The notes under the pieces are model-generated. The model was not told the DNA's origin. It saw only the letters and a list, made by a program, of their open reading frames with translations, and searched no databases. Of a DNA stretch of 50,352 bases, positions 1 to 50,352 are shown in pieces. The stretch comes from a virus. The DNA is taken from the IMG/VR virus record IMGVR_UViG_3300007351_000012, positions 1 to 50,352 of that record, one strand, 5' to 3'. A program made the position numbers and the translations under genes. Numbering within the stretch: the first letter of the stretch is position 1; each line of letters starts with the position of its first letter.

Positions 1-476
1 TCGCCACGCGCGGTCGCCGTCGCGGCCGTGCGGGAGCGGGCCGGTATCGGGGTCTGGACCGTCGCGGCTGGCCCGGCCTGCTGGATCCCGGCATTCGACA
101 TCGGGTCGAGCACCCCGGCGCGGCTGTAGAGTTCCGGCACCAAAGTTTTCATGGCCCCTGGGGCGTCTTTCCCGGCGGCCTGCTGGACCGCCTTCTGGAC
201 CGACGCGGGGGTGTAGACCGAGCCGACGCCCTGGGTGGGAGTCGCGCCACCCTTGGAGGCGGTGGCGTATTGGGTGCCGGTGATGTTGGTGAAGGTCCCG
301 CCAAGCTGTGGCGCCCCCAGGGCTTTGGCGACCGAGGCGGTCAGGACTGGCTTGCCATCGGGGCCGCGGTGAAACGACGGCATCCTCCCGCGCTCTTCGT
401 AGTATGCCCGCAGCGCCGATTCCGAGATATGGCCTTCGGCCACCAGGGGGTTTTGGGCGAAGTTTGGTTCAGCCAT
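1..476 (-). CDS. Virion-associated Gly/Pro-rich protein, N-terminal part (gene crosses the window ends)
   Basis: The frame opens at ATG 476 and stays open to base 1. It gives 158 codons plus two bases; joined to base 50352 it continues in the same frame as the minus-strand gene ending at 49260, for 522 aa in all. This half starts MAEPNFAQNPLVAEGHISES and is Ala/Gly/Thr-rich, without a recognised domain. It follows two small virion-type genes and precedes two long internal-virion-type genes, so a structural or ejection role is inferred from position only. The unbroken frame across the ends is the main evidence that the window is circular. Confidence 0.75.
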   Translation of the reverse strand, partial: MAEPNFAQNPLVAEGHISESALRAYYEERGRMPSFHRGPDGKPVLTASVAKALGAPQLGGTFTNITGTQYATASKGGATPTQGVGSVYTPASVQKAVQQAAGKDAPGAMKTLVPELYSRAGVLDPMSNAGIQQAGPAATVQTPIPARSRTAATATARG

Positions 477-482
477 TGGATT

Positions 483-1109
483 TTATTTCCCCACTGCAAT
501 ATCAGCGAATGGGATCTTGTCGAACATCAACTTAGTCGCCTCGTCTTCTCTCAAAAGCGGCACGAGTCGCATGATGTCGAATCCCTTGCGCTTGATTTCC
601 TCGATAGGGATATAGCCAGAGCGCAGTATCCTGGAAGGATCAGAAGGGCTTCGTATATCAACGAAAACGCTATCAAGCCCCCTCCCTAGGGCATCGTCAT
701 AAAGACGCTCCAGGGCCTTCGCTGTAGTTTTCCTGGAGCTTGCGCCAGCCATAAGGTCAATTCCGCCATGTGTCAGCCTAATCGCCCCTCTAGCCTGCGC
801 CTCGCTCAGGTCCTGGCCAAGGCCAAGCCGCTGGCTTAATTGGTGATGATTTTCATCAATTGCAGACTCCACGAACTTTCCGCGAGGCGTGACCATTCCC
901 ACAAACGAGAGCGGCGTCATGAGTGAAGAAATATCGGGCTGGGCCATTCCCAGCAACGCGCTACGCAGTGTTTCTTGCGCCCATCGCTGCTCATCTCCCA
1001 ATCGCGCTGCCGAACCCCATGATCGACTAGCTCCTGACGTGGGGGGCGGCAGCCATTGATTGACCTGCTGCGCCCATTGTTGGCCTACTGGCCAGCGGTA
1101 CTCAGCCAT
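483..1109 (-). CDS. Hypothetical virion-cluster protein (208 aa)
   Basis: I do not recognise a family. The protein starts MAEYRWPVGQQW. Its C-terminal half (about residues 110-200) has alternating helices and strands, with a segment around ALGRGLDSVFVDIRSP that is faintly reminiscent of an acetyltransferase-type alpha/beta fold; this is weak. The start codon directly follows the stop (TAA) of the upstream gene at 1110-1112, and the next gene begins seven bases after its stop. It is therefore an integral member of the leftward structural operon, between the tail-needle region and the internal virion proteins. Confidence 0.7.
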   Translation of the reverse strand: MAEYRWPVGQQWAQQVNQWLPPPTSGASRSWGSAARLGDEQRWAQETLRSALLGMAQPDISSLMTPLSFVGMVTPRGKFVESAIDENHHQLSQRLGLGQDLSEAQARGAIRLTHGGIDLMAGASSRKTTAKALERLYDDALGRGLDSVFVDIRSPSDPSRILRSGYIPIEEIKRKGFDIMRLVPLLREDEATKLMFDKIPFADIAVGK

Positions 1110-1769
1110 TTAGGCCCTCCGGGTGACCGGCGTGCGAATCGGCATCGGCGGCGGCATGTAGGGCGAGGTCATCGCCTGCGACAGCAGGTTCGCCATTTCC
1201 TGCGACGGCGCGCCGAATTGCGCCGTATTGGCCACGTAGCGGCCAGCTTCCGATGGCGCTCCGTACTGGGCCGCCAGCTTCACCATGTTGTGCCCGACCC
1301 CGCCGGTGCCGCCCCACTGCTGCATCTGCTTCAGGCGCGGGTCGTCCTTGCCCAGCGGGTTGTTGTTGTACAGGTAGTCGGCCATGTACTGGGAGCCCGC
1401 CATCCAGGGCTGCCAGTTCTCGGCCACGCGATCCAGCACCGTGTTCGAAGTCGAGGGGAACAGCGGCATCGACGCGATGTCGTAGCGCGGACCCAGGTTG
1501 TAGAACTCCAGGCCCGGCACTTCCGCCGACATCTGGTCGCCCGCGCGCGGCAGGATCGGGGACGGCAGCCGCCACATGCCGGTGCCACCCTCGGGGGTGT
1601 CAAACATGCCGGAGAACAGCCACTCCCCAAAGCGCTCCTGACCCTGCGGAAATATAGGTGGTAGAGGATTGGGATTGATCTCATCTTGACCACCACCAGC
1701 CACGGCACCAGCGATGCCAGCACCGGCCGTAAGCAATGAGATAAGCGGGCCGATTCCGATTTGCGGCAT
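1110..1769 (-). CDS. Putative internal virion / ejection protein with hydrophobic N-terminus
   Basis: 219 aa. Residues 1-27 form a Gly/Ala-rich hydrophobic stretch (LISLLTAGAGIAGAVAGGG) like the membrane-active N-termini of podovirus ejection proteins. The remainder is Pro/Gly/Gln-rich with a helical C-terminal half. It lies between the GNAT-like gene and the 208-aa gene, where P22-like phages carry their ejection proteins. Function is inferred from position and composition; no enzymatic motif is visible. Confidence 0.6.
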   Translation of the reverse strand: MPQIGIGPLISLLTAGAGIAGAVAGGGQDEINPNPLPPIFPQGQERFGEWLFSGMFDTPEGGTGMWRLPSPILPRAGDQMSAEVPGLEFYNLGPRYDIASMPLFPSTSNTVLDRVAENWQPWMAGSQYMADYLYNNNPLGKDDPRLKQMQQWGGTGGVGHNMVKLAAQYGAPSEAGRYVANTAQFGAPSQEMANLLSQAMTSPYMPPPMPIRTPVTRRA

Positions 1770-1770
1770 G

Positions 1771-2130
1771 TTACTCCACCCTCCCCAGGAACGGGATCCA
1801 GTCCTGACGCCGCAGCCCCAACCGTTCCAGGTATCCGGCGTGTTCTTCCGACGCAGCGTGTGTCATATAAACCCCGCGTCCAATGTCTTTAAGTATACGA
1901 TGAACTCTGTCGAACATCCTCTTGGCAATAAAGCCTTTTCGCATCGCTGGGTCGATCCATACAGGCTCGATCAGGACCCGCGTCTGGATGATCCAGAACC
2001 CCACGATTTTGCCCTTTTCCTCGGCCACCACGACGCGGCAGATGCCCGGCACGGGACGGGATTCCGGCTGGAGCCAGTCGATCGCGTCGAGGCGGCAGAA
2101 TTCGCGCGGCGGTAGTTCTCGGACCATCAT
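1771..2130 (-). CDS. GNAT-like acetyltransferase fold protein
   Basis: 119 aa. The pattern fits the GNAT family. Strands around VVVAEEKGKIVGFWIIQ lead into an acceptor strand, then a basic loop (residues about 63-70, MRKGFIAKRM) at the position of the acetyl-CoA pyrophosphate loop, a helix, and a terminal segment with EERLGLRR-like character. The loop departs from the consensus Q/RxxGxG/A, so catalytic activity is uncertain. It overlaps the upstream needle gene by ATGA. Similar single-domain GNAT genes occur in the ejection clusters of other podoviruses. The substrate is unknown. Confidence 0.6.
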   Translation of the reverse strand: MMVRELPPREFCRLDAIDWLQPESRPVPGICRVVVAEEKGKIVGFWIIQTRVLIEPVWIDPAMRKGFIAKRMFDRVHRILKDIGRGVYMTHAASEEHAGYLERLGLRRQDWIPFLGRVE

Positions 2131-2660
2131 CCGTTGTAGCTCCAGAGAACCCAGGAAGTCAGGCTCCCCTTGACGTAGAGGAAGATCGCCGAGGACAGCC
2201 CCGTCCGCAGGACTACATCGGCCCCGGTCAGGGTCAGGATGCGGTTCCCGGCCGTGGACCCGATATCGGCGTTTTTGATCGTCATCTCCTGGGCGGTCGT
2301 GTTCAGCAGGAACAGCAGATGCCGCGGGCGGGCGTTTTGGACCCAGGCCGTGGTCTGGAATCCGGTCACCGCAAATGCCCCCGTCGGGCCCGTGATGCTG
2401 ATGACCGAGATGGCTTCCCCGTCGTCGCCGGAAATCACGATATCGTCGTTGTCGCCGTTGGCCAGCGTCTTGATCTTGCCTTCCAGATCGCTGATGCGGC
2501 GAATTGTCAGCTCGGTTGTACCACCTGCTTTATTGAAGTCGCCGGAGACGAACGGGAAGCGCTCGTCCCGCAGGTACTTGCCCGCGGTCCAGTAATCGCG
2601 GCGCTCGTCTTCCAGGGCCCGGACGCGCTTTTCAAGGGCGGCTAATTGCTGGTCATTCAT
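2127..2660 (-). CDS. Tail needle / short tail fibre protein
   Basis: 177 aa. It begins with a heptad-like coiled coil (residues about 1-22, MNDQQLAALEKRVRALEDE) and a second short coil (about 52-66), then a beta-rich C-terminal half ending LTSWVLWSYNG that looks like a trimeric fibre knob. It directly follows the gp10-like hub gene with a TAATG overlap. In P22-type phages that position is held by the needle gp26, which plugs the tail and pierces the envelope. The assignment rests on coiled coil, beta tip and order. Confidence 0.6.
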   Translation of the reverse strand: MNDQQLAALEKRVRALEDERRDYWTAGKYLRDERFPFVSGDFNKAGGTTELTIRRISDLEGKIKTLANGDNDDIVISGDDGEAISVISITGPTGAFAVTGFQTTAWVQNARPRHLLFLLNTTAQEMTIKNADIGSTAGNRILTLTGADVVLRTGLSSAIFLYVKGSLTSWVLWSYNG

Positions 2661-4270
2661 TAGCTTTGCTTATACCCCGCCGCTTTCGAGACATTCGCGT
2701 AAGTGCATGGCAGCGACACTTGCGCGACCTGGACCCGCAACTCGGGCGGGAACTCCAGGTGAATCTGAAAGAAGTTGCCAGTCACCTTGAGGTCCACCCA
2801 GGTAGCCTGCCAGTCCTCGCTCCCTTCGGCCAGGGCGTAGAGGTCGACCGTCACCTCCGCGCTGGTTGGGCGCGACTGCTGGCGTGCCGTGACCTTGACG
2901 CTGGCGCTGGGGCGCTGGTCCGATTGCGTTGAGCCGTGGAGCCCGGCGAGCGCCCAGACCAGCAAGAGCCGCTGGCAGGTGTACTCGTCGCCCGGCGAGC
3001 CCACCACGAACACCCCCGAGCGCAGCGTCGCGGGCCGCTCGCGCGGCGCTCCGATGCCGGAGGCGTTGTAGGCCCAGCGGTATTGGGACCGCGACGATTC
3101 GTTGGGCAGCAGCGCCAGGTTCATGGTCGTCCCCATGCCAGCCGGGGTCGAGCGCTGGAACCCTTCCCAGGCTCCGATGAAATCGCTCGAATAGACGTGC
3201 CGCCCCCAGGTCCCGCTCTCGAAATCAAAGCTGTAGTGCGGGACGGCGGCGTTCTGGATCGGGATCAGGTGATACCGCAGCCTTGGGTCGGGCTCGGACA
3301 CCTCCTGGTTGCCCCCGGCGAACAACGCGCCACCCGACGGCATCCCGTAGTCCATGCGGGTAGCGATGCCGCGAAACAGCACTCCCCTGGCCGCGTGGCG
3401 CAGGACTTCGCGGCGCACTTCCCGGCCGATGCGGTTGGGCTGGAAGCTCTTGTCCATGTGGTAGACGTCATCCTGGCCGACCCAGAACATGTTGTTGTTA
3501 TAGTCGTCCAGGCTGGACGGATAGGGGCAGCCCGCGCCGGCCGCCCGCACCAGGTTCTCGAACCGGATGGGGGCCGTACCCGAGCCTGTCGCGTACCCCA
3601 GGGTGATGCCCGCCCCGCGGGGGATGACCACGATGTTTTCGATCGTCCGCAGGCCAGTGATCTCATCGGGGGTTTCGGTCAGGACAGTCTGGCCCGAGCC
3701 GGTCCCGGTCCAGTTGGTCTCATCGCCCGCGATCGACCACCCCACGGCGCGCCGGTAGAGATGCCCGCCCGCCGAGCCGCCGTGGGCGCCGATCGCGCGG
3801 CTGTACAGGCCGGTGACGTAGCGCCAGGGAGCGGTGGTCATGACCGTATAGTCGGTCGTGGTGGGGTCATGGCGCAGCACGCCGTTGAGGGCGTTGTTGC
3901 CGATCAGGAAGACGCCGTTGACGATGGCGATGTTGTGGGTCTCCACACTCGCCAGCCCCACGGTGCCGCCGCCTGATTGCGTCAGATTCGATCCGGTCGG
4001 CCCCTGGACGAAGGTATCGTTGCTCTTGATCCCCACCGAATAGGGATTGTCTTCGTTCCACCAGACGCCCTTGCCGAACGTGAACGTCGCCCCCGAAGGA
4101 TCCGGCCAATAGGTATAGGTATCCTCGTGGAGCGGCGGGCGCATCCTCGCCACGCCGTCCTCGAAGACAAAGTTGAGGCCCTCGGCGGCCTGGTCGGGCC
4201 GCACACGGATGAGCGGGTCCTGGAGGTTCAGGCCCTTGGCGGGCACCCAGTCGATTTGACCGTCAGCCAT
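2660..4270 (-). CDS. P22 gp10-like tail hub / packaged-DNA stabilisation protein
   Basis: 536 aa, mostly beta. Several repeats of a WxxGxD / FGKGVWW / WVGQDDVYHMD type are spread over residues 60-400, as expected of the beta-propeller of podovirus tail hub (nozzle) proteins. The N-terminus (GQIDWVPAKGLNLQDPLIRV) resembles the start of gp10-type proteins, which bind under the portal ring. Order after capsid and connector and before the coiled-coil needle matches the P22 scheme gp4-gp10-gp26. It sits behind a 124-bp structured leader. Confidence 0.7.
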   Translation of the reverse strand: MADGQIDWVPAKGLNLQDPLIRVRPDQAAEGLNFVFEDGVARMRPPLHEDTYTYWPDPSGATFTFGKGVWWNEDNPYSVGIKSNDTFVQGPTGSNLTQSGGGTVGLASVETHNIAIVNGVFLIGNNALNGVLRHDPTTTDYTVMTTAPWRYVTGLYSRAIGAHGGSAGGHLYRRAVGWSIAGDETNWTGTGSGQTVLTETPDEITGLRTIENIVVIPRGAGITLGYATGSGTAPIRFENLVRAAGAGCPYPSSLDDYNNNMFWVGQDDVYHMDKSFQPNRIGREVRREVLRHAARGVLFRGIATRMDYGMPSGGALFAGGNQEVSEPDPRLRYHLIPIQNAAVPHYSFDFESGTWGRHVYSSDFIGAWEGFQRSTPAGMGTTMNLALLPNESSRSQYRWAYNASGIGAPRERPATLRSGVFVVGSPGDEYTCQRLLLVWALAGLHGSTQSDQRPSASVKVTARQQSRPTSAEVTVDLYALAEGSEDWQATWVDLKVTGNFFQIHLEFPPELRVQVAQVSLPCTYANVSKAAGYKQS

Positions 4271-4394
4271 TTGGTGTTATACTCGCTACCGGCACCGCCA
4301 AGCGCGCCCAGCGACAAATACCGCGCTGGTTGAGAGTTGGGCATCGCTGAAAGGTAGCCAGCGACCGAACGCAGCGAGAGCGGCGGTGCCACTT
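4271..4394 (-). promoter_or_regulatory. Structured leader between connector and hub genes
   Basis: Non-coding gap of 124 bp. A perfect 9-bp inverted repeat (GGCACCGCC 4291-4299 and GGCGGTGCC 4382-4390) closes a domain. Inside it are further complementary pairs (CAGCGA/TCGCTG and CGCTGG/CCAGCG on the minus strand). In the transcript this could fold as a branched RNA ahead of the hub gene ATG at 4270. Role unknown: mRNA processing, attenuation or translation control are all possible. Confidence 0.45.
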
Positions 4395-5141
4395 CTATCC
4401 ATGGCTATACCTCGAATGGCGCGGGTTGATTGAATAATCCGCGTCCAGGTTCTCGCGAATCGTCTTGGTTTCCAGCAGATCGTTCCACAGCCGGGGGATG
4501 ATCCCCAACTCGTAGGAGACCTGCTTCTTGGTCGAGCCCATGCGGGGCAGCGGCGACTTCATGACCAGCATCTGGGCCTTCTGCATCGATTCGAGCGAGT
4601 TGTCGTAGTGATACAGCTCGTAGAGGGCCTCGAACGTCAGCAGTCGTTCCCATTCAATCGGGATCACAATCTGATGGCTGGCAAGCTCCGACAGGTCGTT
4701 GGGGTCGGTAATATCCGGCATCGACCAGTAACGGACCCGCAGGGTGTCGCTCGAACTCGAAGGGCGCGGATTCAGCTCCAGGATGTCGCCCGTGCGGCCG
4801 CGCGCGTAGCTGTAGGGCTTGGACGATACGGCGGTCGATTGGGCATCGTAGAGGCGACCGTCGCGCGGCACCAGCCGGTGATAGGTCCCCGACGCCGCGT
4901 TGTAGTACCGGATCGAGATGATCCCGGCCAGCGGCGGGTCGAGCGTCGCGATGCTGACCTCGGGGTCGTTGGCGGTGACGGCGATTTCGGTGGAAAGCCG
5001 CTGGAGTTCCGGGAACGGGACTTTGTTGCAGATCGAAAGATAGGCGTTGCGGACGGCGATCAGGCCGAAGTTGCGGTAGTCATCGGCGCGGGTAAGGATG
5101 TCCTTGACGCAGGTATCGCGGATTTCGCCCAAGGTGCTCAT
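4395..5141 (-). CDS. Head-tail connector / adaptor protein (P22 gp4-like role)
   Basis: 248 aa. The N-terminal helix MSTLGEIRDTCVKDILTRADD, the motif ICNKVPFPELQRLSTEI near residues 37-54, and the central beta sandwich followed by a helical LTFEALYELYHYDNSLESMQKA segment are typical of phage adaptor proteins that dock under the portal. The gene overlaps the preceding zinc-ribbon gene by ATGA and precedes the hub gene. Family-level homology is judged by pattern, not by a search. Confidence 0.65.
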   Translation of the reverse strand: MSTLGEIRDTCVKDILTRADDYRNFGLIAVRNAYLSICNKVPFPELQRLSTEIAVTANDPEVSIATLDPPLAGIISIRYYNAASGTYHRLVPRDGRLYDAQSTAVSSKPYSYARGRTGDILELNPRPSSSSDTLRVRYWSMPDITDPNDLSELASHQIVIPIEWERLLTFEALYELYHYDNSLESMQKAQMLVMKSPLPRMGSTKKQVSYELGIIPRLWNDLLETKTIRENLDADYSINPRHSRYSHG

Positions 5142-5341
5142 TCATCACCGTCGATCTCCGAATAGCCGCAAGGCTTGCACTTGCGCTTGCGGGCGCTGAT
5201 CGTCGTCAGGGGCTCGCCGCAAGTGGGACAGTGGCCCGGCTGGCGCGGGAAGCTGCTGGTGACGACCAGCGGAGTCGCTACTTCTTCCGCTTGGGCTTCT
5301 TCTTTTTGGCTACTTTCCCACCAGTTTGTTCGTGATCCCAT
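5138..5341 (-). CDS. Small zinc-ribbon protein
   Basis: 67 aa with two CxxC knuckles (GHCPTCGE and CKPCGY), a classical zinc ribbon, and a basic stretch ARKRKCK between them. ATG 5341 is the only usable start and lies inside the upstream 42-aa gene, so the two overlap by 64 bp in different frames. It is coupled to the connector gene by ATGA. A chaperone or assembly role is possible; nothing shows it directly. Confidence 0.6.
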   Translation of the reverse strand: MGSRTNWWESSQKEEAQAEEVATPLVVTSSFPRQPGHCPTCGEPLTTISARKRKCKPCGYSEIDGDE

Positions 5342-5406
5342 CGTTTTGCGATCTCCGGGTGTTTGGCGTGCATGAAACGGCGCTGCTTTGCTGATTTGTA
5401 GGGCAC
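5278..5406 (-). CDS. Very small basic phage protein (42 aa, GTG start)
   Basis: Translation from GTG 5406 gives a protein beginning (M)PYKSAKQRRFMHAKHPEIA and ending in a lysine-rich tail (KKKKPKRKK). This PYKS-xx-QRRFxHAKHPEIAxRWD pattern is one I know from many phage structural regions; its function is not established. GGAGGG lies about five bases upstream, and the start overlaps the stop of the preceding gene (TGATGTG). An ATG two bases earlier is in another frame that lacks this pattern. Confidence 0.7.
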   Translation of the reverse strand: MPYKSAKQRRFMHAKHPEIAKRWDHEQTGGKVAKKKKPKRKK

Positions 5407-5407
5407 A

Positions 5408-5665
5408 TCACCCTCCCAACTCCTCCGGCCCCGGCGCGAACCAGGCCCAGTCCTGCGCGCGGGTGTCGGCCCCTTCGTGGTCCATGCCGTTGGACAGCGT
5501 TTCCTGGATGATCCGCTCGCGCTGGACTACGTCAAGATTGTCCGTGCAATGCGGCAGACAGACCAGCAGGCCGCGCTGCATTCGGAGTTCCGACATTCTG
5601 TAGTGAACGCCGCAGCGATCACATGTTTTCCACTGTTCGCCGGTGATGCCGTGAAGGCGTCTCAT
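5408..5665 (-). CDS. Small zinc-ribbon virion-cluster protein
   Basis: 85 aa. CDRCG (residues 15-19) and the later LVCLPHC give a probable Cys/His zinc site. The C-terminus is acidic and ends WFAPGPEELGG. It is tightly packed in the structural operon between the 104-aa gene and the 42-aa basic gene. Small zinc-finger proteins at this place are frequent in phages with P22-like order. Function unknown. Confidence 0.6.
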   Translation of the reverse strand: MRRLHGITGEQWKTCDRCGVHYRMSELRMQRGLLVCLPHCTDNLDVVQRERIIQETLSNGMDHEGADTRAQDWAWFAPGPEELGG

Positions 5666-5667
5666 GG

Positions 5668-5982
5668 TCAGTCAATATAAATGTCGATCGCGCCCTGTTC
5701 GAGCGCCTCCAGGTACAGACCCTTGAAAACGCCGTCGACCTCCAGGATGACCTCGTTGAAGTCGTGGCTGGTATCGGCGGGCCAGACTCTTTTAAAGACG
5801 TCATGAAAGTCCGCGTCGCGGATGTGGGCGACCGACCCCGCCGTGATCTTCGAGTCGGTCTGGTTTCTCCAGATAATCCTCTTAACGCCCACGTAGCCCT
5901 CCGGCCAGGTGTTTTGATACCCGATGATTCCGGGGGCGTCTCCCTCGTAGACGTGCCACACGTTGCCGCTGAAATCCGCCAT
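5668..5982 (-). CDS. Small structural-region protein (104 aa)
   Basis: Starts MADFSGNVWHVYEGDAP behind a strong ribosome binding site (GGAGG). It is a compact beta-rich protein with VILEVDGVFKGLYLEALE at its C-terminal end. No known motif. Its place between the beta-helix protein and the connector suggests a head-completion or decoration role, by position only. Confidence 0.6.
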   Translation of the reverse strand: MADFSGNVWHVYEGDAPGIIGYQNTWPEGYVGVKRIIWRNQTDSKITAGSVAHIRDADFHDVFKRVWPADTSHDFNEVILEVDGVFKGLYLEALEQGAIDIYID

Positions 5983-5997
5983 CCTGCCTCCGAAATA

Positions 5998-6029
5998 CCT
6001 GGGGGCCGCCCGCTAAAACAGCCCCCAGG
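5998..6029 (-). terminator. GC hairpin after the beta-helix protein gene
   Basis: A perfect 9-bp stem (CCTGGGGGC 5998-6006, GCCCCCAGG 6021-6029) has a 14-nt loop containing TTTT on the minus strand. No U-run follows, so it is more likely a partial terminator, processing site or 3' stabiliser than a full terminator. The downstream gene has its own strong ribosome binding site. Confidence 0.45.
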
Positions 6030-6041
6030 CTGACGTCAAAA

Positions 6042-6974
6042 CTAGGTGACGACCACAGGCTCCAAGATGCCCGAGGTATCCACGGTGTCGGTGCCGTAGT
6101 TCTCGAAGCAGCCCATCGAACCCGCGTCGATCGTGACGCCGCCCGCCACGGGGTCGACGTTCGGGGTCCAGAGATAGTTGTTGGCGATGACGCCCGTGCA
6201 GGCCGAATCCAGATCGATCCCCAGCCCGGTGGCATGGATCTGATCGATGTAGTTGCGGCGGATGCTGCCGCGGGTCGCGACATTGCCGGTGAGGTTGTTG
6301 ATCGGAGCCGCCGACCAGGTGCCCCAGAAGACGTTGTCTTCGATGGCCCACAGGTCCGGGGTTCCGGCGAGCCGGACGCCCGCCGCAGGGCCGGTCGTGC
6401 CGCCGCCGTCAAACACGTTTCCGATGACCCTGAGGCCATTGGCCGTGGTGGTCGCCCCGGTCAGGACCCCGACATCGGCCTGGCCGCCGGAATCGCCGCA
6501 CACGATGAGATTGCCCTGAAGGGTGAAGTGCTGGCCCGCCACCGACACGATGGCGTCGATGCCGTCAAAGCCGGTGCCGTCGATGATGCAGCCATAGAGC
6601 ACGCAGTTGGCGGCCGTCACCGAGATGGATGCCGTATCGACCGTCCCCAAGTTGATGGTTGGCCGGGCTGCCCCGTACCCCAGGCCCCAGACGATCACGC
6701 CTGCGACATCGAAAGTGATTCCGCCGGCGGCCGAGATGGTCTCGACATGGCCCGGCATCACCAGGATGACATCGGCGCGCCCCGCAGTGCAGCGCCCGAT
6801 GGCGTAGTCGATCGACGCGAAGGGATTGTCGGGCGAGATGCCGTTGCCGGGCGCGTTCTGGCCCGTGGTGGACTTCACCCAGAAAACCTGCCCGCCGGTG
6901 ACCGGAATAGCCCCGGCCCCCACCTGCGGGATGCCGTAGCTGGAAACCCCATTGGGGAAATTCGTCAGACTCAT
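6042..6974 (-). CDS. Right-handed beta-helix virion protein
   Basis: 310 aa. After an N-terminal segment (MSLTNFPNGVSSYGIPQVGA) the protein shows the repeated short strands with small and Asn residues typical of a parallel beta-helix. Examples are VIVWGLGYGAARPTINLG, NCVLYGCIIDGTGFDGI, LRVIGNVFDGGGT and IEDNVFWGT. It lies directly after the capsid gene and its start has a very strong site (GAGGAGG). It may be a capsid decoration or short spike. No catalytic residues can be named. Confidence 0.65.
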   Translation of the reverse strand: MSLTNFPNGVSSYGIPQVGAGAIPVTGGQVFWVKSTTGQNAPGNGISPDNPFASIDYAIGRCTAGRADVILVMPGHVETISAAGGITFDVAGVIVWGLGYGAARPTINLGTVDTASISVTAANCVLYGCIIDGTGFDGIDAIVSVAGQHFTLQGNLIVCGDSGGQADVGVLTGATTTANGLRVIGNVFDGGGTTGPAAGVRLAGTPDLWAIEDNVFWGTWSAAPINNLTGNVATRGSIRRNYIDQIHATGLGIDLDSACTGVIANNYLWTPNVDPVAGGVTIDAGSMGCFENYGTDTVDTSGILEPVVVT

Positions 6975-6998
6975 CAGATGCCTCCTCGTTGGGACATT

Positions 6999-7045
6999 CC
7001 CTGGCCGCGTACAGCCAGGGGTGCCTCGGGGACTGAGAACCCCGA
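6999..7045 (-). promoter_or_regulatory. Tandem hairpins in the capsid/beta-helix gap
   Basis: Two adjacent perfect stems lie in the gap of about 174 bp behind the capsid gene. CCCTGGC 6999-7005 pairs with GCCAGGG 7014-7020, and TCGGGG 7026-7031 pairs with CCCCGA 7040-7045; each has an 8-nt loop. They could cap the 3' end of the abundant capsid mRNA or lower read-through into the next gene. Confidence 0.5.
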
Positions 7046-7148
7046 CTTACCCGGTTTTTCCCGCATACCTTACGGGCGGCCTGCCATTCAGGTGCTACTT
7101 GCCCTTTTCAGAACGCTCGCTATCTTGCTCCCGCACCAGGACTTACTG

Positions 7149-8057
7149 CTACGGGGTGCTACCTGCCCATCCGCGCCAGTCCGTGGCCCCTGACGTGAAC
7201 CTGGCGTGCAGCGAGTGCTTTGCGCTTTTCGTCTCGAAATCGTCGGTCGAGTCAATGACGGGGCGCTTGCGCCAGAAGAACTTGACGTAGTTGCACTCGC
7301 TCGACGACACGAACCACGCGGTTGTCGAGGTCAGCCAGTGCAGCACGTGGGGCTTCAGGCGCCCCTGGACGGTGTTGATGGCGTTGTTGCCGGTGTCGGG
7401 ATCGAATTGGGACCCCAGGATCTTCTGCGCCAAAAATTGCAGATCCGGCGGGAACCACAGGTCGGTCGGGGTGCACCGCATCCGCATCCCGGTTTCCGAC
7501 GGGATGTTCTCATAGAGCAGCAGTATGTTCTGCAAGGCCGTGACGCCAAGCGTCGCATCCGGGTTGAGCCGGTTGCCGTAAGTGGCGGTGGTGATCGCGC
7601 CTTTGGAGGGGTCCAGCAACGGGTGGGCGGTGTTGAACAGCGACACCCCGTCGGCGGTCAGCATGGTCGTGAACCCCAGATTCAGTGGTTCAGCGCCTTT
7701 CTGCTCGACCCGCTGCCGCATGGCCTTAATGAGTTCCTGGGGGATCTGGCGGATCTTGCCGTACTGGTCGTCGTCGATCATCTCCTCGGTGACCTGGAAG
7801 GCCAGCGCGAAGGTGTCGTGGGTGTAGCGCTTCGACCCCCCTTGAATCGGGTCGTCGTAAGCGATCGGGGTGCCTTCCGGCTTGGCGCGCGCCAGCCCCA
7901 GCCCGCCCAGGATCTGGTCCTGTTCATAAGGCCGGTCCGAGGTCTGGACTTTGCAGAATTGCGAGTATTCCTCGGGGTGTTCCTTGAGCCATTCGAACAT
8001 GACCTCGGACAGCCCGGGAGCCATCAATTGGGAAAAGTTTGCTCGTAGTGTCGCCAT
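7149..8057 (-). CDS. Major capsid protein (HK97 fold)
   Basis: 302 aa. Landmarks are a helix-rich N-terminus, the FQVTEEMIDDDQYGKI segment (residues about 88-105), the LFNTAHPLLDPSKGA motif near residue 140 seen in many HK97-fold capsid proteins, and a C-terminal strand ending GATDWRGW. Size is in the usual range and no protease gene is seen. It follows the scaffold, a small gene and the decoration protein. A GAGGAG site precedes ATG 8057. Confidence 0.85.
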   Translation of the reverse strand: MATLRANFSQLMAPGLSEVMFEWLKEHPEEYSQFCKVQTSDRPYEQDQILGGLGLARAKPEGTPIAYDDPIQGGSKRYTHDTFALAFQVTEEMIDDDQYGKIRQIPQELIKAMRQRVEQKGAEPLNLGFTTMLTADGVSLFNTAHPLLDPSKGAITTATYGNRLNPDATLGVTALQNILLLYENIPSETGMRMRCTPTDLWFPPDLQFLAQKILGSQFDPDTGNNAINTVQGRLKPHVLHWLTSTTAWFVSSSECNYVKFFWRKRPVIDSTDDFETKSAKHSLHARFTSGATDWRGWAGSTP

Positions 8058-8066
8058 GATCGCTCC

Positions 8067-8621
8067 TCAGGCAGCCAGCGCCGCCGACGCAAAGGTACAC
8101 AGCACGAAGGCGCTGTTGTTGGGGTCGACTCCCCGAATGTGAACCGCGTGGCGCGGATCGGTCCCGGTCGTGAGCGAATCCACGCACCAGTAGCCGTTGG
8201 CCTGCAAATTCAGGTCGTAGCGGGTGGCCGGCTCGACCAGGGTCTGGGTGAAGGTCTGGCCATCAAGCAAGGCGATGCGCCAGAGGTGGTTGCGCGGCCG
8301 GATGACCGCGACTTTGCCGTCGACCATCGGCGATCCGACGGCGGTCGTGACGGCAGAGGTCTGATTCTGGGGCGTGCCGCCCTCGTTGCCTTGGGTGGCG
8401 GTATTGGCCGTAGTCAGGTTGTGGCCGCGCTCGGCCGAGATGCCGTAGATCAGCTCGGAGCCGCCAAAATCATCGGACACCACCCGCGCGAAACCGTCGG
8501 AATCAATGAAGATCGGGACTCCGATCGCGAATGTCTCGGCGTCGTCCTCCGGGATCCTTTCGTGTTGTGGGAATCCGTCGCCTTCGCGGTACCACAGCTG
8601 AATCGGTGCAGCTGCCGCCAT
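8067..8621 (-). CDS. Putative capsid decoration (cement) protein
   Basis: 184 aa, beta-rich, without a signal or catalytic motif. It starts MAAAAPIQLWYREGDGFPQH behind a near-perfect AGGAGGT site, which suggests high expression. Position directly upstream of the major capsid gene, size and all-beta character fit head decoration proteins. No specific family is identified. Confidence 0.55.
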   Translation of the reverse strand: MAAAAPIQLWYREGDGFPQHERIPEDDAETFAIGVPIFIDSDGFARVVSDDFGGSELIYGISAERGHNLTTANTATQGNEGGTPQNQTSAVTTAVGSPMVDGKVAVIRPRNHLWRIALLDGQTFTQTLVEPATRYDLNLQANGYWCVDSLTTGTDPRHAVHIRGVDPNNSAFVLCTFASAALAA

Positions 8622-8634
8622 AGGGATTTACCTC

Positions 8635-9111
8635 CTAATCTCGTTGCTCCTGGCTGATCGTGATCGGGACGCCAGATTCCCGAGCAAATTGCTGTAAGGC
8701 CGGAGAAAATCCCGCCGGGGAGCTGCGGTCGTGCTCCAGGGCCTCGGCGGCCTCCAGAGTCTTGATGGCGTCGTAGATTTCGAGATCTACGTGCATCAGG
8801 ATGCCGTCCCCATGGCGGTGCGTCATGTCCTGCATGTGCCACTTGGTCATGGCTTTCGAGTTGCCGCCCGCGGCTTTGCCGTGCGGGGTTTTGACGATTT
8901 GGTACCCCATGCCCTCAAAATGCGTGATTAGATCCGGGTGGCACCAGATGTAGACTTTGCCGGTGTCCTTGTCGGCGACATCGCGGCCGTGGTGGGCTCG
9001 CAGCCTCGCGCGGTCCTGTTGGACGCGGCGCAGCAGCGCGACCTTGGCGTCGCGCTCTTTGTCGGCGGCGTCGGCGGGGGCGATTTCTTCGAGGGTGAGC
9101 TTTTCAGGCAT
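8635..9111 (-). CDS. Head-region protein, unknown (158 aa)
   Basis: Begins with a charged helix (residues 1-45, MPEKLTLEEIAPADAADKER) and continues with a small alpha/beta domain containing WHMQDMTHRHGDGILMHVDLEIYD. Histidine-rich motifs are visible but no metal enzyme can be assigned. It starts at the end of the scaffold gene. It could assist prohead assembly. Confidence 0.6.
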   Translation of the reverse strand: MPEKLTLEEIAPADAADKERDAKVALLRRVQQDRARLRAHHGRDVADKDTGKVYIWCHPDLITHFEGMGYQIVKTPHGKAAGGNSKAMTKWHMQDMTHRHGDGILMHVDLEIYDAIKTLEAAEALEHDRSSPAGFSPALQQFARESGVPITISQEQRD

Positions 9112-9948
9112 CTATTTCTCCACCGGCCTTGGCCGCTGCACGTCGGAATCGAATGTCATCAGCGGCACTTCCATGCCGTTGCGGACGACTCGGGCCTTGG
9201 CCCAGGCCGATTGCAGGATCTTGCGCCCGGTGCGGTCGGATTTCGAGCGCTGCTCGTCATAGAACTTCCGCCCGGCCTTGTAGCGGTCTTCCGAGATGCC
9301 GAAGATGTCGGCGGCGACCAGCTTCTCCTCGTCGTCGAGGGAATCTTTCGACGGCGCGGCGGGCTGACCGCGGAGCGAGGGGGCGGCGGGGCCGCCATTC
9401 TGCTTGGCTCTCCGCATGGCGTCGGTGATCTCCTGGGCGTGTTCGCCCTTGACGGCCTTGGCGGCGATCTTCCAGACTTCCGGATTGGTCTGATGGGGCT
9501 CGTAGCGCTGGCGGACGAAATCGGCGACCTCGGCCTCGTACATCTGGAACACCATGGGCTCGGCCCGCCGGGCCGATTCAATCGCCATTTCGCGGTCGCG
9601 GGGGAAATTCTGGGCGGCCTGCTGCTGGGCGAACTCGGCCAGCCGCCGCTGCATCGCGAAATCGTTCAGGGTGAGCAGCTTGGTGGGGTCCTGCCAGATT
9701 TGGTCGGTCAACTGCTGTTGCAAGGCCGCCTGATCCTGGGGCCTCGGGGCCTGCGGTTGCGCGACGGCCTGCTGGAGGGCCTGAAACCGTGCCGCCATGT
9801 CGCGCGCGGTCTGCTCGGCGGCGGCGACGCGGGTTTCCAGGGCCTTGTCGGGGGCCGGTTTGGGCTTCTCGGTGACTTCGGGGGCCGTTTCCTGGCCCTG
9901 TTCCGCGAAAAGTTCGGCTTGCTGGGTTTCTACCGGGTCATCTGCCAT
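9112..9948 (-). CDS. Scaffolding protein
   Basis: 278 aa from ATG 9948 (MADDPVETQQAELFAEQGQE). The protein is Gln/Ala/Glu-rich, largely helical and coiled-coil, with low hydrophobicity and a basic C-terminus; this is the usual make-up of internal scaffolds. It lies between portal and capsid genes, as in P22. The reading frame extends upstream to 10029, but only with a TTG start whose codons would run through a strong hairpin, so 9948 is preferred. No clear ribosome binding site is seen at 9948. Confidence 0.7.
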   Translation of the reverse strand: MADDPVETQQAELFAEQGQETAPEVTEKPKPAPDKALETRVAAAEQTARDMAARFQALQQAVAQPQAPRPQDQAALQQQLTDQIWQDPTKLLTLNDFAMQRRLAEFAQQQAAQNFPRDREMAIESARRAEPMVFQMYEAEVADFVRQRYEPHQTNPEVWKIAAKAVKGEHAQEITDAMRRAKQNGGPAAPSLRGQPAAPSKDSLDDEEKLVAADIFGISEDRYKAGRKFYDEQRSKSDRTGRKILQSAWAKARVVRNGMEVPLMTFDSDVQRPRPVEK

Positions 9949-9985
9949 GGTTTTCAAGGTGTTCGGGCGGGACAGCGCCAAAAGG

Positions 9986-10023
9986 AAAGGGCCTAACCCG
10001 GCCGAAACCGGATCAGGCCCTTT
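9986..10023 (-). promoter_or_regulatory. Strong hairpin ahead of the scaffold gene
   Basis: AAAGGGCCT (9986-9994) and AGGCCCTTT (10015-10023) form a perfect 9-bp stem. The loop contains a further CCGG/CCGG pairing. It ends 38 bp upstream of the scaffold ATG on the minus strand. It could act as an attenuator or RNA-processing signal separating portal from scaffold expression. Confidence 0.5.
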
Positions 10024-10093
10024 GTACAAAGCCCTTTAGGCGCCGTCCAGACCCGCGGGAGCTAGTCGCGGGCTGCCCGAGCGCAGCGAAATG

Positions 10094-10432
10094 TCAAACT
10101 TCTACTTCCTCAGCGTCTTCTGGGGGTAAGTTAACACTTTCCTTTAAGGATTGCAAATAAGCCTCTCTGGATTCGCGGCAAAACTCGGGATTCAGCCCGA
10201 AAATCGTGTCGAGCGCCATCTGGAACCCTTGGGCGGCGCGGATTTGGGCCTCGGGAGCCTTGACGGACCTTAAATTCCGTTGCGCGCGCGCGAAATCACT
10301 GGAACTGACCAGGAACCGGAGCAAGGCCGGCCATTCCCTGCATGAAACCAGGGCCGCCAATCGGTCCCATTCCTCCGCCGTTAGGGGCGGGTGGAGCCGG
10401 TTGCTGGGATTCTCGAAGGAGTCGTTCGACAT
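10094..10432 (-). CDS. Small head-region protein overlapping the portal 3' end
   Basis: 112 aa, helical, starting MSNDSFENPSNRLHPPLTAEEW and ending acidic (PPEDAEEVEV). It begins 137 bp inside the portal gene, in another frame. Both frames look protein-like: the portal C-terminus is Gly/Pro/Met-rich while this one is a balanced helical protein. A later internal start (MALDTIFGL) cannot be excluded. Function unknown. Confidence 0.6.
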   Translation of the reverse strand: MSNDSFENPSNRLHPPLTAEEWDRLAALVSCREWPALLRFLVSSSDFARAQRNLRSVKAPEAQIRAAQGFQMALDTIFGLNPEFCRESREAYLQSLKESVNLPPEDAEEVEV

Positions 10433-12182
10433 CGGGCAGTTTTCCTTCCAGGTGGAGCTGATCGAACTCTTTGGCGAGCGAAACGGCCATCTCGCGCTGC
10501 ATTTTCAGGATCGCCGGGATCAATTTCTGCATCAGGGGGTTCTTCATGGTCTGCACCTGTTGGGCCAGCGCCATGGTTTGCTGCGAGTACTGGCTCAGGA
10601 TCGACGCCATCTGGAGCAGGTTGGCCCGACTGACCTCTTTGTTGGCCCCCGGGTCCGACGCCTTGATCTCAAACGCCGAGCGGGCCATCCTGTCCGGGGT
10701 GGCGGAGGCGAAAAAGGCCCTGATTTTCTCCGCGATTCCGTCATCAAACATGGCGATCGTGGGGTCGTCAGGCCCCCAGACCCGTTGCATCCCGAAACAC
10801 GACTTGGCGATGCGGCCCGCGACTTGGCGGACATCCCGGATATTGGTGTTCTGGCGGGTGTTTTGCTCGCTCATGACGGCCATCGTGCCGCCGGTGCCGT
10901 AGATCCCGCGCTTGTTCGAGCCGCCTTGGGCGGCCCCCTGCATCGGCCCCGAGACTCCGACGAGGCGTTCATACAGCCCGTAGGCGTTGACTTCCTCGGT
11001 GATGGTCTCGTTGATGGCGCGGCCGAACTGGACGACGTCGAAATCGTCCATCTCGTCCACTTCCCAGACTTTTCCGGGGTAGCTATGGGTCGACGGCCCC
11101 GGGGACCGGACCCCGGCCTTCTTTTTGAACTGCGGGCCGTTGGCGATCGAGTTGTTGTCGCGGCGCTCGTTATGGATTTTCGAGACTTCTTCCTGGCCCT
11201 GAGCGAGCAGTTTCGCCATCGAGTCGCCCCAGAACAGGTCGTCATCGGGGAATGGCCGGTAATCAACGAACAACTCGACCCCCGGAGGGGTGGGGTCGAA
11301 GTAGATGTCCATCAGGCGGCCGGTATCGGGCTGGAGGGTGGCGACGATGGGGTAAAGTCTTGAGGGGTCCGAGGTCAGAGGGTATTCCAGGTAACACTCT
11401 ACGGCCTGAAATTCCCGGTAGTGGTAGTCGGCGACCCCGGCCTCTTGCTGCTGGCGGGCCTTTTTCATGTCGCGCGGCATCATCAGGGACGATTCGAGGT
11501 CTTGTTCCGACAGGCGCCAGGGATTCTCAGGGTCAAGCACCATTCGCTTGGCGTGCTCTTCGGTGTAGCGGATGATATGGAACTTGATCTCGAACTGGTC
11601 GATGGCATTGGCGGTGATCGGGTAGCCGTAAAAATCCTCGAACGGGACAGACATTGGCATCGGGCCGGAATAAATCGGCACGGGTTCCGACACCGGCTCG
11701 CCTTGCTCCCAGGAGGTGACGATTTCGCGTTCGCGCTCCAGCCACGGAATCTTGACGATGGCAGTGCCGTACTTGTTGCCGCGGAACATCATGTCGCGGC
11801 ACAGCTCGTAGAAGCGCCATTCCCGTTTGGCCTTGCGGTCGAGGTAGCTTTCCCCAGCCTCGCGCTGGTCGTTGGGGAAGCCCTCGACCACGATCAGGGG
11901 GTTGGTGGCGAAAATGATGTTGAGCGTGCGGGCGACGAAGGTGTCGATAAAGATTCGGATCAGGGGCACGACGATGTTGGAGGCGTTATAGAACGGGGTC
12001 GTGCGAACCTTTTCGACGGCCTCTGCCTTGTAAGCGGAGTTCCATTTAGCGTGACTTTTGCCAAGGTGCTCTTCGCGAGCCTCTTTCGCCCGCCGGAAGT
12101 GCTCGACCAGGTAGTCTTCAAGCTCGTCCCAGCGGGCGTCGCCGGGGGAAAGCGTTGGGCGGACTATCGTGGGGGCGGGCAT
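10296..12182 (-). CDS. Portal protein
   Basis: 628 aa, the usual size for podovirus portals. The N-terminal region (TTPFYNASNIVVPLIRIFIDTFVARTL, residues about 63-90; given here as a location) is the wing start seen in portal proteins. The middle carries LAQGQEEVSKIHNERRDNNS, and the C-terminal third is helical and Gln-rich (QYSQQTMALAQQVQTMKNP), as in barrel-type portals. ATG 12182 directly follows the stop of the small zinc-finger gene and is preceded by GGGAG. It forms the ring through which DNA is packaged by the terminase. Confidence 0.85.
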   Translation of the reverse strand: MPAPTIVRPTLSPGDARWDELEDYLVEHFRRAKEAREEHLGKSHAKWNSAYKAEAVEKVRTTPFYNASNIVVPLIRIFIDTFVARTLNIIFATNPLIVVEGFPNDQREAGESYLDRKAKREWRFYELCRDMMFRGNKYGTAIVKIPWLEREREIVTSWEQGEPVSEPVPIYSGPMPMSVPFEDFYGYPITANAIDQFEIKFHIIRYTEEHAKRMVLDPENPWRLSEQDLESSLMMPRDMKKARQQQEAGVADYHYREFQAVECYLEYPLTSDPSRLYPIVATLQPDTGRLMDIYFDPTPPGVELFVDYRPFPDDDLFWGDSMAKLLAQGQEEVSKIHNERRDNNSIANGPQFKKKAGVRSPGPSTHSYPGKVWEVDEMDDFDVVQFGRAINETITEEVNAYGLYERLVGVSGPMQGAAQGGSNKRGIYGTGGTMAVMSEQNTRQNTNIRDVRQVAGRIAKSCFGMQRVWGPDDPTIAMFDDGIAEKIRAFFASATPDRMARSAFEIKASDPGANKEVSRANLLQMASILSQYSQQTMALAQQVQTMKNPLMQKLIPAILKMQREMAVSLAKEFDQLHLEGKLPDVERLLRESQQPAPPAPNGGGMGPIGGPGFMQGMAGLAPVPGQFQ

Positions 12183-12350
12183 TTAGACTCCCTGCTCCCG
12201 TATCCTGCGCTGCTGGCGGCGGCACTTGCCGCTAGCGCAGTTACTACCAGGGAATTTACCGGGGCGTGCGAGCACGGGTCCGCCGCAGAAAGGGCACTTA
12301 TGAATTCCCTGCACATGGACCTGATTGCCCCAGAGGCTACGCACGCTCAT
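12183..12350 (-). CDS. Small zinc-finger protein upstream of portal
   Basis: From ATG 12350 the protein is 55 aa (MSVRSLWGNQVHVQGIHKCP). It has CPFCGG and a second Cys pair (NCASGKC) followed by a basic helix (RRQQRRIRE). A longer frame goes back to 12500, but it would run through a parS-like palindrome and a hairpin, so the shorter form is preferred. A GTG start further in is also possible. Probably DNA- or RNA-binding; role unknown. Confidence 0.5.
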   Translation of the reverse strand: MSVRSLWGNQVHVQGIHKCPFCGGPVLARPGKFPGSNCASGKCRRQQRRIREQGV

Positions 12351-12397
12351 ACCCCTGGCCGTTGCATCGCCGCCAATCGCTTTTTCGGAGCGTATAA

Positions 12398-12411
12398 GTT
12401 TCACGTGAAAC
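12398..12411. promoter_or_regulatory. parS: parS-like ParB binding site
   Basis: GTTTCACGTGAAAC is a perfect 14-bp palindrome identical to the core of the chromosomal parS consensus tGTTTCACGTGAAACa; only the outermost base on each side differs (A and C here). I found a single copy and no ParA or ParB gene in the window. The site lies in the gap between the portal operon and the HNH gene. Binding by a host ParB is inferred. Confidence 0.6.
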
Positions 12412-12424
12412 CTCAACTTAGGGA

Positions 12425-12461
12425 CCCCTGGAGCCGAATCCAAAGGACTTAGCCCCAGGGG
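12425..12461. repeat. Inverted repeat beside parS
   Basis: CCCCTGG (12425-12431) and CCAGGGG (12455-12461) form a 7-bp stem with a 23-nt loop, 14 bp from the parS-like site. It may be a terminator-type or structural element; no U-run is present on either strand. Confidence 0.35.
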
Positions 12462-12536
12462 AAGGCCCACAGCAAGGTATGCTGTCGGCAAGTGTAGCAC
12501 AGGGGGCGGGGGTAGCTGAAGAAAAGGGTCCAGGGA

Positions 12537-12560
12537 TTGTATTCAAGTGGTAGAATACAA
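12537..12560 (+). promoter_or_regulatory. Operator or hairpin over the HNH gene start region
   Basis: A perfect 8-bp inverted repeat TTGTATTC / GAATACAA has an 8-nt spacer that includes the -10-like TAGAAT (12551-12556). It ends five bases before ATG 12566. It could bind a repressor or fold in the mRNA just ahead of the AAAGG ribosome binding site, keeping the nuclease tightly controlled. Confidence 0.45.
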
Positions 12561-12565
12561 AGGCA

Positions 12566-12970
12566 ATGAGGCGCGATCGCAGACGTAAAGGGCTGGATCG
12601 AAAGTTTGCCGAGAAGGCAGCGCGCCTACAAAGCCTCCGTGAACGTTATCAGTCCCAGGCATCCACCCGGCGGGCGCTGGAGGTCAAGGCCCCAGCGAAG
12701 CCCAGATTCCGGCCCCTGTATGGCGGGGAATACGGGAAGTACCTCCTGACACCCCATTGGCGCGATCGCCGGGCCGAAGCCATCGCGGCGGCAGGGTTCA
12801 AGTGCCAGGAGTGCGGAGGGGCCGTGTCGAAGCTCGAAGTGCACCACAAAACGTATGTCAGGCTCGGGCGAGAACTACCGACAGACCTGGAGGTTTTATG
12901 TGCACCGTGTCACAAAAACCGCCACGGAATTCGCGTAACACCAAGAAGAATCAACAAGATTCATATGTAA
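12566..12970 (+). CDS. HNH endonuclease (zinc-ribbon type)
   Basis: 134 aa. A basic N-terminus (residues 1-60) leads into an HNH domain. CQECGG and CAPCHKNRH supply the four-Cys zinc site, and LEVHHKTYVRLGRELPTDLE carries the catalytic His pair and the conserved Asp. It is read against its neighbours, between the terminase small subunit and the portal zinc-finger gene, where HNH nucleases are common. It may help terminase cleavage as in HK97-type systems, or be a selfish free-standing gene; its separate promoter and orientation favour the latter. Confidence 0.8.
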   Translation: MRRDRRRKGLDRKFAEKAARLQSLRERYQSQASTRRALEVKAPAKPRFRPLYGGEYGKYLLTPHWRDRRAEAIAAAGFKCQECGGAVSKLEVHHKTYVRLGRELPTDLEVLCAPCHKNRHGIRVTPRRINKIHM

Positions 12971-13528
12971 CTGAAAACTGTTAATTACCGGTAACGTTAA
13001 CAGCCGTTGATTCTAAAGGGCCACTTGACAAGAACCGGGAAACTCTGTAAGCCTAAAGGCGTAATCACTGCGCCGATGGCCCCTTCCTATAGTCTGCCGA
13101 TGGCTTCGCAGGCACCGCTGCTCTCGCCCGGCCTCATAACTCAGCCCACCGACTCCCCCCGCGAGTTCCCCACCCCGCTCCCCTACGGACTCCTGCGCCG
13201 CTACCGGAAATTACGCCCGGCTCTACCCAGTGGATCGTGAAGTCCCCCAAAAATATGTGAGTTTGGTTGGAGGGGTAGCACGCGGGTACGAGCGAGTGCG
13301 ATTTTCAGGCCGCGAAAGGGGACCCGGAGGGACCCGTCGGGACGCCACCCAGAAATCCGCGCTAACGCCTTGATTCAGCGAGGGATGGGCGCGAAGTTGA
13401 CATAATGGTACTTACACGACCCTGGCAATAGAATCAACAACATGCAGGCTATCCCCAGCTAGCGCTGGGGGCACACGTCGCGCAAGTCCTTTGTTTATGG
13501 TCAATCGTGCTACGGGCATGGCGAGCGC
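12971..13528. other. Non-coding convergent region with palindromes
   Basis: No convincing gene in 558 bp. Near the left end two interleaved palindromes span 12978-13003: CTGTTAA and TTAACAG arms around TTACCGGTAA. The 8-mer GTTAACAG in it recurs in the regulator operator at 30055-30062. A TTGACA (13025-13030) has no good -10 partner. A perfect hairpin CCCCAGC-tagc-GCTGGGG lies at 13453-13470, between the convergent HNH and terminase transcripts, and could end one or both. Confidence 0.5.
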
Positions 13529-13903
13529 TCAGAGCAGGTAGGCCGGCAGGTTTTCAGGGGATGAGGCGCAGGGGCTAGCAACCTCCACAGCTAAACTCTG
13601 GCGTCGCTGTACGCTGACTTGATAGTCGCGCTCCACCTCATAGGCCCGTCCTGGGTAGTTCGGGCCGGAGCAGGCGGGGCAAGGCGCGGGCTGGTGGAAG
13701 GCAAGCCCTTCCCGGATATGCTTGGCTATCTCGGCCGCCATTGGCCCAGCGCCAGGCTTGGCCAGTTCGTCGAGTCTGTGGGCCGCCACTATTCGCATGA
13801 CTTTCGCTTCATCCGCCGTCATCATCCGGGCGTATTCCGCCGATAGTGTGCGTTCGTGCTCACGCTGGTAGTCCGGGTTATCCGCTGTCATCATCCTTGC
13901 CAC
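13529..13903 (-). CDS. Hypothetical protein downstream of terminase small subunit
   Basis: 124 aa. The N-terminal half is helical (MARMMTADNPDYQREHERTL) with MMTADEAKVMRIVAAH. CPACSG near residue 80 is a single zinc knuckle with no clear second pair. It overlaps the end of the upstream gene by 26 bp and shares its operon. Unknown function, perhaps a packaging accessory. Confidence 0.55.
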   Translation of the reverse strand: MARMMTADNPDYQREHERTLSAEYARMMTADEAKVMRIVAAHRLDELAKPGAGPMAAEIAKHIREGLAFHQPAPCPACSGPNYPGRAYEVERDYQVSVQRRQSLAVEVASPCASSPENLPAYLL

Positions 13904-14330
13904 CTTCGATCTGGCGAATCTCAGCTTCGGCGCCTTGGGCCATGAGGATCTGGGCGTGGCCGATGTTGAGCACTGGGCCTGAGCCGCGCACGGTCTTGTC
14001 CGCGTAGTGAGTGGAGCGGCGGTGCTTGAGGATATGGATCTGGGCGACTACGTTGCCGTGCGGGTCGCGGGGCGTGGGGAGCGTGGCGTTGTCGTAGTGG
14101 GCGGACTCGACGCGGTCGATCGCGCCCTCTTGGGCATGACGCCACATGCGTTCGAATCGCTGGCGGAAGCCGGGGTTATTATCCAGCAGGCTGTAGAGCT
14201 GCATGTAATTGAGCCCTGCCGCCTCGGCGCACTGAGTCTTGGTGAGTTTGGGGGACTCGGCCAGGGCCTCAAGAATACGCTCCTCGACCTCAAACCTCTC
14301 GTCTGGCGTCATCCTTAGCCCGCCTGGCAC
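13878..14330 (-). CDS. terS: Terminase small subunit
   Basis: 150 aa from GTG 14330, preceded at 4 nt by GGGGGAG; an internal ATG at 14312 lacks a spaced site. An N-terminal helix-turn-helix (KLTKTQCAEAAGLNYMQLYSLL, residues about 29-50) recognises DNA in such proteins. The middle segment ending HRRSTHYADK is a pattern I associate with small terminase subunits. It lies 2.9 kb from, and is divergent to, the large subunit. It would select phage DNA and regulate the motor. Confidence 0.6.
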   Translation of the reverse strand: MPGGLRMTPDERFEVEERILEALAESPKLTKTQCAEAAGLNYMQLYSLLDNNPGFRQRFERMWRHAQEGAIDRVESAHYDNATLPTPRDPHGNVVAQIHILKHRRSTHYADKTVRGSGPVLNIGHAQILMAQGAEAEIRQIEGGKDDDSG

Positions 14331-14351
14331 AATTCTCCCCCCTCCCCCAAA

Positions 14352-14360
14352 ATCATAGCA
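14352..14360 (-). promoter_or_regulatory. Extended -10 promoter for the leftward virion operon
   Basis: On the minus strand TGCTATGAT forms an extended -10 element (TGn plus TATGAT, 5/6 to consensus). No good -35 is visible, as is usual with extended -10 promoters. Predicted start near 14345 leaves a leader of about 15 nt containing the GGGGGAG site of GTG 14330. Confidence 0.45.
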
Positions 14361-14379
14361 TTACACCCCAGCGCCAAAC

Positions 14380-14411
14380 ATTTTCACGATTTCTCGTCGT
14401 GGGGTGAAAAT
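14380..14411. promoter_or_regulatory. Inverted-repeat operator in the divergent control region
   Basis: ATTTTCAC (14380-14387) and GTGAAAAT (14404-14411) form a perfect 8-bp inverted repeat with a 16-bp spacer, about three helical turns end to end. It lies between the leftward -10 and the rightward -35, so one bound regulator could control both arms. Confidence 0.5.
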
Positions 14412-14416
14412 AGGTG

Positions 14417-14444
14417 TTGACATAGTGGCGGCACTATGCATAAT
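14417..14444 (+). promoter_or_regulatory. Sigma-70 promoter with embedded operator
   Basis: TTGACA (14417-14422), a 16-bp spacer and CATAAT (14439-14444, 5/6) form a strong promoter about 45 bp upstream of ATG 14490. The spacer is almost entirely a perfect palindrome CATAGTG-gcgg-CACTATG (14421-14438), so a repressor bound there would block RNA polymerase directly. Confidence 0.65.
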
Positions 14445-14489
14445 TAGAGATGGGGCGATTCCCCAAAGCGAAACTGGAGGAAAATAGCG

Positions 14490-14747
14490 ATGACTGCCAG
14501 TGAATTGAAATACCAAGTTGAATCATCGGGTCGTGAATCTCACTTTTTCACCCGGCGGACCATGAAATTCTTTGGTGACACGATGCGCAACTATGGCGTG
14601 CGCGGCCCTGTCACCGTCGAAAACACGCTGGGCGAGAAATTCGAGTGCTACGAGCTGTATAGGCGCAATCCCGTCAAGCACGGGCTGCGAGAGTCGGCTT
14701 ACTTCGACGCTAAGACATTCGAGCGTGTTCACCCGAAACGCAGTTAG
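14490..14747 (+). CDS. Small conserved phage protein, first gene of rightward arm
   Basis: 85 aa, starting MTASELKYQVESSGRESHFF. The SHFF-R-TMKFFGDTMRNYGVR pattern occurs in small proteins of many phages and plasmids; the function is not known to me. ATG is preceded by GGAGG at 9 nt. It is the first gene behind the operator-controlled promoter, which suggests early or strongly regulated expression. Confidence 0.7.
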   Translation: MTASELKYQVESSGRESHFFTRRTMKFFGDTMRNYGVRGPVTVENTLGEKFECYELYRRNPVKHGLRESAYFDAKTFERVHPKRS

Positions 14748-14760
14748 TCAGAGTACTTCG

Positions 14761-14934
14761 ATGAAAAAAGTCTCAGCTCTCACCGCCGCCGCTCGCCTCA
14801 TGGCCAGCAAGCGCAAGCGCTCCGGGCCCTTGCCCACACCGCGATTCGCCTGCCTGGCCTGCGGGGCCAAACTCGGCGCGGCCCAGGTGAGGGTTCACAA
14901 GTGTACTAGAGGGAAAGACGATGCTGACAATTGA
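14761..14934 (+). CDS. Small zinc-knuckle protein (57 aa)
   Basis: MKKVSALTAAARLMASKRKR is followed by a Cys-containing module (CLACGAKLGAAQVRVHKC), probably half or all of a zinc ribbon. No good ribosome binding site is seen, so translation may be coupled to the preceding gene 13 bp away. It overlaps the next start by 14 bp. Confidence 0.5.
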   Translation: MKKVSALTAAARLMASKRKRSGPLPTPRFACLACGAKLGAAQVRVHKCTRGKDDADN

Positions 14935-15163
14935 ACGATTGACAAGTTTACAAGGCAACACGATGGCCGGTTTCTTCGTGCGCAATCGCGCTGGTAAGGC
15001 GATGGCGATTGGCGCGTTCGCTGGTCCGAATGGCTTTGTCATGCCCACGCGCAAGCGATACTGCCGCGATATCGACCTGTGCCGCGCCTTAGGCAAGCTA
15101 ACGGGCCTGCCGGTCAAGTGGAATCTCCACTGGGATCGAAAGCGGAAGCGCTTCGTGTCCTAG
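14921..15163 (+). CDS. Small basic hypothetical protein (80 aa)
   Basis: MLTIERLTSLQGNTMAGFFV is followed by a strongly basic C-terminal half (DRKRKRFVS end). GAGGGAAAG lies before the ATG. Small beta/basic proteins of this kind are frequent in early phage operons. Function unknown. Confidence 0.6.
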   Translation: MLTIERLTSLQGNTMAGFFVRNRAGKAMAIGAFAGPNGFVMPTRKRYCRDIDLCRALGKLTGLPVKWNLHWDRKRKRFVS

Positions 15164-15231
15164 CGCCCACTGAGAGCCCACGCCCCGCGCCTGGGCTCGA
15201 TTGTGGCCACTAGCCACGGGAGGAAAGAGCG

Positions 15232-15405
15232 ATGAGATACCAAGGAGTTGAGTACGTTGTTCTCGGGTCGCGCCTTGTCGCCGAGTCGGGGAATACGATC
15301 TACACGGTGCGGCGCAAGTCAGGCAAGAGGCTGTACGCCCTATTTGCTGGGCGTAACGGCGTGCTGTTCGGCCTGGTAGCCTTGCGCTGTCCGCAGGCCG
15401 CCTAA
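15232..15405 (+). CDS. Small hypothetical protein (57 aa)
   Basis: Translation of 15232-15405 gives MRYQGVEYVVLGSRLVAESG and ends LVALRCPQAA. The start has a clear GGGAGGAAA site seven bases upstream, and the frame fits its neighbours in spacing and codon use. Likely an all-beta small domain (EYVVLGSRLV, TIYTVRRKSGKRLY). Unknown function. Confidence 0.6.
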   Translation: MRYQGVEYVVLGSRLVAESGNTIYTVRRKSGKRLYALFAGRNGVLFGLVALRCPQAA

Positions 15406-15474
15406 GCCTTCCCTGAGGCCCGGCGGGTTCGCTCGTCGGGCCGATTGGGCAGACTTGCCCTTGGAGGAAAAGCG

Positions 15475-15870
15475 ATGGAATACACCACAACAGCACGAAC
15501 TGACCCCGCCGGCGGAGTCGCCTATTACGTCTACAGCATCACGCAGGACTGTATCGTGAGCGGCCCGCTCCCCAGAGAGGACGCACGCCGCCTGATGAAG
15601 GAACTTAACTTTGGGGCTTCCACGGCCCGGCTACGAGCCAAGGGCTTCGAGGCGATCAAAGCATTTTTCCGCGAGCATCGCGTCTCGCCGAAGCACCGCA
15701 AGAAGTACGACTTCCATGTCTCGGAAGGCGGCCTGGAGATCGTCGCGAAAGATGGCGAGCGTTGGCGCGTGGCCGAAAGCGAAGGCGAGTTTGTTTTCCT
15801 CGCCATGATGCCCAAGCGCGACACTGGCACGATGCTCGGCTATGGGGAGCCAAAGCAATGTCAAGACTAA
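15475..15870 (+). CDS. Paralogue A of a tandem pair (131 aa)
   Basis: ATG 15475 is placed by the GGAGGAAAAGCG site. The segment GFEAIKAFFREHRVSPKHRK through WRVAESEGEFVF (residues about 58-110) is closely repeated in the next gene. It extends at the N-terminus with an extra beta-like region (VAYYVYSITQDCIVSGPLPR). It overlaps the next gene by 13 bp. No known domain. Confidence 0.65.
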   Translation: MEYTTTARTDPAGGVAYYVYSITQDCIVSGPLPREDARRLMKELNFGASTARLRAKGFEAIKAFFREHRVSPKHRKKYDFHVSEGGLEIVAKDGERWRVAESEGEFVFLAMMPKRDTGTMLGYGEPKQCQD

Positions 15871-16226
15871 CCAACCCAACGGCGGGATTCGAGGCGTTGT
15901 CGGCATTTTTCTACGAGCACCGAGTCTCCCCGAACCACCAAAAGCTATACGACTACTACGTTAACGATCAAGACAATCTGGAAATCCACAAGACAGACGG
16001 CTCAAAGTGGCGCGTGATCGAGTCCGAAGGCGAGTACAAATTCTATGCAATAGTGGCTTCGGATCAGCCGAGCAGGGAGAGGCTCCTGGGTGATCTTCAC
16101 GAGTCCTTGCGAGCCGTCAAGCGCGGCGGGGATGCGCTCTATCATCTCCGGCTGCTGACCACAAAACTAGACGACCTACTCGAAGAGGTGGGTAATCCAA
16201 TGGGCTATCCGGGGGAGCCAAAGTAA
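15858..16226 (+). CDS. Paralogue B of a tandem pair (122 aa)
   Basis: Shares with the preceding gene the core GFEALSAFFYEHRVSPNHQK and WRVIESEGEY, so the pair arose by tandem duplication. It has a different helical C-terminus (LLTTKLDDLLEEVGNP). ATG 15858 is chosen because the upstream frame is only a shadow of paralogue A. Function unknown. Confidence 0.65.
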   Translation: MSRLTNPTAGFEALSAFFYEHRVSPNHQKLYDYYVNDQDNLEIHKTDGSKWRVIESEGEYKFYAIVASDQPSRERLLGDLHESLRAVKRGGDALYHLRLLTTKLDDLLEEVGNPMGYPGEPK

Positions 16227-16549
16227 TGAAACGCTTTTGGGTTCGCTGGACACAGCCCACCGAAGACGAGCGGCCAATCACATTCCCGCCGCACGAAGCC
16301 ATCCTCGGATGGTGGCGGACGGGCTACACCTGCGATGCCGCGCTCGATCTACCGGTAGTGCCGATTCTATGCGCTCTGGTTGAGGCCGAAAACGCATTAG
16401 CCGCCAAGAAGGCCATCGAGCGGGAATGGCCCGAGGCGGATTTCACAAACGACAACCACTTTGCCCAAGAGACTACGGATGCTTGGCGACCGCCCGCAGA
16501 TCGCTTTCCGATACTCTCTTGGATGATTGACCGTCTCAGGCCGAAATGA
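16226..16549 (+). CDS. Hypothetical protein (107 aa)
   Basis: Starts MKRFWVRWTQPTEDERPITF; Trp- and Pro-rich, acidic, with a helix VEAENALAAKKAIEREWPEA. It looks like a small alpha/beta domain. Overlaps by one base with the gene before (TAATG) and by ATGA with the one after. No family recognised. Confidence 0.65.
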   Translation: MKRFWVRWTQPTEDERPITFPPHEAILGWWRTGYTCDAALDLPVVPILCALVEAENALAAKKAIEREWPEADFTNDNHFAQETTDAWRPPADRFPILSWMIDRLRPK

Positions 16550-16695
16550 GCATCTTTTGCCGTCATCTTTTCCGCTGGGTGCGCAATATCTACGGCGACG
16601 AGATAAACGCAACCGGCGGTCGCTCGTGGTGGCAGTGCCGCAAGTGCGGCAAATGGAGCGTTGGCGCGTCGCTGGTCAAGGACTCCCCCGCCTAA
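16546..16695 (+). CDS. Very small zinc-knuckle protein (49 aa)
   Basis: MSIFCRHLFRWVRNIYGDEI is followed by SWWQCRKCGKW. The arrangement CxH - GDEIN - W-x-C-x-x-CGK is typical of tiny phage zinc-ribbon proteins. ATGA overlap with the upstream stop supports it. Role unknown. Confidence 0.6.
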   Translation: MSIFCRHLFRWVRNIYGDEINATGGRSWWQCRKCGKWSVGASLVKDSPA

Positions 16696-16707
16696 CGGGG
16701 AACATCG

Positions 16708-16726
16708 CCCCCGCCTCCAGCGGGGG
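16708..16726 (+). terminator. Hairpin after the first rightward gene cluster
   Basis: CCCCCGC-ctcca-GCGGGGG is a perfect 7-bp stem with a 5-nt loop, beginning 12 bp after a stop codon. There is no U-run, so it may only pause polymerase or protect mRNA ends ahead of the packaging genes. Confidence 0.4.
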
Positions 16727-16806
16727 AGCGCTGCCCCGAGGGGCTCTGGGCCGCGTGCGTGAAGCGCGGCCAACTAGTCAGAGTGATTGCGTGATATCCT
16801 GACCCC

Positions 16807-17019
16807 ATGACCGCCGAAGAGTTGAACGCCCAGGCCAACGGCCTCGACTACCAGGCCCAGGCCCGCCAAGGCGAGGCCCTGCAACTGCTGGCCCTGGTGC
16901 AGCAACTCCAGAACTTCGTGATCTTCACGGCGCTGGCGGCCCAACTGCCCCCCGAGGCCCGCGAAGTCGCCGCCTCCAAGCTCGACCGGCTGGCCATCAT
17001 GCTGAGGAACCCGCAATGA
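16807..17019 (+). CDS. Small helical protein upstream of large terminase (70 aa)
   Basis: MTAEELNAQANGLDYQAQAR continues as two amphipathic helices (QLLALVQQLQNFVIF and EVAASKLDRLAIML), ending in NPQ. The ribosome binding site is poor. ATGA overlap with the next gene. Could be a helical-bundle accessory protein; no evidence for a function. Confidence 0.6.
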   Translation: MTAEELNAQANGLDYQAQARQGEALQLLALVQQLQNFVIFTALAAQLPPEAREVAASKLDRLAIMLRNPQ

Positions 17020-17216
17020 TTACCTACGAGGAACACGAACGCGCACACGCTGAACGCCATCTGGAGTTACCACAGGCCTACCCGAGTGGCGTGTCGTGCC
17101 CAAAATGCGGAAAAGAACTGTTTGTATCACCGAAACTCTTGCTATTAAGCAATCCGCCCCGCCGCCAGGCTTACTGCGCCCATTCCGATTGTAAGTGGAT
17201 GGGCTCTCTCGCCTAA
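17016..17216 (+). CDS. Small zinc-ribbon protein (66 aa)
   Basis: The two Cys pairs CPKCGKE and CAHSDC, separated by a 26-residue loop, form a zinc ribbon. The N-terminus is charged (MITYEEHERAHAERHLELPQ). Coupled to the gene before it by ATGA and followed within 56 bp by the terminase gene. Confidence 0.6.
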   Translation: MITYEEHERAHAERHLELPQAYPSGVSCPKCGKELFVSPKLLLLSNPPRRQAYCAHSDCKWMGSLA

Positions 17217-17247
17217 ACCCGTGCTACCATAGCGCCAAGGCCCATAC

Positions 17248-17268
17248 CCTTCAAGGTGTGCTTGAAGG
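17248..17268 (+). promoter_or_regulatory. Hairpin sequestering the terL ribosome binding site
   Basis: CCTTCAAG-gtgtg-CTTGAAGG is a perfect 8-bp stem with a 5-nt loop. Its 3' arm contains the GAAGG ribosome binding site, three bases before ATG 17272. In the mRNA the site would be base-paired, so terminase synthesis may need melting by coupling, heat or a protein. Confidence 0.6.
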
Positions 17269-17271
17269 TTT

Positions 17272-18969
17272 ATGGCCTTTCGCTCGATCACCGAAGTCGC
17301 CCGCCAGGGCGACGCCCAAGCCCTCATCCGCGACTGGCGCGTAAAGTCGCTGGTCTGGCCCTACTTCTTCATCAAATCCGTTCTCGGCAACCCCGACATC
17401 ATCCCCCGCATCCACGGGGCCGACATCGACATGGTGCTCGGCAACCTGCGCGAAGGCGTCCGCAAACAGTTCATCGAATGGCCGCGGCGTCATATGAAAA
17501 CGTCGACGTTCACCTGCGGGCTGTCGATGTGGTTCATCCTGCCCTCGAACGACAACGATAAAGACTATGCGGTCAAACAGTTAGGCATCACCCCGGAGCG
17601 CTGGGACCAGATGGCCGCGCTGCGCAATCAGAACTACTGCCAACTCATCTGCTTTGAGACCATGGCGAACGCCCAGAAAAAGGTGGGGGAGATTCGCTGG
17701 CACTTCGAGTCGAACGAACTGTTCCGGTCGCTGTTCCCTGAAATCGCCTACACGGGCGCGGAATCGCCCTGGAACAATGACGGCTTCCGCATCCGCCGCA
17801 CCGGCATGGCCTCCAAGATCGCCGAGGGGACGTTCGACGCCGGGGGCGTGGGGGTCGCCGTCCAATCGCGCCACTACGACCTGATCTGGCTGGATGACAT
17901 CGTGGGCCAGGACGCGGCGCGCTCTGAAACCGAGATGGACAACACCCTGACCTGGGTAGGGCGGCTGACCGGCTGCGAGAAGCTCGGGGCGACCACGAAA
18001 TGGTTCGGGGTGTCGAACCGCTGGGGCTTCAACGACCTGAATTCCGTGCTGCGCAGCGACCCCTCGTGGCATTTCTTCACCCGCCGGGCCTGGGACGTCG
18101 GCGAAGACGGCCTCAGGATCCCGAATTTCCCGGAGAAATACCCGCTCCCCGTTCTGGACGAAATCAAGCACCACTTCATCTACGTCTCGCGCGAGGGCAG
18201 CGAGTCCGATTTCCTGGCCCAATGGCAGAACGATCCGCGGCCCGGCGGGGCCGCCATGATCGACCACGACCGCATCCACCGCTATCAGGTCACCACGGGG
18301 GGCGAAATCTCCTGCTCGTGCGGCAAGACCTATCACCCGGCCAACCTCAACCGCTACCTGCTGTTTGACCCCTATAACGCCAAGGGCAAGACGGCCTCGA
18401 AATCCCAGCCGGCCCTGGCCGTCGTCGGGCTCTCAACAGACAAACACGTCTTCCTGCTCGACATGTTCCAGAAACGGGTCAAGCACAACGACCTGGTTGA
18501 GCGCATCTTCGGCCTGAACGACCGCTGGCAGGGAGTCGTCGCCATGGGGTACGAGGATGTCGGGGCGCAAAACATGTGGGAGACGCTGCTCCGGCGGGAA
18601 ATGCGGTCGAGTGACTGGCGCGCGCGCCGGCACCGCGAAATCCGGCGCATCAAGGGCGTCGGGGTGTCGAACAAACCAATCGACATTCGCGTCCGGGAGT
18701 TCCTGGTGCCCTATCTGGACGCCCGGCCGGGGGTCGGGTGCTTCTCGGCCCGCGAGTCCCAGCAATTGTTCTGGGACATGCTCGAAACCTTTCCGCACCC
18801 GGTTCCGGGCCACGACTACGACTTGCTCTCAGCGCTCGCCATGGGGGCTCACCCGGACTTCCAATGGCAATTTCCGGTGTCTGACGAGGAACAGGAGCGC
18901 GATTCCAACGAAGAAGAGGAATACCTGCGGCATTTCAACATGCCCTATTCGGTGAACGCCTATGTTTAA
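17272..18969 (+). CDS. terL: Terminase large subunit
   Basis: 565 aa. The N-terminal ATPase has a Walker A variant PRRHMKTST (residues 71-79) and Walker B IWLDDI (205-210). The C-terminal RNase H-like nuclease has its first Asp in LLFDPYN (D366), an acidic pair in YEDV (E428/D429) and the last acidic site in HDYDLL (D515/D517). A small Cys-containing insert (CSCGKTYH, about 348-354) precedes the nuclease. It cuts concatemeric DNA and pumps it into the prohead through the portal. Unusually it is on the strand opposite to portal, capsid and small subunit. Confidence 0.88.
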   Translation: MAFRSITEVARQGDAQALIRDWRVKSLVWPYFFIKSVLGNPDIIPRIHGADIDMVLGNLREGVRKQFIEWPRRHMKTSTFTCGLSMWFILPSNDNDKDYAVKQLGITPERWDQMAALRNQNYCQLICFETMANAQKKVGEIRWHFESNELFRSLFPEIAYTGAESPWNNDGFRIRRTGMASKIAEGTFDAGGVGVAVQSRHYDLIWLDDIVGQDAARSETEMDNTLTWVGRLTGCEKLGATTKWFGVSNRWGFNDLNSVLRSDPSWHFFTRRAWDVGEDGLRIPNFPEKYPLPVLDEIKHHFIYVSREGSESDFLAQWQNDPRPGGAAMIDHDRIHRYQVTTGGEISCSCGKTYHPANLNRYLLFDPYNAKGKTASKSQPALAVVGLSTDKHVFLLDMFQKRVKHNDLVERIFGLNDRWQGVVAMGYEDVGAQNMWETLLRREMRSSDWRARRHREIRRIKGVGVSNKPIDIRVREFLVPYLDARPGVGCFSARESQQLFWDMLETFPHPVPGHDYDLLSALAMGAHPDFQWQFPVSDEEQERDSNEEEEYLRHFNMPYSVNAYV

Positions 18970-19321
18970 GCGAATTTGCGTGATTTCCCTTGTTGTGTGG
19001 GGGCAATTGCTTTGGGGCCAGCTCAACCCGAGCCAATACTCGACCGCGGCCAACGTCCCGGTCACCAACTCGGTCGCCACCCCCATCACCTGCCCGCTCG
19101 ATAGGGCTAACTTCATCCAGGTCTACATCGACCCCTCGACCACCGAACAGATTTTCACCGTCACCAACACCAACGGCACGACCTTCAAGGTCCATTCCGG
19201 CGGCACGTATGACTTCGGCCCGATCCCGGATGAATTCTCGCTTGGCCAGACGGTGCTGTCGGTCACCACAGCCACTGGCTCGGCCACTCTGGTTGTGATC
19301 GGCATGAGGGTCAGGCAATGA
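18962..19321 (+). CDS. Secreted-type small protein after terminase (119 aa)
   Basis: The first 19 residues (MFKRICVISLVVWGQLLWG) form a signal peptide-like segment: basic start, hydrophobic core, then G-Q-L. The mature part is Thr/Ser/Val-rich all-beta, with FIQVYIDPSTTEQIFTVTN and a Gly-rich end, like a small virion or adhesion domain. The start overlaps the terminase stop by 8 bp. It is the first of five fibre-type genes that carry such leaders. Confidence 0.55.
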   Translation: MFKRICVISLVVWGQLLWGQLNPSQYSTAANVPVTNSVATPITCPLDRANFIQVYIDPSTTEQIFTVTNTNGTTFKVHSGGTYDFGPIPDEFSLGQTVLSVTTATGSATLVVIGMRVRQ

Positions 19322-20724
19322 CACGTCAAATCCTGTTTGCGCTGGGCCTGGGGGCGGCACTGTGCGTCGTGCTGCTCTACGGCCAGGGCGTCCGGCCGCC
19401 GTCGACGGGAGGGGGCGGCTCAGGCACCATCAGCGACGGCACCGTCACCGGCCAGACCGTTTACTGGGATGGGGACTCCTGGGAGCCTACCAGCGACCTG
19501 CTGCGTAGCACCACGAACCCAAACTACCGCTTTCTGGCGCAGGACGCGGCCCACACCCCCGTCATGGCCAAGGGCACCACGGCTCAGACGGCTCCGGTCT
19601 TTTCCGCCCGCAACGTCTCCAATCAAGACTTCTTCAAGGTCTTCGACACGGGCAAAATCTGTTGGGAAGGCGCCACGATCGACGGCACCAATATGACGTG
19701 TCTGGACATCGCGGGCGACCCGGCGGGGGCTATCAATCTCCTGCTCAGCGCCACGGCCAGCGGGACTCTGCTGTCGACCGGAGACGGGGCCCTGAATGAC
19801 GACGACCTCTCGGATAACTCCCTCAACGATTTGGGGACCAAGACCGAAAACCTTCTCACGCAGCGCACCCTGGATCTTTCGATCGCCACCGAAATCACCC
19901 TCGACACCAACGGGGACGCCACCCTGCCGTCGACAGGCGGGCACCGCAAATTCGATACCTTCGCGGACGCGGCTTCCGACACCTGGGATACGGTTGTCTG
20001 CACCGCGGGCACTTCCGGCACCGTCATGGCCGCCAATGACGCCCGCACCATTATCATCAGCGAAACCATTATTTCCAACTGGCCGCTCGATATCACGCTC
20101 GACGATGACGGCGACATCTTCAGCTGGGCCTGCCCCTCGGCCAACACGATGGTCCTGCTGTGGGTGGTCGATGAAGGCGGCCAGGGCGCGTTCAACTCTC
20201 TGCAAATCGGGGCCGCCGGCACTCCCACCAACGATACGTGGGTGACCGACGACGCTCTCCCCAGCGCCCCATCGAACGCCAACGAAATCACCCTGGCCGT
20301 CGATCGCACCAAGGGCACCTTGGCAGGCGTGCCAAACAGCGGCGATACCAAACACTGGTCCCCTTATTGGGAAGAGTGCTGGACGGTGTTTGACACCGCC
20401 GCCGACCTGACGACGGGCCTCGATGTTCCTTCCATCTGGCATTTCCAAAAGCACGCCGTCAAGGTCAATTACGTGTGGTGCGAGGTTGACGCCAACACCA
20501 TAACGATCAATCTGCAACGGGACGATGGCACGGCGGCTAATCTTCTCTCGGCCGATCTGGTGTGCGACACGGGCGGCCAAACCAGTTGCGCCTCAGGCTG
20601 CGACGTCAACACCATCTCAACTTCTGAAGACGACTTCGCCATCGGGGAAGAACTCGACCTGGTAACCGTTTCCCTCGGGGCGGCCCGGAGGCTAAATCTA
20701 TGTGTTTCGGGAAATTTACAATAA
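19318..20724 (+). CDS. Fibre-like protein with signal anchor (468 aa)
   Basis: MTRQILFALGLGAALCVVLL is a strong N-terminal membrane or signal segment. A Gly/Ser linker (STGGGGSGT) leads to TVTGQTVYWDGDSWEPTSDL, a short repeat usual in phage fibres (VTGQTVYWDG-W-P). The rest is Asp/Thr-rich beta, with Cys pairs near the C-terminus (CDTGGQTSCASGCD). Probably a tail fibre or surface protein. A signal segment is unusual for a virion protein assembled in the cytoplasm. Confidence 0.55.
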   Translation: MTRQILFALGLGAALCVVLLYGQGVRPPSTGGGGSGTISDGTVTGQTVYWDGDSWEPTSDLLRSTTNPNYRFLAQDAAHTPVMAKGTTAQTAPVFSARNVSNQDFFKVFDTGKICWEGATIDGTNMTCLDIAGDPAGAINLLLSATASGTLLSTGDGALNDDDLSDNSLNDLGTKTENLLTQRTLDLSIATEITLDTNGDATLPSTGGHRKFDTFADAASDTWDTVVCTAGTSGTVMAANDARTIIISETIISNWPLDITLDDDGDIFSWACPSANTMVLLWVVDEGGQGAFNSLQIGAAGTPTNDTWVTDDALPSAPSNANEITLAVDRTKGTLAGVPNSGDTKHWSPYWEECWTVFDTAADLTTGLDVPSIWHFQKHAVKVNYVWCEVDANTITINLQRDDGTAANLLSADLVCDTGGQTSCASGCDVNTISTSEDDFAIGEELDLVTVSLGAARRLNLCVSGNLQ

Positions 20725-21440
20725 TGACGGGGTTCTGGAAATATTCAGTGGCTTTATTCCTCCTAACCCAATCGCTGTGGGGCCAGGGGAAGTTCATCTA
20801 CAACCCGGTTACGAGTACTTCTGTCACGGCAGGAGATTACAACAACACATCATCGGAGATGACTGCTACTTCCGCAGTCAGCGCGGATATTGCAGTTACC
20901 ATCTTTGCTCATGTTATCCTCGACGATGTATCGGCGGGCACAGATGCGATAGCCGCTATATCTCAAGCGGACTCTAGTGGAGACTATGTACGACTAACAA
21001 GAGTAACAGCGCAGATTCGTTGCACGGTTAACGATGAAGTATTCGGCAGTGCGGCCGCCGTCCATGGAGATTCCCTTTCTGCTTCAGTCAAAGAAAAGGT
21101 TGGATGCATTTCCGTTTCCGCTGCTAGCCGCTTTGCTTGCGCGAACGGTACTTGCGTGGAGAACACCAGCAACCTAGTCGGGCCTTTTGGCTTCAATCGG
21201 ACAACTATCGGAGTTCTAACTCAAGCTGCCGAAGCATTTTTCTTTGATGGAAAGATTCGAGAGGTCTGTTATTGGGATACCGCTCTTAGCACTACCGACT
21301 ACGCCAATTATGAATCCGGGGCGTCCTCATGTGAAGATCTCGGGGCCGACCACATCTACCGCGCGGCCAGTGGAACGGATTTGGGGGACGTGGGCGGAGT
21401 GGACCTAACCCCGACCGACGTGACGGAGGTTGCGTGGTAG
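20724..21440 (+). CDS. LamG-like domain protein with signal peptide
   Basis: 238 aa from ATG 20724, coupled to the previous gene by TAATG. Residues 1-22 (MTGFWKYSVALFLLTQSLWG) look like a signal peptide. The C-terminal part has the concanavalin/LamG landmark FFFDGKIREVCYWDTALSTT (a strand, then the D-x-A-L-S motif), so a sugar-binding beta-sandwich is likely. Its base composition is visibly lower in GC than its neighbours in the first 500 bp, hinting at separate origin. Possible receptor-binding tip. Confidence 0.55.
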   Translation: MTGFWKYSVALFLLTQSLWGQGKFIYNPVTSTSVTAGDYNNTSSEMTATSAVSADIAVTIFAHVILDDVSAGTDAIAAISQADSSGDYVRLTRVTAQIRCTVNDEVFGSAAAVHGDSLSASVKEKVGCISVSAASRFACANGTCVENTSNLVGPFGFNRTTIGVLTQAAEAFFFDGKIREVCYWDTALSTTDYANYESGASSCEDLGADHIYRAASGTDLGDVGGVDLTPTDVTEVAW

Positions 21441-21683
21441 TCGACCAACCGCGATCAGCCAAACCATCGCGAGCGCGGACACGGCAAAGCACGCGCAGAG
21501 CACCAGCGCATTCTCGCAGGCGCTCCACAGGCGGGGCGGGGAATAACCGAACGAAGCGCGATCGGGATAGGCGTTCCAATACCGCTCATCCAGCAGCCGC
21601 TTGGACTCCTGGTCTATGGCGCTGTCGAGCGGATAGGGACCGAGGGACCACCAGCGAATGACGGCGAGCCAGTAACGGAGCAT
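21405..21683 (-). CDS. Small membrane protein opposite the fibre genes
   Basis: 92 aa from ATG 21683 (MLRYWLAVIRWWSLGPYPLD). One clear transmembrane helix lies near the C-terminus (ALVLCACFAVSALAMVWLIA) with a basic tail. A perfect TATAAT on the minus strand (21693-21698) would start transcription very close to the ATG, so the message may be leaderless. It lies antisense between two rightward genes. It could be a moron or a regulator of lysis; unproven. Confidence 0.4.
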   Translation of the reverse strand: MLRYWLAVIRWWSLGPYPLDSAIDQESKRLLDERYWNAYPDRASFGYSPPRLWSACENALVLCACFAVSALAMVWLIAVGRLPRNLRHVGRG

Positions 21684-21721
21684 AGTGAGGCGATTATACA
21701 CCCGGAATCAGGCGTGATTTG

Positions 21722-22102
21722 ATGCAAAAGCAGTGGCTTGCACTTTTGATTTGGACGGCGACGGCTTTTGCCCAGGACGCCCGCGTCACCCTGGCTCCGG
21801 CGGCCACCCCGCCGAGCGATGTCGTGCTGGAAATCTACGACGACCGGGCCAAACCGCCAGTGATTCAACTGCGGGCCAGCGGTGAAGTCCTGGTCCGCTC
21901 CGGCGTGACCCTGACCGAAGCCTCGCAAATCTTCTGGCGCGAGGCAGGCAAAACGTTCACGGCCCTTGCGCCAGCGCCCGCGCCCTGCCCGCCCGTGCCC
22001 GTGGTGGAGCCGGAGAAGCACAGGTGCGTGCCGAGTGAGTACCTGAAGGACGAAGCGCGGCTGTGCTCCTTGCGGACGCCAGAGGATGTAGGGAAGCCAT
22101 GA
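21722..22102 (+). CDS. Small secreted-type protein (126 aa)
   Basis: MQKQWLALLIWTATAFAQDA is a textbook signal peptide with an AFA cleavage site. The mature part has a beta strand pair and a helix (VTLTEASQIFWREAG), a Pro-rich linker (APAPAPCPPVPVVEPE), and a Cys-containing tail. This resembles outer-membrane or periplasmic accessory proteins more than virion parts; a spanin-like role is conceivable but no lipobox is visible. Confidence 0.5.
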   Translation: MQKQWLALLIWTATAFAQDARVTLAPAATPPSDVVLEIYDDRAKPPVIQLRASGEVLVRSGVTLTEASQIFWREAGKTFTALAPAPAPCPPVPVVEPEKHRCVPSEYLKDEARLCSLRTPEDVGKP

Positions 22103-24501
22103 TGCGCCGCTTTCTTTCGCTACTGCTCGTCGAGATCCTGCTGGGCCTGCCCCTTGTGGGCCAAACGCGCCTCACCGGAAGGCAGACCGTGGCGGGCCGG
22201 ACGACCATTTCCCAAGTCGCCGACGCGGGCGCTCCCCCGGTGGGCGCTGGAACTATTGAAGTGCTGGTCATCTCGGAACTCGCCGGCACCTCGACGGACG
22301 AGCAGAAGAAAGACACCGCTCCGGCCATCTTCAAACGCATCAACAACGAAGTCTCCTCGGTTCTGAACAACCCTGCGGTCTATACGGATGTAGCAGTCGG
22401 CTCCAGCCACATCGCCAGGGTAGAGAATCTACCGGCCTTCTCCTATCCCTACGGGACCTGCACGGGGGCGGGCTGTATGCCCGCCTCTTTCCCATCCACC
22501 CCGACCTGTACCTTCGGGGCGACGGGCGGCGGGGTCGGGGAGTGCTCCACCGCTGCCAACATCTCCGTCAGCGATGGCGTTATCACCCGAGTCGTCTTCA
22601 AGGCGGATGGGATCAGCAACTACCAGGGCAACGGAACGAACAGCGGCGCAACGATAGGAGGCCGTGATGAGGCTCCTATCGCGGTCACCAACGAGAGCTG
22701 TTCCGGGGCTGGCTCGCTTCAGGAGGCCTTTAACACCGCGCGCGATGGGGGAGGAGGCTGGATTTACTTGGACCCGGACACGTTCGGCATTGGCGGCGAT
22801 TGGGAGATCACCTGCACGTCCCTGCACACCAATGAGGGGCTCTGGATTTCCGGCTCCAACATCACGGTCGATCTAAGCTCCGTCAGGACCAGGATGATCC
22901 GGGACACGCAGCTTCGGATAGACCCTCGTATTGCGGGCACAAGCACCTGTGTCGACACGCATGAGAACGGGATTGTGCGAAACGTCAATCTCTGGAGCAC
23001 CAATACCGCTTTGGGGATGAATGTGATGCTGGTAACTCGGGGCTCAAGCGCTACCAGGTGTCCCGACATGCTGGAAGACCCACGGCACTGGATCATCACC
23101 CACAACACTCTCACGCGCCAGTATCCATCAGGGGATATCGAAGATACCCTGACTTTCGACAGCGCCTTGGCCGCAGCTGGAGGCGAGCCCCTTCGCAACT
23201 ACACCTTTGCCAACAACCTGTTGAACCGTAACTCGTCCGGCACTGGCATCAACATGCAAGGGCAAGTTTTTAATAACCAGTTTTTCCACAACGTTGTCAC
23301 AAAGTTTGTGGGCCGTGTTCCAGAGGTTGTTACTGTCGGCACGGAAAGTGGCGGCACGCCCTCTCCCGAGTTTCAAACCGACTGGACCCAAAACGTAGTT
23401 GGGATGGGGATCAACACGGCCGGCTCGGCCTTTTACGCTCTTATCTTCAGAAACGCCTGGGCGCAGCTGCATGAGAATTGGTACGTCGGTCTGGATGAGC
23501 TGAACGGCGCGGCCTCCCGAAGGGCTTTGGATTCTCACTGTATTAACTTGAACACTGGATTAGATAGCGAATCCTTTAGCTCGTGCAACGCCTTCACAGC
23601 CAAAACCGGAGTCGCCGACGGCAACGTCTTCTCCAACGACATGATGTGGTCACGCTATAACGTGAATTTCCCCAAGGTCTACCTGGAGGACTGGAGCATC
23701 TCGGGAAGCGCCGGGGTGAGAACAGCGAATTTGGCTGCTATCACTCCCTACAACGCCAATAACTGGGAGAACGCCAAAGCCATCCTGCAAAGAGCAGGGA
23801 GCCGCCCCTTGACGGCGGAAGCCGTGGCCGATGTCGATGAACTGTGGGCAGAGGTTGTCGCTTCTCAACCCATCACGACCGTCGACGACGACGCGGAAGT
23901 CGACTTCAGCCAGTGGAACACGCAAGGGCATCTGTCGATCTCCACCGATACTGCCGTCAGCGGCACCAAGTCGTTTAAGTCCTCGACCTCAGGCGGGGAT
24001 GCGATTCTGGTTCAAGGCCAAACGGCTATCAACAATTTCTTTAATACCCGTATCCGCCGCACGGGCACCTGCCCTGCTTCCGACACCCCGATTGCGATCT
24101 TCAAGGACGCCTCCGACGCGGAAGTGTTCCGCCTGGAATTCAACGCGACCGATTGCCGCATCTATCTGGACCGCAGCGGCACGGAGACGCTGCTGGGCAG
24201 CGCCATGGCGATCGACACCTGGTACCACCTGAGGGCCATGTTTCGCCAGCGGTTCACTTCAGGGACCTGTGATACAACCTTCAGTGTTGTCGACGGGGAT
24301 TGCAACAAGCTCGCGGCGGCCATGAGGGATGGCGGAACTGCCCGCGCCAATAAGCAGCTTCTCTATCAGAACTTTGGCGGGTCTGGTCCTGTCATCAAGT
24401 CCATCACGATTCCGCAGGCCCCGGCGAGTTTCACCTTTTACCTGGACGACGTAGGCGTCAGCCCGGTTCATTTTTGCGACCAGATGGGGTGCGCGGAATG
24501 A
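22099..24501 (+). CDS. Tailspike-like beta-helix protein (pectate-lyase-like) with signal peptide
   Basis: 800 aa from ATG 22099 (site AGGGAAG). Residues 1-22 are signal-like, then a QTRLTGRQTVAG repeat. From about residue 180 the pattern SGAGSLQEAFNTARDGGGG and NITVDLSSVRTRMIR recalls polysaccharide-lyase beta-helices. Long runs of short Asn-rich turns continue (FANNLLNRNSSGT, MQGQVFNNQFFHN). The C-terminal 190 residues look like a LamG/jelly-roll (AIDTWYHLRAMFRQRF). Likely degrades or binds host surface polysaccharide. Confidence 0.6.
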   Translation: MMRRFLSLLLVEILLGLPLVGQTRLTGRQTVAGRTTISQVADAGAPPVGAGTIEVLVISELAGTSTDEQKKDTAPAIFKRINNEVSSVLNNPAVYTDVAVGSSHIARVENLPAFSYPYGTCTGAGCMPASFPSTPTCTFGATGGGVGECSTAANISVSDGVITRVVFKADGISNYQGNGTNSGATIGGRDEAPIAVTNESCSGAGSLQEAFNTARDGGGGWIYLDPDTFGIGGDWEITCTSLHTNEGLWISGSNITVDLSSVRTRMIRDTQLRIDPRIAGTSTCVDTHENGIVRNVNLWSTNTALGMNVMLVTRGSSATRCPDMLEDPRHWIITHNTLTRQYPSGDIEDTLTFDSALAAAGGEPLRNYTFANNLLNRNSSGTGINMQGQVFNNQFFHNVVTKFVGRVPEVVTVGTESGGTPSPEFQTDWTQNVVGMGINTAGSAFYALIFRNAWAQLHENWYVGLDELNGAASRRALDSHCINLNTGLDSESFSSCNAFTAKTGVADGNVFSNDMMWSRYNVNFPKVYLEDWSISGSAGVRTANLAAITPYNANNWENAKAILQRAGSRPLTAEAVADVDELWAEVVASQPITTVDDDAEVDFSQWNTQGHLSISTDTAVSGTKSFKSSTSGGDAILVQGQTAINNFFNTRIRRTGTCPASDTPIAIFKDASDAEVFRLEFNATDCRIYLDRSGTETLLGSAMAIDTWYHLRAMFRQRFTSGTCDTTFSVVDGDCNKLAAAMRDGGTARANKQLLYQNFGGSGPVIKSITIPQAPASFTFYLDDVGVSPVHFCDQMGCAE

Positions 24502-25679
24502 GACTGCTTCTATTGCTCATCCCCATGCTGCTATGGCCCCAGACTCGCATCACCGGGTCACGGACTATTAGTGGTAGCCATCTCCTCACTATCGCGCCAG
24601 AAGACCTCGCTGCTCCACCGGCGGGCGTTACCATCGAGCAACTTACCAGCAGCGCGGAACTGCCGACCGCCTGCGCCATTGCTTATTACGATACGCCCGC
24701 TTGGTCGGCCTCGCGCAGCCAGTTGGTGGTCGGTTGCGGCGAAGGTATAGGGTCGCCGCCCTTCAGCTCCTTTGACTGGAAGGCCTGGACCATGAATCTG
24801 GACGGGACCGGGGCCACGCAACTATCGACCAAGCGCATCAATGATCCGTGGGGCTGGACGCCCGACGGGGATAAGATTTACTTCCGGTCAGCCGGAATGG
24901 CCATCATGGACCCCGATACCGGGCTATGGGAAGTCAAGATCGCCGATGTCGTCTCAGGCAATCTTTGTAAGGTCGGCGCGAATCTGTTCGCTATCTATGA
25001 AGTCCCGGCCGTTGATAACACCATAGGGGTTTGGCGATCAACCGACGGCGGGGACACTTTTTCGGTCTACGCCAGCTACGAGATGGACGATCCCTACCCG
25101 ACTTACTCCTTCCATCGGCTGAGAAGTAGTTGCGTTGATCTTGACGCCGATGGCGACCCGGACCTGTTCTATTACAAAAAGAGTTGCGGGAACGGTTGCG
25201 GCTCCTTCACCTTCAACGCCAATACAGGAGTGAGCACGCAGTTTACTTTTAGCGGCGACACCGTTCCAGAGTTGAATCACCCCGATGTCTTCCCGAGCGC
25301 CGCGACCGTATATGGTGGGTGGCTGGTAGCAGGGGGCGGGAGCCCTGGCATTGGGTATATCTATCCCTTCAACCTGCAAACGGGAGTCGCGGGAACGGCC
25401 TTGAATCTCGGCCAGTGGTCCAACTGGACCTATCGCAGCGGCTCGACAGGCGTCGCTACCGGCCAGCTCGCGATGAGCAAGTCCACCATCCCTCGGGATA
25501 TCGGGCTGTACACGATCGCCACCAACACCCTGGAATTCAGCTACAAATGGACAAACCCGGTGGGCTGTACCTACTGGTGCGAAATCGCGCCGCAGATGGT
25601 TTCAACCAACGTCTTTATCATGCGCGCCCCGGATTCCGATGGGATGACTCAAATCTGGAAGGTGACCTATAGCCCATGA
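24498..25679 (+). CDS. Beta-propeller protein with signal peptide
   Basis: 393 aa, coupled by ATGA. The leader MRLLLLLIPMLLWPQTRITG matches that of the tailspike-like gene before it, including the Q-T-R-(I/L)-x-G junction. The body contains WTPDGDKIYFRS (a TolB/WD-type blade motif), WRSTDGGDTFSVYA (a BNR/sialidase-type repeat) and DLDADGDPDLFYY (an FG-GAP-like calcium loop). Probably a multi-bladed propeller for surface binding. Confidence 0.55.
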   Translation: MRLLLLLIPMLLWPQTRITGSRTISGSHLLTIAPEDLAAPPAGVTIEQLTSSAELPTACAIAYYDTPAWSASRSQLVVGCGEGIGSPPFSSFDWKAWTMNLDGTGATQLSTKRINDPWGWTPDGDKIYFRSAGMAIMDPDTGLWEVKIADVVSGNLCKVGANLFAIYEVPAVDNTIGVWRSTDGGDTFSVYASYEMDDPYPTYSFHRLRSSCVDLDADGDPDLFYYKKSCGNGCGSFTFNANTGVSTQFTFSGDTVPELNHPDVFPSAATVYGGWLVAGGGSPGIGYIYPFNLQTGVAGTALNLGQWSNWTYRSGSTGVATGQLAMSKSTIPRDIGLYTIATNTLEFSYKWTNPVGCTYWCEIAPQMVSTNVFIMRAPDSDGMTQIWKVTYSP

Positions 25680-26170
25680 CCATCGACCGCAAACGCATGG
25701 ACATCCTTTGTGAGATCGGCGGGCGTGCCCTGAATCTACCGCCCGACATTGATCCGGTGCGGTTCCTCAAGGCCCTTGCGACGGTCGAAACAAGCTACGG
25801 CCAGAACTGCGTGCCGCGTTACGAGAAGTCCTACGATTGGGGCGGCAAGAATGCCGATACGAACCTGCTCAGCCAGTACGGCGATTGGGCCGCGTGCAGC
25901 TACGGGCCTTTTCAGGTGATGTTTCCCAACTGTGCCCGAATGCTCCCCGGCATTGATCCGGTCGCCATGCAGCTAGCGCCGGAATCGGGGCTGCTTTGCG
26001 CGGTCCACTTCATCAACCTGGAAATCATCGGACGCCAGAAGGCCACGACGCTGGAAGCCATCGCGGACGCTTACAACAGTGGGAACTGGCACGACAGTTT
26101 TGTGCCGACCCAATATGTCGGCAAGCTCGTTGGGGCCTACGGGAATTTCGAGAACACGATTCTGACTTAA
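25676..26170 (+). CDS. Lytic transglycosylase / lysozyme-like endolysin
   Basis: 164 aa, no signal peptide. The lysozyme-superfamily signature is present. ATVETSYGQN (catalytic Glu about residue 38) is followed by SYGPFQVMFPNC (the G-x-x-Q motif about 82-87) and then AIADAYNSGNWHD (the A-Y-N motif about 134). Cleaves peptidoglycan glycan strands. Membrane-protein genes of the holin type follow within 3 kb, so this is the likely endolysin, though a virion-bound role cannot be excluded. Confidence 0.7.
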   Translation: MTIDRKRMDILCEIGGRALNLPPDIDPVRFLKALATVETSYGQNCVPRYEKSYDWGGKNADTNLLSQYGDWAACSYGPFQVMFPNCARMLPGIDPVAMQLAPESGLLCAVHFINLEIIGRQKATTLEAIADAYNSGNWHDSFVPTQYVGKLVGAYGNFENTILT

Positions 26171-26180
26171 CGGAGTAATT

Positions 26181-26729
26181 ATGGCAACACCGCATTACGC
26201 AAACGTTCCCGAGACTTGGAAGGCCGGGCCTCCGCACTTCGGCATGTACCGCCAAGCCCCCGCTGAATTCGGCGGGGAGTGGTGGTTCATCAGCCCCTTC
26301 AACCAGAAGCCGTGGCTGACGCTCGTGCCGAAAAAGCTCCCGCCCGGCTTTCTGGAAACCTTCGGCCCGGAGCCGCCGAAAGCGGCCTCGCACTGGCAGG
26401 AGTGGCACGACAACCTGAGGGACTTCAAGCAGGCTGGCGTGCCGCCCGGCGTGGACCCGGCCAAGATCGAACAGGCCACGCAGTCAATGGTCGCCTGGGG
26501 TATGGGCAAGCCCGCCTTCTATGAAGGCCGCTACGGCTGGGCCGCGCGATTCCCCGAGCAGATGTTCTGGGACTTTGATGCGCCGGGCGTGTCATGGCTG
26601 GGGAACCCGGACTGGAAGATTGCGGAGTGGCAGTCACGCATGATCGCAGAGGGTGTCATGCCGGAGAAGATTCACCCTTACGTGCCGCACCACATTCTAC
26701 CCAAAGAGAAACAGGAAAACCCTACGTAG
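26181..26729 (+). CDS. Hypothetical protein between endolysin and holin candidates
   Basis: 182 aa, rich in Pro, Trp and Phe (FGGEWWFISPFNQKPW and WAARFPEQMFWDFDAP), soluble, with no transmembrane segment. A clear ACGGAG site precedes the ATG. I do not recognise the family. Its position suggests a lysis or late function. Confidence 0.6.
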   Translation: MATPHYANVPETWKAGPPHFGMYRQAPAEFGGEWWFISPFNQKPWLTLVPKKLPPGFLETFGPEPPKAASHWQEWHDNLRDFKQAGVPPGVDPAKIEQATQSMVAWGMGKPAFYEGRYGWAARFPEQMFWDFDAPGVSWLGNPDWKIAEWQSRMIAEGVMPEKIHPYVPHHILPKEKQENPT

Positions 26730-26764
26730 CCCCGGAGAAGCGGGGCGTACTTTTGAAGGTGAGC

Positions 26765-27043
26765 ATGAACCCAATCAAAGCAATCGCATCCCTGCCCGGC
26801 AAGGCCGTCCGGTCAGTCGCGCGCAAGGTCTGGGCGGGCTCGGCCGGCGCTGGCTTCGGCGTCCCGGTGGCCAAAGTCGCGCTGTGGTTTCTCACGGACC
26901 CCAAGTACGGCAACGTGCAGTTCCCGCCCGACATCGCCGAGAACGTCGCGCTCCTGATCGAAATGGGCGTGACGGCCCTGGTGGCGCTGGTGGCGGGCTA
27001 TGCCACGACGGAGAGGGAACTGGATGAGACCCCAGGCACCTGA
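26765..27043 (+). CDS. Putative holin (92 aa, membrane)
   Basis: After a basic N-terminus (MNPIKAIASLPGKAVRSVAR) come two hydrophobic segments: a weaker one (GFGVPVAKVALWFLT) and a strong one (VALLIEMGVTALVALVAGYA). A short charged tail follows. Size and topology fit class II-type holins, and it is 600 bp behind the endolysin. It would form pores that release or activate the endolysin. Confidence 0.5.
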   Translation: MNPIKAIASLPGKAVRSVARKVWAGSAGAGFGVPVAKVALWFLTDPKYGNVQFPPDIAENVALLIEMGVTALVALVAGYATTERELDETPGT

Positions 27044-27182
27044 CCCCGAGCGAAAGGCCCCCGACCGGGAAATGCCCGACCGTGAATTACAGCCGCGTGG
27101 CAGGCCAGGCTCTTGGGGCTTTATCCGTAATGCGACAGGGCCGATGACGCTGGAGCGTGAGTCCGATGAACCAACCACCTAG
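27024..27182 (+). CDS. Small charged protein (52 aa)
   Basis: MRPQAPDPERKAPDREMPDR continues as a Pro/Arg/Asp-rich, probably disordered chain. It overlaps the holin candidate by 20 bp and the next gene by 17 bp in other frames. It may be real through coupling, but the composition is also what a shadow frame in GC-rich DNA could give. Confidence 0.35.
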   Translation: MRPQAPDPERKAPDREMPDRELQPRGRPGSWGFIRNATGPMTLERESDEPTT

Positions 27183-27579
27183 CCCCGGCGACATCATCCG
27201 CCACGTCCCGCGCCCGCGCCCCTCGCTCGGCAGGCTGCGGGTGGAGTCGGTCAGGGGCGATTCGGTGCTGGCGCGGAGCCTGGATGTGGGCGCTGAGGGC
27301 GCGATGTTCGAGTTGCCCCTGGAGGAAGTGGAAGGGGATAAGGCGGTCGCTGAGCAGCTTGCCCGCATCAAGGAAAACTGCGCGAGCGCCGGGTGGGATT
27401 CCTACGGCGCTGCGCCCGTCAGCGACGCCGCCCTAGCCGCAGTTCCCCGCATCCTGGAGGTCATCGGACAAACGCCATGGATCGTGCCTTGCAACGATGG
27501 CGGCGTGCAGTTTGAGTGGCACAGCGGCGATATCGACATCGAGATTGCGTTCGGTCCCGACGGCAGGCAGTGTGAATGA
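27166..27579 (+). CDS. Conserved phage/plasmid protein (137 aa)
   Basis: The C-terminal part has a pattern I recognise from many mobile elements. It runs NCASAGWDSYGAAPVS, then helix, then PCNDGGVQFEWHSGDIDIEI (residues about 67-130): W-D-S-Y-x-A, then G-G-x-Q-x-E-W and an alternating acidic strand. The function of that family is not known. The N-terminal 60 residues are beta-like. ATGA overlap to the next gene. Confidence 0.6.
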   Translation: MNQPPSPGDIIRHVPRPRPSLGRLRVESVRGDSVLARSLDVGAEGAMFELPLEEVEGDKAVAEQLARIKENCASAGWDSYGAAPVSDAALAAVPRILEVIGQTPWIVPCNDGGVQFEWHSGDIDIEIAFGPDGRQCE

Positions 27580-27746
27580 CCACCCGTGAGATCATCGCCG
27601 CCATCATCGCCTTGGCGTCAACCTGCATGGCGGGCTACACCGAGTTGAAGTGCTCCGATACCGTGCGGCAGGCGGTTCAGGAACAGCGCGAGGCGGATTT
27701 TCGCAACTTGGAGGTGATCGTGGACATTGCCCAAGGGAGAAGGTGA
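27576..27746 (+). CDS. Small membrane-anchored protein (56 aa)
   Basis: MTTREIIAAIIALASTCMAG is a single hydrophobic N-terminal helix, followed by a charged helix (RQAVQEQREADFRNLEVIVD). ATGA overlap with the gene before. It could be an Rz-like or antiholin-like component, but nothing beyond topology supports this. A 96-bp gap without a gene follows. Confidence 0.5.
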   Translation: MTTREIIAAIIALASTCMAGYTELKCSDTVRQAVQEQREADFRNLEVIVDIAQGRR

Positions 27747-27842
27747 AAAGGAAACGCCCCCAGCGCTTTCACGATGAGGGCGAATCCCGGAGACTGATGA
27801 AAAATGTTGCTTGGGGGATTCTACCACACGGGTGAGCGGATC

Positions 27843-28430
27843 ATGATGAGAATCTTTTGGGCTGTCGCCATCCTGGCCATCGGGTTCATACTCGCCGGTG
27901 TTCTCTCTGGTTTGCTCCAGGCCCAGATGGTCTCGCTCAACCAGGAGCAAATCCGTATCACCGCCTGGCCCATCGAATCCGACCTCAAGGACCTTCACCA
28001 ATACCACGCCATCATCCAGTCGCCGTCCATGGTGCACATCTCGGGCAACATCCTGCTGGCCGAACTCGCGGAGTTGTCGCCGGTGCCCACGACCAAGCTG
28101 ATCTGGACCGGGGAGCGCAACAACCGCCGCAGCCTGCGGGCGAAGGTGGACCGCGTTGACAAGTTCGCCGTCCCCGGCATCGCGGCCGCGCTCACGGCTT
28201 TCTCGGAAGGCATCAACGGCTATTGGAAGGCCGGGATCGCCGCGCTCGGATTCGCGTACCCTTACATCAAGGATTGGTTCAACCTCGCGGCACCCCCGCC
28301 CTGGGTTCCGCCGGCGGACTTGGCCCCCATTGCGCCCATCCCTTTGGATCAGCAGGGAACGGCAGGGGTGTCGCTGTATTCGTACAAAGACATCGGCTCC
28401 GTAACACGGGTCATCGAGGTGCGAAGGTGA
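27843..28430 (+). CDS. Membrane protein with N-terminal anchor (195 aa)
   Basis: MMRIFWAVAILAIGFILAGV is an N-terminal transmembrane or signal segment. A charged soluble region with ERNNRRSLRAKVDRVDKF follows, then a second hydrophobic patch (IAALGFAYPYIKDWF), and a Pro-rich tail (PPPWVPPADLAPIAPIPL). It overlaps the next gene by GTGA. Possibly a lysis or envelope protein; unassigned. Confidence 0.5.
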   Translation: MMRIFWAVAILAIGFILAGVLSGLLQAQMVSLNQEQIRITAWPIESDLKDLHQYHAIIQSPSMVHISGNILLAELAELSPVPTTKLIWTGERNNRRSLRAKVDRVDKFAVPGIAAALTAFSEGINGYWKAGIAALGFAYPYIKDWFNLAAPPPWVPPADLAPIAPIPLDQQGTAGVSLYSYKDIGSVTRVIEVRR

Positions 28431-28900
28431 TTAACGCTCTTGCTTGGGCCATGACGCCCATCCTGATGCCGCTCCTGACGGGTATCTGGCCCGTCTGGAT
28501 CCGCCGCCTGCCCCATACAGCCCTTGTCTGGGCGCTGCTGGGCGTTCCGCTGGTGCTGTGGAGCCAGGAAGGGCGGGGAGCCTGGGCGCAGCAGATCGAA
28601 CGCCGCGTGGAGTCGCTGGAAGACTGGCGCGACGCCAACCGCGACCTGATGGCCGTGCAGGCCAGCATCAACGCCCAAAACTCGCAGTCGATCGCCAAAC
28701 TCGCTGCCATTGCCGAAGACCACGAGAAGCGCCTACTGATCGTTGTCAATACCGGCGAGACGATGGTTCGGGTGGGGGGTTGGGCCATCTTCGCCGTGCC
28801 GGTGCTGGCCGCGCTGCTAAACGCCATTTTCAACTACTTCATGTTCCGGCGGCAGGAAAGGCGCAACGGGAACGGCGGCGGGAAGATCCACGCGCCTTAG
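28427..28900 (+). CDS. Membrane protein with coiled coil, holin-like (157 aa)
   Basis: GTG 28427 overlaps the preceding stop. Two hydrophobic regions (TPILMPLLTGIWPVWI with TALVWALLGVPLVLW, and GWAIFAVPVLAALLNAIFNY) flank a central coiled coil (QQIERRVESLEDWRDANRD). The tail is basic (RRQERRNGNGGGK). Topology resembles some large holins or superinfection-exclusion proteins. It ends convergent with the minus-strand membrane genes, sharing their stop region. Confidence 0.5.
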   Translation: MINALAWAMTPILMPLLTGIWPVWIRRLPHTALVWALLGVPLVLWSQEGRGAWAQQIERRVESLEDWRDANRDLMAVQASINAQNSQSIAKLAAIAEDHEKRLLIVVNTGETMVRVGGWAIFAVPVLAALLNAIFNYFMFRRQERRNGNGGGKIHAP

Positions 28901-29010
28901 CGCACCAGCCCCGACACCTTGACCCCGCAGAACTCCAGCACGATCGCCAGGATCGCGAGCCCCAGGATAATCCACAGGTAACTGCGCAGGATTTGGCGCA
29001 CGGTGGCCAT
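28897..29010 (-). CDS. Tiny membrane protein (37 aa)
   Basis: Translation gives MATVRQILRSYLWIILGLAI, ending GVKVSGLVR: one transmembrane helix (YLWIILGLAILAIVLEFCG) with positive ends. A GAGG site precedes ATG 29010. It is the last gene of the leftward cluster headed by a ribbon-helix-helix regulator, so it is probably expressed in the lysogen. Confidence 0.55.
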   Translation of the reverse strand: MATVRQILRSYLWIILGLAILAIVLEFCGVKVSGLVR

Positions 29011-29014
29011 TTCC

Positions 29015-29209
29015 TCACCTCTTTTCTATCGGGTGCTCCAAATACCAGCGCCAGCAGAACAAGCCGATAACGGCGACCGTGGGCCACTGGGACCACCAGG
29101 GCAGTTCGCCGAAAGCGTCCACGATGCCCTCGAAGGCCCCTATGGCCAGCATGACCAACCCCAGCCCGCCTGGGACCATGATGGCCACTATGGCAAGGCC
29201 CAACGCCAA
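29015..29209 (-). CDS. Small two-helix membrane protein (64 aa)
   Basis: Two transmembrane helices (LAIVAIMVPGGLGLVMLAIG and WPTVAVIGLFCWRWYL) are joined by a loop with FGELPWW. The frame opens with TTG 29209; an ATG eleven codons in would truncate the first helix. Together with the 37-aa neighbour it could be a superinfection-exclusion or antiholin module. Confidence 0.5.
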   Translation of the reverse strand: MALGLAIVAIMVPGGLGLVMLAIGAFEGIVDAFGELPWWSQWPTVAVIGLFCWRWYLEHPIEKR

Positions 29210-29252
29210 TTTCCCGAGACCGCGCCAGTAGTTCGGTATCGTCGGAGCCTCC

Positions 29253-29519
29253 CTAACCCAGCGGCAGCCCGTTCAGCACGAGCCTGCGAAGGACGTGCGT
29301 ATCGTTGTGGAGTTCTTCGATTCGAGCCTGGTGGGCTCCGGGCTCGATATTCGCGCCTTTGTCGAGGCGCATAAACACGGTCTTGGCGACCTGGCGCATT
29401 TCATTCTGGAGCGCTTCCATTTGATTGCGGAGACTTTGTAGGTAAGCCAGTTCGTCCTGGCGGATTTCAGGTTGTGGCATAACGCGCAAGCCAGCCCGCA
29501 CGTGGTGCTTGAGTTGCAT
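29253..29519 (-). CDS. Coiled-coil protein (88 aa)
   Basis: From ATG 29519 (AAGGCGG site upstream) the protein is MQLKHHVRAGLRVMPQPEIR, then a long heptad coil (ELAYLQSLRNQMEALQNEMR) and a second helix (ARIEELHNDTHVLRRLVLNG). The frame extends to 29627 but without a site. Soluble, likely oligomeric; partner unknown. Confidence 0.5.
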   Translation of the reverse strand: MQLKHHVRAGLRVMPQPEIRQDELAYLQSLRNQMEALQNEMRQVAKTVFMRLDKGANIEPGAHQARIEELHNDTHVLRRLVLNGLPLG

Positions 29520-29685
29520 TCGATACCGCCTTTCTTGGGGGGCGACGAAAGGGAGGGGAGGGTGTTTCGCCGCGCGAGCGAATTGTACACCCATTCTGCC
29601 ACGGGAAATAGATTCTTTGCGGAACATTTACAGTGATTTTGCGGCGTTCGCTTTTCCGAACTGTGATGCGCGGGATTGCTAGGTT
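29520..29685 (-). other. Gap between regulator and coiled-coil gene
   Basis: 166 bp without a convincing gene. On the minus strand a TACAAT (-10-like) lies about 55 bp upstream of the coiled-coil ATG, without a good -35. Otherwise I see nothing specific in it. Confidence 0.3.
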
Positions 29686-29997
29686 TCATGCTGATTTTTT
29701 GCCGCCTCTACCTCCCCCTGGTTGACTTTGTTCGTTTTGCAGAACGGTGTCCGCTGCCTCGCCATGGGGATCCCTAATTCCGAGCTGGACTTTAGCGGTT
29801 TTTTCCAGTGATTTAATAGCCGCGTCATCTCTTGGCATGCCAATTGTCAACCAGAACCGTAATCCGCGTGTCGCTTCTTCTTGGTATGTGAGCTTCCGTT
29901 CTGTGCAGTAACCCTTGAATTTAAGACCCAGCTGGGTCTCCACGCGAAAGTACTCGTCATAGGTCGCAGCATCCGGGGCCTTCTTCTTTTTGGGCAT
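29686..29997 (-). CDS. Ribbon-helix-helix regulator, candidate lysogeny repressor
   Basis: 103 aa from ATG 29997. After a lysine-rich start (MPKKKKAPDA) the segment RVETQLGLKFKGYCTERKLT and EEATRGLRFWLTIG fits the strand-helix-helix pattern of Arc/MetJ-type repressors. The tail is Gly/Lys-rich. It is divergent from a second such protein across a 101-bp gap with symmetric repeats. A longer frame to 30027 would run into those repeats. Confidence 0.55.
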   Translation of the reverse strand: MPKKKKAPDAATYDEYFRVETQLGLKFKGYCTERKLTYQEEATRGLRFWLTIGMPRDDAAIKSLEKTAKVQLGIRDPHGEAADTVLQNEQSQPGGGRGGKKSA

Positions 29998-29998
29998 A

Positions 29999-30066
29999 GT
30001 TAACCTGTCAAAAAAATCCCTTGACAATCGTGGGCGAACGGGCGTAGTGTATTTGTTAACAGGTTA
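29999..30066. promoter_or_regulatory. Operator/promoter region of the divergent regulators
   Basis: TAACCTGT (30001-30008) and its inverse ACAGGTTA (30059-30066) flank a TTGACA -35 (30021-30026). The left site extends to GTTAACCTGT and the right one carries GTTAACAG. The -10 for the rightward gene is poor (TAGTGT, 18-bp spacing). Symmetric sites between two ribbon-helix-helix genes are what a phage switch would need. Confidence 0.5.
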
Positions 30067-30098
30067 CGTCAACAGATTCACCACGCAACTAGGTAACT

Positions 30099-30284
30099 AT
30101 GCCACAAGAAGAATCAGCCGATCAAATGGCAGTCATCAAGCTGCCCGCCGACCTCCATCAGCAGGTCAAGATTCAAGCCATACTTCACCGGCGCGAGATG
30201 CAGGATATCTCCGCTGAGGCGATTCGTGAATGGCTGAAGCGTCATGCCGTTGCTGTTGAGTCCAGTCTGGCTGGAGGCAAGTAA
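30099..30284 (+). CDS. Ribbon-helix-helix (CopG/Arc-like) regulator
   Basis: 61 aa. MAVIKLPADLHQQVKIQAIL (from residue 9) is the typical strand and first helix: I-K-L-P-x-x-L-x-x-x-x-x-x-A. It is followed by REMQDISAEAIREWLKRH as the second helix. It would bind DNA as a dimer, probably at the repeats upstream. It heads the operon with the HTH regulator and integrase. Confidence 0.7.
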   Translation: MPQEESADQMAVIKLPADLHQQVKIQAILHRREMQDISAEAIREWLKRHAVAVESSLAGGK

Positions 30285-30285
30285 G

Positions 30286-30834
30286 GTGGCAACGGCGGAG
30301 TTGCGGCAATCTTCGGACGCTTCCCCGGCCTTCCGTACGGAGCGCGGGGCCAGCCGAACCCTCCCCGTAGGTTCGTCCCCCGTTCTCCGCAAGGGTATGG
30401 CGTCTTCCCCCTCGCCGTACCCAACCCAAGCTGCGAGTACGGTTCACGGCATCGAGTCGTACTCGCAGCCCCAACCGCAGACGCTTTTCCCTGTTTCCCA
30501 AGAGGACTTTCGGCTGCAAGTCGTTGCCGTCATGGGGCTTGACCTGGATGATTGCGGCGAGCGCGGATTATCGCGTGCACAGGTTGCCGACGCCATGGAT
30601 GTGAAGCTCCCAACGCTTGATTCGTGGCTCGCCCAGACGCGCACCGATCGCAACATCCCCGTGGCCCAGGGGCCTGACTGGGTTCGGGCGACGGGTTCGC
30701 GGCGGCTGTTGGAATGGTTCGCGGCCCAGGTTGGCCTGCGCCTTGTCGAGCCCCACGTCGCTGAGATCGGCGAGGCCTACATCGCCGTCCAGCAGGCCAA
30801 GGCTCGGTTGCGGGATTTGACGGAGGTTGCGTGA
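30286..30834 (+). CDS. HTH regulator before integrase (CII-like possibility)
   Basis: 182 aa from GTG 30286, just after the previous stop and with GGAGG upstream. The first 70 residues are Ser/Pro-rich and probably disordered. Then comes a helix-turn-helix (LSRAQVADAMDVKLPTLDSW, about residues 104-123) and a helical C-terminus (RRLLEWFAAQVGLRLVEPHV). The layout resembles phage CII-type (CP76) regulators; this is tentative. It may control integrase expression. Confidence 0.5.
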   Translation: MATAELRQSSDASPAFRTERGASRTLPVGSSPVLRKGMASSPSPYPTQAASTVHGIESYSQPQPQTLFPVSQEDFRLQVVAVMGLDLDDCGERGLSRAQVADAMDVKLPTLDSWLAQTRTDRNIPVAQGPDWVRATGSRRLLEWFAAQVGLRLVEPHVAEIGEAYIAVQQAKARLRDLTEVA

Positions 30835-32075
30835 CGGCGCGGAACGCAAGTCATAGACTGGTGGGACTTCTCTCTCAAGGAGGTCTCACCGAAGACATGC
30901 GACGCAAATTCCGTCAGCTCGGCCATCTCTTAATCGAGAACGGCAAGTGGAAGGTCCGTTTCCGCAAGTGGGTCGTCGCGGACGGCCGCGCCAAACGCAT
31001 CCAGGCCAAGGAAACCATCGGCGAGGCGACAGGCCCCCGCGCCATCACCCGCCAAGACGCGGTGATCCTCGCTTGGCACCTGTATCTGAAGTACCAGAAT
31101 CACGACGCCGAAGTGGTCTGCACTGTCGGCGAGTTCTACGTCAAGGTGTTCTGCCCCGAGCACTGCCGCAACCTCAAGCCCGGCAGTCGCGCGGACTACC
31201 AGACGCGCTGGCGGATCTGGGTGGAGCCTGTCCTGGGCCAGATCCTGTTGACGCAGGTCAAGCGCGAAGACGTCCAGCGCATCATCGGCAGCGTCCTCGC
31301 GGCGGGTCGCAGCGTGCAAACTGCCGCCCACGTCCGCAAGCTGATCCAGGCGCTATTCACGGCGGCGAAGAAGAAGGGCTGGTACGTCAACGAAAACCCC
31401 GCGGCCGCGATCGACCTGCCCGAGATGGAGCGCCGCCCCGCCATGGCCTACACCCACGAGCAGGCACGGCGAATCCTGGAGGCGCTGGCGTCGCCTGTCC
31501 GCGAGGCCGTGCTGCTCTCGCTGACCACGGGCCTGGGGCCGGCGGAGTTCCGCGGCCTGCGGCTGGACTGCCTGAACCTGACGCCCGAGCCGCAAATCAC
31601 GGGCGGCGAGGCGCTGCCGCCGTTCTCGCTCGCGGTGCGGCGGAACTTCTACCTGGGCGAGTACGGCAGCCCCAAGACGAAACAGCGCCGCCGTATCGTG
31701 CCCCTGCTGCCGGCGGTGGCCGACGCCCTGCGGGGACTGCTGCGGCGCGAGCGGTTCGCGGCGTCTGATGACCCGGTGTTCTGCGGCGCGACCGGCAGGC
31801 CCATCGACACCCACAACGTGAGCAACCGCGTGTTTGGCCCGCTGGCGAAGGCCCTGGGGTTCCCGGTGACCTGGTACGCCCTGCGGCATACGCACGCGAC
31901 GTGGTGCGACCTGGCCGACATGCCGCTGACCGACCGCATGATTACGATGGGGCACGCGCGGGCCGCGATGACGCTCAACTATACGCACGTCGACGTGGAG
32001 CGGCGGCGCGAGTCGCTGCTGCTGGCGGCGGGAAGCCTGACGGAGAGGGTGGATTCGAAAGGAGCGGTGAATTGA
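30831..32075 (+). CDS. int: Tyrosine integrase with altered active site
   Basis: 414 aa, GTG start with GGAGG. Residues 1-90 form an arm-binding region, 95-195 the core-binding SAM-like domain (TVGEFYVKVFCPEH to AAKKKGWYVNENP), then the catalytic domain. Seen are the beta-hairpin Lys (SPKTKQRRRIVPL), the second Arg in ALRHTH (R352), the His of MGHARAAMT and the nucleophile Tyr384 (NYTH). The first catalytic Arg, normally in TGLR-x-x-E, is Gly236 (GGG codon) in TGLGPAE. The His before R352 is Tyr349. It recombines attP with the host tRNA site. Confidence 0.85.
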   Translation: MTARNASHRLVGLLSQGGLTEDMRRKFRQLGHLLIENGKWKVRFRKWVVADGRAKRIQAKETIGEATGPRAITRQDAVILAWHLYLKYQNHDAEVVCTVGEFYVKVFCPEHCRNLKPGSRADYQTRWRIWVEPVLGQILLTQVKREDVQRIIGSVLAAGRSVQTAAHVRKLIQALFTAAKKKGWYVNENPAAAIDLPEMERRPAMAYTHEQARRILEALASPVREAVLLSLTTGLGPAEFRGLRLDCLNLTPEPQITGGEALPPFSLAVRRNFYLGEYGSPKTKQRRRIVPLLPAVADALRGLLRRERFAASDDPVFCGATGRPIDTHNVSNRVFGPLAKALGFPVTWYALRHTHATWCDLADMPLTDRMITMGHARAAMTLNYTHVDVERRRESLLLAAGSLTERVDSKGAVN

Positions 32076-32515
32076 AACCATTTCACATCAGCGACGTGCT
32101 CTCGGCAACGACCAGTAGGCTCGTATCGTCCCGCCACATGGACGGGCTCTACGAGATCCTCAACTTCCTCACGAACGACGCTGTGTTTACGCACCAGATA
32201 CCGCGCATCATGGGGGAATGCAGGCCCTGGCTTTGGAGTCAGTTCCCGCAACTGATGAAGGACTCGCCACGCATGAACGAGCTACTGACGGACCTGGACG
32301 TGGCGCGCGAGCCGGTTGTCGGCGACAAGGAAAAACTCGCTGTCGTCATCGCCGCTTGGGTTGAGCGGGTGCGTCAGGAGTTTGGGCTACCGGAGCAGAT
32401 CCCGGTGTACGAGCTTGGTGCCGACATGCACACGCACATCGACCCGCTCGAAGAGGCAAAGGCCATGGTTGGCGAGGAGCGCGTTATTCCTGTCACACCT
32501 AAAGGAGACCTGTGA
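32072..32515 (+). CDS. Conserved phage protein after integrase (147 aa)
   Basis: TTG start overlapping the integrase stop (TTGA), with AAGGAG upstream. The N-terminal LSATTSRLVSSRHMDGLYEI and FTHQIPRIMGECRPWLWSQF pattern is one I know from many phages of diverse hosts; its function is unknown. The C-terminal half is alpha/beta with YELGADMHTHIDPLEEAKAM. It may take part in host takeover or lysogeny. Confidence 0.6.
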   Translation: MKPFHISDVLSATTSRLVSSRHMDGLYEILNFLTNDAVFTHQIPRIMGECRPWLWSQFPQLMKDSPRMNELLTDLDVAREPVVGDKEKLAVVIAAWVERVRQEFGLPEQIPVYELGADMHTHIDPLEEAKAMVGEERVIPVTPKGDL

Positions 32516-32691
32516 GTCACGGCGGGGGTATAGGCTTTCCCAATCTTTGTTCCCAACGTGCTCCCATTCTACCCGCTGTCGAGGGCGGCGACGAGCCCCT
32601 GGCCCCGCTCAACCTCGGAGCCCTGAAGGACGTGCGTGGTGAGCCCGCCGGATCCGCCGCCCGCGCCAGCACCGGCGCCTGCGGACGATGA
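32512..32691 (+). CDS. Possible small protein (59 aa)
   Basis: GTG 32512 overlaps the preceding stop and has AAAGGAGACCT just upstream, which is the best argument for it. The product (MSHGGGIGFPNLCSQRAPIL) is Gly/Ala/Pro-rich with no domain. Its DNA also carries an integrase arm-type repeat (32548-32566), so the coding assignment is doubtful. Confidence 0.3.
   Translation: MSHGGGIGFPNLCSQRAPILPAVEGGDEPLAPLNLGALKDVRGEPAGSAARASTGACGR
32548..32566 (+). repeat. Integrase arm-type site 1
   Basis: TGTTCCCAACGTGCTCCCA: two octamers of the TGTTCCCA type whose starts are 11 bp apart, one helical turn. The same double motif occurs at 33047-33065 and 33262-33280, around the attP core. Confidence 0.5.
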
Positions 32692-32712
32692 GGACGAAGG
32701 AGACCAAGACGA

Positions 32713-33012
32713 ATGAGAGCGAGCCTGGCCTTTTCCTACGATCCCGACAAAGACGAACTGACGATCGAGGGCGTGCGTTATTCCGGCGAGTTGTTTCGCC
32801 AGTACGGGATTGGCCCGTCCCCCGCCGATAGATGGCATCGAATTGTCGAGCGCCGCGAGGACGGCCAGCTCGTCATTGAGCAGTGTATCGACGTGACCAG
32901 GCTACCCCTACCGATAGCGAGGCAAGATGACCAGACGAAACCTGTTCGCATCCATCTGCGGCCTGCTCGCCGCGCCGTTCGTAAAGGCGAAACCAGCGCC
33001 GATGTCGATTAG
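32713..33012 (+). CDS. Small conserved phage protein (99 aa)
   Basis: MRASLAFSYDPDKDELTIEG continues as VRYSGELFRQYGIGPSPADR and a strand REDGQLVIEQC. The ELTIEGVRYSGELFR pattern recurs in small phage proteins of unknown function. The last 30 residues overlap another small gene in a different frame and are basic and low in information. GGAG lies upstream of the ATG. Confidence 0.5.
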   Translation: MRASLAFSYDPDKDELTIEGVRYSGELFRQYGIGPSPADRWHRIVERREDGQLVIEQCIDVTRLPLPIARQDDQTKPVRIHLRPARRAVRKGETSADVD

Positions 33013-33043
33013 AACCGCGGCAAGAGGGCATCATGGGCTGTGA
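32927..33043 (+). CDS. Tiny twin-arginine-leader-like protein (38 aa)
   Basis: MTRRNLFASICGLLAAPFVK has the RR-x-x-F arrangement and hydrophobic core of a Tat signal but almost no mature part. Very similar tiny RR-leader genes occur in many phages. GAGG precedes the ATG. It overlaps the upstream gene by 86 bp, so confidence is limited. Confidence 0.4.
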   Translation: MTRRNLFASICGLLAAPFVKAKPAPMSIRTAARGHHGL

Positions 33044-33046
33044 GTT

Positions 33047-33065
33047 TGTTCCCAACGTGTTCCCA
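33047..33065 (+). repeat. Integrase arm-type site 2
   Basis: TGTTCCCAACGTGTTCCCA: two perfect octamers at 11-bp spacing, ending 67 bp before the tRNA-like core. Differs from site 1 by one base. Confidence 0.55.
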
Positions 33066-33132
33066 CGGGATATAGTGGGCTGGTAATTCGATGAAACAAT
33101 TAGGGATAACGAGCAAAACCAATTTAGCCTCT

Positions 33133-33180
33133 GGCCTTTTAAGCCGTGGGTCGCGGGTTCGAGTCCCGCCCGCCTCACCA
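33133..33180 (+). other. attP: attP core: 3' portion of tRNA-Lys(TTT)
   Basis: The sequence contains an anticodon loop CTTTTAA (33136-33142, anticodon TTT). A perfect T arm follows (GCGGG 33153-33157, TTCGAGT, CCCGC 33165-33169), then the acceptor 3' strand CCGCCTC, discriminator A and CCA (33178-33180). The matching 5' acceptor strand GAGGCGG and a D arm are absent upstream, so it is a tRNA fragment, not a gene. This is the usual design of attP sites that restore a host tRNA gene. It lies 1.06 kb from the integrase stop, between paired arm sites. Confidence 0.75.
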
Positions 33181-33200
33181 TTTAACCCCGTAGAATCAAC

Positions 33201-33217
33201 GCCCGTCCCCAACGGGC
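33201..33217 (+). terminator. Hairpin behind the attP core
   Basis: GCCCGT-cccca-ACGGGC is a perfect 6-bp stem 20 bp after the CCA. It may be the tRNA terminator carried in with the attachment site, or a stop for rightward transcription; only a short T-run (ATTTAA) lies before it, none after. Confidence 0.35.
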
Positions 33218-33261
33218 CACCCCACCTGAACCCCGGCTTTGCGGCGAACACGCGGCGAAGC

Positions 33262-33280
33262 TGTTCCCTAATTGTTCCCA
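33262..33280 (+). repeat. Integrase arm-type site 3
   Basis: TGTTCCCTAATTGTTCCCA: two octamers at 11-bp spacing on the other side of the tRNA-like core (82 bp away), giving attP a P and a P' arm. Confidence 0.55.
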
Positions 33281-33302
33281 GGCTATTCGCGGAGGTTGCC
33301 CG

Positions 33303-33674
33303 ATGACCTTTCACGAATCCAAACCCATCATCCGCAAGGCGCTCAGCGAGGCGTCGGACGCGAAGCTCGTGGAGTTGCTGGACGATGCGCGAGCGGGGAA
33401 GGTGCCGTTCGGCAGATGTGAGACCTGTATATGTGGCCACCTTATCGGCCCCGACTGGGACGCTGATGATCTACCAACCGAGCATCCACGTTGGATTTTG
33501 TCGTCGGCTTATGCGGAGTTGAGCCACCTGCCCAATGGCCACTGGTTGCCAATACGCGACGACGATGCCCGCCGTCAGCGCGTCCTGGTCCCGATGATCC
33601 TGGCGGAAATTCGGCGCAGAGGCAGGGTGGCCGTGGCCGTGGAGCCCGCGTGCGTGGAGGCGATGGTCCGATGA
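33303..33674 (+). CDS. Hypothetical protein, first gene of the early rightward operon
   Basis: 123 aa, starting MTFHESKPIIRKALSEASDA. It has a helical N-terminus with LVELLDDARAGKVPFGRCET, a Cys pair (CETCICGH), then a helix with RRQRVLVPMILAEIRRRGR. A single zinc knuckle is likely. ATGA overlap with the next gene. Function unknown. Confidence 0.6.
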   Translation: MTFHESKPIIRKALSEASDAKLVELLDDARAGKVPFGRCETCICGHLIGPDWDADDLPTEHPRWILSSAYAELSHLPNGHWLPIRDDDARRQRVLVPMILAEIRRRGRVAVAVEPACVEAMVR

Positions 33675-33916
33675 CCAACCTAATCGAAATGCCCATCCGC
33701 CTCGCCCCGGTGCGCCACGAGCACGAGTGCGGCACTTGCGGCCTGGAGTGGATTTGCCGCGACGCTGATTGCAAGGTCGCCTCCGATATCAGTATTTGCC
33801 CGGCCTGCCTCTACGAACTCGGCTCCGTCGAGGTCCCCCTGGACCGCGAAGTGGGCGGGCTCCTGGCGGTCGCGGTGGTGCTCGGCGGGCTGGCGGCGGT
33901 ATGGGGGTTGGGATGA
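33671..33916 (+). CDS. Zinc-ribbon membrane protein (81 aa)
   Basis: A four-Cys ribbon (HECGTCGLEWICRDADC and CPAC) is followed by a C-terminal transmembrane helix (GGLLAVAVVLGGLAAVWGLG). The start and the stop both overlap neighbours by ATGA. A tail-anchored zinc protein; role unknown. Confidence 0.55.
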   Translation: MTNLIEMPIRLAPVRHEHECGTCGLEWICRDADCKVASDISICPACLYELGSVEVPLDREVGGLLAVAVVLGGLAAVWGLG

Positions 33917-34596
33917 AGCCCTACTACGAGCGAGACGGGATCACGATTTACCACGGAGACTGCCGGGAGATTCTGCCGCAGTTATCGGCCGAGGCGCTCA
34001 TCACGGATCCGGTGTGGCCAAACTGCGAGCACGTCTTTCCTGGGATCAACGCTTCTGGTTTACTGGGCGCGGCTTTGCGATCGGCCAATGTGCGGCGTGC
34101 CGTAATTCAGCTCGGGTGCAACTCTGACCCGCGCTTTCTCGCCTGCGTCCCCGAGCGATTCCCTTACCTGCGGACCTGCTATCTCGAATACGCCGTTGTT
34201 GGGTACCTAGGCCGGATCATGCGCGATGCGGAAGTGGCATTCGTTTTCGGGGACGCGCCAGATTCCAAGCCAGGAGCGAGGGTGATGCCGGGCCATACCA
34301 TCGCGACCAAATGTAACGGCGATAAGCAGTGGAGCAACAAAGCCAGAACGCCGGAAATCGTCGCTGGATCTGTGGCACGGATGATCCATCCAACGCGGCG
34401 CTTACTCCAGCACGTTCGATGGTTAGTGAAGTGGTTCGCTGGCGCATCCGTAATCGATCCCTTTCTTGGCAGTGGCACCACAACGCTCGCGTGCAAAGAC
34501 GAAGGCGTCCCCTGTATTGGCATCGAGATCGAGGAGCGTTACTGCGAGATCGCCGCCAAGCGCCTCGCCCAGGGGGTGTTGGAATTATGCCCTTAA
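33913..34596 (+). CDS. DNA methyltransferase (N6/N4 amino type)
   Basis: 227 aa. Motif IV is ITDPVWPN (residues about 34-41), a DPVW variant of DPPY/W. Motif I follows later as DPFLGSGTTTLAC (about 189-201), then IGIEIEERYCEIAAKRL. That is the beta-class order with a very short target region, so it would methylate exocyclic amino groups of A or C at an unknown short site. Phages use such enzymes to evade restriction or for regulation. No cognate endonuclease gene is nearby. Confidence 0.8.
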   Translation: MKPYYERDGITIYHGDCREILPQLSAEALITDPVWPNCEHVFPGINASGLLGAALRSANVRRAVIQLGCNSDPRFLACVPERFPYLRTCYLEYAVVGYLGRIMRDAEVAFVFGDAPDSKPGARVMPGHTIATKCNGDKQWSNKARTPEIVAGSVARMIHPTRRLLQHVRWLVKWFAGASVIDPFLGSGTTTLACKDEGVPCIGIEIEERYCEIAAKRLAQGVLELCP

Positions 34597-34880
34597 CCGC
34601 CCCAACCTCACTCCGCGACGCCTGGTTCCTGCGAGGCCGCGCCATCTACATGCTCTGGCGTGCCGGCCGCGAGATGCGCGAGGACCAGAAGCAGTTCATC
34701 AAGGAACGCTGGCGCGACCCGTTCGAGGTCCGCATGGAGCCGTACTGCACCATGGTGCGCCCCAACGGGCAGCCGTGCCGGGCCCTGGCGATGACGGTGA
34801 ATTACGCGGTCAACGGCGGGCTCGTGTACGCGGTGCGGGTTTGCGCGAATGGGCATCGGTGGTGGGAGGTTCCAAGGTGA
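34587..34880 (+). CDS. Hypothetical protein (97 aa)
   Basis: MPLTAPTSLRDAWFLRGRAI is a basic helical start (WRAGREMREDQKQFIKERW). Then come MEPYCTMVRPNGQPCRALAM and a C-terminal segment with CANGHRWWEVPR; three Cys and a His suggest a zinc site. Overlaps the methylase end and, by GTGA, the next gene. Confidence 0.55.
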   Translation: MPLTAPTSLRDAWFLRGRAIYMLWRAGREMREDQKQFIKERWRDPFEVRMEPYCTMVRPNGQPCRALAMTVNYAVNGGLVYAVRVCANGHRWWEVPR

Positions 34881-35179
34881 GGATCGTCGGCTGGATCTCA
34901 ACCGTTCTGTTTACGTTCGTTGTCATCGTGGCATTGCGAGGGTGGGTCCTCACAAAGCTGTGGGGCTGGTTCGTGGTGACGACCTTCGGGCTCGCTCAAA
35001 TCTCAATTCCGCAAGCTATCGGGCTGTCGCTGCTCGTGATCTTTTTTCAGCGCGAACAAAAGACGGAAAAGACCGGCGCGGATTGGTTCAAGAGTGAGTT
35101 CGCTGGCGTTTGCTGGCGAGGTATCGCCGGGCCGCTCGCGTGTCTTGGGTTCGGGTGGATCTATTCGCTGTTCCTGTGA
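34877..35179 (+). CDS. Membrane protein with three helices (100 aa)
   Basis: GTG start at a GTGA overlap. Hydrophobic segments: IVGWISTVLFTFVVIVALRG, AQISIPQAIGLSLLVIFF and GIAGPLACLGFGWIYSLFL, with a charged loop (QREQKTEKTGADWFKSE) between the last two. Small three-helix proteins of this sort are common in early phage regions; function unknown. Confidence 0.55.
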   Translation: MRIVGWISTVLFTFVVIVALRGWVLTKLWGWFVVTTFGLAQISIPQAIGLSLLVIFFQREQKTEKTGADWFKSEFAGVCWRGIAGPLACLGFGWIYSLFL

Positions 35180-35189
35180 GGACGCTCAG

Positions 35190-35381
35190 ATGAAAAGCAC
35201 AGAGACTATCGAGAATTGCACGGTGGAGTTTCAGCGCGAGCGCGGCGTCCTATACGTCCACGCCCCCGGCGGGTACACCGTAGTTCGAATTCAGGGCCTT
35301 GGCGACAGGGAAGCGTTGTTTGGCCCGGATAAACTCCCGGCGCTTATTGATGTCGATGCCGGTCGAAGGGCGAGGACTTAA
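35190..35381 (+). CDS. Small beta-rich protein (63 aa)
   Basis: MKSTETIENCTVEFQRERGV continues LYVHAPGGYTVVRIQGLGDR. Two strands around a Gly-rich turn suggest a tiny beta barrel. It follows the membrane gene by 10 bp. Unknown. Confidence 0.5.
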   Translation: MKSTETIENCTVEFQRERGVLYVHAPGGYTVVRIQGLGDREALFGPDKLPALIDVDAGRRART

Positions 35382-35531
35382 ATGGACGGACTCTTGATCG
35401 TACTCGGGATGCTGGGCTGCTACGCGCTGGGGCGTCGCCACGGGCGCGAGTCGTTCGTGACCGAGACCCGGCGGGCGCTGGCGCGGCGCATGGGGCTGAC
35501 GGCGGCGCGGAGTGATGGGGGACTTAGATGA
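35382..35531 (+). CDS. Tiny membrane-anchored basic protein (49 aa)
   Basis: MDGLLIVLGMLGCYALGRRH has one short hydrophobic helix, followed by a strongly basic tail (TRRALARRMGLTAARSDGG). Starts directly after the preceding stop and overlaps the next gene by ATGA-type spacing. A single-pass protein; unknown. Confidence 0.5.
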   Translation: MDGLLIVLGMLGCYALGRRHGRESFVTETRRALARRMGLTAARSDGGLR

Positions 35532-35800
35532 ACGAACACCAAGAATGTCTCGACTACCTGAAGGCCGCGAGCCCGGAGTTGCGGGAGGCGCTGGTGCATA
35601 TCGCTGAGGGGCTCAGTGATGCCTTGATAGATCCTGCCGCCCCCAGCAGCCCAGCTATCACCGGCGATCACATCGCGTGTAAGGCTGTGCTCTATCTCTG
35701 CGAGAACCCGCGCCAAGCCCTGCTCGCCATCCTCAACGGCTCCGCCCCCAAGAAGCGCGGCCGGCCGCGGGGCAGCAAGGCCAAGGAAGGTGCGAAGTGA
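35528..35800 (+). CDS. Small protein with C-terminal AT-hook (90 aa)
   Basis: Helical body (MNEHQECLDYLKAASPELRE) ending in KKRGRPRGSKAKEGAK. KRGRPRGSK is a textbook AT-hook, which binds the minor groove of AT tracts. It may act as a nucleoid-type or gene-silencing factor in this GC-rich genome. The body contains CENPRQALLAIL. GTGA overlap to the next gene. Confidence 0.6.
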   Translation: MNEHQECLDYLKAASPELREALVHIAEGLSDALIDPAAPSSPAITGDHIACKAVLYLCENPRQALLAILNGSAPKKRGRPRGSKAKEGAK

Positions 35801-35952
35801 CCCTCCACGACCCCAACGATGTCAGCCTGGACCCCGTGTTACTCCAGGAGTGCGCCTATGCGCGGCTGCGGACCACGGCGGCGGCGCTACTCTGTGGCGC
35901 GTTTGCGTTCGGGGTGGTGGTGGGGTTTGCGATCGGCTGGGTGGCGCGATGA
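35797..35952 (+). CDS. Small tail-anchored membrane protein (51 aa)
   Basis: The product (M)TLHDPNDVSLDPVLLQECA ends in one helix (LLCGAFAFGVVVGFAIGWVA). GTG and ATG overlaps on both sides support it. Unknown function. Confidence 0.5.
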   Translation: MTLHDPNDVSLDPVLLQECAYARLRTTAAALLCGAFAFGVVVGFAIGWVAR

Positions 35953-36149
35953 GCTTTCGTGACGACATCGAGAGTTGGGCGGATCTCAATGGGACCACGG
36001 GCCGCTGTCCATCGTGTGGCGGTCAGATATGGATCGAATCCGGCTGCCGCCCTGAATGCCACCACTGTGGCCATGGCAGGGATGAGCCACAGGGCTGCAT
36101 TTATTGCGGTGCCGGGCCGGATGAAGAGTGCGAGTGCGAAGAGCAATGA
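35949..36149 (+). CDS. Cysteine-rich zinc-ribbon protein (66 aa)
   Basis: Contains CPSCGG, CHHCG and CIYCG plus a terminal CECEE, enough ligands for two zinc sites. N-terminus MSFRDDIESWADLNGTTGR. Overlaps both neighbours by ATGA. Such rubredoxin-like small proteins could bind RNA polymerase or nucleic acids; unproven. Confidence 0.55.
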   Translation: MSFRDDIESWADLNGTTGRCPSCGGQIWIESGCRPECHHCGHGRDEPQGCIYCGAGPDEECECEEQ

Positions 36150-36331
36150 CCACCCTGGAGCTACGGCTGTACGAGGAGTTGAAGGAACTGCGGCGGCGCT
36201 TCCATATGTGTGCCGAAGAGGGCGGCTCCGACATGCGATACGTCCGGCTAGCCACGAAAGACGCCGACGCCCTCATCCGCGAGTGCGAGGCGCAACTGAA
36301 ACGCGAGGCGGAGGAGATGCGCGGTGAGTGA
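36146..36331 (+). CDS. Small helical protein (61 aa)
   Basis: MTTLELRLYEELKELRRRFH continues with a central KDADALIRECEAQLKREAEE coil. Clearly amphipathic and probably a coiled-coil oligomer. Unknown function; overlaps the next gene by 8 bp. Confidence 0.5.
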   Translation: MTTLELRLYEELKELRRRFHMCAEEGGSDMRYVRLATKDADALIRECEAQLKREAEEMRGE

Positions 36332-36545
36332 GACACCAGCGATTGACCAAAGGATCATCGACCAACTGGAAAAGGTTCGCCAGGACGGACGCTGCAACAT
36401 GCTGGACTCCAGATGCGTCCAGGCCGTGGCGAACAAGTTGAATCTCTATGCTCTGGTTGTCTGGATTGAAGATAACCGGAAAAAGCCGGGACTTTACATG
36501 CAGGCCCTTGAAGAAATGGGGCAGCAACGGAGCGTTACGCCATGA
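36324..36545 (+). CDS. Small conserved phage protein (73 aa)
   Basis: GTG start. IDQRIIDQLEKVRQDGRCNM and LDSRCVQAVANKLNLYALVV match a small phage family with the pattern Q-I-x-x-V-R-x-x-G-x-x-N-M-x-D, which I believe is DUF5049; the name is from memory. Function unknown. Confidence 0.55.
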   Translation: MSETPAIDQRIIDQLEKVRQDGRCNMLDSRCVQAVANKLNLYALVVWIEDNRKKPGLYMQALEEMGQQRSVTP

Positions 36546-36784
36546 CCCTAGTACGCCGCATGGTCTTGGAAGCCGAGAAGCAGGCCGCGAACCTGCTGCA
36601 CAATATCATCCTCGTCGGCGATGCGCTGGACCGCAACGACCACGCGGCGCTGATGCGGCGCATGGCCATGACGGAGGTCGCGATGCGGCACTGCGCCCAC
36701 GAATGGGGAATGGCCGCTGAGGAGATCGGGCGCATGGACCTTTCGCCGGTGCTGGCAAAGAGTGTAGAGGCTGCAAAGAAATGA
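36542..36784 (+). CDS. Small helical protein (80 aa)
   Basis: MTLVRRMVLEAEKQAANLLH is followed by two more helices (RMAMTEVAMRHCAHEWGMA and LSPVLAKSVEAAKK). No motif known. Start and stop overlap neighbours by ATGA. Confidence 0.5.
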   Translation: MTLVRRMVLEAEKQAANLLHNIILVGDALDRNDHAALMRRMAMTEVAMRHCAHEWGMAAEEIGRMDLSPVLAKSVEAAKK

Positions 36785-36978
36785 GCGGATTCGTTCAGTT
36801 GATCGGCGCAGAGTCCGTGGAGCGGGCAGGACACAACATGCAACATGCGGCTGAGGCTGTCAGGCAGGCGGCTAGCCAGATTGACGATTCCCTCTTGCGG
36901 CATCAGCGCTTTCTAGATGATTGGCTCGCCCGGCTGGAAGATGCGCTGACGCGCAGCGCGGAGACGAAGAACCCATGA
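36781..36978 (+). CDS. Small coiled-coil protein (65 aa)
   Basis: MSGFVQLIGAESVERAGHNM is followed by two long helices (AAEAVRQAASQIDDSLLRHQ and FLDDWLARLEDALTRSAET) with heptads. Probably a dimeric helical protein. Unknown. Confidence 0.5.
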   Translation: MSGFVQLIGAESVERAGHNMQHAAEAVRQAASQIDDSLLRHQRFLDDWLARLEDALTRSAETKNP

Positions 36979-37082
36979 CCGCCATCCCCGTCGCCACTCA
37001 CAGCCACGACCGCCTCGTGCGTGGGGGCGCGTGGGCGCTGGCAGTGGTTCGTGCTTTTGTCGGTGAATTGAGGGAAATATGA
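36975..37082 (+). CDS. Tiny protein (35 aa)
   Basis: Translation gives MTAIPVATHSHDRLVRGGAW, ending GELREI. Overlaps on both sides (ATGA) argue for a translated ORF, perhaps mainly a translational coupler. Low certainty. Confidence 0.35.
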   Translation: MTAIPVATHSHDRLVRGGAWALAVVRAFVGELREI

Positions 37083-37360
37083 AGCCTATTTGCATACCGT
37101 GCCAGCGATTCTTTCGCCCGGTCAAATCCGGGTTCTATTTCCTAGAGGGATTCCCACAAGGCGCGGCCCGCCCCGGCAAAAGCGATGCCGACCGATGGAA
37201 GCCATACAAATTATGGGCTGGTGACAAATGGCGCTGCGAAGGATGCGGTGCGGAAATCATCAGCGGCACTGGCACGCGCCCCATCAGCGAGCATTTCGAG
37301 TCGGAGTTCGCGACCCTCGTGGAAAGCTGCGGAGCGGAATATCAGGTCAACGACTGTTAG
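37079..37360 (+). CDS. Conserved phage zinc protein (93 aa)
   Basis: MKPICIPCQRFFRPVKSGFY, WKPYKLWAGDKWRCEGCGAE and PISEH form a pattern I recognise from small proteins in many phages: C-x-x-C near the start, a W-K-P-Y-K-L-W strand, C-x-x-C and a terminal P-I-x-E-H. Probably a zinc-bound beta domain; function unknown. Confidence 0.65.
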   Translation: MKPICIPCQRFFRPVKSGFYFLEGFPQGAARPGKSDADRWKPYKLWAGDKWRCEGCGAEIISGTGTRPISEHFESEFATLVESCGAEYQVNDC

Positions 37361-38017
37361 GTGATTATGATGACCCAACCCTTAGGCAACGGTTTCGCAC
37401 AAAGCGCCGCGCATGAATGGGAAGAGATGCACAAGCCCCGCCCCTGCGACCGCTGCGCCAAGGTCAAGCCCTGCGAGGACTTCGCTACGCCGCGTATCTG
37501 CGACAAGTGCATCACGGATCATGTCGAGGATCAGGCGCGGGAGTTGCGGAATTACCGAGCGAAGTTGAGGAACATCGGCCAGTGGGCCAGGAAGGCACTG
37601 GCGGTAGTAGGTTCGGAGCGCGTGGACCTAGAGCGGATTTTACGCGAGGCGTTTCCTCAAACTGAGGCTTCTGCCGAAATCGATGAACGGTTTGAAGAGG
37701 CGGTGATGGACAGGATTGAGTACAGGCGATCACTAGGCTTGCCAAATTACTACTTAGATGAAAAAATTCCGTGCCCCCGTTGCGGGGTGGAGCGTGGTCG
37801 AGAGCAACCTGACGGCTGTCGAGATCCAGAGTGTCCGACGGACATGCCATGGCCTACAGCGCAATCGCCCTATCGCGAAGGCTGCCCGACATGCGAGGAG
37901 ATCAGGACCAAGTACAAAGGCTTTGGCCCGCGCCACGACGGGTCGCCGCATTGCGAGTCGGGGAGTATCGCCAGCGGCGGGCAGAACGCGCATTGTAGTT
38001 GTGATTTTTGCTTTTGA
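37361..38017 (+). CDS. Multi-zinc-finger protein (218 aa)
   Basis: The protein carries CDRCAKVKPC with CDKC (residues about 29-50), CPRCGVERG with CRDPEC (about 138-156) and a C-terminal HCESGS - HCSCDFCF. These are three Cys clusters linked by a helical segment (ELRNYRAKLRNIGQWARKAL). The modular build suggests fusion of small phage zinc domains. It lies immediately upstream of the recombinase gene and could assist DNA transactions; not shown. Confidence 0.55.
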   Translation: MIMMTQPLGNGFAQSAAHEWEEMHKPRPCDRCAKVKPCEDFATPRICDKCITDHVEDQARELRNYRAKLRNIGQWARKALAVVGSERVDLERILREAFPQTEASAEIDERFEEAVMDRIEYRRSLGLPNYYLDEKIPCPRCGVERGREQPDGCRDPECPTDMPWPTAQSPYREGCPTCEEIRTKYKGFGPRHDGSPHCESGSIASGGQNAHCSCDFCF

Positions 38018-38023
38018 GGAGTT

Positions 38024-39478
38024 ATGGGACTTTTACATCAATTAGGCAGTGGTCAGGGATATCTCAAGGCCGGGTTCCTTGGCTTCAACAAATCCGGCAA
38101 GAGTTTCACAGCGGCGGTGATTGCTGTCGGACTCTGGAAGCATCTCGGCAAGAAGGGCCGCATCGTCCTGTTCGACACCGAGGGCGGCTCGGAATACCTC
38201 GTGCCGATGATTGAGAAGGAAACCGGGTCGAAGCCCCTCGGGGTTCGCTCGCGCTCATTCGCGGACCTGATGGCCGTCACGAGCGAACTCCAACCGGACG
38301 ACATCTTTCTGGTGGACTCCATCACGCACCCGTGGCGCGAACTCTGCGACGCGCACTTGGCCAAGGTCAACGAGGGCCGGCAGAAAAAACGGCTGCCGCC
38401 GCGCTCCAAGCTGGAGTTTCAAGACTGGGGGCCTATCAAGCTGACCTGGGCACAATGGACCGACTGGTACCTAAACTCAAAGGTCCACATCATCATTTGC
38501 GGACGCGCCGGGTTCGAGTACGAAATGGAAGACAACGCCGAGACGGGCAAGAAGGAACTGCAAAAGGTCGGCGTAAAGATGAAGACCGAGAGCGAGTTTG
38601 GTTTCGAGCCTTCGCTACTGGTTGAAATGGAGCGCGTCCAGGTATTCGAGGGCGAGAAGCATGTCATCAAGCGCCGCGCGACGGTCCTTGGTGATCGCTT
38701 CCAGGTTTTGGATGGGAAATCCTTCGACAACCCGACGTTCAAAACGTTCCTTCCCCACATTCAACTCCTGACGCCCGGTGCCCACGCCCCGATCGACACA
38801 GGCCTCAAGTCCGATACCGGCGTGGATGAATCAGGCGACGAACACTGGCAGCGAGAGCGCCGCGAGCGGGAGATCCTTTCCGAGGAGGTCAAGGGACTAT
38901 TCCAGCAATACATCCCAGGACAAACGGCAGCCGATAAGAAAACCCGCACCGAAATGATGGAGAAGTACTTCGGAACGCGCTCCTGGACCAAGGTGGAGAA
39001 CCTTCAATCGGGCGAATTGCGGGACGGCCTACGCGGCCTGCGGCGGCACTTCGAAGGGAACCCGGACGACAAGTTCGATATGCTGGCGCGGTTCCAGGAA
39101 GTCAAGAAACAACTGCGCGCCGCCACTGGGTCGGATGATGCCTACTACGCCATCCTGGGCTCGCACGGCTACGAGAAGTCGAACCAGATCGCGGACCCAG
39201 ATCAGCGCCAGCAAATCCTGAGCGATATGCGAGCGCGTGCGGCCACGCAATCTTCCCCGGCCGCCTCATCAGCCAAGCCGGAGAGCGGTGGACCGGGTGC
39301 TCCGGGGGGAACGCCCGGCCTCACCGTGGGGGATTTCAGCGCGGCCGAGCTGGCCGGCGTGCGGCTCGTGGCGGAACGGCTCAAGTACTCGACCGTCGAG
39401 GAGTACCTGGCGCTGTTCGCAAAGGATCAGCGGGAGGAGATTCTCGCGGCGGCGGAGCGATGGGCGGAGGCTCAATGA
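38024..39478 (+). CDS. Sak4-like RecA-fold recombinase / annealing ATPase
   Basis: 484 aa. Walker A GFNKSGKS (residues 20-27), the strand RIVLFDTEGGSEYL and Walker B DDIFLVDS (92-99) sit in a RecA core of about 250 residues, like phage Sak4 single-strand recombination proteins. From about residue 285 there is a helical region (EEVKGLFQQYIPGQTAADKK), then a Gly/Pro/Ser linker (about 409-430) and a short helical end that may bind SSB or DNA. It neighbours the DnaA-IV-like and HNH genes in a replication/recombination block. Confidence 0.7.
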   Translation: MGLLHQLGSGQGYLKAGFLGFNKSGKSFTAAVIAVGLWKHLGKKGRIVLFDTEGGSEYLVPMIEKETGSKPLGVRSRSFADLMAVTSELQPDDIFLVDSITHPWRELCDAHLAKVNEGRQKKRLPPRSKLEFQDWGPIKLTWAQWTDWYLNSKVHIIICGRAGFEYEMEDNAETGKKELQKVGVKMKTESEFGFEPSLLVEMERVQVFEGEKHVIKRRATVLGDRFQVLDGKSFDNPTFKTFLPHIQLLTPGAHAPIDTGLKSDTGVDESGDEHWQRERREREILSEEVKGLFQQYIPGQTAADKKTRTEMMEKYFGTRSWTKVENLQSGELRDGLRGLRRHFEGNPDDKFDMLARFQEVKKQLRAATGSDDAYYAILGSHGYEKSNQIADPDQRQQILSDMRARAATQSSPAASSAKPESGGPGAPGGTPGLTVGDFSAAELAGVRLVAERLKYSTVEEYLALFAKDQREEILAAAERWAEAQ

Positions 39479-39933
39479 CCCTGGACGCCCTCAGTCTTCG
39501 CAAGCGAGCCGACGCCGCCCTGGCGCTCGTGGCCGAAGTCACGGGCGTGCCGGTGGAGCGATTCGCCAAGCGCGCGCGCCGCGAGGATCTGCTGGCCGCG
39601 CGACGGTTTGCCATGTGGATCCTGAAGGTCGTTCTCAAGATGAGCTACCCGCAGATCGCCGAAACGTGCAACATGCGGGACCACGCCTCCGCGCTGCTGT
39701 CGGTCCAGCTCGTGAGCCGGTCCCTGCAAGATGACGCCGAGTTGCGCGAGTTCTGCATCCAGGTGGCGCGGCAACTGGATCCGGGGTTCCGGCTGAGCGA
39801 TGAGGACCTCGCGGCCATGACGGCGAATCGCCCGCGCAAGGGAACGCCGTGGGACGTGCCCCGGCCCTTGCGGAACGGGGCATGGCACGAAGGCGCGGAG
39901 TTGCGGCCCAGGGATGCGGTGCGGAAACGATGA
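39475..39933 (+). CDS. Stand-alone DnaA domain IV-like DNA-binding protein
   Basis: 152 aa. Residues about 36-82 follow the origin-binding domain of DnaA: R-R-E-D-L-L-A-A-R-R-F-A-M-W-I-L, then MSYPQIAETCNMRDHASALL, with the RDH signature (68-70) seen in bacterial DnaA as RDH-T/S. There is no AAA+ domain; the C-terminal 50 residues are basic and Pro-rich. It may bind DnaA boxes to start phage replication or to compete with host DnaA. ATGA overlaps on both sides. Confidence 0.65.
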   Translation: MTLDALSLRKRADAALALVAEVTGVPVERFAKRARREDLLAARRFAMWILKVVLKMSYPQIAETCNMRDHASALLSVQLVSRSLQDDAELREFCIQVARQLDPGFRLSDEDLAAMTANRPRKGTPWDVPRPLRNGAWHEGAELRPRDAVRKR

Positions 39934-40397
39934 CAAAGATGACCTCTACCCCTAAAGTCAAAAAGACCGTGACGTTCACCGACAAGACCCGCGCCCTCTA
40001 CAACGCGATGAAGTCCAGGGGGCCGGTGAGCTTCACGCTGGCGGATTTCCGGTCGTGGCTGGCGGCGCGGGCCACCCCCGGACCATTCACCGACCGGCTG
40101 ACTGGCCTGTGGAAGTGCGAGTACTCCCGCGAGTTCATCGCCATCGAGCAGGTTTCCGTGGACCACAAGCTCCCGCTCTCTATGGGCGGCACGGGGACTC
40201 TCGACAATCTGGCGGTGTGTACGGAGCGAATGAACCGGATCAAGGGCGCTATCCCCTTCGATCAGTTCCTGGACCTCAAGGACACCGTGGACCGGGATTG
40301 GCCGCGTGAGGCCGCCACGGAGTTCTGGAAGCGGCTGGCGATGCGCCCGACGTGGCGAAGGAAGAAACGGATCGGAAGATTCGGAGTGGGGATTTGA
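39930..40397 (+). CDS. HNH endonuclease (non-zinc type)
   Basis: 155 aa. The core VSVDHKLPLSMGGTGTLDNL and AVCTERMNRIKGAIPFDQFL shows the H-N-N signature: catalytic His in DHK, Asn in LDNL, Asn in MNRIKG. No flanking CxxC pairs. It closes the recombination block, just before a terminator, and may act as a junction or homing nuclease. Confidence 0.75.
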   Translation: MTKMTSTPKVKKTVTFTDKTRALYNAMKSRGPVSFTLADFRSWLAARATPGPFTDRLTGLWKCEYSREFIAIEQVSVDHKLPLSMGGTGTLDNLAVCTERMNRIKGAIPFDQFLDLKDTVDRDWPREAATEFWKRLAMRPTWRRKKRIGRFGVGI

Positions 40398-40401
40398 AAG
40401 A

Positions 40402-40438
40402 GGGGCCCGGCAATGCACCGGACCCCGTGTCTTTTTAG
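40402..40438 (+). terminator. Rho-independent terminator
   Basis: GGGG-c-CCGG and CCGG-a-CCCC (40402-40410 and 40418-40426) form a strong stem with a 7-nt loop (CAATGCA), followed by GTGTCTTTTT. It starts five bases after the HNH stop codon and ends the early operon. Confidence 0.8.
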
Positions 40439-40896
40439 AGTAACCCTGTCTTTTTATGGTAACACCTTGGAAAGTCGGAGCGCAGGGATTCACAAGGTTA
40501 ATTTCGCTCCAAGCGTCCGAAGCGCCGCTTTGTTTCGCTTCCCCCTCTGCCCATACGAGCCTTGCTCAGCGGGGAGAGTCGGCGCAGCCGCAAGGCTGGC
40601 ATCGTCTGACGGCGATGGGTGATTTTCACTATACCGGGCCGGGTTGTCTGAGTTGCTGGCAACAGCAGCGTCAGGGCCTCAGCCGGGCTGATGTTTAGCT
40701 CCGTCAGGCTCCCAGGTTAGGGTCCTATCCCCTTGCCTGGTTCGTGGTGCCGGACCCACACGGAAACTCGGGCAACCGAGTGGAAACCCGTCCGGTTCTG
40801 CGGGAAATTTATTTCCCTTTGGCTCTCTTCCCTCTGCGGGAAGGTCTGGCGGCTCATCAAACAGGCATGGTTCACATAAGCAAGGTGATAGACAGC
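40439..40896 (+). ncRNA. Structured non-coding region, candidate ncRNA or origin
   Basis: No convincing gene in about 458 bp between the terminator and the next ATG. It holds an ordered series of hairpins. AGCCTTGC/GCAAGGCT is an 8-bp pair around 40558-40600. A stem of about 11 bp with a bulged G and a GCAA loop lies at 40648-40674. A nested element has outer stem CCGGAC 40750-40755 with GTCCGG 40790-40795 and inner stem ACTCGG-GCAA-CCGAGT 40766-40781. Two GNRA tetraloops and purine-rich internal loops suggest a folded RNA. A replication origin is the alternative. Confidence 0.45.
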
Positions 40897-41334
40897 ATGG
40901 AATTAAATTTCGGCGAACCAGTTCCAGAAACAAAGACCCCCAGGAAGCGAACGCTGCCCCCCGACATCCAGTTGCGGTTCAACGAATGGTGGGCGCTGTG
41001 GCCCAAGAAAGTGGATAAGGACGATGCCGAGCGGGCCTTTGCCAAGATCATCGGGCGCGACCAGAAGAGTTTCCAGAGATTGATGCGGACCACGTCCTAC
41101 TGGAACTACTTCCAATACACGCGCATGATGGCCGACAAGCGCGAGCGCGACTTTGTTCCCTACCCGGCGACGTTCTTGAATAAGGGCCGCTGGAAAGAGC
41201 CGCCGCCAGAGTTTCACGACTGGGCTGAGCGCGCGCAGCAAAACGGCGTGGCGGGCCTAAAGGCTATCGCCGAGGGGCCGCACGAGGATGTTCGGGCCGA
41301 GGCGCGGAAGGCCCTGGAGGATTTGGCGAAATGA
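40897..41334 (+). CDS. Replication-type protein (helicase-loader/primosome-like)
   Basis: 145 aa from ATG 40897 (AAGGTG site). The pattern RFNEWWALWPKKVDKDDAER, WNYFQY and YPATFLNKGRWKE corresponds to the C-terminal module of many phage replication proteins (F-x-x-W-x-x-Y/W-P-x-K, then H/Y-P-A-T-F/W-L-N-x-x-R-W). Those proteins help load helicase. A longer N-terminus (from 40744) would run through the hairpins and is rejected. The DNA-binding domain usually N-terminal to it is missing. Confidence 0.6.
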   Translation: MELNFGEPVPETKTPRKRTLPPDIQLRFNEWWALWPKKVDKDDAERAFAKIIGRDQKSFQRLMRTTSYWNYFQYTRMMADKRERDFVPYPATFLNKGRWKEPPPEFHDWAERAQQNGVAGLKAIAEGPHEDVRAEARKALEDLAK

Positions 41335-41561
41335 GCGACAAAGGCCGTAAACCCTGGCGCGTTGGCCGCAAAGTGGGGCGCACGATCTACGACGCCGATG
41401 ACAACCTGATCGGCATGATGGACACGCGGGAGTTGGCGGCGGAAGTGGTGCGATGTGTAAACGTCTCTTTGGTGTCAGAGGAACTAGAGAGGGTCACTGA
41501 GGAACGGGACGAGTTGCGAGCTACTATTCACGCTTTTATTGAAAGCGGGAGAATGCAATGA
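41331..41561 (+). CDS. Small conserved phage protein (76 aa)
   Basis: KPWRVGRKVGRTIYDADDNL and IGMMDTRELAAEVVRCVN is a pattern found in small proteins of many phages (roughly, a two-strand hairpin with an D-x-x-L-I-G-x-M-D-T loop). The C-terminus is a coil (SEELERVTEERDELRATIH). Function unknown. Confidence 0.6.
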   Translation: MSDKGRKPWRVGRKVGRTIYDADDNLIGMMDTRELAAEVVRCVNVSLVSEELERVTEERDELRATIHAFIESGRMQ

Positions 41562-41911
41562 CCGACGAACTGCAAAAGATCGCGGACCAGATCAAGGCGG
41601 CGGGGGAGAAGGAAGAGGCGGAGAGCGACTTAGAGCAGACTCGCGTACAGGCTGCTGGCGTCTTAACGGCAATCGAAGGCCACAAGCCGGACCCTCCGGT
41701 TGTCAGGGGTGATTACGGCTGGTCTCCCGCTTACGAGGTAGCCATGGCGTATCGAGTCCAACTCGAAGCCGCCCGCGCGGCCCTGCTGGTGTTCGCGGAA
41801 CGGGGGAATTGGACGGATTCTCCTGCGACTCCAGGTTCTAGCCTGAATGCGGGTTGGTACGGTGCAGCCACGCCCTGGAAGATCGCGCAGAAGGCGCTGG
41901 AGGGGAAGTGA
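41558..41911 (+). CDS. Small protein with PWKIAQKALEGK end (117 aa)
   Basis: Helical N-terminus (MTDELQKIADQIKAAGEKEE), then GWSPAYEVAMAYRVQLEAAR and the C-terminal PWKIAQKALEGK. The DNA of that last motif recurs 1.58 kb downstream, fused out of frame to a ClpX-ZBD-like gene. GTGA overlap to the winged-helix gene. Unknown function. Confidence 0.55.
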   Translation: MTDELQKIADQIKAAGEKEEAESDLEQTRVQAAGVLTAIEGHKPDPPVVRGDYGWSPAYEVAMAYRVQLEAARAALLVFAERGNWTDSPATPGSSLNAGWYGAATPWKIAQKALEGK

Positions 41912-42135
41912 CCATCGGCTCCCAGATCCGCGCCCTGCTCCGCGAAGGCCCCTCCACGTCGGCTGAAATCACGGCGACGCTCGGGATGCCGCGCCGTGGC
42001 ACGATTCGCGGCCATCTGTCGTCGCTCAAGAAGCATGGCCATGTGCGGATCGAGGGTTGGATTCGCCCGCCCAAGCACAAGCCGCAGGCGATCTGGGCGC
42101 TGACGCCGAGGGGAGAGGCGAGGGCTAGGAAGTAA
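41908..42135 (+). CDS. Winged-helix protein, paralogue 1 (75 aa)
   Basis: GTG start. SQIRALLREGPSTSAEITAT, RGTIRGHLSSLKKHGHVRIE and the wing QAIWALTPRGEARARK make a complete minimal winged helix. A second copy lies at 42380-42682. Probably a DNA-binding regulator of the late part of this operon. Confidence 0.65.
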   Translation: MTIGSQIRALLREGPSTSAEITATLGMPRRGTIRGHLSSLKKHGHVRIEGWIRPPKHKPQAIWALTPRGEARARK

Positions 42136-42383
42136 TGACCAGATCCCAGGAGATCGCCATGTCGGAACTTGAGCATAGGCTGTATCACATCCTCGTGCCG
42201 CTGCTGGAAACCCATCTTGATATGGACCCGTGCCCGGCGATCAAGTTGGCCAATGAGATTGCAGCGGCAGCAGTCAGGGATATGCGGGCCAGCGCCGACC
42301 GTGCGGACGTGGAAGCAACAAAGGAACGCATCAGGGAAATAAAAGAGGCCCTACGTCGGTTGTGGATGCGAAAGGAGCGGTGA
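42135..42383 (+). CDS. Small helical protein (82 aa)
   Basis: MTRSQEIAMSELEHRLYHIL followed by AIKLANEIAAAAVRDMRAS and a charged coil (EATKERIREIKEALRRLWM). One-base overlap with the gene before and GTGA overlap with the one after. Unknown. Confidence 0.5.
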   Translation: MTRSQEIAMSELEHRLYHILVPLLETHLDMDPCPAIKLANEIAAAAVRDMRASADRADVEATKERIREIKEALRRLWMRKER

Positions 42384-42682
42384 AGTTGACCCGCTCCCAG
42401 GCGATCCGCCAGATCCTGGACATCGCGCCGTCGACCTGCAACGAAGTCTCGGCGCTGCTGGGTCTGACGTGGCGCTCCACCCGGCGCGGCCTGGACGTGC
42501 TGCTGGCCCACGGCCATGTGGAGGTCGCGGGCGTGATCGACGCGCAAGGGATGCCGCGCCTGTACCGGCTCACCCCGAGGGGCCGGGCGGTCCTGAAGGC
42601 GCGCGAGAAAGAGCACCGCATGGTGGGCTGGTTCGGGGGCCTGACGCTAAGGCCGCAGGATGTCCTGAGGAGGAGAGGGTAG
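42380..42682 (+). CDS. Winged-helix protein, paralogue 2 (100 aa)
   Basis: GTG 42380 at a GTGA overlap. SQAIRQILDIAPSTCNEVSA, LDVLLAHGHVEVAGVIDAQG and RLYRLTPRGRAVLKAR align with the 41908 gene over its whole length; the extra C-terminus is basic. The tandem paralogues may form heterodimers or regulate each other. Confidence 0.65.
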   Translation: MKLTRSQAIRQILDIAPSTCNEVSALLGLTWRSTRRGLDVLLAHGHVEVAGVIDAQGMPRLYRLTPRGRAVLKAREKEHRMVGWFGGLTLRPQDVLRRRG

Positions 42683-42687
42683 AAACT

Positions 42688-42840
42688 ATGCCGTGGTCAA
42701 TCGGAGCAGCAGTCGTCTCGTTGCTGGTGGCTATCTTTGGCGACAGGTTAGCCCCTGGGGGCGACGCCCCACTGGTCGCGATTTGGTGGATGCTGGGCGC
42801 TATTCTATTTTGCCTTTGGAGTAAGACTGAGAATGACTGA
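42688..42840 (+). CDS. Small membrane protein (50 aa)
   Basis: MPWSIGAAVVSLLVAIFGDR and PLVAIWWMLGAILFCLWSK: two transmembrane helices with a short loop. It overlaps the GroES-like gene by 8 bp; an AGGAGAGGG element lies upstream of the ATG. Unknown. Confidence 0.5.
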   Translation: MPWSIGAAVVSLLVAIFGDRLAPGGDAPLVAIWWMLGAILFCLWSKTEND

Positions 42841-43246
42841 CGAACTACGCAAACTCATTCCGCTGCCGCATCTGGCGCGGTTCAAACAACTATGGGAGGG
42901 CATCGAAGTCGACCAAGTGCTCGGCGACCGCGTGCTGGTCCAGGAGGTCGAGCCGTTCACCGACATGGACAAATCGACCATCGTGATCCCCGACGAGGTC
43001 CGCAAGCGCAATACCCCGGATGCCTGCACCGGGATCGTGCATCAGGTGGGGGACCAATACACGCGCGAGATGGGGCCCGGCGCTATGGTCCTTTTCGACC
43101 AGTTCGCGGGCTCGAAGTTCACCATCGGGAAGGTCAAGTTCCGCGTGCTCGACACGTCCGAGATTGTCTGCACTTTGCGGGCCGTGGAAGGCAAGACGAT
43201 GGGGCAACTCGTGGGGCCCGTGAAGGATGAGGTGCGGCTATGGTGA
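42833..43246 (+). CDS. GroES-like co-chaperonin
   Basis: 137 aa. From residue about 27 the Cpn10 pattern is clear: VLGDRVLVQEVE, the mobile-loop position (TDMDKSTIVIPDEVRKRN), GIVHQVGD, GAMVLFDQFAG and the final strand VLDTSEIVC. An N-terminal extension of about 26 residues and a C-terminal tail (GQLVGPVKDEVRLW) are extra. Phage GroES homologues (T4 gp31 is the classic) cap host GroEL to fold capsid proteins. The mobile loop keeps an I-V-I motif for GroEL contact. Confidence 0.75.
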   Translation: MTDELRKLIPLPHLARFKQLWEGIEVDQVLGDRVLVQEVEPFTDMDKSTIVIPDEVRKRNTPDACTGIVHQVGDQYTREMGPGAMVLFDQFAGSKFTIGKVKFRVLDTSEIVCTLRAVEGKTMGQLVGPVKDEVRLW

Positions 43247-43494
43247 TGCGACCAAGGAAAAAGCACCGGAAGAATAACCCACCTGAGCCAGCGACGACGC
43301 AACACGCCTCGCACTGCTCATTCTGTCAAAAGGACCCTTCTCAATGTGGTGTTCTTGCGGTAGTGCCTAATAGTTCAGCCGCCATTTGCCACGAATGTTG
43401 CTTGATATCACTAGATTTGATTATGCGCTATGGCGTAATTGCTCACGAGCAGCCCTGGAAAGATCGCGCGCAAGGCGCTGGAGGGGAAGGGTAA
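43240..43494 (+). CDS. ClpX zinc-binding-domain-like small protein 1
   Basis: 84 aa. A basic start (MVMRPRKKHRKNN) leads to HCSFCQKDPSQCGVLAVVPN and AICHECC. The CSFC-x20-CHEC layout with an L-A-V-V-P-N strand copies the N-terminal zinc domain of ClpX (CSFCGK...IAGP...ICDEC), without any ATPase part. The last 14 residues (EQPWKDRAQGAGGEG) are a frame-shifted copy of another gene's end. May bind ClpX or its adaptors, or simply be a zinc protein. Confidence 0.6.
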   Translation: MVMRPRKKHRKNNPPEPATTQHASHCSFCQKDPSQCGVLAVVPNSSAAICHECCLISLDLIMRYGVIAHEQPWKDRAQGAGGEG

Positions 43495-43670
43495 TGGATT
43501 TTCCCGGCAAAATCATCGGTTCCTTGCTGCTGTCCGGCGTGGTGACGGCGGGACTGGCATTCTTTATCGGCATCTGCGGTAGCGACAAGGCTTCCAAGAC
43601 ATTGTTCTTGTTGGCGATGATTATGACCCTGGCGTCGGCTGTGGTCCTATTAGTGGATGCATGGCTCTAG
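43494..43670 (+). CDS. Small two-helix membrane protein (58 aa)
   Basis: MDFPGKIIGSLLLSGVVTAG and TLFLLAMIMTLASAVVLLVD form two transmembrane helices with a GICGSDKASK loop. Starts at a TAATG overlap. Its final codons (W-L-stop) lie in the first copy of the 113-bp repeat. Unknown. Confidence 0.5.
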   Translation: MDFPGKIIGSLLLSGVVTAGLAFFIGICGSDKASKTLFLLAMIMTLASAVVLLVDAWL

Positions 43671-43774
43671 CCCGATACTGCACCTTTGACTTTGGCGTAC
43701 TTTCCCGGCTTCGCGCCCTTGGTGGCGACGCCGCCCTTGACGGCCGTGATGGAGTTCGCGGCGGCGTACTTACC
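43662..43774. repeat. 113-bp direct repeat, copy 1
   Basis: Identical to 44663-44775 at 110 of 113 positions; the three differences lie in its first 25 bp. On the minus strand it holds the last 35 codons of the small basic gene at 44668-44856, but here without that gene's start, so it is a 3' gene fragment. Confidence 0.9.
43667..43774 (-). pseudogene. 3' fragment of the 62-aa basic protein gene
   Basis: The minus frame reads GKYAAANSITAVKGGVATKG and onward to the same stop as the intact gene at 44668. Upstream of the repeat the frame continues into unrelated sequence, with no promoter or ribosome binding site. It is a duplicated, probably non-functional fragment. Confidence 0.65.
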
Positions 43775-43786
43775 TCTACATGCCGA

Positions 43787-44032
43787 GTGCGCATCCAGAC
43801 CACGTTCACCTACGAGATGGATTGGCATGGCCGCCCTGACGATCCCGATGAGGATGGCCAATCACTCGGCGAACGCATTGAATTCTGGGCCAACGAGAGT
43901 TCGTCGTGCGCCGACAATCTTGTGGATGCGCTCGTGCTCTACGTGCGCCAATTGGACGCGGCTGGTGGGTGTATGTGCGCCCTCGCTGATACGAAATTCA
44001 TCGAGACCGTGGGACCCGTGAAGGAGGAATAA
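43787..44032 (+). CDS. Hypothetical protein abutting repeat copy 1 (81 aa)
   Basis: GTG 43787 gives (M)RIQTTFTYEMDWHGRPDDP, acidic with SLGERIEFWANESSSCADNL and a Cys pair (GGCMCALAD), ending VGPVKEE. The open frame extends left into the repeat, but there it only reads the repeat in antisense. The VGPVKEE end is shared in sequence with the GroES gene end. Unknown function. Confidence 0.5.
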   Translation: MRIQTTFTYEMDWHGRPDDPDEDGQSLGERIEFWANESSSCADNLVDALVLYVRQLDAAGGCMCALADTKFIETVGPVKEE

Positions 44033-44035
44033 GCC

Positions 44036-44257
44036 ATGGCCACACTCGAAACAGTGCCGCAACCAACCGACGAGCGGTGTTCGTTCTGCGAGATACTTCC
44101 CAGGGACGTACTTATTAGGTCGCCAGACAAATCGGCCTATATTTGCGCCGAGTGCGTTGTGGCGTGCGTTGGGTTGGTTATCGGTGACCTGCGGCTTAAA
44201 GCGGATCGCGAGAAATGGGCCGGTCGTGCCGCAATGATTCGAGACATGTACCCCTAG
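44036..44257 (+). CDS. ClpX zinc-binding-domain-like small protein 2
   Basis: 73 aa. Cys15-S-F-Cys18 and Cys37-A-E-Cys40 have exactly the spacing of the Escherichia coli ClpX zinc domain (18 residues between pairs). The strand DVLIRSPDKSAYI and the following helix VVACVGLVIGDLRLKADREK also fit. No ATPase domain follows. Stand-alone ZBD copies could dimerise with ClpX or occupy adaptor sites. The stop codon lies in an 18-bp sequence related to the repeat start. Confidence 0.65.
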   Translation: MATLETVPQPTDERCSFCEILPRDVLIRSPDKSAYICAECVVACVGLVIGDLRLKADREKWAGRAAMIRDMYP

Positions 44258-44302
44258 CCCGAAGATGCACCGGGCCTGTCAAAGATGAAGGATAATCACA
44301 CC

Positions 44303-44671
44303 ATGAAAGTCATACCGCTTGAACCGGGGCTGCGCGACAGCCTCGGCGTGATGGAAGAGAAGCGCAAGGCGCTGAAGGCGGAAGCAGATGCCAAGTTCAA
44401 AGAATGGCAGGCGCTCACCGAGCAGTTGGACGCCGCGGCCAAGATGCGCCGCGAACTGTTGAATGGTGCGGCGGGCGTGAAGGATTCCGGCGAATCCGTT
44501 GAACTCAGCGATGACGGCGCGTACATCGTTGTGCGGGAGCACGTCGTTGGCCTCTACGACCACCAACAATCGTTGGCACCCCTGTACGGCCAGCAGCAAG
44601 CGGCATTGGGGAACATGCAAGGTGGGCTACTGGGGTCTGCGCTGGGAGCGCTCAGGCCGCCCTGGCTCTAG
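44303..44671 (+). CDS. Coiled-coil protein (122 aa)
   Basis: From ATG 44303 (an earlier in-frame ATG at 44285 lacks a site): MKVIPLEPGLRDSLGVMEEK, then a long charged coil (KRKALKAEADAKFKEWQALT), a beta pair (DDGAYIVVREHVVGL) and a Gln/Gly-rich end (GALRPPWL). The last codons lie in repeat copy 2, and the stop overlaps the stop of the convergent gene. Unknown. Confidence 0.5.
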   Translation: MKVIPLEPGLRDSLGVMEEKRKALKAEADAKFKEWQALTEQLDAAAKMRRELLNGAAGVKDSGESVELSDDGAYIVVREHVVGLYDHQQSLAPLYGQQQAALGNMQGGLLGSALGALRPPWL

Positions 44672-44775
44672 CCCGAAACTGCGCCCTTGACTTTGGCGTA
44701 CTTTCCCGGCTTCGCGCCCTTGGTGGCGACGCCGCCCTTGACGGCCGTGATGGAGTTCGCGGCGGCGTACTTACC
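44663..44775. repeat. 113-bp direct repeat, copy 2
   Basis: Second copy, 1001 bp downstream of the first. It contains the 3' end of the intact minus-strand gene and the stop codon of the plus-strand coiled-coil gene. The 888 bp between copies hold three plus-strand genes. Confidence 0.9.
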
Positions 44776-44856
44776 CATCGGCGGAATCACGGCATTGTGG
44801 ATCTTGCCCGAGCCGACTTGCCCGTTGCCGCGTGTCTGTTTGTGTGCTCTGCCCAT
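44668..44856 (-). CDS. Small basic Gly/Lys/Ala-rich protein (62 aa)
   Basis: MGRAHKQTRGNGQVGSGKIH continues with GKYAAANSITAVKGGVATKG and a lysine-rich end. AGGAG eight bases before ATG 44856 is well placed. Last gene of the leftward virion operon, overlapping the 62-aa acidic gene by 86 bp. A DNA-binding or virion-minor role is possible. Confidence 0.6.
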   Translation of the reverse strand: MGRAHKQTRGNGQVGSGKIHNAVIPPMGKYAAANSITAVKGGVATKGAKPGKYAKVKGAVSG

Positions 44857-44959
44857 TGGTGGTCTCCTGTTCTGGTGAGTTTTTGAATAGCCAATCCCAA
44901 TCCGGCCCGCTCTGCCGGTTGAGATCCGCAGGCGACGGGTGGATGCCTTGATCGTTCAT
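44771..44959 (-). CDS. Small hydrophilic protein (62 aa)
   Basis: Starts by ATGA overlap with the stop of the large internal virion gene: MNDQGIHPSPADLNRQSGPD, Gln/Asp/Ser-rich, no domain. The second half overlaps the basic gene in another frame. Coupled translation supports the first half; certainty is moderate. Confidence 0.4.
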   Translation of the reverse strand: MNDQGIHPSPADLNRQSGPDWDWLFKNSPEQETTNGQSTQTDTRQRASRLGQDPQCRDSADG

Positions 44960-47850
44960 CGAAAGTCCTGGAATCCGGCTTGGCCCATCATCTCTTTCAG
45001 TTTAGCAATGCGTTGCCGGGGATCGGGGATCCTGAGCGCCTTGTTGATCTGGCCCCGCTTGGCCGTGATGGCCCGCGACAGCAGCGCGTGACGGCCATAG
45101 CGATCCGCCTTCTGGTACTCCTCGCTGGCGATCACGCCCTGCATGGCGATATGGATCTGCGAACCCGTCAGGGCCTCGCGGGCGCGAAACTCATAGTCGC
45201 TCTCCCAGGGGTTCTTGCGCGGGTCCCCCAGGCCGACGCGGTTTTGGACCAGCTCGCGGGTCACCGGGTCGGTGTCTTCGATGGCGGGCGCTCCGATGCC
45301 GGGGTTGATGAACGCCTGCGGGGTGTTACGCTGAATCCGCCCGAAGTTGTCGCGCCTGGGCGGCAGGGCGGTACGCACTCCGGGGATCCGCTCCATCGCG
45401 GACGCCATCGGCCCCTGGGCGCGGGTCTCGCGCCGGGAGGGGTCGAGCAGGCGTCCCACGTCGGCCACGGCTGTCGGGACGAAGCTGCCGATCATGCGCT
45501 GCCCCATCTTCTCGAAGGATTTGCCTGACCGCGCGGCTTCGGTGATATCCTCCATGCCGGTCAGCATGGGTTGTTCCTTGACGCTGCGCAGCCCTGACGA
45601 CAGCGCGGCCGCGCCCAACTCGAACGGCTTTTTGGGGTTGGTGAATTCCTCGTACATGTGGGCCCCAGAGACCATCAGGTTGCCGCCAGGCGACAGCGCT
45701 CCGACCTGGTGCCAGCGCCCGCCGATCTTGATCGCCCCAGGGAGCCGGTTGGCGGCTTCCATGGTGCCCCGGTCGGAGGGCAACTCCGGCGACATACCGG
45801 TCATGTGGCCCGATTCGGCGAGCTTCCAGCCCGCGTACATCAGGGCCGGGCCAACCATGCCGCGCCCAATCATCTCCGAGATGCGCTTCTGCTGCGCGGG
45901 CGTGAATGTCTTGGTGACGGCTTTGGTCGCGGCGGCGCGCACCAGCCCTACCGGTGCCCCCACGGCATACTCCATCACGCGGCTGACGATGGCTGAGGGG
46001 GTGCTGGTGAACGGCAGAACCATGTCGAACAAGCCCTGCCCCCAGCGCCCGGTCGCACGCCAGGCTTTCTGGGCAGCGTCGGGCAATTGCGAGGGCGGCA
46101 CGGCCAAGGCGTTGCGGAAACCCTTGAGGCCCTGCCCCAGCATAGTCTTGTTGGCGAACACCGCGAATTCGGAATGAGCGGCGGCGTTGGCCAACATCTC
46201 TTCACTGGGGGCCTTGGCCAGTTGCGCGGCCCGCTTACCGATTGCCGCCGCCCCGAGCTTTCCGGCCCGCTTCTCGTTGATGGCGAGCACGCGGGCTTGG
46301 TCTTCGAGCGAACGCCGCAAGGCATAAGCACGAAACGGCGCGTCCATCGCGCCCTGGGCGCGCCTGACCTTGTTGACGTAGGTGTTGAGCCACTCGTGCT
46401 TGGTCATCAACTCGCGGGGGAAATCGAATTTCTCGAGTTGCTGGGCCTTCGCGCCGTGCTTCCAGATCTGTTTAGCTTCCGGGAACCCCTTGGCCCCCAT
46501 ATCCCAGAGCGACCGTCCCACGGCCCGCAAGTCAGGCCCAGCGACGGTACGCCGGCCAGTGAACCCGCTGAGCACGATATCGGCCATGGATGCCGGTATT
46601 TTGGCAAACTCTTCCAGCGCCATCACCGTAGTGTTGCCACCGAGGTTGCGCCCGGCGTTTTTCAGTCCCGTCAGCAGCCCGGCTTGGCGAATCGCCGAGA
46701 CGATCTCCGGAGCACTCGGCCTGGCGATCCTGAGCATCGACTTGTTGAGGTCTTCGAGCATCGCCATGTATTTGGCGGTGTCGCCGGAATCCCGTGCGGC
46801 GCGGGCCTCGGCGAGGGTGCGGGCCAGATCGGTGTACTGGTCGCTGTCGATGTGGCGGCCCGGCGCGAGGCGCTTGGCGCGGTTGATCCAGTAAGCGTCG
46901 TCGAGCGAACGCTTGGCCATCATCTGGTGCATCTGCAAAAAGCGCCCGTGAGACGAGCCGGTCTTGGCGATCCAGTCCAGGTATCCGGTGGCGTCCTTTT
47001 CGAGCGCCGCGATCGTGTTCTGAATGGCGTATTTCTCGGCGTCGGGGATGGCGGTGTCGAGCTTCTTGGACAGGTTCAGGATCGTGCCATTGAGTTCGCT
47101 GATGCGATTCATGGCCTCGCTGAACACGGCCTGGTGCTTAAGGGGGTCCGATTGCAGTCCTTTGACGGCACGCTGGACCACGCCCTCCGGCAACTGATCG
47201 GCGGCGGCCCGGATCATCTCGTGGGTGACGGGCTCCTGAGGCAGCAGCGGGGTCGTCTCGGACCACTTCGCCAGGAAATCGTCCCAATGGGTTTTCTCGG
47301 CGTCGGAGAGAAAGTCGAGTTTGCCGCGGATGTCGGCCCGCCGCAGCAGGCGCTCGGTGAGTTTGCCCGGCTTGCCCTTGCCAAGGAACGGCTTTGCTGC
47401 CTTCGCCATGCCAACCATTGGCATGACGCCCAGAAAGTCAGAGATGTCCGGCTGGTAGAGCGATTGCGCGAACTCCTGCCCCATCTCCTCGGCTTTTCCC
47501 AAAGGACGTGGCGGGTGCGGCTTTGTCGGCGGCTGTTGGCCACGCAACCATTCCGCCATGGCGTTTGGTGGGTTGCGCGCCGTAAGGTTGGGCAACTGCG
47601 GTGGGCGCTCAGCGATTGGTGCTGGCGCGGGGTATTTTTCCTGAATCTGCGCCGGGATGTAACGCTCGCGATACTTGGGTTGCGCCATGCCCAAGTACGG
47701 TCCCGTTTCTCGGGGTTCTTGGGGTGGTGGTAATTTCGGGCGCAAGTCCACGCTTGGGGCGGGCTCCCCGACTATTGGCCCTAGCAACCGCGCAATCAAG
47801 TCGCGGATGTATGGCTCCAGCGGGTTCGGCTTCTGGGGGATGACGGCCAT
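44956..47850 (-). CDS. Large internal virion / DNA-ejection protein
   Basis: 964 aa. The N-terminal 130 residues are Pro-rich (KPNPLEPYIRDLIARLLGPI, PPQEPRETGPYLG). The rest is long alpha-helical with basic patches (AAKPFLGKGKPGKLTERLLR) and weakly hydrophobic helices (GRGMVGPALMYAGWKLAESG). No enzyme motif is visible. Length, composition and place at the operon end, after two other Gln/Gly-rich genes, match internal core or ejection proteins of podoviruses. Confidence 0.65.
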   Translation of the reverse strand: MAVIPQKPNPLEPYIRDLIARLLGPIVGEPAPSVDLRPKLPPPQEPRETGPYLGMAQPKYRERYIPAQIQEKYPAPAPIAERPPQLPNLTARNPPNAMAEWLRGQQPPTKPHPPRPLGKAEEMGQEFAQSLYQPDISDFLGVMPMVGMAKAAKPFLGKGKPGKLTERLLRRADIRGKLDFLSDAEKTHWDDFLAKWSETTPLLPQEPVTHEMIRAAADQLPEGVVQRAVKGLQSDPLKHQAVFSEAMNRISELNGTILNLSKKLDTAIPDAEKYAIQNTIAALEKDATGYLDWIAKTGSSHGRFLQMHQMMAKRSLDDAYWINRAKRLAPGRHIDSDQYTDLARTLAEARAARDSGDTAKYMAMLEDLNKSMLRIARPSAPEIVSAIRQAGLLTGLKNAGRNLGGNTTVMALEEFAKIPASMADIVLSGFTGRRTVAGPDLRAVGRSLWDMGAKGFPEAKQIWKHGAKAQQLEKFDFPRELMTKHEWLNTYVNKVRRAQGAMDAPFRAYALRRSLEDQARVLAINEKRAGKLGAAAIGKRAAQLAKAPSEEMLANAAAHSEFAVFANKTMLGQGLKGFRNALAVPPSQLPDAAQKAWRATGRWGQGLFDMVLPFTSTPSAIVSRVMEYAVGAPVGLVRAAATKAVTKTFTPAQQKRISEMIGRGMVGPALMYAGWKLAESGHMTGMSPELPSDRGTMEAANRLPGAIKIGGRWHQVGALSPGGNLMVSGAHMYEEFTNPKKPFELGAAALSSGLRSVKEQPMLTGMEDITEAARSGKSFEKMGQRMIGSFVPTAVADVGRLLDPSRRETRAQGPMASAMERIPGVRTALPPRRDNFGRIQRNTPQAFINPGIGAPAIEDTDPVTRELVQNRVGLGDPRKNPWESDYEFRAREALTGSQIHIAMQGVIASEEYQKADRYGRHALLSRAITAKRGQINKALRIPDPRQRIAKLKEMMGQAGFQDFR

Positions 47851-49250
47851 TATTCGTTGATGTTATCCGAACTCCCCATGGTGTTGACGTTGACTTCCAC
47901 CTTGGGACCTTCCAGCGCCTTGATGGCCTTCTCCAACGGAATCAGGTTCGCCCGGATCTTCGTCGACCCCTTGGCGATCTTGTTCAGGGCGTCGATAGCC
48001 CGCTTGGGGTCGCCCTGCATTTCCGACAGGATCGAACTGGCGGTGTAGCTGACCCAATCCTTATCCTGCTTGCGCCCCTCTTCGGTCTCGGCCCTGCCCT
48101 CGGCCCGGATTTGTCGGCCCTCACTGCGGGCGGCGCGGGCTTCCGCCGATTCCGCCCGGTCTTCAGCCGCTTTCTCAACCGACGGCCCCATCTTGTCGAT
48201 CAGGGCGTCGAGCGCTCCGTAATTCTCGGTCACGTCATAGAGGGCCGCAAACTCCAACTGCTGCGTCGCCGCGCCGGGGAAGCGCGCGCGCCAGTAGTCG
48301 ATGCGCTTCTTTTTCTCTTGCGCTGTTTCTTTTTCCGAGTCATCGGGCAGCCGCAGATCGACATCGGTGTCGCCTGCCAGGATGGCGTCGACCGCCGTTA
48401 GGGCCTCTTCAGCCGGGATGCCTTTCAGGATGAACGGCGTCGCGAGCTTGACGCGCTCCTTGGGGTCGAGCGCCACCTTCATGGGAAACAGCCGATCCCG
48501 AGCCTCCTGCTCGGTAATTTTGAACATGCGGGCGGCGCGGAAAATCTGGTGCTCCGGGAGGTCTCCGATGTCGCCGTTGTCCTGCATCTTTTGCAGCATC
48601 GAAATCTTGGCGACGTCTTCATTCCACTCCGGCGAACCGACCGGCTTGGTCATCACGCCCGCCATGGCCCGGTCGCGCATCTGCTCCATCTGGAGCTTCT
48701 GCTGTGCGCCGCCCTGCATCTGCTGCAAGGCTTGCATGATTGGAGCGTCCATCGGGACATCCGGGGTCGGGGGCGGCACCAGCGTGTTCTGAATCCAGCG
48801 GCCCATGCGTTGCAGGGGATTGCCCTGGGGTTGCTGGCCCATCGGGGGAGCGCCCATCCCAGGTTGTCCAGGGGGCGGCATCGCGCCGGGCTGGCCTTGC
48901 GGCTGTTGGGGCTGCCGGGGGCTGTCGTAGTCAAAGTTCAATCCCGCCTTGCGGGCGTCGCGGGCGGCCTTCTGCATGTCGATCGGGAGCCCCAGTTGGG
49001 CCATCTGGACGGCTTCCAGGAATCGCTGCTTGGCAGCCTGCTTCTCCTCATCGCGCACGCCCTTAAAGTTGTCGACGAATTGGTTGATGCCCTCGACAAC
49101 CTGATTCGCCACTGGCGTCTGGTACGGCATCGCGCCCTGGGGCGGAGGCATCCCGCCGCCGTGGTAGAACCCGCGTGCGCCGAGGCCGCGCTGCGGCTGC
49201 GCGCCGGTGTAGCCTGGGATTTGCATTGGAGCTGGCAGGAACCCACCCAT
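47850..49250 (-). CDS. Internal virion protein with disordered N-terminus (466 aa)
   Basis: Residues 1-180 are Gly/Pro/Gln-rich (PQQPQGQPGAMPPPGQPGMG) and presumably disordered. From about 190 there are helices with DRLFPMKVALDPKERVKLAT and a charged coil (AAEDRAESAEARAARSEGRQ). AGGAGG precedes ATG 49250, and the stop overlaps the next start (TAATG). Likely a minor virion protein injected with DNA; inferred from neighbours. Confidence 0.6.
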   Translation of the reverse strand: MGGFLPAPMQIPGYTGAQPQRGLGARGFYHGGGMPPPQGAMPYQTPVANQVVEGINQFVDNFKGVRDEEKQAAKQRFLEAVQMAQLGLPIDMQKAARDARKAGLNFDYDSPRQPQQPQGQPGAMPPPGQPGMGAPPMGQQPQGNPLQRMGRWIQNTLVPPPTPDVPMDAPIMQALQQMQGGAQQKLQMEQMRDRAMAGVMTKPVGSPEWNEDVAKISMLQKMQDNGDIGDLPEHQIFRAARMFKITEQEARDRLFPMKVALDPKERVKLATPFILKGIPAEEALTAVDAILAGDTDVDLRLPDDSEKETAQEKKKRIDYWRARFPGAATQQLEFAALYDVTENYGALDALIDKMGPSVEKAAEDRAESAEARAARSEGRQIRAEGRAETEEGRKQDKDWVSYTASSILSEMQGDPKRAIDALNKIAKGSTKIRANLIPLEKAIKALEGPKVEVNVNTMGSSDNINE

Positions 49251-49259
49251 AAAGACCTC

Positions 49260-50352
49260 CTAGAAAACCCCTTGCAGCAGCGTCGGCACCAGAGAGGCGG
49301 CGCTTAGGCCACCACCGCCACGGTTGAACAGCCCGCCCAGCCCGCCCAGGATTCCGCCCAACCCGCCCAGTAGCGATGGCAGCATTGGCGGCTGATATTG
49401 CGGGAAGGCCGTTGGCGGGTAGCCCGTGGCCGCCGAATATTGGTACGGCAGCAAGGGGTTGTACTCCGGCTGCGTCCTGAGCCACTCGTTGTAGAGCCGC
49501 TGCAACTGGTCCTGCTGAATCGAGTACTGCGATTGCCCGATCCCCAGCCCCGTCGCCAGGTTTTGCATCCAGGTCTGGTCCAGGCCCTGGGCCGTGTCGA
49601 GATTGACGCCGAGCAACTGCAATTGCCGCGCGACTTCCGCCATGGCCGCCTGATTCTCGGTGCCATAGAGAGACTGCGCCCCCTGCATGGCGTTCTGGAG
49701 AAGCTGCTGCGCCGCGTTCGTGCTCGCCCCGAACATTTGGCTCGTTAGCCCGGCACGCTGGTTCATCTGGTTCATCAGCGATTCGAAGTTCTGGGCGCTC
49801 AACTGCTGCCCGGCCCCGAACCCCTGGCCGGAAAGCTGGCCCGCGGCCTGTAATTCCCGCTGGCGCGCGGCTTCCTGGGCCGCCAGGGTCATTTGCCCCA
49901 ACAGGGCGTTCTGGTCCTTGCCCGCCTGCGTCCAGTAGTCGGTGGCGGCGTCGCCAAAGACGGAGGAGAAGCGATTCCCCGAGACGTTGAACCCCTCGGT
50001 CAAGTCGGCGAAGTTGCGCTCCAGTTGCCGCTGCTGGGCGTCGACCATGGCCTGCCAGGCCGGAGTCGCGTTGGTGGCGTACCCGGCGTTCTCGGCGATG
50101 CCCCGCAGGTACCCCATGTCGGCCCCGGTGTCGGCCAGGAATTGGTCCGGGGAGCCAGCCCCGCCGCCCGCCGTTCCGCCGCTGGGGTACTGAATGTTGA
50201 TTTCCGGGAAAGGATTGCCGCCCCCTGGCCCGCCCGCGCCTCCACCCGTCCCTGTTCCCGTCCCGGTCCCCGTGCCGCCTCCTGGGGGCAGCGGCGGGCC
50301 GCCAGTTCCGCCCGGCGGCGGCTGCGTCGTCGGGGGCGGGAACGGATTTGGG
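49260..50352 (-). CDS. Virion-associated Gly/Pro-rich protein, C-terminal part (gene crosses the window ends)
   Basis: Continues the frame that enters at 50352 from base 1. After a Pro-rich linker (PNPFPPPTTQPPPGGTGGPP) and a GTGTGTGTG run come about 280 residues of Gln/Ala-rich helices (AQEAARQRELQAAGQLSGQG, NQMNQRAGLTSQMFGAS). The C-terminus is Gly/Leu-rich and hydrophobic (LPSLLGGLGGILGGLGGLFN), like a membrane-inserting segment. Total 522 aa. Possibly a tail-extension or ejection protein. Confidence 0.7.
   Translation of the reverse strand, partial: PNPFPPPTTQPPPGGTGGPPLPPGGGTGTGTGTGTGGGAGGPGGGNPFPEINIQYPSGGTAGGGAGSPDQFLADTGADMGYLRGIAENAGYATNATPAWQAMVDAQQRQLERNFADLTEGFNVSGNRFSSVFGDAATDYWTQAGKDQNALLGQMTLAAQEAARQRELQAAGQLSGQGFGAGQQLSAQNFESLMNQMNQRAGLTSQMFGASTNAAQQLLQNAMQGAQSLYGTENQAAMAEVARQLQLLGVNLDTAQGLDQTWMQNLATGLGIGQSQYSIQQDQLQRLYNEWLRTQPEYNPLLPYQYSAATGYPPTAFPQYQPPMLPSLLGGLGGILGGLGGLFNRGGGGLSAASLVPTLLQGVF

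Follow-up and report, generated by a model that had tools for sequence, protein, structure and literature searches.

The window analysed here, an entire IMG/VR virus record of 50,352 bases, encodes on its plus strand two short proteins, ZBD1 (84 residues; 43240..43494) and ZBD2 (73 residues; 44036..44257), each of them a stand-alone ClpX-type C4 zinc domain. The leading explanation, plausible from ClpX biology and given a probability of about 0.4, is that both are free-standing and diverged ClpX N-domains that would be made early and function as decoys in ClpX recognition. If free ClpX zinc domains do work in this way, they would give phages a simple and widespread means of controlling the main regulatory protease of the host, and would offer a natural reagent to block ClpX adaptors. 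Several such proteins are mislabelled as proteases or ligases in public records, which makes the family easily overlooked; it is also easy to test.

Two stand-alone ClpX-type zinc domains

The earlier note had described the proteins at 43240 and 44036 as the zinc module of ClpX and nothing more. Consistent with this, both open reading frames exist, no AAA+ module follows the zinc domain in either (the frames end at 84 and 73 residues), and zf-C4_ClpX (PF06689) is the top Pfam family for ZBD1 (E 1.4e-5, 25.3 bits) as well as for ZBD2 (E 1e-4, 22.5 bits). These scores fall 2–5 bits short of the curated Pfam cut-off of 27 bits, and the two proteins are, judged by sequence, diverged relatives of the family and not clear members. 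Across the whole 50-kb record, PF06689 matches ZBD1 (E 5e-7) and ZBD2 (E 1.5e-5) only, and the NCBIfam ClpX models align to them at the N terminus only and far under cut-off. A joint ZBD1 and ZBD2 profile compared by HHalign with ClpX N termini gives a probability of 96.8 (E 2.3e-10), and all 16 of the 16 members of the relatives' alignment match PF06689. Both frames are intact and are preceded by a ribosome-binding-like sequence; ZBD1 has a G+C content of 0.52, against 0.62 for the genome.

The four cysteines of both proteins lie in a CSFC and ICxEC context, at positions 26, 29, 50 and 53 of ZBD1, which is two residues longer between the CxxC pairs, and at 15, 18, 37 and 40 of ZBD2. At its N terminus ZBD1 carries in addition a 20-residue basic arm. 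The two proteins share 35% identity over 54 residues (E 3e-7). When the CSFC/ICxEC residues were held fixed and the remaining sequence was shuffled 5,000 times, this similarity beat 99.8% of the shuffles (12/5000 as good), whereas similarity to Escherichia coli ClpX beat only about 97% (133/5000 and 170/5000 as good), indicating that the motif carries most of the resemblance to ClpX. On this comparison ZBD1 and ZBD2 are kin to each other, and the residues outside the motif back that kinship more than they back kinship with ClpX.

In a comparison with 33 other stand-alone domains from phages and with 73 longer reading frames of ClpX, ZBD2 retains the cysteines together with F17, I36, E39, V41 and C44; in the ungapped alignment it lacks K20 and the KLIAG hairpin motif. 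ZBD1 keeps a lysine at the position after CSFCQ and is likewise devoid of KLIAG, and in place of the ClpX hairpin the two proteins have VLxxxP(N/D)xSAxIC in common. Most of the ClpX hairpin consensus is, as far as this alignment reports, gone from both, so that their adaptor-binding surface may be gone as well.

Predicted fold and possible re-use of the scaffold

AlphaFold2 models of the two proteins have pLDDT values of 80 and 77. In agreement with the fold that the earlier note had expected, ClpX N-domain structures come first in the fold search for both, ahead of other zinc folds; the models partly depend on the sequence match, since their input alignment held ClpX-like relatives. The best match to ZBD1 is the isolated ClpX ZBD 2ds5 (probability 1.00, target-normalised TM 0.77, 1.2 Å), which ZBD2 also matches (probability 0.90, target-normalised TM 0.71, 1.4 Å); the Foldseek E-values are weak (0.04–0.4) because the domain is short (about 40 residues). 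Among viral proteins, the 'Clp protease' of Pseudomonas phage PP9W2 matches the fold of ZBD1 best. The most likely fold of both ZBD1 and ZBD2 is a dimeric treble-clef zinc domain. The two are like the ClpX N-terminal zinc domain (PF06689; 1ovx, 2ds5–2ds8) in the C4 treble clef, the CSFC/ICxEC context, the fold and the short length, but differ from ClpX in having neither the AAA+ unfoldase nor KLIAG, in occurring as two copies in one genome and in a hairpin that is probably about two residues longer.

Strands are predicted at residues 26–28 and 35–37 of ZBD2, followed by a long C-terminal helix at 38–71, and at 39–41 and 48–50 of ZBD1, a constant offset of 13. Taken with the comparison of ZBD1, ZBD2 and ClpX, these positions suggest that in ZBD2 the first loop is shorter and the hairpin longer, the two changes cancelling out. 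The 'exact' E. coli cysteine spacing previously ascribed to ZBD2 is therefore correct as to the positions but no sign of closeness to ClpX, the total spacing having probably been restored by compensating indels.

A fold of this kind need not imply a ClpX-related target. In Bacillus subtilis, the small protein CsfB forms a C4 treble-clef dimer, like the predicted ZBD fold, and its nearest structure is the ClpX N-domain, yet it acts as an anti-sigma factor (PMC5890618). The strongest rival to the decoy reading is accordingly that the dimeric treble-clef scaffold now serves a partner unrelated to ClpX, for example as an inhibitor of RNA polymerase or of a sigma factor, which we regard as a real though lesser possibility. 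The lost hairpin consensus would suit such re-use, as would two small plus-strand neighbours with weak HTH matches. However, ClpX structures top the fold search, and no anti-sigma family, the CsfB/Gin profile included, appears among the Pfam and NCBIfam matches of the ZBDs up to E 1. CsfB itself targets sigma factors and has been studied in sporulating B. subtilis. Were the scaffold re-used in this way, ClpX ancestry would say nothing about the target.

Stand-alone ClpX zinc domains in other phages

A motif scan of IMG/VR returned at least 119 matching stretches. Among the matches listed, about 33 are stand-alone by the reading of their frames (proteins of about 50–204 residues), and the remainder are mostly full-length ClpX of about 400 residues or frames cut at a contig end. 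All 33 stand-alone proteins pass the PF06689 cut-off, and each of their records holds a single copy. Further examples, among them L265, L276, L303, L326 and L331, came from viruses and from bacterial genomes in a second motif scan. The 33 phage domains have helix and hairpin positions as in intact ClpX and most of them keep the hairpin, a pattern which suggests that the ClpX-type surface is under selection in the wider phage group.

Named carriers are Pseudomonas phages PP9W2 and Alize, Escherichia phages P88 and D6, Caulobacter phage Cr30 and Pantoea phage PdC23, and the public labels of these proteins are 'Clp protease', 'C4-type zinc finger protein', 'carboxylate-amine ligase', hypothetical or none at all. 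The stand-alone phage ClpX-type zinc proteins of PHROG 12435, 6797, 5259 and 20296 are also domain-only and lie in early regions. To call ZBD1 and ZBD2 special mimics was thus right in so far as they are ClpX-domain proteins but too broad, since lone ClpX zinc domains are widespread in IMG/VR and in named phages. Proteins of this kind are already in the databases, though unexplained in the open literature searched, where no study of phage stand-alone ClpX zinc domains was found (weak evidence, as that search covered open papers only). It is the pairing and the divergence that are unusual here: the stand-alone records searched have one copy, no GroES and a mostly conserved hairpin, whereas the window has two copies, a GroES homologue and a lost hairpin.

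Several of the related sequences merit separate mention. PHROG 12435 is named 'protease' and its profile of 65 positions covers approximately the zinc domain alone. The stand-alone ClpX zinc-domain protein of phage P88 (L124, 3001–3333) is the one labelled 'carboxylate-amine ligase', and in phage PdC23 (L126, 3001–3129) an unannotated ClpX-type zinc-domain sequence lies between pdc_057 and RusA. A 221-kb virus record (L104) encodes a 204-residue fusion of a ClpX-type zinc domain with a second domain that resembles, by eye, a TIR/deoxyribosyltransferase-type fold. A similar helical-looking N-terminal region precedes the stand-alone domain in L012, L020, L051, L078 and L119 as well as in P88 and D6.

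Early location and proposed decoy action

Lambda O, MuA and UmuD are direct ligands of the ClpX N-domain, which is essential for the degradation of lambda O, and a peptide that fills its SspB site blocks recognition and degradation (PMC3983244). As decoys, both ZBDs would be made from the early or replication side of the temperate phage genome and would bind tails normally taken by the ClpX N-domain, whether of phage replication and regulatory proteins or of host adaptors; alternatively, they would pair with host ClpX N-domains. Having no AAA+ module they can bind only, not unfold, and the outcome would be that selected proteins are kept away from ClpXP. We infer the zinc binding and dimerisation of ZBD1 and ZBD2, as well as their target and the direction of their effect.

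The two genes stand at the end of an early-type plus-strand run, beyond which minus-strand virion genes follow. At the head of this run lies a homologue of replication-initiation proteins (40744..41334, plus strand; phrog_270 1.3e-14, phrog_9474 4.7e-11, phrog_9327 primosomal 9e-10), which is a candidate client of the ZBDs. In named phages the ZBD genes lie near replication or nin-type genes: after a primosomal protein and DnaB in PP9W2, after replication P in PdC23 and after a replication protein in P88. An early or replication location in the window and in these three phages would fit a role in which proteins of replication or regulation are shielded from ClpXP. A wider proposal, that free ClpX N-domains are a widespread temperate-phage counter-measure shielding such proteins, with two alleles for different clients occupying one recombining operon-end slot here, appears to us rather unlikely.

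The ClpX N-domain dimerises on its own (PMC5415555), a property that would also allow an adaptor role, in which a ZBD pairs with the host ClpX N-domain via the shared dimer interface and delivers a chosen host or phage protein, such as a repressor or defence protein, to ClpXP. The basic N-terminal arm of ZBD1 and the predicted long C-terminal helix of ZBD2 could hold cargo, and in Staphylococcus aureus the inactivation of a prophage CI repressor reportedly requires ClpX (PMC10584840). On the other hand, neither protein has a recognised cargo site, and the models are of monomers; we consider an adaptor role improbable.

The neighbouring GroES homologue

The gene at 42833..43246 (plus strand; 137 residues) encodes a GroES/Cpn10 homologue, as had been noticed before: it scores 43.1 bits against PF00166, well over the curated cut-off of 21.1, and matches phrog_3188 (co-chaperonin GroES) at 1.1e-6. 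Eleven NCBIfam GroES models match it, all under their cut-offs, and a GroES-like mobile-loop sequence (...KSTIVIPD...) was noticed by eye. The phage GroES homologues of phrog_3188 likewise combine a Cpn10 domain with a hydrophobic mobile-loop motif, and T4 gp31 is a functional analogue of such homologues. By tblastn, the protein had no match among the phage or plasmid records searched.

The GroES frame terminates just inside ZBD1, and with this 7-nt overlap the two genes look co-translated, as would suit the dedicated proteostasis cassette of ZBDs and GroES that the earlier note had proposed. Against such a cassette, the two families were never found together in the two sets of records compared: Cpn10 occurs in 0/33 stand-alone-ZBD phage records, and PF06689 in 0/34 GroES phage records (the Cpn10-containing ones among 39 obtained by a GroES-motif selection), counts which are evidence against a common cassette and not proof, the records often being fragments. 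One of 14 further ZBD records has GroES, and its ZBD frame is not a short stand-alone one. With co-occurrence tested in both directions, a recurrent GroES–ZBD cassette was rejected. Given these counts, the neighbourhood of GroES and ZBD1 is a local arrangement, and a dedicated cassette has very little probability. The GroES homologue probably assists capsid or protein folding independently and has no mechanistic tie to the ZBDs.

Repeats and history of the paired locus

A 113-nt direct repeat lies around the ZBD genes. Its second copy (44663..44775) is located at the 3' end of a minus-strand gene at 44668–44856, and its first copy (43662..43774) is a fragment of the end of that gene; the copies are 97% identical and lie 1001 nt apart. 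The repeat looks like a recombination scar at a convergent operon boundary. Between the ZBD genes is a frame of 123 residues (43661..44032, plus strand), the 5' part of which is antisense to the duplicated fragment, so that the true gene may start later. A 20-nt junction sequence is found just upstream of ZBD1 (43211..43230, plus strand; GTGGGGCCCGTGAAGGATGA) and again just upstream of ZBD2 (44009..44028, plus strand; GTGGGACCCGTGAAGGAGGA), that is, twice in the window against 0.03 matches expected. An 18-nt gene-end sequence occurs three times, at 43667, 44254 and 44668, and a near-identical 30-nt sequence occurs at 41879 and 43460. These 18-, 20- and 30-nt recurrences at gene ends and starts are far above chance and are possibly recombination linkers between small genes.

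The ZBDs are only 35% identical and the repeat 97%, which does not agree with a simple, recent ZBD duplication. We infer instead that the tandem pair arose when two related phage operon ends were joined, each with its own ZBD allele. The 113-nt repeat and the shared junctions around the ZBD genes, and the C terminus of ZBD1, which is apparently out of frame relative to the 30-nt repeat shared with the gene at 41558, would also agree with one or both genes being chance-kept remnants at a recombining operon end. We give this scarcely any weight: the frames are intact, each has its four cysteines and a ribosome-binding-like sequence precedes each.

The phage genome

By its gene content the window is a temperate-type tailed phage, with a terminase (17272–18969), an integrase (30831–32075), and minus-strand genes for the portal and virion. 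It looks like an isolated lineage. Terminase identity to INPHARED phages is only 21–26%, and a peptide-pattern search of IMG/VR found no close relatives of ZBD1, ZBD2, the GroES homologue, the terminase or an internal virion protein. The integrase was not found in GTDB genomes, nor ZBD2 in plasmids by tblastn. PADLOC gave no defence-system match, no tRNA or Rfam family hinted at a host or attachment site, and promoter and terminator scans performed no better than chance.

The plus-strand run upstream of the ZBD genes also encodes a DnaA C-terminal DNA-binding domain protein (39460–39933, plus strand; PF08299, 44 bits) next to a phrog_1366 protein that matches GemA and HerA weakly (38024–39478, plus strand), an unusual replication module. 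The start of a 58-residue protein (43494..43670, plus strand) overlaps the stop of ZBD1 (TAATG); it has two hydrophobic stretches and no confident family in family searches. Together with the product of 42688–42840, it is one of two small proteins with two hydrophobic stretches that flank GroES and ZBD1, and these could be membrane or lysis proteins.
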